Source of the DNA: Candidatus Sumerlaeota bacterium
GTDB taxonomy: Bacteria > CG03 > SLGR01
DNA: 24,448 nucleotides
Direction of reading: 5' to 3'
NCBI GenBank assembly: GCA_007136585.1
Contig: SLGR01000229.1
Coordinates: 1-24,448, forward strand
Made by a program: the position numbers and the translations under genes. The notes beneath the pieces were generated by a model. That model saw only the letters and a program-made list of their open reading frames with translations, ran no database searches and was not told where the DNA came from. The stretch's first letter is position 1. The number at the start of each line of letters is the position of its first letter. This document shows positions 1 through 24,448 of the stretch, in pieces.

Positions 1-657
1 CTCCCGCAGTATAGCTCTTAGCATCACCATATCATCCGGCACGGTTACCTTTATATTTAAAGGACTCCCCTCCACAAAGCAGGGATGTATCCCGGCCTCC
101 TCCGCCACTGAAGAGGAGTCCGTATGATCTGCTCCGCTTTTCCTCTCATATGCCTCAAGTATCTGCCGCCTCCTGTACCCCTGCGGGGTCTGCACAATAA
201 ACACTTTCCCCCGGTCCACTCTTCTCAGTTTTCCCTCAACCTCCATTATTTTTACAGTTGATACCGGGTTCAAAGCCGGAACGGCGGAACCTTTTTCAAT
301 CATAGTTTTTATAACCCTGTCCACGAGCTCCCCCCGGCAGGCGGCCCTGGCCGCGTCATGAATAAGGACATACTCCGCCGAAGAGGCGTAAAGCGCCTTG
401 AGCACAGATTCCGGGCGGGTCTGCCCGCCCTCTATGATATCAACCTCATGCGGTATAGAAGCCTTAACTCTGAACTCCTCTGTATCTCTTCCGGGAGGAG
501 AGGTCAGTATAACCCTCCCTACAGCCCTGTTACTCAGAAATACGGAGCAGGCAATCCCGGCAAGGGTCTTTCCCTCTATACGTTCGGCCTGCTTCAGGGA
601 CCCGAACCTGGCTCCCGACCCCGCACCCATAACAAGAGCGTCAATTGACCCGGGCAA
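1..657 (-). CDS. ispD: 2-C-methyl-D-erythritol 4-phosphate cytidylyltransferase (IspD), C-terminus cut by window edge
   Basis: Transfers CMP from CTP to methylerythritol phosphate in the cytosolic MEP isoprenoid pathway. Seen in the translation: an N-terminal nucleotide-binding loop GAGSGARFGSLKQ, then GGQTRPESV, HDAARAAC, QTPQGY and a C-terminal NIKVTVPDD, which is the IspD order. About 219 codons are present against a usual 220-240, so only a few C-terminal residues should be missing. I start it at a TTG at 657-655 because GGGAGG lies seven bases upstream; the next in-frame ATG would fall inside the nucleotide-binding loop. It overlaps the end of the PIN/TRAM gene by 17 bases, indicating translational coupling. 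The order radA, PIN/TRAM protein, ispD resembles the Bacillus radA-yacL-ispD neighbourhood (family knowledge). IspF would be expected next, outside the window. Confidence 0.92.
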   Translation of the reverse strand, partial: MPGSIDALVMGAGSGARFGSLKQAERIEGKTLAGIACSVFLSNRAVGRVILTSPPGRDTEEFRVKASIPHEVDIIEGGQTRPESVLKALYASSAEYVLIHDAARAACRGELVDRVIKTMIEKGSAVPALNPVSTVKIMEVEGKLRRVDRGKVFIVQTPQGYRRRQILEAYERKSGADHTDSSSVAEEAGIHPCFVEGSPLNIKVTVPDDMVMLRAILRE

Positions 658-1621
658 AGACCATCCTCCCGGAAGGTTTCTGGAGAACCGTTGAAACAGT
701 TACCTCCACCTTGCTTCCTATGTAGTTCTTTCCACCGTCAACCACAACCATTGTTCCGTCTTCCAGGAACCCCACCCCCTGGTCGCGGTCACGCCCGCGT
801 TTCAGGATGAAAATCTCCACCGCCTCGCCCGGAAGAAGCTTGGCTTTAAGCGCGTTTGCCAGCTCATTTACGTTAAGAACCTCAACCCCCTGGGCCCGCG
901 CCACTTTATTGAGGTTAAAATCACAGGTTACAAGTTTTGCCTTAAGCTCCTGGCAGAGTTTTATAAGTTTGGCGTCCGTCTGCTCTATATCGGGATAATC
1001 CTTCTGGTATATCTTACAGGATATTTTTTTATTTTCTCTCATTTCGTTAACTATATCCAGCGCGCGGCGCCCGCGTTTTCTTTTCTCATCATCAGGAGAA
1101 TCGGCCGAGGTCTGCAGCTCGGCAAGCACGGGAGAAGGAATAACAAGGGTCCCTTCAAGAAAACCGCAGTTTCCTATGTCAATCAGCCTGGAATCTATGA
1201 TAGACGAAGTATCTACTACCTTGATCTGCGCATCAGAGAGGCTTCGGCTGGTAAGGCTGAACTCCCTGTCCAGAAGATCCAGCTCGTCTTTTTTTCTCAG
1301 GGCTATAAGCATCCCCATATAGGCAAAGACCACACTCATCATAAGGCTGTATCTCTCAAAAGCCCCGGTAACGGGCGGCGAATCAAATAGCGCCGGGATC
1401 ACGTACTTTAAAAAACTTGCCGCTATAAGCCCGAGAAGGAGACCCATAAAACCCGCCACCAGGTCGTCAAGGCGCACACTCTGTATTAAAAGCTCCGCGG
1501 CTATAACCAGCACCGCCACAGCCGTTCCTATAAGTATACCTTTACCGTCGGGAGAAATCTGGAAGTATCCTATGACGGGTCCCGCTATTACAACTATAAG
1601 TCTCGCTATATAAATAAACAT
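641..1621 (-). CDS. YacL-like PIN/TRAM domain membrane protein
   Basis: 326 aa. Residues 1-110 hold about four hydrophobic segments separated by short polar turns. Next comes a PIN nuclease fold with the expected acidic residues: Asp in KVVDTSSIID, Glu in PVLAELQ, Asp in EQTDAKL and Asp in TCDFNLN. A C-terminal TRAM-like beta module (about 265-326) ends in VFARVN. Known relatives are Bacillus YacL-type proteins, whose PIN domain is thought to cut RNA or DNA at the membrane; the substrate is unknown. It starts at ATG 1621, 42 bases after radA, and overlaps ispD by 17 bases. The gene disA, which sits between radA and yacL in Bacillus, is absent here. Family assignment is secure; the cellular role is not. 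Confidence 0.88.
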   Translation of the reverse strand: MFIYIARLIVVIAGPVIGYFQISPDGKGILIGTAVAVLVIAAELLIQSVRLDDLVAGFMGLLLGLIAASFLKYVIPALFDSPPVTGAFERYSLMMSVVFAYMGMLIALRKKDELDLLDREFSLTSRSLSDAQIKVVDTSSIIDSRLIDIGNCGFLEGTLVIPSPVLAELQTSADSPDDEKRKRGRRALDIVNEMRENKKISCKIYQKDYPDIEQTDAKLIKLCQELKAKLVTCDFNLNKVARAQGVEVLNVNELANALKAKLLPGEAVEIFILKRGRDRDQGVGFLEDGTMVVVDGGKNYIGSKVEVTVSTVLQKPSGRMVFARVN

Positions 1622-1663
1622 AATTCTCTACCTCGCAATATTAACTGCTCCAACCTTAATCCC

Positions 1664-3004
1664 TCAGCCTCCGTCGGAAGCGATGATCTCCTTGATCCGG
1701 GAGAGCTGATCTATAAAAATTATCTCCGCCTGCTGCCTTTTTATCTTCCCGCTGCTTCCGGGAATTACAACCGACTTAAACCCGTTCCTGGAAGCGAAAG
1801 CATACCTCTCGGCGGCATCCCGGAGACGGCGAACCTCACCCCCCAGCCCAAGTTCACCCATAAAAACCATATTACCAGGGACCGCTATTCCGGATATTCC
1901 AGAATAAAGGGCAGTTACGGCCGCAAGATCAGCCGAACGCTCCTGAAGACGGGTAACCCCGCTTACGTTCATGTATATATCCATACCAGAAGCCTTTGCC
2001 CCCAGGTACTTTTCCGCCACCGCTGAAAGCATAAGAAGTCGCTCCCTGGAGAAACCGCTCGTGCGACGGAGAGGGTATTCAAAGTAACTTGGGGAGAGAA
2101 GAGCCTGTATCTCAGCTGTCACAACCCTTTTTCCGGATTTCACGCAGCAGTATGCCCTTCCGGGAATAACCCGGTTCCTCATACCCGCGTCGGCCCCAGG
2201 GTTCTCCGCTTCCGTAAGCCCCCGGCTCCCCAGGGAAAGAAGAAGAAAATCCCCGCAGGAACCAAACCGGTTCTTAACCGCCGAAACTACTCTCTCGTTC
2301 CCGTCACCGGGTTCAATATAAAGGACCGCGTCAACCATATGCTCAAGAAGCTTAGGACCGGCCATATCACCCTGCTTGGTTATCTGCCCCGAGAGGAAAA
2401 AAACCGAAGAACTGTTCTTGGCCAGCGCGGTTATTTTCTGTCCGCTCAGTTTAACCTGTTTTACGGTCCCGGGGGCCCCCCCGCCGGAAGGATCGGCAAC
2501 GGCCTGGACCGAATCAACAAATACGGCCTCCGGGGAGAGTTTTCCGGCAAGGATCCTCAGGTTCTCCAAGTTTCCCGAACCCAGGACGGTTATATTCTCA
2601 CCGTTTATTTTCAGCCGATCAGCGTGTATCTTTATCTGTGAGGGGCTCTCTTCTCCGCTTACATAAAGAACCTTTTTTCCCGAAGAAGCCATCTTTCCGG
2701 CAATCTGCAGGAAAAGAGTGCTCTTACCCACTCCCGGAGGCCCTCCGAGCAGTATGACCTCTCCGGGGACAACACCTCCTCCGAGCAGCCTGTCCAAACC
2801 CGGAATGCCGGTCTTTATCCTCTCCCGGGAAGAGACCTTGACCCTGGAGAGGGTCTCGGCCCCCGCGTCAAGAAGACCTTCAGATGATGAGGGTTCCTGC
2901 CCGAACTCTCCGGACTCCGTGTAAGTGTCCCACTCCCCGCAGGAAGGGCATTTTCCCAGCCACTTCATTGAGACACGGCCGCACTCGGCGCACTCAAAAG
3001 ACAC
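1664..3004 (-). CDS. radA: DNA repair protein RadA (Sms)
   Basis: 446 aa, close to the usual 450-460. RadA is a RecA-like ATPase that promotes branch migration during recombination. Visible order: a four-Cys zinc finger at residues 5-22 (C-x2-C ... C-x2-C), Walker A GGPPGVGKST at 87-96, a Walker B-like VFVDSVQAV near 161-169, the RadA-specific KNRFG at 244-248, and a C-terminal Lon-like domain from about residue 270 containing SGMDIYMNVSG and GELGLGGEVR. The start is a GTG whose first base pair overlaps the mlaD TAG stop by one base. The sequence shows every diagnostic RadA motif, with no truncation or odd substitution. Coding with the lipid transporter genes upstream and the PIN/TRAM protein downstream suggests one transcript. 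Confidence 0.97.
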   Translation of the reverse strand: MSFECAECGRVSMKWLGKCPSCGEWDTYTESGEFGQEPSSSEGLLDAGAETLSRVKVSSRERIKTGIPGLDRLLGGGVVPGEVILLGGPPGVGKSTLFLQIAGKMASSGKKVLYVSGEESPSQIKIHADRLKINGENITVLGSGNLENLRILAGKLSPEAVFVDSVQAVADPSGGGAPGTVKQVKLSGQKITALAKNSSSVFFLSGQITKQGDMAGPKLLEHMVDAVLYIEPGDGNERVVSAVKNRFGSCGDFLLLSLGSRGLTEAENPGADAGMRNRVIPGRAYCCVKSGKRVVTAEIQALLSPSYFEYPLRRTSGFSRERLLMLSAVAEKYLGAKASGMDIYMNVSGVTRLQERSADLAAVTALYSGISGIAVPGNMVFMGELGLGGEVRRLRDAAERYAFASRNGFKSVVIPGSSGKIKRQQAEIIFIDQLSRIKEIIASDGG

Positions 3005-4284
3005 TATTTTATCTCCACCTCCAGCCCTCCGCGCATCCTTCTCTCATCAAGAATATCCTCCCCGAAAAAGACTGCGTTTATGAACCCGGCGAGTTTGAGC
3101 CTGGCCCCCACTCTCATCCAGGGTCTCTCGCGGTTGAAATCAAAAATAGAACCCTCAAACTCTATAAACTCCGATGCTCTCCACCTGGCTCCTACCCCTC
3201 CTGATGATCTTATAGCCCCCCCGTATATATCAAGGGGGCCCAGCCCTTTCCCGGCAAGAAGTGTAAGAGAATTTCTTCTCTCTCCGGCAAAAACCGAATC
3301 GCTGTCGGGTCCGATATTCTCCAGCCCCACCGAGAAATACCTCCCCCGGGATGCCCGGCGCAGGGTAAGAACCCCGGAGCTTATGAACTCCTCGTCGGTA
3401 AGATCATAATAAGTCCCGGCCTCTACTGAACTCTCAAACCCTCCGAACCTCCCGGCGGCCTCCCGCAGCTCCAGAGAAACAGCGTGGATACTCTCTATCG
3501 TTTCCCCGACCTGTCTCTCCACTTCCGGGGATGTTATAAATTTACCGGCCGCACCTCGGCCGGACCTGATCTCACCGAGAACTGCCTGAAGTTCATCCAT
3601 CGCCGCGGCGGCTGTCTCAACCCCGGCGCTGACCTTACTTATCTCCTCCCCGGCCCCTGAAACCACCTCCCTGATATCTCCCGCAAGAAGGCTTATATCC
3701 TCAAGGACCCGGGCAAGGTTTTTACCTTCATCTCCCAGGGCGCGCTCCAGGGACTGAGAAACGCTCCTTAACCCGGAAGCGGCTCCGGCTACATCTTCTA
3801 TAAGCTCGCCGGGTATATCAAGCTCTTCAATTATTACGGCTATCCTCTCAATAGCGTCCCCGGCCCTGGCCGCCACATCCTCCACAAGGGCCTCGTAATC
3901 TATGGGGCTCTCTCCCTTTATCGTATCCCCGTCTTCAATAAACGGGGCATCCTCCGACCCCTGGGTAAGGCTCATATATGTGCTGCCTATGAGTCCCATC
4001 CTGAGTATCCTGGCCCGGGTATCGCTCCTTATCCTGTACCTGTCTTCGATCCACAAGGTTACCTTTGCCATTCCCTTGTGAAGCCTCATACCGGCCACCC
4101 TCCCTATATCAATCCCTGACATCTTCACCGGGGCTCTCTGGGGCAGATCCGAGACGTTGTCAAATATCACATTAAACCGGTATCCTCTCCGGAGAAACGG
4201 AACATTACCCAGGTTTACCAGAACTATACCCGCGGATACGAGCACAGCAAGAAAAAGAAGCCCCACCTTGGTCTGGGATCTCAT
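3004..4284 (-). CDS. mlaD: MlaD-family MCE protein with beta-rich C-terminal extension
   Basis: 426 aa. It is the periplasmic lipid-binding partner of the MlaE/MlaF ABC transporter encoded just upstream. Residues 7-27 form one hydrophobic N-terminal anchor; an MCE domain follows at about 36-125 (FDNVSDLPQRAPVKMSGIDIG, then a STYMSLTQGS strand). Residues about 130-275 are rich in Ala, Glu and Leu and look helical or coiled-coil. The last 140 residues alternate hydrophobic and polar positions (for example RYFSVGLENIG and DIYGGAIRSSGGVGARWRA), suggesting a series of beta strands. E. coli MlaD is under 200 aa, so the helical and beta parts are extra. The start ATG overlaps the mlaF stop (ATGA); the stop overlaps the radA GTG. 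The MCE assignment is firm; the function of the C-terminal part is inferred. Confidence 0.9.
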   Translation of the reverse strand: MRSQTKVGLLFLAVLVSAGIVLVNLGNVPFLRRGYRFNVIFDNVSDLPQRAPVKMSGIDIGRVAGMRLHKGMAKVTLWIEDRYRIRSDTRARILRMGLIGSTYMSLTQGSEDAPFIEDGDTIKGESPIDYEALVEDVAARAGDAIERIAVIIEELDIPGELIEDVAGAASGLRSVSQSLERALGDEGKNLARVLEDISLLAGDIREVVSGAGEEISKVSAGVETAAAAMDELQAVLGEIRSGRGAAGKFITSPEVERQVGETIESIHAVSLELREAAGRFGGFESSVEAGTYYDLTDEEFISSGVLTLRRASRGRYFSVGLENIGPDSDSVFAGERRNSLTLLAGKGLGPLDIYGGAIRSSGGVGARWRASEFIEFEGSIFDFNRERPWMRVGARLKLAGFINAVFFGEDILDERRMRGGLEVEIK

Positions 4285-5048
4285 AATACACTCTCCTGTC
4301 CGTTCTTTGCCTTCATGGGACCATTCCTGTTGCCTCTTATAAACTGCTTCACGTAAGGATTATCGCTTTTCCTGAAACTTTCGGTATCGTAAGCGGCCAC
4401 GATCTTGCCTTCGTAAAGCAGCCCTATCCTGCTTGAGACCTTGTATGCTGTTTTAAGGTCATGGGTAACTATTACCGAGGTTACATCCAGCTCTTTCTGC
4501 AGCTCCAGGAAAAGATCGCAGACAACATCCGTCGTTATCGGATCAAGCCCGGTAGTCGGCTCGTCGTAAAGAATATATCTGGGACGGGTGGCGATTGCCC
4601 TGGCAAGAGCAACCCGGCGGCGCATTCCTATTGAGAGGCTCTCCGGAAGCTTATCCTCCGTCCCGTCAAGCCCCACCATCTCAAGGTACTTCTTTACCAT
4701 CCGGGATATTTTTTCCCGGCTGTAATCTGTCAGACGCCTCATCCCGAAGGCAACATTATCTCCCACGGTCATACTGTCGAAAAGCGCCCCCCCCTGGAAC
4801 ATCATTCCTATCTGTGTCTGGATCTTATGAAGCTTTTTAGCGGAAAGCTCCGTAATCTCGGTCCCGTCGATATTAATAGTTCCTCCATCAGGCTTCATCA
4901 GCCCCGTAAGGTTTTTCAGAAAGACGCTTTTTCCTTCCCCGGATCCTCCCAGGAGGGTAAATATCTCCCGGTCCATTATATCAATATCCAGGCCGTTTAA
5001 AACCCATTTTCCTGCCAGGTGTTTTTTTAATCCCCTTACACGTATCAT
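4281..5048 (-). CDS. mlaF: ABC transporter ATP-binding protein of MCE lipid transport system (MlaF type)
   Basis: 255 aa ATPase of an inner-membrane MlaFED-type phospholipid transporter. Walker A is GGSGEGKSVFLK (about 34-45), the Q-loop lies in MMFQGGALFDSM, Walker B plus D-loop is YILYDEPTTGLDP, and the switch His is in VIVTHDL. The MlaF-family hallmark GGALFDSMTV after the Q-loop supports lipid transport rather than a generic importer. The ABC signature reads LSIGM, whereas LSGGM is usual in this family: the second Gly is replaced by Ile. The surrounding RRRVALARAIA is normal, so the protein should still be folded. It overlaps mlaE and mlaD by four bases at each end (ATGA junctions), as expected for coupled subunits. 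Confidence 0.95.
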   Translation of the reverse strand: MIRVRGLKKHLAGKWVLNGLDIDIMDREIFTLLGGSGEGKSVFLKNLTGLMKPDGGTINIDGTEITELSAKKLHKIQTQIGMMFQGGALFDSMTVGDNVAFGMRRLTDYSREKISRMVKKYLEMVGLDGTEDKLPESLSIGMRRRVALARAIATRPRYILYDEPTTGLDPITTDVVCDLFLELQKELDVTSVIVTHDLKTAYKVSSRIGLLYEGKIVAAYDTESFRKSDNPYVKQFIRGNRNGPMKAKNGQESVL

Positions 5049-5827
5049 ATTATACCCAATGCGTTAAGCAGGACCGTAAGAAAATAATCCGATACAAGTA
5101 TAAGCACCATTGAAACAACCACCGCGCCGGTAGTGCTCCTTCCCACACCTTCCGCGCCCCCTGAGGTTGTAAGGCCCCTGTAGCAGCTTACCGTAACTAT
5201 TATGAACCCGAAAAAAAACGCTTTTATCAGACCGTGCGCAAAATGCACTATCTGCAGATGCGAGAGGACATCATTTATATAGACGCTCCCCGGTATCTCA
5301 AAGGAGTAGACTGTCACTATATACCCTCCCAGTATCCCTATAAGATCGGCAAACAGAGTAAGGGAGGGAAGCATAATAAGCATTGATATAAAAAGCGGGG
5401 TTACCAGATACCTCTCGGGGGTCGTTCCAAGGGTATAGAGAGCATCAAGCTGCTCGGATACCCTCATGGTTCCAAGTTCAGCCGTTATGGAAGCCCCTAC
5501 GCGACCGGCCACCACCAGGGCGGTAAGAACAGGGCCCAGTTCAAGGACCATCGTAAAAGATACAAGAGTACCCATAAAAACCGGCTGGTTGAAGAGTTTC
5601 ATAGAGGCCACCCCGCTCTGAAGGGCAAGGACCATCCCAGTAAAAAGCGCGGAGAGCACTACAATCGGAACCGATTCCACCCCCACACGTACCATCTGCT
5701 TGAAAAGGTTGTCCAGCCCATCGGGTTTTCTGAACATCCACCCTGCCACATCGGCAAGCATGATGGCGGCCCCGCCAAGACTGTCAGCTGTTTCCAGTAT
5801 CCTGGTTTTTAAGGAATCAAAGGCCAC
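5045..5827 (-). CDS. mlaE: MlaE-family lipid ABC transporter permease
   Basis: 260 aa, the usual family length. MlaE is the membrane subunit that passes phospholipids between the inner membrane and MCE partners. An N-terminal amphipathic stretch is followed by about five hydrophobic segments. The conserved family core is present: LELGPVLTALVVAGRVGASI, then TAELGTMRVSEQLDAL, and the C-terminal GGAEGVGRSTTGAVV. I use the GTG at 5827, which overlaps the end of alr by 11 bases; an in-frame alternative further in would lose the N-terminal helix. Together with mlaF and mlaD this forms a minimal MlaEFD set; no MlaB or MlaC partner is encoded in the window. The sequence shows no defect. Confidence 0.95.
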   Translation of the reverse strand: MAFDSLKTRILETADSLGGAAIMLADVAGWMFRKPDGLDNLFKQMVRVGVESVPIVVLSALFTGMVLALQSGVASMKLFNQPVFMGTLVSFTMVLELGPVLTALVVAGRVGASITAELGTMRVSEQLDALYTLGTTPERYLVTPLFISMLIMLPSLTLFADLIGILGGYIVTVYSFEIPGSVYINDVLSHLQIVHFAHGLIKAFFFGFIIVTVSCYRGLTTSGGAEGVGRSTTGAVVVSMVLILVSDYFLTVLLNALGII

Positions 5828-6929
5828 GGTATACCCTGGGAACCCTGGAACTTATTCCTGTAAGTATTTCGTAGTTAACAGTACCGCATATCCCGGCAAG
5901 GTCCTCGGCCGTTACAGAGACTCCCCCGGACGACCCCATAAGAACAGCCTCGTCCCCGGTCCTCACACCGGAAGCAGCAGTGACATCAACCATTATCATA
6001 TCCATACATACCCGTCCCACTACAGGACACAGGGTTCCGTTTATTATTACCCCGGCCTTATTTGAAAGCTCCCTTCTGTAACCGTCGGCATACCCCGCGC
6101 AGAGAGTGGCTATAAGAGTTTTACGGGGAGCCTTCCAGGTTCCCCCGTAACTTATCTTTATTCCTCCGGGAACCTCCTTCAGGAATATAACCGCGCTTTT
6201 AAGGGAAAGAACCGGCTTAAACGGGTAATCCTGCCTCCGGACTCCGTCAGGGCAAAGTCCGTAAATCGCAAGGCCGGGGCGTACCATATTAAAACCCGCT
6301 CCAGAAGAAGTAAGCATACCGGCTGTATTAAGCACGTGGATATATCTGGGCGGGGATATTTTCTCCAGCATTCTCCTGAAAATACCCAGCTGCTTTTCAG
6401 TTTCCCGGAGATCCTCTCCCGCGCAGGCGAGGTGCGTAAATACACCCTCGCACTCCGTATGGCTGAAACCTTTGAGATGGTTCCAGTTATCCGCAGCCGT
6501 CTGGGGAGAGATTCCGGTCCTTCCCATACCGGTATCAACCTCAAGATGGAAAAAGACCTTTTTCCCGGAACCTTCGGCAGCTTCCTCAAGCGCTTTCGCC
6601 GCCGCCAGGCTCGCGACAACAGGGGTAAGACCGTATTCAATTATTACCCGGAAGTTCTTAAACGGGTATACAGAACCCAGAACAAGTATAGGGGATTTTA
6701 TGCCGGCTTCTCTCAGCTGCGTCCCCTCTTCTATGGTGGCAACCCCCAGCATTTCCGGGTTTTCAGTCTCAAGGGCCCGCGCGGTCTCAACCGCCCCGTG
6801 ACCATAGGCGTTTGCCTTGACAACAGGCATCACAGCCGCAGGCGAAACAAGCTCCTTTATCTGCCGGTAATTGAAACGCAGGGCGCCAATATCCACCTCC
6901 GCGTACGCGGGTCGCAGCAACCTCTCCAC
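5817..6929 (-). CDS. alr: Alanine racemase
   Basis: 370 aa, typical length. A PLP enzyme that converts L-Ala to D-Ala for peptidoglycan precursors in the cytosol. The PLP lysine is in VVKANAYGHG (about residues 37-46) and the second catalytic base, Tyr, is in ISYGGTW; GYADGYRR and GRVCMDMIMVD are the other conserved family blocks of the C-terminal beta domain. The start is GTG at 6929, four bases after the dnaB TAG stop, with AGGAGA upstream. The adjacency dnaB-alr is found in several phyla (family knowledge). The product connects this replication/translation operon to cell-wall synthesis. Nothing looks truncated. Confidence 0.96.
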   Translation of the reverse strand: MERLLRPAYAEVDIGALRFNYRQIKELVSPAAVMPVVKANAYGHGAVETARALETENPEMLGVATIEEGTQLREAGIKSPILVLGSVYPFKNFRVIIEYGLTPVVASLAAAKALEEAAEGSGKKVFFHLEVDTGMGRTGISPQTAADNWNHLKGFSHTECEGVFTHLACAGEDLRETEKQLGIFRRMLEKISPPRYIHVLNTAGMLTSSGAGFNMVRPGLAIYGLCPDGVRRQDYPFKPVLSLKSAVIFLKEVPGGIKISYGGTWKAPRKTLIATLCAGYADGYRRELSNKAGVIINGTLCPVVGRVCMDMIMVDVTAASGVRTGDEAVLMGSSGGVSVTAEDLAGICGTVNYEILTGISSRVPRVYRGL

Positions 6930-6933
6930 CCGG

Positions 6934-8292
6934 CTACATCTCCTGCCTTTGGGTAATATCCCTGAACCTGGTATACTCCTTAAGAAAAACCATCTTTACA
7001 GTACCTGTAGGTCCGCTCCGCTGCTTCCCTATTATGACCTCAGCCACGTTGTCGTCCGGAACCGCGTCCTGGCCGGAAGCGTAATACGATTTCCGGTAAA
7101 GAAAGAGGACCACGTCGGCATCCTGCTCTATGGCTCCCGACTCCCTAAGATCGGAGAGTCTGGGGCGCGCGTCCCCCGTGCGTTTCTCGGGAGCGCGGCT
7201 GAGCTGAGACATTGCTATAACCGGAACGTCGATCTCCTTGGCAAGAATCTTCAGGCTTCTTGAAACGTAAGATATCTCCTGTTGCCTGCTCTCGAAATCA
7301 GACCCCTTTCCCGGCATAAGCTGTATATAATCCACCAGAACCAGCCCAAGGTCCGGGTATCTCGCCTTTAGGCGCCTGGCGCGGGCCTTCATCTCCAGGG
7401 GGGTTATGGAAGGTGAATCATCAATAAATATTCTGGATTCCTTTATCCTTCCGGCAGCGGTTGTGAGGGCGGCCCATTCGCTGGATCCGATATACCCGTC
7501 TCTTACCCTCTTCATATCCACCTGTGCTTCGGAGCAGAGTATCCTCATAAGAAGTTCCCTTGCGGACATCTCAAGAGAGAAAATACCTACCGGGATATTT
7601 TTCTCAAGCCCGAGGTGCTGGGCTATGTTAAGCCCGAAAGCGGTCTTTCCCATAGCCGGCCTGCCGGCAAGGATTATAAGGTTTCCCCCGTGAAGCCCGG
7701 CAAGCATCTTATCAAGTGTTTTGAACCCCGTGGAAAGGCCGGAAACCTCTCCCTCTCTATTACAGATATCCTCAATGGTCTCTATGGTGTCTTCAACCAT
7801 TCCGGAAAGAGACTTGAAACCTTCGGTAATATTCCTGTTCCGTATGTCAAATACACGCTGCTCAGCCCTGTCCAGGAGAGACTGCGCATTCTCTTCTTCC
7901 GAAAAACTTTCAGCTATCACACCGTGGGATACGTTTATCAGTTCCCTCAGAAGGGCCCGGTCCCTGACTATATCCGCGTAATGTCCCACATTGGCGGTTG
8001 TGGCTACGCTGTCCATAAGCCACTTCAGGTAATCCGAGGAGCCCACTTCCTCGTACTGCTTGAGCTTTTTAAGCTCAGCGGATACTGTTACAAAATCTAT
8101 GGCCTCTCCTTTTTCGAAGAGGGAGACCATTGATTCAAATATTTTTCTGTGGGAGGTCCTGTAGAACGAACCGGGAAGAAGCTTGTCCATAGCCGAATGA
8201 ACGGCGGTCTCATCAATAAGCATAGACCCCAGGACGGCCTGTTCGGCTTCCAGGTCCTGGGGTGGAACCCTTCCCTGGCGGTTATCCGTCAT
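6934..8292 (-). CDS. dnaB: Replicative DNA helicase DnaB
   Basis: 452 aa, the usual size for an intein-free DnaB. The hexameric helicase unwinds DNA at the replication fork and binds primase. Residues 1-110 form the N-terminal helical domain starting with PPQDLEAEQAVLGSML, a linker helix follows (about 115-175), and a RecA-like motor starts near residue 185 with Walker A GRPAMGKT at 210-217, Walker B-like LGLVLVDYIQLM, and the arginine-finger region ESGAIEQDADVVLFLYR. The C-terminal GPTGTVKMVFLKEYTRF is standard. The start ATG overlaps the rplI stop (ATGA). The rplI-dnaB arrangement is one of the most conserved bacterial pairs. Confidence 0.97.
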   Translation of the reverse strand: MTDNRQGRVPPQDLEAEQAVLGSMLIDETAVHSAMDKLLPGSFYRTSHRKIFESMVSLFEKGEAIDFVTVSAELKKLKQYEEVGSSDYLKWLMDSVATTANVGHYADIVRDRALLRELINVSHGVIAESFSEEENAQSLLDRAEQRVFDIRNRNITEGFKSLSGMVEDTIETIEDICNREGEVSGLSTGFKTLDKMLAGLHGGNLIILAGRPAMGKTAFGLNIAQHLGLEKNIPVGIFSLEMSARELLMRILCSEAQVDMKRVRDGYIGSSEWAALTTAAGRIKESRIFIDDSPSITPLEMKARARRLKARYPDLGLVLVDYIQLMPGKGSDFESRQQEISYVSRSLKILAKEIDVPVIAMSQLSRAPEKRTGDARPRLSDLRESGAIEQDADVVLFLYRKSYYASGQDAVPDDNVAEVIIGKQRSGPTGTVKMVFLKEYTRFRDITQRQEM

Positions 8293-8732
8293 TTCTTAAC
8301 CACCCATACCTTGCAGGCGGCTTCAACTTCCGGATGAAGTCTGACAGATGCCTTGTAAACCCCCAGTTTTTTTATCGGCTCTTCTATCTCAATATTTTTT
8401 CTGTCTATATCAAACCCCGCCTCCTGAAGTTTCACTGCTACATCCATCTCGGTAACAGTTCCGAAAAGACGGTCCTCCTCCCCCGCCTCCATCTCAACAG
8501 TAAGAGAAGTCTCCTGTATCCTGGCGGCTGTCTCCAGAGCGGATTCCTTCTCACGCTCCATTTTTTCCTCAATCTGTCTTCTCAGCCCCTCAACCCTGTT
8601 CGCGTACCGGGGCTCATCCGGCCAGGCATACCCCCCGGGGAAAAGATAGTTCCTGGCATACCCCGGCGCCACCTCAACCCTCTCTCCGAAACTCCCAAGT
8701 TTATCAATATCCTTCTTAAGTATCACTTTCAT
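8289..8732 (-). CDS. rplI: 50S ribosomal protein L9
   Basis: 147 aa, the usual length. L9 binds 23S rRNA with its N-terminal domain and reaches over the ribosome surface through a long helix. The N-terminal signature is clear: MKVILKKDIDKLGSFGERVE then APGYARNYLFP. A charged helix occupies about 45-75, and the C-terminal domain has EDRLFGTVTEMDVAVKL. The ATG overlaps the DUF2232 stop by four bases and the TGA overlaps the dnaB start by four bases, so the three are likely translationally coupled. Confidence 0.98.
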   Translation of the reverse strand: MKVILKKDIDKLGSFGERVEVAPGYARNYLFPGGYAWPDEPRYANRVEGLRRQIEEKMEREKESALETAARIQETSLTVEMEAGEEDRLFGTVTEMDVAVKLQEAGFDIDRKNIEIEEPIKKLGVYKASVRLHPEVEAACKVWVVKK

Positions 8733-9691
8733 TTCACCGCCTCCGGTTTTCTTTTCCTGAAATCAAACCATACATCCAGTATACCTGCCGCCGTAAAGAA
8801 ATACGCGCCCCTAAACAGTATAATAAGCCCCGCTATCAGAAACCATTTTACCGCCGGAGAAAAACCCAGTCCTCTGAAAAAAACCAGGATCAGGGCAACC
8901 CCGTTGATTAAGTAACCCGCCAGAAGCACAACCGCCGCGTTTGAAGCCGCGACATGAAGATACTCCGAAAACTGCAGCCGGGTTCCGGCCGCAAAGACCG
9001 CACCCGCCACCAGAAGCAACCATATAAAACTCTCCGGCATCCTGAATGACTCCGCCGGGGGCACCCCCATTTTAGATATTTTCAAACTAACATCCCGGCA
9101 CAAGAGCCATGACCCCGCAAACGCCGCGGCGATAACCAGACCGGTAAAGTTCTCCCTGAAAAAAACTATATTGCGGAGGATATGTCCCTCAACCCCCTCA
9201 ATAAACACGGAGGTGAACCGGTGGTCATAATAAGCGCCTATGCTCAGAGCTCCCAGGGCGCGCAGCCTGCCGGCAAGATGCCCCGCCAGGGGTTTCCCTG
9301 AAAAAACGCTCCAACCCCTGGAAAAAACCATAAAAAGAACCGTCCATACACCAGCGGAAGCGGCAACCCTCCCAGCTGGCTTAAGCCTGGTCCTTTCCAG
9401 AAAAAGAAACCCGGCGGCAAAAACGGCAAAAAGAGCAAAAAGAAAAAAGGACCCCTCCCATCCGATCAGGTATCCTGCCGCAAGAGCCGCCGCGGACCAG
9501 GATAAAACAGCCGGGATAACCTCTCCTTTTATCAGCATCACAAGCTGCGGAGAAATAGCAAGAAAAACAGCAGAAGCGGCAGCGGCAGCCGTCACAGGTG
9601 AAACAGGAACAAGAAGAAAGGCCAGGGCGGAGACTGAGGCGAAAAAAACCGAAAAAAGAACCGCTGTCAGCAGCTTTTTCGGGTCAGCCAC
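8729..9691 (-). CDS. DUF2232 (YybS-like) polytopic membrane protein
   Basis: 320 aa, about eight to nine hydrophobic segments spread over the whole length, with a short charged C-terminus RKRKPEAVK. The last transmembrane segment is followed by GILDVWFDFRKR, which matches the C-terminal pattern of DUF2232/YybS proteins as I know it. Members of that family are commonly encoded between rpsR and rplI, as here, which supports the call. Function is unknown; a transporter-like or energy-coupling role has been suggested for the wider family but nothing in this sequence proves it. The start is a GTG (GTG GCT GAC) eight bases after the rpsR stop; its Shine-Dalgarno sequence is weak (GGAAAG). Overlaps rplI by four bases. 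Confidence 0.8.
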   Translation of the reverse strand: MADPKKLLTAVLFSVFFASVSALAFLLVPVSPVTAAAAASAVFLAISPQLVMLIKGEVIPAVLSWSAAALAAGYLIGWEGSFFLFALFAVFAAGFLFLERTRLKPAGRVAASAGVWTVLFMVFSRGWSVFSGKPLAGHLAGRLRALGALSIGAYYDHRFTSVFIEGVEGHILRNIVFFRENFTGLVIAAAFAGSWLLCRDVSLKISKMGVPPAESFRMPESFIWLLLVAGAVFAAGTRLQFSEYLHVAASNAAVVLLAGYLINGVALILVFFRGLGFSPAVKWFLIAGLIILFRGAYFFTAAGILDVWFDFRKRKPEAVK

Positions 9692-9699
9692 TTTCCGGC

Positions 9700-9903
9700 T
9701 TACCTTGTAAAAGGCAGAAGGGCCAGGTTTCTTGAACGCTTTACAGCCCGGGAAACTTCCCGCTGGTGACGCGCGCAGTTACCGGTAAAAGACCGCGGCA
9801 GAAGTTTGCCCCTGCGGTCAATAAATTTCTCAAGAAAACCCGGTTCCTTGTAATCCACCTCTGTATCGTACCTGCATAGTTTACATCTGGTCTTAGCTGT
9901 CAT
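9700..9903 (-). CDS. rpsR: 30S ribosomal protein S18, zinc-binding (C+) form
   Basis: 67 aa. S18 pairs with S6 on the platform of the 30S subunit. Conserved blocks: VDYKEPGFLEKFIDRRGKLLPR, shown here only in part as the run from Val16 to Arg37, then TGNCARHQR and the C-terminal KRSRNLALLPF. Cys7, Cys10, Cys43 and His46 make a plausible zinc site, so this is the metal-binding paralogue type rather than the Cys-less type of Bacillus. It sits 54 bases after ssb, in the order rpsF-ssb-rpsR that is widespread in bacteria. ZnuABC lies about 8 kb away in the same window, but no Zur site or second S18 copy is seen here. Confidence 0.97.
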   Translation of the reverse strand: MTAKTRCKLCRYDTEVDYKEPGFLEKFIDRRGKLLPRSFTGNCARHQREVSRAVKRSRNLALLPFTR

Positions 9904-9957
9904 ATATTCATACTCCCGAATTAATAATACGCTCTGCGTTTAATACGATCCCGTCCG

Positions 9958-10410
9958 TTAAAAGGGGATCTCCTCGTCTTCTTCCCCGGATGCGTCAAAC
10001 CCGGCAGTATCCTCCTTTACCGGTTCATGGCTCCGAATATCATTATCCTGTTCTTCTTTCCCGGACTGACCGCTGCCGCCAGAGGGAAGGAACTGCACGG
10101 TCCGGGCCACGACCTCCAGTTTTGACCGGGTATCTCCTTCAGGTGTCTCCCACCTGGACTGGGAGATGCGCCCTTCAATATGCACACCGCGACCTTTTGA
10201 AAGGTATTTATCGCAGTTCTCGGCCTGATTACCCCATACTGTCACCGGGATAAAATCAGCGGCTTCAACCCACTGGCCTGAATTCTTATCCTTGTACCTG
10301 CGGTTTACGGCCACCTGAAGGGTGGCTACCGCGCTTCCAGAAGGCGTATACCTGAGTTCCGGATCCCTGGTCAAGTTTCCCATAATAACAACAAGATTGG
10401 CGCTTGCCAT
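9958..10410 (-). CDS. ssb: Single-stranded DNA-binding protein
   Basis: 150 aa. Binds single-stranded DNA as a tetramer during replication and repair. The OB fold occupies about residues 1-108 (NLVVIMGNLTRDPELRYTPS, then FIPVTVWGNQAENCDKYLSKG and GRISQSRWE). A Gly/Ser/Gln-rich linker follows, and the protein ends in the acidic tip EEDEEIPF, which recruits partner proteins in the SSB family. The start ATG has GGGAGG about eight bases upstream. It lies 21 bases after rpsF, as in most rpsF-ssb-rpsR operons. Confidence 0.97.
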   Translation of the reverse strand: MASANLVVIMGNLTRDPELRYTPSGSAVATLQVAVNRRYKDKNSGQWVEAADFIPVTVWGNQAENCDKYLSKGRGVHIEGRISQSRWETPEGDTRSKLEVVARTVQFLPSGGSGQSGKEEQDNDIRSHEPVKEDTAGFDASGEEDEEIPF

Positions 10411-10431
10411 AACGTTTTCCTCCCGGGTAAT

Positions 10432-10722
10432 TTACCCTTCCTCTTTTTTTACAATAATGTGCCTTATATACCTCTCGTCAAGACGGTAGTGTCTGGTCAG
10501 TCCTTCTATACCGGAAGAGGGCGAGCTGAAATGGATACAGTAATACCCGGCAACCTCGTTCTTTTTCACGGGGTAGGCCATTTTCTTGTCTCCCATCTCA
10601 TCAACTGACCCTATCTCCCCGCCGGCGGCGGTTATAAGGTCTTCAACTGATTTCAGGCTGTCGGCTCTCTCCTCCTCTGAAAAGGCGGCAGGCACGGCAA
10701 AAACGGTCTCGTAGGCTGGCAT
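10432..10722 (-). CDS. rpsF: 30S ribosomal protein S6
   Basis: 96 aa, typical length. First gene of the long left-hand operon. Motifs: MPAYETVFAVPAAFSEEE at the N-terminus, GDKKMAYPVKKNEVAGYY in the middle and LTRHYRLDERYIRHIIVKK at the C-terminus, the normal S6 ferredoxin-like fold. The ATG has a strong Shine-Dalgarno sequence (AAAGGAGG, six bases away), but that site can pair with an upstream CCTTT stretch in the leader. The S6:S18 heterodimer is known to repress its own operon in several bacteria by binding the leader RNA. Confidence 0.97.
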   Translation of the reverse strand: MPAYETVFAVPAAFSEEERADSLKSVEDLITAAGGEIGSVDEMGDKKMAYPVKKNEVAGYYCIHFSSPSSGIEGLTRHYRLDERYIRHIIVKKEEG

Positions 10723-10728
10723 ATTGAA

Positions 10729-10786
10729 CCTCCTTTACGGTCCTAAGCATAATACTTCCTAGGGCTCTCTCCCTGAGAGCAAAGGA
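10729..10786 (-). promoter_or_regulatory. rpsF leader RNA, candidate S6:S18-binding autoregulatory structure
   Basis: Folding by hand on the minus strand gives an outer stem of TCCTTT (10,786-10,781) with AAAGGA (10,736-10,731), which covers the Shine-Dalgarno region. It encloses a hairpin GCTCTC/GAGAGC (10,780-10,764) and a second one CCTAGG/CTTAGG (10,763-10,742, one G-U pair). Unpaired CCG (10,740-10,738) sits between the second hairpin and the outer stem's 3' strand. A CCG in such an internal loop is the recognition element described for S6:S18 leaders, so structure, position and neighbour all agree. Not confirmed by a covariance search. Confidence 0.55.
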
Positions 10787-10800
10787 TTTTAACTTTGTGG

Positions 10801-10829
10801 ATTATATCAAAATCACCAGGGGGGCGCAA
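10801..10829 (-). promoter_or_regulatory. Extended -10 promoter for rpsF operon
   Basis: On the minus strand the -10 is TATAAT (10,806-10,801) preceded by TGA, giving an extended TGn-TATAAT. The -35 candidate TTGCGC (10,829-10,824) is weak and 17 bases away. The predicted RNA start near 10,794 puts the whole candidate leader structure inside the transcript. Confidence 0.7.
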
Positions 10830-10842
10830 GTGAGAACTTGCG
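10825..10842. repeat. Perfect inverted repeat at the ychF end, overlapping the rpsF -35
   Basis: CGCAAG, six-base spacer, CTTGCG. It starts two bases after the ychF stop and covers most of the rpsF -35 region. It could be an operator or the stem of a transcript end for the upstream operon; a C-run, not a T-run, follows it on the minus strand, which speaks against a standard intrinsic terminator. Confidence 0.5.
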
Positions 10843-10844
10843 GG

Positions 10845-11840
10845 TCAGCGCGAAAATAAAATCTCAACAATATCTCCGTCGCGGACCGGTGAATCCCGGC
10901 CTTCAGTTCGAATCTTTCCCTGTTTTTTGAGCAGAGACATATCAAACCCCGTATTCGCAAGATCGGCGTAATTGTATACCAGGGCCCTTATAAACCCTTT
11001 CTGCATATCGGTGTGAACCTTACCCGCGGCCTCGTAAACCGTGGCCCCATCCCGGATTATATGCCCTCTTATCTCTTTCCCCCCCGCCGCGGTAAAAAAG
11101 AGTATCCTGTTTAATATACCAAGGACCTTTTCAAGTAGGGTGTCGGCCCCGGACTCGTGCCCGGGAAGTTCATTCAGGAACACTTCGCGCTCGGTTTCCG
11201 GAAGTCCCAGGAGTTCAAGCTGGTATAGGACATCTATGCAGACCTCCTTTCCGGTATAACATACGGGAGGCGCGCTGCCCGAGTTTACGTTAAAGACCCT
11301 TATGCAGGGTTTAGGCGTTATCAGCACACCTTCCTCGTCCGGAGGGGGGACCTGCCGGCGCTGCAGCATATCCCGGGCATCCTCCCAGTACCGGTTTCCG
11401 GATCCGGACTCAACCCGCCTCCGGGCTATCTCAAGATCGGCCAGGAAAAGCTCAGTCTCCAGAAGCTCTATATCACCCCGGATATCCCCTGTGGAACCTT
11501 CGCACTCCGGAACCCTGCCGGATTCAAAGGCCCTCACCGTGTGTATAACCGCCTCCGCTGTCCGGATATGTGACAGAAACTGGTTCCCAAGTCCTTCGCC
11601 GGAGGAGGCCCCCGGGGCAAGACCCGCTACATCAAGGAAAGTCACCGCCGGAGGGGTTACCCGGGCTGAGGGATAGAGCCTTTTAAGATCATTGAGCCTG
11701 GGGTCATCCAGCTTCGCGACACCCGTATTGGGTTCAATCGTACAGAAAGGATAGCAGGAACTCTCGGCCCCCCCTCCCGTAAGCAGGTTAAAGAGAGCTG
11801 ATTTTCCCGCATTCGGGAGCCCGATTATCCCGCAGTTCAC
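10845..11840 (-). CDS. ychF: YchF/OLA1-family P-loop NTPase, short form
   Basis: 331 aa against the usual about 363. YchF is a translation- and stress-associated ATPase that binds ribosomes. Walker A is GLPNAGKS (7-14), switch II DVAGLAPGASSGEGLGNQFL is nearly identical to the family, and the C-terminal TGS domain ends VRDGDIVEILF. The GTP/ATP-specificity element, normally N-x-x-E in this family, reads NVNS here. The deficit of about 30 residues lies in the middle, including the coiled-coil region. The GTG start follows the hppA TAA with no gap; the Shine-Dalgarno sequence is weak. It is the last gene of the operon that begins at 17,555. The family call is secure; the altered specificity motif is a visible oddity. 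Confidence 0.92.
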   Translation of the reverse strand: MNCGIIGLPNAGKSALFNLLTGGGAESSCYPFCTIEPNTGVAKLDDPRLNDLKRLYPSARVTPPAVTFLDVAGLAPGASSGEGLGNQFLSHIRTAEAVIHTVRAFESGRVPECEGSTGDIRGDIELLETELFLADLEIARRRVESGSGNRYWEDARDMLQRRQVPPPDEEGVLITPKPCIRVFNVNSGSAPPVCYTGKEVCIDVLYQLELLGLPETEREVFLNELPGHESGADTLLEKVLGILNRILFFTAAGGKEIRGHIIRDGATVYEAAGKVHTDMQKGFIRALVYNYADLANTGFDMSLLKKQGKIRTEGRDSPVRDGDIVEILFSR

Positions 11841-13880
11841 TTAAAAGAGTCTTACCAGGAAAAGATGGATTTCCTGTATAACCCCGCTGAATACAAGAGA
11901 AACGACTGCCATAAGTTTCAGGAGTATATTAAGAGAAGGGCCCGAGGTATCCTTGAACGGATCCCCCACCGTATCTCCTATAACTGTGGCCTTATGGACA
12001 TCCGAACCCTTGCCTCCAAGGTTTCCCTCCTCCACCCACTTCTTGGCGTTATCCCAGGCCCCTCCCGAGTTGGAGAGGAAAAGAGCCAGCGGAACCCCCG
12101 ATATAAGGCTCCCCGCGAGGAACCCTCCCAGGGCCTCCATCCCGAGGATTATACCTACAGCCACGGGAAGCGTCACGGCAAGGATACCGGGCATTATCAT
12201 TTCCCTGAGGGCCCCGCGGGTCGTAATATCCACGCACCTCTCGGAATCGGGTTCGGCCTTCCCGTCCATAAGCCCGGTTATTTCCCTGAACTGTCTCCTC
12301 ACCTCCTCAACCACGCTGTAGGCGGCGCGCCCTACGGCGTTCATTGTAGCCGCCGAAAAAACAAACGGCACGACTCCTCCTATGAACATCCCCGCGACAA
12401 CACCGGGTTTAAGAACGTCTATTATACTTATCCCGGCAGTGGCCGCATAGGCGGAAAAAAGTGCCAGAGCCGTAAGGGCCGCCGAGCCTATGGCAAACCC
12501 TTTTCCAACGGCGGCCGTGGTATTTCCCACAGCGTCAAGGGCCTCGGCCCGCTGGCGCACATCTCCACCCATGGCTGCCATCTCCGCTATCCCCGCCGCG
12601 TTATCGGCTATAGGCCCGTAGGCGTCTACGGCTACCGTCATCCCGGTAATGGAGAGCATCCCTATTGCGGCAAGGGCGACCCCGAAAACTCCGGCAGCCG
12701 CGTAGGCTATTACTATGGCAACGGATATAGCCGCAAGAGGGATGGCCGTTGAGAGCATCCCTGTAGCGGTCCCGGCTATTATGTTTGTCGCCGGACCCGT
12801 CTTTGAAGCCTCGGCTATCTTGTGCACGGATTTACCCGAAGTATAGTACTCAGCGGCGTTTCCGACCGTAATACCCGCTGTAAGTCCTACAAGGACAGCC
12901 CAGAAGGGACTGAAATCGGTATACCAGTAATTTGATATGAAAAAAGTCCCGATCAGAAGGACAACCCCGGAGACAAGCATACCGCAGTTAAGGGCTTTCT
13001 GCGGCTTGGAGGTCTGCACACGGACAAAAAACACCCCTATTATAGAAGATATTATCCCCCAGGCGGCGAGAAGAAACGCAAGCATGGCACCGTGGGAATT
13101 GCCGGCAGCCATAGCGATTACCAGAGCCGAGATCACAGCACCCACATAAGATTCAAAGAGATCCGCTCCCATACCCGCGACATCCCCGACGTTATCACCT
13201 ACGTTATCTGCTATGACAGCCGGGTTGCGGGGGTCATCCTCGGGTATACCGGCCTCCACTTTACCCACAAGGTCCGCTCCTACATCGGCCGCTTTTGTAT
13301 ATATTCCGCCTCCGACGCGGGAGAAAAGAGCAACCGAAGAGGCACCCATACTGAACCCTATTATAAGCTGTACGGCCTGATTTAAGGCCTCTGCCGGGGA
13401 AAGCTCAAAACCTATTATCCGTATGAGCAGAAGAAATACAGCGGCAAGCCCGGTAAGCCCCAGACCCACCACGCTCAGCCCCATTACCGCTCCCCCCGGA
13501 AAGGCTACCCGGAGACCCTCAGCGATACTCTTGGAACAGGCCTGGGCGGTCCTGGCGTTAGCCGCGGTAGCCACCCTCATCCCTATATAACCGGCCAGTA
13601 TGGAGCAACCGGCCCCTATGAGAAAAGCCAGAGTGCTTAAGGGGCTTATGGCGAAAAATATTATAACCGCAAGAATCAGAACAAAAACAAGAATCCACGT
13701 GTACTCCCGTTTAAGGAAAGCCATCGCTCCCTGCTGGACCATCCTGGAGATCCTGCGCATCTCCTGGGTTCCGGGATCGGAGTTAAGGACGCTCCTTGCG
13801 ATAATACCCACAAAAACCATAGCCAGCAAACCGCAACCCAGCGCTATCCAAATAGAACTTAAATCTCCAGCAAACATCAT
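11841..13880 (-). CDS. hppA: Membrane-bound proton/sodium-translocating pyrophosphatase, K+-dependent type
   Basis: 679 aa with about 16 hydrophobic segments. Hydrolyses pyrophosphate and pumps H+ or Na+ across the inner membrane. The substrate-binding stretch GGIYTKAADVGADLVGK and DNVGDNVGDVAGMGADLFES, and the C-terminal GDTVGDPFKDTSGP, carry the Asp and Lys ligands. GNTTAAVGKG has Ala where K+-independent enzymes have Lys, which marks a K+-dependent enzyme. The Glu in ADLFESY is at the place seen in Na+-pumping members such as that of Thermotoga, so Na+ transport is possible but not proven. The start ATG overlaps the DUF502 stop and has AAGGAG five bases upstream. Pyrophosphate made by Prs, IspD and the nucleotidyltransferase could feed it. 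Confidence 0.96.
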   Translation of the reverse strand: MMFAGDLSSIWIALGCGLLAMVFVGIIARSVLNSDPGTQEMRRISRMVQQGAMAFLKREYTWILVFVLILAVIIFFAISPLSTLAFLIGAGCSILAGYIGMRVATAANARTAQACSKSIAEGLRVAFPGGAVMGLSVVGLGLTGLAAVFLLLIRIIGFELSPAEALNQAVQLIIGFSMGASSVALFSRVGGGIYTKAADVGADLVGKVEAGIPEDDPRNPAVIADNVGDNVGDVAGMGADLFESYVGAVISALVIAMAAGNSHGAMLAFLLAAWGIISSIIGVFFVRVQTSKPQKALNCGMLVSGVVLLIGTFFISNYWYTDFSPFWAVLVGLTAGITVGNAAEYYTSGKSVHKIAEASKTGPATNIIAGTATGMLSTAIPLAAISVAIVIAYAAAGVFGVALAAIGMLSITGMTVAVDAYGPIADNAAGIAEMAAMGGDVRQRAEALDAVGNTTAAVGKGFAIGSAALTALALFSAYAATAGISIIDVLKPGVVAGMFIGGVVPFVFSAATMNAVGRAAYSVVEEVRRQFREITGLMDGKAEPDSERCVDITTRGALREMIMPGILAVTLPVAVGIILGMEALGGFLAGSLISGVPLALFLSNSGGAWDNAKKWVEEGNLGGKGSDVHKATVIGDTVGDPFKDTSGPSLNILLKLMAVVSLVFSGVIQEIHLFLVRLF

Positions 13881-14521
13881 ATCTCCTTTCCTTCCGGCAG
13901 GGCTCTTGCCACCGGAAACTCAAAACCTTCCGGGGTAATGATCCCCCCGGAGAACACAAATTCCAACGCCTGGTTAACTGAGACCGGAAGAACCCTGACC
14001 TCGTCTTCCGGAATTATTATAACAAACCCCGTAGTGGGGTTCGGGGTTGAGGGGACAAATACCGCCGCTCTTCTTTCCCCTGTATCCGTTCTCATCCTGT
14101 TAGTGACAAAAACGACCGTATGGACTCCCCTGCGGGGGTACTCTATGAGAGCGACCTCCTTGAAGGATTTCTTATTTACAAACATCATATCGGTTACTTT
14201 CCTAATAGTACCGTATATTTTTGAGGCTACCGGGGTTCTCTTGACTATCGCTTCAAGCCACGAAAGAACGGCCCTGCCTATAAAATTCCTGGCAAAAAGG
14301 CCTACACCCCATATAATAAGCAGCGTAAGCAGGGCGCTTATCAGCATCTGCACCCCGGTGGGAAGAACGGATACGGGTGGAATATCCTCAAAGAGCGGCA
14401 GGAACTGTCTGCCGAAAAAACTGAATACGGACCCTATTATCCAGAAAGTAAGGCCCAGGGGAAGTATCACCACAAGCCCGGTTATAACCCGGCTGCGGAA
14501 ACCGCCTGAAAGTTTTCTCAT
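13877..14521 (-). CDS. DUF502 family membrane protein
   Basis: 214 aa. Two hydrophobic segments (about 12-36 and 56-80) are followed by a soluble, beta-rich domain. The conserved DUF502 blocks are present: RSRVITGLVVILPLGLTFWI, then TPVASKIYGTIRKV and VALIEYPRRGVHTVVFVTN, and PTTGFVIIIPEDEVRVL near the C-terminus. Function is unknown in the family. It overlaps pth and hppA by four bases each (ATGA), so all three should be translated together. No sign of truncation. Confidence 0.88.
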   Translation of the reverse strand: MRKLSGGFRSRVITGLVVILPLGLTFWIIGSVFSFFGRQFLPLFEDIPPVSVLPTGVQMLISALLTLLIIWGVGLFARNFIGRAVLSWLEAIVKRTPVASKIYGTIRKVTDMMFVNKKSFKEVALIEYPRRGVHTVVFVTNRMRTDTGERRAAVFVPSTPNPTTGFVIIIPEDEVRVLPVSVNQALEFVFSGGIITPEGFEFPVARALPEGKEI

Positions 14522-15066
14522 GAGTTGTACCTGTTCATGGCCTCACGGGGGCCGTTATTTATATAGCACTCAAGGAGGTTGCGGCAGTCGATAAGCATAT
14601 CCCCTACCTTTTCAAGTTCAGCCTTTTTAAACTTTCCCAGAACATAGGCGGTCTTGTCGGGTTCGTCAGCCCCTCCGACACCCATCCTGAGCCTGGCGAA
14701 TTCCCGGCTCCCCAGGTGCTCAATTACTGAGGATATCCCGTTATGTCCCCCCGCTGAACCGGAAAGCCTAAGGCGTATTTTTCCCAGCGGCAGATTGAAA
14801 TCATCGCAGGCTATGAGAAGGTCCTCTATCTCCGCCTGCTTATCTTCCATAAGTTTCCTGACAGCTCTCCCGCTGCGGTTCATATAGGTCATTGGTTTTA
14901 CGGCGGTAAAATCAGGGTGCTCGGAATAAATATAGGTTGAAGACGGGGCGGCCCTGAACCCCTTCCCTCCGGTCACCGTATCGGCAAGCATAAACCCGAG
15001 GTTATGTCTTGTCAACAGATACCCGGCTCCGGGGTTACCAAGCCCCACAAGGTAAACCCTGCCCAA
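14518..15066 (-). CDS. pth: Peptidyl-tRNA hydrolase
   Basis: 182 aa, typical. Cleaves peptidyl-tRNA released from stalled ribosomes in the cytosol. All catalytic positions are visible: Asn in GLGNPG (about 11), His in TRHNLGF (about 21), Asn in MTYMNRSG, Asp in ACDDFNLPLG and Asn in GGHNGISS. The start is a TTG at 15,066 with GGGGAG six bases upstream, in the region of the rplY stop codon; three bases separate the two genes. The rplY-pth pair is widespread in bacteria. Overlaps DUF502 by four bases. Confidence 0.97.
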   Translation of the reverse strand: MGRVYLVGLGNPGAGYLLTRHNLGFMLADTVTGGKGFRAAPSSTYIYSEHPDFTAVKPMTYMNRSGRAVRKLMEDKQAEIEDLLIACDDFNLPLGKIRLRLSGSAGGHNGISSVIEHLGSREFARLRMGVGGADEPDKTAYVLGKFKKAELEKVGDMLIDCRNLLECYINNGPREAMNRYNS

Positions 15067-15069
15067 CCT

Positions 15070-15783
15070 TCACTCCCCGGGTGCTTCTTTATCTTCTTCC
15101 TCTTTATCCGGCTCGGGTTTTTCTTTTTTCTCCTCTCCGGGTTCCGGCTCTTCTTCCTCACCCTCGCGTCCTATGATCTCAGGCTCTTCCTCTTCAGCCG
15201 GCTCTTCCTCCTCCTTGATCTCCGTGGGCGGAACAAGGTTCACGACAAGCGATTCGGAATCCTCCAGTATCTCTACTCCGTCAGACTTGGGAATATCCGA
15301 GACTTTGAGGTGATCCCCCACATTCAACTCGGAGACATCAAGAACAAAGTTATCAGGTATATCTCCCGGCAGACAGCTAACCCTTATCTCGCGTATAATA
15401 TGTTCAAGGACACCGCCTTCTTTCTTTACACCGGGCGGGTCCCCTTCCACCTCCACAGGTATCTCCACCTCCACTTTCTCGGTCATCCTTATCTGACCGA
15501 AATCAATATGAAGTATATTCATACTCAGCGGGTGAACCTGTATCTCCCTGATAATGGTGGTAACAGGTTTCTTTCCGCCCACTTTCAGTTTTATAAGAGC
15601 GTTCTCGCCGTGCTCGGTAGATATGGCCTGTCTGAGCTCGCTGTCATCAACTATTACAGGGGTATTCTCTACATCAGGGCCGTAAAGTATAGCCGGTATC
15701 TTCCCGTCTCTCCGTATATCGTTGAGCCTTTTCCCTGAAAAATCCTTCCTTTTCTCAGCCGAAAGTTTTATCTCTTCACCCAT
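15070..15783 (-). CDS. rplY: 50S ribosomal protein L25/general stress protein CTC, long acidic tail
   Basis: 237 aa, the long TL5/CTC type. It binds 5S rRNA. The N-terminal L25 domain (about 1-95) contains KRLNDIRRDGKIPAILYGP and IREIQVHPLSMNILHIDF; the CTC beta domain (about 96-185) has VPVEVEG-like EIPVEVEGDPPGVK, then GGVLEHIIREIRVSCLPGDI. The last 50 residues are almost only Glu, Pro, Lys and Asp, a low-complexity acidic tail longer than the core needs. The ATG has AAGGAG eight bases upstream, and a 100-base leader separates it from prs. The tail is real in the reading frame, not a frameshift product, since the following pth gene starts directly after it. Confidence 0.95.
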   Translation of the reverse strand: MGEEIKLSAEKRKDFSGKRLNDIRRDGKIPAILYGPDVENTPVIVDDSELRQAISTEHGENALIKLKVGGKKPVTTIIREIQVHPLSMNILHIDFGQIRMTEKVEVEIPVEVEGDPPGVKKEGGVLEHIIREIRVSCLPGDIPDNFVLDVSELNVGDHLKVSDIPKSDGVEILEDSESLVVNLVPPTEIKEEEEPAEEEEPEIIGREGEEEEPEPGEEKKEKPEPDKEEEDKEAPGE

Positions 15784-15883
15784 ATTATTCTCCTTTTTTT
15801 TCTTAAAGTAACCCGGATGTGATACCGGTTTACATACCTTTCAACCGGGGTGTAATTATTTAACCCTTACCCCGGCACACGGC
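15784..15883 (-). promoter_or_regulatory. prs-rplY intergenic leader with overlapping inverted repeats
   Basis: The 100-base gap between prs and rplY is the longest in this operon. It holds two overlapping dyads: CCGGGG/CCCCGG (15,845-15,850 and 15,870-15,875) and AACCGG/CCGGTT (15,825-15,830 and 15,843-15,848). They share bases, so only one can form at a time. No U-run follows, so a simple intrinsic terminator is unlikely. No convincing promoter was found. A regulatory role in L25 synthesis is inference. Confidence 0.35.
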
Positions 15884-16822
15884 TTAAACAAATAGCACGC
15901 TTACCGAGGTTTCCTCGTGTATGCGCCTTATTGCTTCTCCCAGAAGCCCTGCCACCGATAAAATTTTCATAAAAGGGAGTCTCTTATCATCCGGGATACA
16001 TATTGTATCGGTTATCAGAAGCTCCGATATAGGAGATTTCTCCAGTCTTTTTATAGAGTCTCCCGAAAGAACGCCGTGTGTAGCCGCGGCCGAAATTTTC
16101 TCCGCTCCGTTTTCCTTAAGAGCGGAGGCCACAGCGGCAAGGGTGCCGGCTGTATCTATCATATCATCAAGAATAAGCACCTCCCGTCCCTCCACATCAC
16201 CGACGACGTGATAGACCCTGGCGACGTTGGGCTCCGGGCGGCGCTTATCCATCACGGCAAGCGGCGCGTCAAGTTTCTTTGCCAGTTCCCGAGCCCTCTC
16301 AACCCCTCCCGGGTCCGGGGCTACTACCGTAAGGTTCTTTTTATCGGTTCCGTTTAAGTAATCCATCATTACGGGTATAGGCAGAAGGTTATCCACCGGA
16401 CAATCAAAAAAACCCTGTATGGGCCTTGCGTGTATATCCATCACCAGGACCCTGTCGGCTCCGGCCGATTCAATAAGGTTGGCCACCATCTTGGCGGTTA
16501 TGGGGACCCGGGGGCTCTCCTTTCTGTCCTGTCTGGCGTAACCGTAGTAAGGAATTACAGCTGTTATCCTTCCCGCGGAAGCCCTCTTTAAGGCATCAAT
16601 CATTATCAGAAGTTCCATAAGGTTGTGGTTTACCGGCGGGCAGGTGGATTGTATCACAAAGCAATCCGCCCCCCTGGCGGACTCAAGTATCTTCACCCGG
16701 CACTCCCCGTCCGAGAAAGCCCCCACAAGCGCCTCTCCCGGGGGTATATCCAGGTAGCTGCAAATCTTTCCCGAAAGTTCAATATTGGAGTTTCCTGAAA
16801 ATATCTTCAGTTCATTGCGCAT
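15884..16822 (-). CDS. prs: Ribose-phosphate pyrophosphokinase
   Basis: 312 aa, typical. Makes PRPP from ribose 5-phosphate and ATP for nucleotide, His and Trp synthesis. Conserved segments: FSDGECRVKILESARG, PYYGYARQDRKESPRVPITAK, the ribose-5-phosphate/Mg site DIHARPIQGFFD, and the PRPP loop LILDDMIDTAGT. The flexible loop has APDPGGVERARELA. All are in the expected order. It follows the nucleotidyltransferase by four bases; that same pair is common in bacteria where full-length glmU precedes prs. The stop is followed by the L25 leader. No irregularity seen. Confidence 0.97.
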   Translation of the reverse strand: MRNELKIFSGNSNIELSGKICSYLDIPPGEALVGAFSDGECRVKILESARGADCFVIQSTCPPVNHNLMELLIMIDALKRASAGRITAVIPYYGYARQDRKESPRVPITAKMVANLIESAGADRVLVMDIHARPIQGFFDCPVDNLLPIPVMMDYLNGTDKKNLTVVAPDPGGVERARELAKKLDAPLAVMDKRRPEPNVARVYHVVGDVEGREVLILDDMIDTAGTLAAVASALKENGAEKISAAATHGVLSGDSIKRLEKSPISELLITDTICIPDDKRLPFMKILSVAGLLGEAIRRIHEETSVSVLFV

Positions 16823-16826
16823 AAAA

Positions 16827-17555
16827 TCAACCTTCTTTTTTCTCTTCCAGAACTTCGCCGGCTTTCCTGAGCTGCCCGGGTGTATTTACCCCCTGCACCA
16901 GCTCCCAAGGGCAACTCATCCCGCGTACCGTAAGGCCGTTTTTTATAACAACCTCGGGAAGATCCGTAAGATAGTACTCCCCCTTTACCGGGGATTTCCC
17001 TATCTCATCCAGGAACTTCTCAAGCCCGCTGCGTTTTATGCAGTAGACCCCGCTGTTTACAAGGTCAACGCCCTTTTCCGCTTCCGAAGCCTCTTTCTCC
17101 TCTACTATCTTTCTAACCCTGCCCTTTTCCGTTATAACCCGCCCGTAACCCGAAGGGTCGGGGGCCCGGGCCGTGAGAACAGTCATATAGGTTCCTTCTT
17201 CCCGGTTCTTATTATATATCTTCCTGAAGACCTCCGGGGGAATAAGGGGTATATCGGCGCAGGAAACCAGAACCTCCCCTTCCGGAAAACACCCGGGGAG
17301 CGCTTTCTTAAGGGCATCTCCCGTTCCCAGAGCCTCTTTCTGCAGGGCGTTAATACATCCCAGGCGCCGGGCCTCCTGCTCGACATCGCCCCCGCCTGTA
17401 ACCGCGATTATTCTCTCAGCCGGAACACGCCGCGCAGATTCCACCACCCTCTCAAGCATACTTTTCCCTGATATCTTTATCAGCGGCTTGGGGACGGGGG
17501 ATCTCATCCTGACCCCCTTTCCCGCGGCCAGGATCACAAAACTAAGTTTACTCAT
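16827..17555 (-). CDS. GlmU-like sugar-nucleotide pyrophosphorylase domain protein (no acetyltransferase domain)
   Basis: 242 aa, only the N-terminal nucleotidyltransferase half of GlmU. The signature loop is LAAGKGVRMRSPVPKPL (about 9-25); ALGTGDAL, PSGYGRVI, LVNSGVYC, KGEYYLTD and GVNTPGQL follow in the GlmU order and point to UTP and a hexosamine phosphate as substrates. The usual metal-binding GDVPLI reads CADIPLI. The left-handed beta-helix acetyltransferase half is absent, and the next start, prs, is only four bases after the stop, so nothing was lost by a frameshift. The acetyltransferase step must be encoded elsewhere. It is the first gene of the operon and lies 20-30 bases after a strong promoter. 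Exact sugar is inferred. Confidence 0.85.
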   Translation of the reverse strand: MSKLSFVILAAGKGVRMRSPVPKPLIKISGKSMLERVVESARRVPAERIIAVTGGGDVEQEARRLGCINALQKEALGTGDALKKALPGCFPEGEVLVSCADIPLIPPEVFRKIYNKNREEGTYMTVLTARAPDPSGYGRVITEKGRVRKIVEEKEASEAEKGVDLVNSGVYCIKRSGLEKFLDEIGKSPVKGEYYLTDLPEVVIKNGLTVRGMSCPWELVQGVNTPGQLRKAGEVLEEKKEG

Positions 17556-17583
17556 ACCCCTGTTTTCCGAACATCAGTAGCGT

Positions 17584-17612
17584 ATTATATAAAAAAGGCT
17601 CCCGGTTTTCAA
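17584..17612 (-). promoter_or_regulatory. Sigma-70-type promoter for nucleotidyltransferase-prs-rplY-pth-hppA-ychF operon
   Basis: On the minus strand TTGAAA (17,612-17,607), 17 bases, TATAAT (17,589-17,584). The -35 overlaps the TGA stop codon of znuB. The RNA would start near 17,577, about 20 bases before the ATG at 17,555. Confidence 0.75.
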
Positions 17613-18430
17613 TTTCCGCCCGCGGCGCGTTTCACGCTCCCCGAACCGGCTGAGAACAATCCGCTCAACGCAAAGAAAACCGAACCCGCAAGGACAATGG
17701 CCGGACCGGCGGGTATATCCATAGCATATGAGACCGTCAGTCCGGAAAGAAGCGCCGCCTCGGAGAAAATAACGCTTATGAGTATAAGCTGCTTAAACCC
17801 TCCCGCGACAAGTTTTGCCGAAGAGACCGGTATTATAAGGAGCGCGCTCACCAGAACCACCCCCAGTATCCTTATCCCAAGAACGACCGCGCAGGCAAGA
17901 AAGATATTCATGGCCAGGCGGAGCGGCTCCACCCTTACTCCCCCGGAATGGGCCAGCTCATTATCAAGAGACATAAGGGTGAGAGCCCGGAGGTTTCTGA
18001 ATATAAAGACAAGTATAACAACCCCGAGAACCGCTATAAGCAGAAGATCGGAGTTTCTTATAGCAAGTATATTCCCGAAAAGAAAGCTTATGAGCTCCGG
18101 CTGATACCCGGGCCTTCTGCTTATAAGGAAAACCCCCAGGGCCATTCCGAAGGCAAATATTATCCCTATTGAAGAGTCGGATGAGACTCCCAGTCGCCTT
18201 TCAAGAAAGTATATAACCGCCGCAAATATTATAGCTGAGATAAGCGCCGTAAACATCGGGTCCATTGAAAAGAGAAGCCCGGCTGCCGCCCCCGAGAGGC
18301 TCGCATGGGCTATACCGTCGGCAAAAAAAGCCATTTTTCTCAGAACAACAAAGACCCCCAGAACCGCCAGCAGCGCCGCAAGTATCACCCCGGCGCAGAA
18401 GGCCCTGCGCATAAACGGGTAGTAGAGCAT
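17609..18430 (-). CDS. znuB: Zinc/manganese ABC transporter permease (ABC-3 family)
   Basis: 273 aa with about eight hydrophobic segments. The family signature FADGIAHASLSGAAAG in the first cytoplasmic loop, GIIFAFGMALGVFL, and LVSALLIIPVSSAKLVA identify the ABC-3 permease of zinc/manganese importers. The ATG at 18,430 lies 13 bases after znuC. It ends in an unremarkable SGSVKRAAGGN and its stop overlaps the next operon's -35 element, so the transcripts from this importer may run into that operon. Zinc is preferred over manganese because of the substrate-binding protein next to it; this is inference. Confidence 0.93.
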   Translation of the reverse strand: MLYYPFMRRAFCAGVILAALLAVLGVFVVLRKMAFFADGIAHASLSGAAAGLLFSMDPMFTALISAIIFAAVIYFLERRLGVSSDSSIGIIFAFGMALGVFLISRRPGYQPELISFLFGNILAIRNSDLLLIAVLGVVILVFIFRNLRALTLMSLDNELAHSGGVRVEPLRLAMNIFLACAVVLGIRILGVVLVSALLIIPVSSAKLVAGGFKQLILISVIFSEAALLSGLTVSYAMDIPAGPAIVLAGSVFFALSGLFSAGSGSVKRAAGGN

Positions 18431-18443
18431 TCCCTCAAAAACG

Positions 18444-19157
18444 CTAATGGCTGTGCCCCCTCATTACAACATCCTTGCCGTAAAGACGGGAAAGAAGCTC
18501 CCTTGTAATGGATTCTTTAGGCGTACCGTGACAGTATATATCCCGGTTAAGACATATGACGCGGGTTGCGTACTTATAAACCATATTTATCTCGTGGGTT
18601 ATAACAAGGGATGTTACCCCCCGGGAGGCGTTCTGCTTCTTTATTATATCATAAAACCCGGACTCCCCCTCAAGGTCGACCCCGGCCGTAGGTTCGTCAA
18701 GAAGGAGGATATCCGGAGACCCCATAAGGGCGCGGGCCATAAGGACCCGCTGGAGCTGTCCTCCGGATAGGCTCCCTATCAGTGAGTCCTTCCTTCCGAG
18801 CATCTCCGTATCGGAAAGGCTTCGCTCAATGAGACCCGTATCGGGCCCCCTCAGGGAAAGAGAAAGAAACTCCCTGACCCTGAGCGGAAAACTCCTGTCA
18901 AATGAGAACCTCTGCGGAACATACCCCAACTGCCCCAGGGCTTTTTTAGTGGGAGATCCCAGAACCCTTATGCTTCCATCGAAGGGTATGAGTCCCAGGA
19001 TAGCCCGAAACAGCGTGGTCTTTCCGGCGCCGTTGGGGCCTATGACGGCAACAATCTCCCCCGGTTCCAGCTTAAAATTTATATCCCTGAGTATACTCAG
19101 GGAATTAAACCTGACATTAAGGCCTGAAATTTCAATCGCCGGGGTTCTTGTTTTCAA
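18444..19157 (-). CDS. znuC: Zinc ABC transporter ATP-binding protein
   Basis: 237 aa cytoplasmic ATPase. Walker A GPNGAGKTTLFRAILG (about 39-54), Q-loop in LGYVPQRFSFDRSFP, which is typical of zinc/manganese importers, signature LSGGQLQRVLMARAL, Walker B ILLLDEPTAGVD, and switch His in VITHEIN. The C-terminus ends in GHSH, a short His-containing tip. The start is a TTG (19,157) with GAGG seven bases upstream; it overlaps the 3' end of znuA by 26 bases, which indicates tight coupling. All motifs are intact. Confidence 0.95.
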   Translation of the reverse strand: MKTRTPAIEISGLNVRFNSLSILRDINFKLEPGEIVAVIGPNGAGKTTLFRAILGLIPFDGSIRVLGSPTKKALGQLGYVPQRFSFDRSFPLRVREFLSLSLRGPDTGLIERSLSDTEMLGRKDSLIGSLSGGQLQRVLMARALMGSPDILLLDEPTAGVDLEGESGFYDIIKKQNASRGVTSLVITHEINMVYKYATRVICLNRDIYCHGTPKESITRELLSRLYGKDVVMRGHSH

Positions 19158-20064
19158 GGTCTTCCCTCAGCGTTCTTGCGTTATAAATCATCATCCCGGT
19201 GTATGAGTCCCGTCCGTCTGCGCCCCCGAGAGGATCAAGGATTCCCAGCCTCAGCCCGGTATCTTCCACGAAAGGTTTAAGAACCTCCATAGAGAACTGG
19301 GGTTCGGCAAAGACCGCCTCCACCCCCCTATCCGCCGCCATCGCGTAAAGCTCTCCCATATGGCGGGGACCCGGCTCGCTCCCGGGGGATATCATAAATA
19401 CGCCGGCGATATCAAGGGAGTACTCCCGCGCGAAGTACTTCCAGGAATCGTGGAAGACGATGAACGGTTTTTCTTTTACAGGCGCCAGAATATCCCTTAA
19501 AAGACTTCCGGTTTCCGAGAGTTCATCCAGGTAGAGCTCCAGGCGCTTCTCATAGTAAGAGGCGTTTCCGGGGTCAAGCGCAGAAAGATATTTTTTTATA
19601 TTAAGAGCCATAACGGAAGCGTTTTCAATACTTAGCCAGTAATGCGGATCCGCCGTCCCGCCGGATCCGGAGCACGCCTTTTCCACGTGGGTATCTCCGG
19701 AACAGGAGACCCCGGAATCTTTCAGGCGGATATGTTTATGAAGCGGATAAACCTCTATACTGGAAGAAGCGGCGCGGGCAAGAGAGAGAGCCCACTCATC
19801 CAGTCCCGCTCCAATTGAAAACACGGCACTTGCCCCTGAGAGACGTTTTATATCGGAAGGAGAGGGTTCAAAGGTATGGGGAGTTGCCCCGGACCTGAGA
19901 AGAAGGAGCGTCTCGGCCCTGTCTCCGGCTATGTTTCGGGTTATATCGTAAAGGGGAAATACCGTGGCAGCCACCTTCAGGTCCCCGGTATAACCGGAAC
20001 CGCTGCCGCACCCCGGAAAAAAAATCAGCATAAGCGGCAGTAATATAAAGTATACGCTCTTCAC
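19132..20064 (-). CDS. znuA: Zinc-binding lipoprotein of ABC importer (ZnuA family, cluster A-1)
   Basis: 310 aa. The N-terminus has a signal peptide with a lipobox-like FFPGC, so the mature protein should be a lipoprotein. The four expected metal ligands are visible: His in ATPHTFEPSP, His in DPHYWLS, His in VFHDSWKYFA and Asp in LDPLGG. The short loop between residues about 105 and 140 contains several His, Cys and Ser, smaller than the His-rich loop of many ZnuA proteins. Three His plus one acid favours zinc over manganese. The GTG start lacks a well-placed Shine-Dalgarno sequence, so the start is the least certain part. It is the first gene of the znuACB operon. Confidence 0.93.
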   Translation of the reverse strand: MKSVYFILLPLMLIFFPGCGSGSGYTGDLKVAATVFPLYDITRNIAGDRAETLLLLRSGATPHTFEPSPSDIKRLSGASAVFSIGAGLDEWALSLARAASSSIEVYPLHKHIRLKDSGVSCSGDTHVEKACSGSGGTADPHYWLSIENASVMALNIKKYLSALDPGNASYYEKRLELYLDELSETGSLLRDILAPVKEKPFIVFHDSWKYFAREYSLDIAGVFMISPGSEPGPRHMGELYAMAADRGVEAVFAEPQFSMEVLKPFVEDTGLRLGILDPLGGADGRDSYTGMMIYNARTLREDLENKNPGD

Positions 20065-20134
20065 CTTAGTAGTTTTTATATCCTTTTTGACTGAAACCTG
20101 CCGGAACTTTCAGGAACACCTGTCTTGGGAAGTA

Positions 20135-20163
20135 AATATAGAAAATATGAAGGGCATTTGCAA
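20135..20163 (-). promoter_or_regulatory. Candidate znuACB promoter
   Basis: Minus strand TTGCAA (20,163-20,158), 17 bases, TATATT (20,140-20,135). The RNA would start near 20,128, giving a leader of about 64 bases before the GTG. The -35 lies inside the inverted repeat at 20,150-20,177. Confidence 0.5.
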
Positions 20164-20177
20164 GAAAGGACGCCCTT
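20150..20177. repeat. Inverted repeat between the L,D-transpeptidase stop and the znuA promoter
   Basis: AAGGGC and GCCCTT arms with a possible extension by two pairs, around a 12-16 base loop. It could be a weak transcription end for the L,D-transpeptidase gene, although no clear U-run follows, or an operator, because it covers the znuA -35. No classical Zur box pattern was recognised. Confidence 0.35.
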
Positions 20178-20189
20178 AAAACGAAACTC

Positions 20190-21524
20190 TTATTCTTCTA
20201 TCTTAACCAGAGTTCCGGTATCCACAAGGTCAAAGAGCTCTATGACGTCCCGGTTGCGCATACGTATGCATCCGCGGGAGGCAGGGCTTCCTATGAGACC
20301 CTCCTCATGGGTTCCGTGTATATATATGTACCTCCTGAAGGTATCAACATCTCCCCCTCGGTTTATCCCGGGTTCAAGCCCTTCAAGACGGAGTATGCGC
20401 GTGGTTATTGCGTCTTCCCCGGTCTTAACCGGATCGGTATGTATCTCCGCCACCCTCCCGGTATCTCTCCGGCCGACAAAGACGGTCCCCGATTCGGCAC
20501 CGTCACCTATAAGGGCGGAGACCCTGTGAAGCCCCAGGGGGGTCCGGTATGAACCTATGCGGTTACCTGTGCCCTTTTTTGCGGTAGAGACCGGATACTC
20601 CCGCACCGCCTCTCCTCCTTCATAAAGAAAAAGTCTCTGGCGGGATACGGAAACCCTGATTTTTTTATCTTCCGGGGAGGCAAAACCCGTATCAAGAAGA
20701 AGGGCCGGGTCAATTCTTCTATTTCCCCACTGAACACCCCAGTGAAGATGAGGACCGGTGGCCCGGCCCGTCATTCCGACCTCCCCTATTTTATCCCCTT
20801 TCCGCACCTCCGCACCCTCCTCCGCTTCTATTGTGCTCAGGTGCAGGTACAGGGATACGAGGCCGTGACCGTGCCCCAGCATTACAAACCTGCCGTTATA
20901 GAAAAAATCCCCCGTAAGAAGGACCCTGCCGTCACCCATAGCTTTCACCGGCGTACCCTCCGGAAGAGCTATATCTATGCCGTTATGGGGCCTTCCTTTG
21001 ACCCCGTCCAGTATCCTGACGCTTCCGAAAACGCCCGTGATCCTTCCCCCTAAAACCGGACGAATAAAACCGCTCCTGTAATATGGCGTCTGTATATTTT
21101 TTGACTCTTTAAGGGCGCGCCGGTACTCTTCCCTTTCGGAGATAACCCTCTCCAGGTCTTCATCCCTGAGAACCACGTGCCTGTCCTGGAGCCCCCTTAC
21201 ATGCTGGGTGTGGTACTCCCTTTCTTCAAGAAAAAGTTCCCTTCTGTACCGCCGGTTATCCGGAAAGAGAACCTCTATGATACGCTTTCCTTCCTCATCC
21301 CGGTCAAACCCCGCCGTAAAAAAACCGTCCTCCAAATCAAGAGGAGCCCCGTCAAGAAGGACCTTTTCGGCTTCGGGGACCCGCCCGAGTATTAAACCTC
21401 CGGGGCGGGCGTTTCCATAAATACGCACCTCTCCGTCACTTCCGGAAAAAGCTGCAGGTGGATTAAAGAGAGGCGAAACGGCCGCCGCGATAAACAGAAT
21501 TTTTACTATCTTTAAATTCAACAA
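20190..21524 (-). CDS. Secreted bifunctional M23 endopeptidase / YkuD L,D-transpeptidase
   Basis: 444 aa. Residues 1-27 are a signal peptide with a likely cut after AFS. Residues 30-110 match the N-terminal module of M23 proteins (VLLDGAPLDLEDGFFTAGFD). An M23 (LytM) zinc endopeptidase fold spans about 155-275, with zinc ligands His180 and Asp184 (HNGID), His228 and the pair His259/His261 (HLHW) all present. A YkuD domain spans about 287-444, with His403 (IHGT) and the nucleophile Cys419 (SRGCIRM). The start is a TTG with AAGGA seven bases upstream. The M23 part should cut peptide cross-bridges and the YkuD part should form 3-3 links or attach proteins, so both activities would act in the periplasm. 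Both domain calls rest on complete active sites; fusion in one frame is seen directly. Confidence 0.93.
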   Translation of the reverse strand: MLNLKIVKILFIAAAVSPLFNPPAAFSGSDGEVRIYGNARPGGLILGRVPEAEKVLLDGAPLDLEDGFFTAGFDRDEEGKRIIEVLFPDNRRYRRELFLEEREYHTQHVRGLQDRHVVLRDEDLERVISEREEYRRALKESKNIQTPYYRSGFIRPVLGGRITGVFGSVRILDGVKGRPHNGIDIALPEGTPVKAMGDGRVLLTGDFFYNGRFVMLGHGHGLVSLYLHLSTIEAEEGAEVRKGDKIGEVGMTGRATGPHLHWGVQWGNRRIDPALLLDTGFASPEDKKIRVSVSRQRLFLYEGGEAVREYPVSTAKKGTGNRIGSYRTPLGLHRVSALIGDGAESGTVFVGRRDTGRVAEIHTDPVKTGEDAITTRILRLEGLEPGINRGGDVDTFRRYIYIHGTHEEGLIGSPASRGCIRMRNRDVIELFDLVDTGTLVKIEE

Positions 21525-21650
21525 AACTTCATCCTTTCAGGATTCTTTAAATTATGTTAAGACAGAAACCAGGTTTTTTTCAACCCCGACAATATATTCT
21601 TAGAATCTGGAATCACAGACCTGCGCCGCTTTTTATTTTTAATTTATTAT
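21525..21650. other. Leader of the L,D-transpeptidase gene up to the IS4-family left end
   Basis: 126 bases between the last minus-strand gene and the IS. Apart from the promoter candidate I see only AT-rich sequence and a T-rich run at about 21,630-21,645. No part of an FkbM N-terminus was recognised, so the missing 5' part of the methyltransferase gene is not left of the IS. Confidence 0.5.
21554..21583 (-). promoter_or_regulatory. Candidate promoter of the M23/L,D-transpeptidase gene
   Basis: Minus strand TTGAAA (21,583-21,578), 18 bases, TAACAT (21,559-21,554). RNA would start near 21,548, about 24 bases before the TTG, with AAGGA in between. Confidence 0.45.
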
Positions 21651-21668
21651 CATGTGCGTCCAAAATAA
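21651..21668 (+). repeat. Left terminal inverted repeat of the IS4-family element
   Basis: CATGTGCGTCCAAAATAA; pairs imperfectly with the right end at 22,922-22,939 (13 of 18). Confidence 0.7.
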
Positions 21669-21672
21669 AAAG

Positions 21673-21702
21673 TTGAAAGAAGCCTAATCACTTCTTTATA
21701 AT
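21673..21702 (+). promoter_or_regulatory. Internal transposase promoter
   Basis: TTGAAA (21,673-21,678), 18 bases, perfect TATAAT (21,697-21,702). The predicted RNA start is near 21,709, past the left arm of the leader hairpin. Confidence 0.65.
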
Positions 21703-21761
21703 GGTTTCAATGAGAAGTTGGAACCATGTCGACATCGTCGGTAAAGAAGGAGGATTAGGCT
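21681..21761 (+). promoter_or_regulatory. Nested inverted repeats that can sequester the transposase Shine-Dalgarno sequence
   Basis: Outer arms AGCCTAATC-A-CTTCTTTA (21,681-21,698) and TAAAGAAG-GAG-GATTAGGCT (21,742-21,761) pair over 17 bases with a small internal bulge. The right arm contains AAGGAGG, eight bases before the ATG. Inner arms ATGGTTTCAA and TTGGAACCAT (21,701-21,727) add a ten-pair stem with one G-U pair. RNA from the internal promoter lacks the outer left arm. Confidence 0.75.
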
Positions 21762-21769
21762 ATGAGTAA
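21701..21769 (+). CDS. Possible 22-codon leader ORF overlapping the transposase start
   Basis: ATG at 21,701 (or in frame at 21,710) opens a 22- or 19-codon frame that ends TAA at 21,767-21,769, eight bases past the first base of the transposase ATG. It has no Shine-Dalgarno sequence, but the second ATG nearly coincides with the predicted RNA start, so leaderless translation is possible. It may be only a by-product of the hairpin; coding is not supported otherwise. Confidence 0.2.
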   Translation: MVSMRSWNHVDIVGKEGGLGYE

Positions 21770-22925
21770 AAATGGTACATTATTAGGTCAAATGTTGCAA
21801 ATGTTTTCGAGATATGAATTTCAAAAATACGTAAAAGAGACCGGAACGGAATATCATTCAAAAGGCTTCAGTTCCTGGAGCCATTTTGTTTCGATGTTAT
21901 TTGGACAGCTTGCCGGCCAGGACAGTCTGCGCGGGATTGAAGCAGGCCTGGCATCACACGGTAAAAGCCTGTATCATTTCGGGATAAAGCCGGTATGCAA
22001 ATCGACATTATCATATGCAAATGAACATAGGACTCATGAACTGTTTGAGAAGTTGTTTTTCGGGATGCTGTCCAAATGCCAGCCAGTGTCTCCGAAACAT
22101 AAATTCAGGTTTAATAATCCGCTGTACAGTCTGGATGCTACCGTCATAGATTTATGCTTATCATTATATGACTGGGCAAAGTTCCGTACTACAAAAGGAG
22201 CGGTAAAACTGCATATAAAACTTAATCATGCGGGCTATATACCCACATTTGCTGTTATGACTCCCGGGAAAGATAATGATAAGAAAGTAGCGCCTACAGT
22301 TCCGTTGGACACCGGAGATGTAGTAGTCTTTGATAAAGGCTATACAAACTTTGAATGGTATAGGTCTCTAGACGATAGAGGGATATATTTTGTAACCAGG
22401 TTACAGAAGAATGCCAAGTATAAAGTTGTAGAACGAAGGACTACAAAGAAACTGAAAAATATCACGTCGGATCAAACCATTGAGTTAGCCGGTTTCTATA
22501 CGAAACAGAAATATCCGGGTAAATTACGGCGGATACGTTCTATAGATCCAGAGACAGGTACCAAAATAATTCTGCTTACAAATAATTTTAAGTGGTCAGC
22601 AAAAACCATTGCGTCGATTTATAAAGACCGCTGGCAAATTGAACTGTTTTTTAAATCATTAAAGCAGCAATTGAAAGTAAAAAGCTTTGTCGGGACATCG
22701 AAAAATGCGCTGTTATCGCAGTTATGGATCGCCTTAATAGCGTATCTGCTTTTAAGTTATTTGAAATTTAAATCAAAGTTTGCCTGGTCCATATATACGC
22801 TGTGTTCTATATTGCCGACAAACTTATTTACAAGAAGAAATCTTTGGGATTGGCTGAATGCTCCTTTTAAAGAAAAGAGCGATTCTTCAATGGAATTGTT
22901 ACAGCAGAGTTTTAGCTTTGGTTAA
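21762..22925 (+). CDS. IS4-family DDE transposase
   Basis: 387 aa, apparently intact. The N-terminus (about 1-90) fits the DUF4372 domain found ahead of many IS4-type catalytic domains (SSWSHFVSMLFGQLAGQDSL, then STLSYANEHR). Catalytic triad: Asp125 in YSLDATVIDL, Asp191 in VVFDKGYTNF, Glu294 in the YREK motif (Tyr287, Arg290, Glu294, Lys301). It cuts and pastes its own element. Start at the ATG with AAGGAGG eight bases upstream, inside the leader hairpin. The gene ends 14 bases before the IS right end. The intact triad suggests the element may still be active. Confidence 0.93.
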   Translation: MSKNGTLLGQMLQMFSRYEFQKYVKETGTEYHSKGFSSWSHFVSMLFGQLAGQDSLRGIEAGLASHGKSLYHFGIKPVCKSTLSYANEHRTHELFEKLFFGMLSKCQPVSPKHKFRFNNPLYSLDATVIDLCLSLYDWAKFRTTKGAVKLHIKLNHAGYIPTFAVMTPGKDNDKKVAPTVPLDTGDVVVFDKGYTNFEWYRSLDDRGIYFVTRLQKNAKYKVVERRTTKKLKNITSDQTIELAGFYTKQKYPGKLRRIRSIDPETGTKIILLTNNFKWSAKTIASIYKDRWQIELFFKSLKQQLKVKSFVGTSKNALLSQLWIALIAYLLLSYLKFKSKFAWSIYTLCSILPTNLFTRRNLWDWLNAPFKEKSDSSMELLQQSFSFG

Positions 22926-22939
22926 TTTGGACAGCAATG
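22922..22939 (+). repeat. Right terminal inverted repeat of the IS4-family element
   Basis: TTAATTTGGACAGCAATG; inverted partner of 21,651-21,668. Its last three bases are the ATG that opens the FkbM frame. Confidence 0.7.
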
Positions 22940-23632
22940 ATTAATAATATACATTTAAGGATGGGAACTTCCGATACATTTATATATAAAGAGATTTTTA
23001 TTGATAAGGTTTATAAAAGATCCCTGAAAAACATTTCACCAGATTCCATTATTATTGATATCGGCTCTAATATCGGGTTATCATCTCTCTTTTTTGCTCC
23101 GTATTGCAAAAAAATCATTGCTGTAGAAGCAGCGCCTGATAATTTTGAACTTTCTTTATTGAATATAAAGGCTTCAGCGTATAATAATAAGATTAGCTGC
23201 TTAAATTTTGCGTTATGGTCAACCTCTGATATATATCTTCAATTACAAAACTGTAATACTCAGAGACATGCCCCTAAAATAAAAATTTCTCCGAATAATA
23301 ACAACTCAACCGGGATTAAAACAGTAACATTAAGAGATATACTTAATTCTTATCAATTGAGTTACTGTGATTTTCTAAAAATGGATATTGAAGGAGCGGA
23401 ATTTGAAGTTTTATTAACCGACCCCGATATACTGGACAGTATCAACAGTATAATTATGGAGTACCATCAGGATATAACAAATAAATATCATTATACAGAT
23501 CTAATCAACCTAATTAAAAGTAAATATAATGAGGCTCTAATTGAGCCGGATAAAAATAATATTACAGGCCTGATATTTGCCAGCAGATATGGGTCGACAA
23601 AAAATATGGTTCCCCGGGCTGGACGGTGTTGA
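22937..23632 (+). CDS. FkbM-family SAM-dependent methyltransferase, probably 5'-truncated by the IS
   Basis: 231 aa. SAM-binding motif I is IIDIGSNIGLSSLFF (residues 39-53), the acidic end of the second strand is AVEAAP, and FLKMDIEGAEFEVL is the FkbM hallmark. Members methylate sugar or polyketide hydroxyls; the substrate here is unknown. The conserved block LRMGTSDTFIYKEIF, which usually lies some tens of residues into FkbM proteins, begins at residue 7, and the ATG is formed by the last three bases of the IS. Upstream in frame only a few IS codons precede a stop. I infer that the IS removed the native 5' end and left a frame with an accidental start. A shorter start at ATG 22,961 is possible. 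AT-rich composition, unlike the minus-strand genes, suggests transfer. Confidence 0.75.
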   Translation: MINNIHLRMGTSDTFIYKEIFIDKVYKRSLKNISPDSIIIDIGSNIGLSSLFFAPYCKKIIAVEAAPDNFELSLLNIKASAYNNKISCLNFALWSTSDIYLQLQNCNTQRHAPKIKISPNNNNSTGIKTVTLRDILNSYQLSYCDFLKMDIEGAEFEVLLTDPDILDSINSIIMEYHQDITNKYHYTDLINLIKSKYNEALIEPDKNNITGLIFASRYGSTKNMVPRAGRC

Positions 23633-23668
23633 TAACAGGTTTTACATAATATTGGGATTGACTTTTGT

Positions 23669-24391
23669 TTACCCGTTATGGGCTAAACATCTACACTTTT
23701 TTAAAACTTCTTCTATTGATATTGCAAATGTTTTTTTCTTAACGAAAGATTCAGATGGCAATCCCAGGGATAGCATTCCCACAACTTCACCGTTTATACT
23801 ATCCACAACAGGGCCGCCGGACATGCCTTTCTGGCCTTCAAAAGATAATTCAAATCCCCCAATGCCCTGCATTTTTATATTTTCCGCATATATATTAAAA
23901 GTTATTCTTTTTTTCAAAGTCCCGCTCTCATCTTTAATCGCTTTCGCTAAGTTTGCAGACTTAATTATAAATTCTGAATTACGCCACTCTGCATCTACGG
24001 AGGGCATAATATTACCCCGATGTCCTATGCCTGAAACTTTCATTCCGGGAACCGCGTTTCCGCGAGGTTTATATGCATGAATATTTGTTATTGACTCTTG
24101 AAAATTGATGATCGTTGTATCAATTTCTGGATGAAGTGAAATTATTTCTCTTTTGATGCGGCCAACAAAGCCTTTTCTTGAGATTATCCAAATCAAAGCA
24201 TTTTTAAATCCAGTATTAGATCTGAAAGTCTCCTCATTTAAGCAATGATGAGCCGTGATAGCAGTTCGGGAATCAATGAAAAACCCGCTTCCACCGATTC
24301 CCCCACTTAGTGAGGAGTCGCCTGGATTAGATGATGTAAAATATTTTCTGTAATTTCGAAACAGTTCTTTGACAAAAAGAGTGGGCCATTG
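23669..24391 (-). CDS. Trypsin-like serine protease fragment, 5' end missing, probably a pseudogene
   Basis: The frame is open for 240 codons, up to a TAG at 24,392-24,394. It contains GSGFFID then ITAHHC (catalytic His, codons at 24,242-24,256), EIDTTIINF (likely Asp, near 24,113-24,127) and GMSGGPVVDS (catalytic Ser, near 23,806-23,829), the order of V8/trypsin-2 type proteases. Between the TAG and the His no ATG, GTG or TTG is in frame; the first usable start is a TTG at 24,196, which would leave out the catalytic His and yield 175 aa. So the native start, and probably a secretion signal, has been lost. The likely cause is the element beginning near 24,370-24,390. Convergent to the FkbM gene with 36 bases between. 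Confidence 0.75.
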   Translation of the reverse strand, partial: QWPTLFVKELFRNYRKYFTSSNPGDSSLSGGIGGSGFFIDSRTAITAHHCLNEETFRSNTGFKNALIWIISRKGFVGRIKREIISLHPEIDTTIINFQESITNIHAYKPRGNAVPGMKVSGIGHRGNIMPSVDAEWRNSEFIIKSANLAKAIKDESGTLKKRITFNIYAENIKMQGIGGFELSFEGQKGMSGGPVVDSINGEVVGMLSLGLPSESFVKKKTFAISIEEVLKKCRCLAHNG

Positions 24392-24398
24392 CTAACCT
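24369..24398 (+). promoter_or_regulatory. Candidate internal promoter of the right-edge element
   Basis: Perfect -35 TTGACA (24,369-24,374), 18 bases, TAACCT (24,393-24,398; matches TATAAT at T1, A2 and T6). RNA would start near 24,405, at the end of the left arm of the hairpin. Confidence 0.4.
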
Positions 24399-24440
24399 TT
24401 TTAAGTAAGCAAACCTAAAGGAGGTTAAGCAAATGGCCCA
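24382..24440 (+). promoter_or_regulatory. Inverted repeat sequestering Shine-Dalgarno and start codon of right-edge gene
   Basis: TGGGCCAT (24,382-24,389) pairs with ATGGCCCA (24,433-24,440), which includes the start codon. The pairing continues through TGCTAACC/GGTTAAGCA with two bulged A and through T/G wobble pairs, so AGGAGG is covered too; the loop is about 24,406-24,414. It resembles the leader of the IS4-family element in logic, not in sequence. Confidence 0.7.
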
Positions 24441-24448
24441 AAAAGAGA
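24433..24448 (+). CDS. First codons of a gene, probably the transposase of a second mobile element, cut by window edge
   Basis: ATG GCC CAA AAA GAG follows AAGGAGG with eight bases of spacing. Only five codons (MAQKE) are in the window, so the family cannot be named. A mobile-element origin is inferred from the leader hairpin design, the AT-rich surroundings and the broken protease gene next to it. Confidence 0.4.

Follow-up and report, generated by a model that had tools for sequence, protein, structure and literature searches.

In Tn10, an arrangement in which one arm of an inverted repeat lies in the spacer of the internal promoter reportedly protects the element from external promoters, and IS10 is additionally controlled by an antisense RNA from pOUT and by Dam. 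For IS50, read-through RNA is said to be poorly translated, with its start region folded. Such read-through protection was previously established with a handful of laboratory elements. PMC2965389 cites Davis, Simons and Kleckner (1985) for the protection of IS10 (Tn10) from external promoters, PMC13305171 cites Schulz and Reznikoff (1991) on the read-through transcripts of IS50 (Tn5), and PMC2965389 and PMC3196728 refer, for IS200, to an RNA structure that masks the transposase's ribosome-binding site (Beuzon et al. 1999).

Subgroup IS4Sa of the IS4 family is described by 5'-CA ends, a length of 1,150-1,750 bp, direct repeats of 8-10 bp and a complete YREK motif (De Palmenaer et al. 2008, PMC2266710); a word search of that paper found promoters, ribosome binding and translation unmentioned. 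The original prediction knew of no earlier description of a protective leader in this IS4 subgroup. This is consistent with the searched literature, which excludes most subscription journals and the ISfinder notes: no such leader was found described there for DUF4372/IS4Sa elements, and DUF4372 itself occurs there in one unrelated paper. The element analysed here represents a known mechanism, protection from external promoters, of which it is a new and well-supported example in an IS4 subgroup.

The insertion sequence and its ends

The window, that is, the whole stretch of 24,448 nucleotides that was analysed, contains one complete insertion sequence of 1,289 bp, which belongs to the IS4 family and is IS4Sa-like (Table 1). 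Its transposase reaches 285 bits against the NCBIfam model transpos_IS4_1 (cut-off 115), and the YREK motif of its DDE domain is complete (Y287-R290-E294-K301). In this motif, in its CA ends (CATGTGCG... / CATTGCTG...) and in its length the element is like IS4Sa. It is single-copy within its own draft genome. A second copy, split over two contig ends, is present in a genome of the same order and another family (G004), and is 99% identical to the window element over the left 118 bp and 100% over the right 119 bp. Provided that both contig ends represent one copy, it is flanked by a 9-bp direct repeat, ATATTCTAT, to be compared with the 8-10 bp of IS4Sa. The flanks of the window element lie in AT-rich DNA, where 7 of 9 positions match.

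The near-identical ends in another family (G004:C129:6455-6572 and C92:1-119; loci L110 and L108) suggest recent transfer or movement. The sole difference in the leader of that copy, T to C at 21729, adjoins the small hairpin and could add a G-C pair. Downstream, the first ATG of an open reading frame for an FkbM-type methyltransferase (22937-23632) is formed by the final three bases of the insertion sequence (22937-22939), and the element may have removed or replaced the original start of this gene. Within the transposase gene, TGCTGTCCAAAT (22066-22077) reproduces 12 bp of the right terminal repeat core (22925-22936) exactly and in inverted orientation, and a related copy lies near 21899-21915; chance and internal transposase sites are both possible.

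Table 1. Features of the insertion sequence and its leader (window coordinates).
Feature	Position	Strand	Remarks
Complete IS4-family insertion sequence	21651-22939	+	Boundaries set by second copy in genome G004
Terminal repeats			Imperfect, 5'-CA ends; CATGTGCGTCCAAAATAA / TTAATTTGGACAGCAATG
Left terminal inverted repeat	21651-21668	+	GTCCAAA motif common to most relatives
-35 element TTGAAA	21673-21678	+	Promoter scan
Left arm (anti-Shine-Dalgarno)	21681-21699	+	Within promoter spacer and first half of -10
Segment of left arm			AGCCTAATC
-10 element TATAAT	21697-21702	+	Predicted transcription start about 21709
Inner stem-loop	21701-21727	+	11 pairs including a G-U, 21701-21711 / 21717-21727
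Small hairpin CGAC-AUC-GUCG	21730-21740	+	Stem 21730-21733 / 21737-21740; in closest relatives L002, L003, L007 (A1)
Right arm	21741-21761	+	Over Shine-Dalgarno, reaches start codon
Shine-Dalgarno AAGGAGG	21747-21753	+	Read from sequence
Transposase	21762-22925	+	387 aa, DUF4372 and DDE_Tnp_1 (Pfam)
Right terminal inverted repeat	22922-22939	+	Comparison with G004 copy

Leader fold and predicted internal promoter

The leader (21673-21769) folds with -36.5 kcal/mol and a z of -7.3, and none of 200 shuffles was equally stable. In the predicted fold, the first part of the outer helix is a perfect 9-bp duplex, in which 21681-21689 pairs with 21753-21761; the second joins 21691-21699 with 21741-21749, and an internal loop takes three Shine-Dalgarno bases of the window copy (21750-21752). 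In RNA extended on its 5' side by some 90 nt of the native flank, the pair probability was 0.92-1.0 for the outer 9 bp and around 0.7 for the second 8 bp. The original prediction had placed the arms at 21681-21698 and 21742-21761, over AAGGAGG, which the fold reproduces within a base. It had also located the inner stem to within a base or two, with ten pairs in place of the eleven found here, and had not listed the small hairpin. The window leader had no match in Rfam, even at an E of 5. With 12 related loci the sole match was to a group II intron in L005, none being to leaders; this match (group-II-D1D4-6, L005 922-1181, minus strand) adjoins the related insertion sequence.

The promoter TTGAAA-18-TATAAT, already pointed out in the original prediction, has 11 of 12 consensus matches, and its score was equalled in none of 500 dinucleotide shuffles of the leader. 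Since the left arm is inside the spacer of this promoter, it cannot be in the mRNA that the element itself would make from it, and the left arm of the inner stem is likewise almost wholly 5' of the predicted start. RNA from this start (21709-21790) folds no better than chance (z of +0.55). In the window copy, the predicted cost of opening the region from the Shine-Dalgarno sequence to the start codon is 14.0 kcal/mol in the read-through form, 4.9 in the element's own RNA and 6.2 when the 5' part is shuffled.

The segment that follows the -10 box (21704-21740) is A/C-rich and similar across subgroups in L002-L081 (e.g. CGACCAA, GCCAAAC, CAACAAAAAC). Possible roles are those of a loop motif, a translation enhancer or an Hfq site.

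Retention of the arm and the promoter among relatives

Among genome contigs, 80 related loci with 41-73% transposase identity were found. They originate from Omnitrophota, Nitrospirae, Desulfobacterales and other deltaproteobacteria, Acidobacteria, Planctomycetota, Chloroflexi, Betaproteobacteria and others; no relatives were found in viral contigs. Seventy relatives were compared. Side by side, most leaders have a left arm that can pair with the Shine-Dalgarno region, and the sequence of this arm varies between subgroups (AGCCTAA, GAGCCC, CCTCC, GTTGGGTC and more). A z of -2 or lower was obtained for 62 of 71 folded leaders. The mean predicted cost of opening the Shine-Dalgarno-to-start region fell from 14.6 kcal/mol in leaders with their 5' part to 5.8 once this part was removed, and was 6.8 when it was shuffled; opening was easier without the 5' part in 59 of 60 leaders. 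By computation, both the folds of the window copy and these costs support the claim that the read-through form would be closed and the element's own RNA open.

Of 68 leaders, 62 have their predicted start beyond the left arm, just as had been proposed for the window copy; among the 53 whose promoter score is good, 52 do. In 23 of 28 representatives the -35 box begins no more than 12 nt 5' of the left arm, compared with 30% of shuffled leaders. Most relatives have the layout put forward in the original prediction. Exceptions are two decayed copies (L013 and the G015 copy) and some GC-rich leaders with a weak promoter scan, no convincing sigma-70 promoter being found in L043, L046, L062, L065 and L069. 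Three further exceptions (L066, L079, L057) have a weak outer helix or none in the predicted fold. The decayed relative in G015, L113 (G015:C48:11100-11700), has lost promoter and left arm by deletion and has a broken transposase. In simple folds, the layout with the arm in the spacer was not seen in the more distant plasmid-borne L098, L099 and L101 (about 37% identity, GTCCGGTT ends), and L097 is uninformative, its gene start overlapping an upstream IS66 gene.

These data also bear on whether transcription might start upstream of the left arm, in which case the helix would be part of the element's own mRNA too and would serve as a general brake or as a switch opened by some factor. The start sites used here are predictions, and in ISPpu9 a structured 5'-UTR in the own mRNA does block translation (PMC8450116). 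However, just 30 bp separate the element end from the left arm, the promoter scan found no other promoter-like site within the element upstream of TTGAAA-18-TATAAT, and by far the best promoter, unequalled in the shuffles, straddles the arm in the window copy and in most relatives. We therefore regard an upstream start as improbable.

Compensatory change in the outer helix

Paired changes in the arms of related copies, which the original prediction had named among its checks, were found both by an alignment-free swap test and in alignments. In the swap test, each 5' part was paired either with its own Shine-Dalgarno region or with that of another element. For 29 elements with less than 70% amino acid identity, cognate pairs had a mean of -23.3 kcal/mol versus -11.2 for swapped pairs, and the cognate mean was reached in none of 20,000 permutations. 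When the Shine-Dalgarno core was masked, the values were -11.1 and -5.9 (again 0 of 20,000), and with 8 elements below 50% identity the observed mean was likewise reached by no permutation. Two subgroup alignments gave covariation scores of 0.223 and 0.315, with 0 of 500 shuffles as high and slid partners at 0.12 or less. In A1, the window's own subgroup, 95% of the cells of the outer helix are paired and 5 of its 8 pairs show double changes. The inner stem covaries too (helix 3 of A1), yet it is less constant than the outer helix.

In a comparison of raw duplex energy with unrelated genes, 13 of 113 controls reach the window value; these controls are GC-rich and many of their starts are spurious, which makes the comparison unusable. 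The swap test and the shuffles, both of which control for composition, took its place.

An inverted repeat could also act as DNA, as a site for transposase or a host protein or as a cruciform, its overlap with the Shine-Dalgarno sequence being incidental. Mismatches in the outer helix were G-U and A-C in a proportion of 17:36, versus 608:1097 in swapped pairs, a ratio explained by composition. As G-U is not favoured over A-C beyond composition, these counts do not separate RNA from DNA, and the changes alone are no proof that the helix acts as RNA. On the other hand, the arms are wholly different between subgroups with complementarity kept, which is ill-suited to a sequence-specific protein site, and the right arm extends over Shine-Dalgarno and start region irrespective of its own sequence. 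A role as DNA is thus very unlikely, more so than an upstream start. Least credible of all is an intrinsic terminator that stops incoming transcription: 5' terminators are reported upstream of transposase genes in ISL3, IS3 and other families (PMC2965389), but here no T-run follows the helix, the terminator scan finds none there, and the coding sequence is directly 3' of the right arm.

Proposed mechanism and its implications

The leader very probably protects the transposase gene against transcription that enters from outside. RNA from a neighbouring promoter would carry both arms and would form the long outer helix together with the reinforcing inner stem. This helix would bury the Shine-Dalgarno sequence along with the nucleotides ahead of the start codon, and little transposase would be made. 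The internal promoter is presumably used, with a start near 21709, and RNA from it would begin past the left arm, because this arm is part of the promoter spacer. It would not adopt such a fold and would be translated to the extent that the internal promoter allows.

The strong compensatory change seen in dozens of elements, drawn from many phyla, indicates that the rule holds broadly within this IS4 branch. The rule offers a simple way to predict which copies of insertion sequences stay silent inside transcribed genes, and the natural arm pairs are a ready test set. More tentatively, and with the balance somewhat against it, the arm in the spacer might be an ancient design principle of the IS4 family as a whole, common to IS10 and the DUF4372/IS4Sa-like subgroup by descent or by repeated selection. 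It might have been kept despite great divergence because one and the same segment has to serve as spacer DNA for one class of transcript and, in the other class, as silencing RNA.

Comparison with known systems

The window element has the traits of the IS10 type, namely an inverted repeat with its right arm over the translation start signals and, by prediction, an internal promoter whose start comes after the left arm. A real IS10 copy, analysed as a control with the same code, gave the stem ACACATCTTGT / ACAAGATGTG and the promoter TTAAGG-18-TATGAT, with the left arm ACACATCTTGT in the spacer and paired with the start-codon region. The similarity to IS10 noted in the original prediction therefore goes as far as the placing of the arm within the promoter spacer, and in read-through RNA of either element the outer stem would conceal the translation start. 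The arm sequences of the two are unrelated. Whereas the IS10 stem lies mainly over the start codon, that of the window element covers a strong Shine-Dalgarno sequence, with an inner stem added. IS10 also has the antisense RNA from pOUT, while the promoter scan found no antisense promoter-like site in the window leader.

A simple fold of IS50 places a stem near the start, and its start region, reportedly folded in read-through RNA, resembles that of the window element; IS50 differs in its two internal promoters and its inhibitor protein. IS200 shares with the window element a transposase ribosome-binding site hidden by RNA structure; in IS200 this structure is reported alongside a second one that terminates impinging transcripts. 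It differs in its transposase class (Y1 HUH) and is unrelated in sequence.
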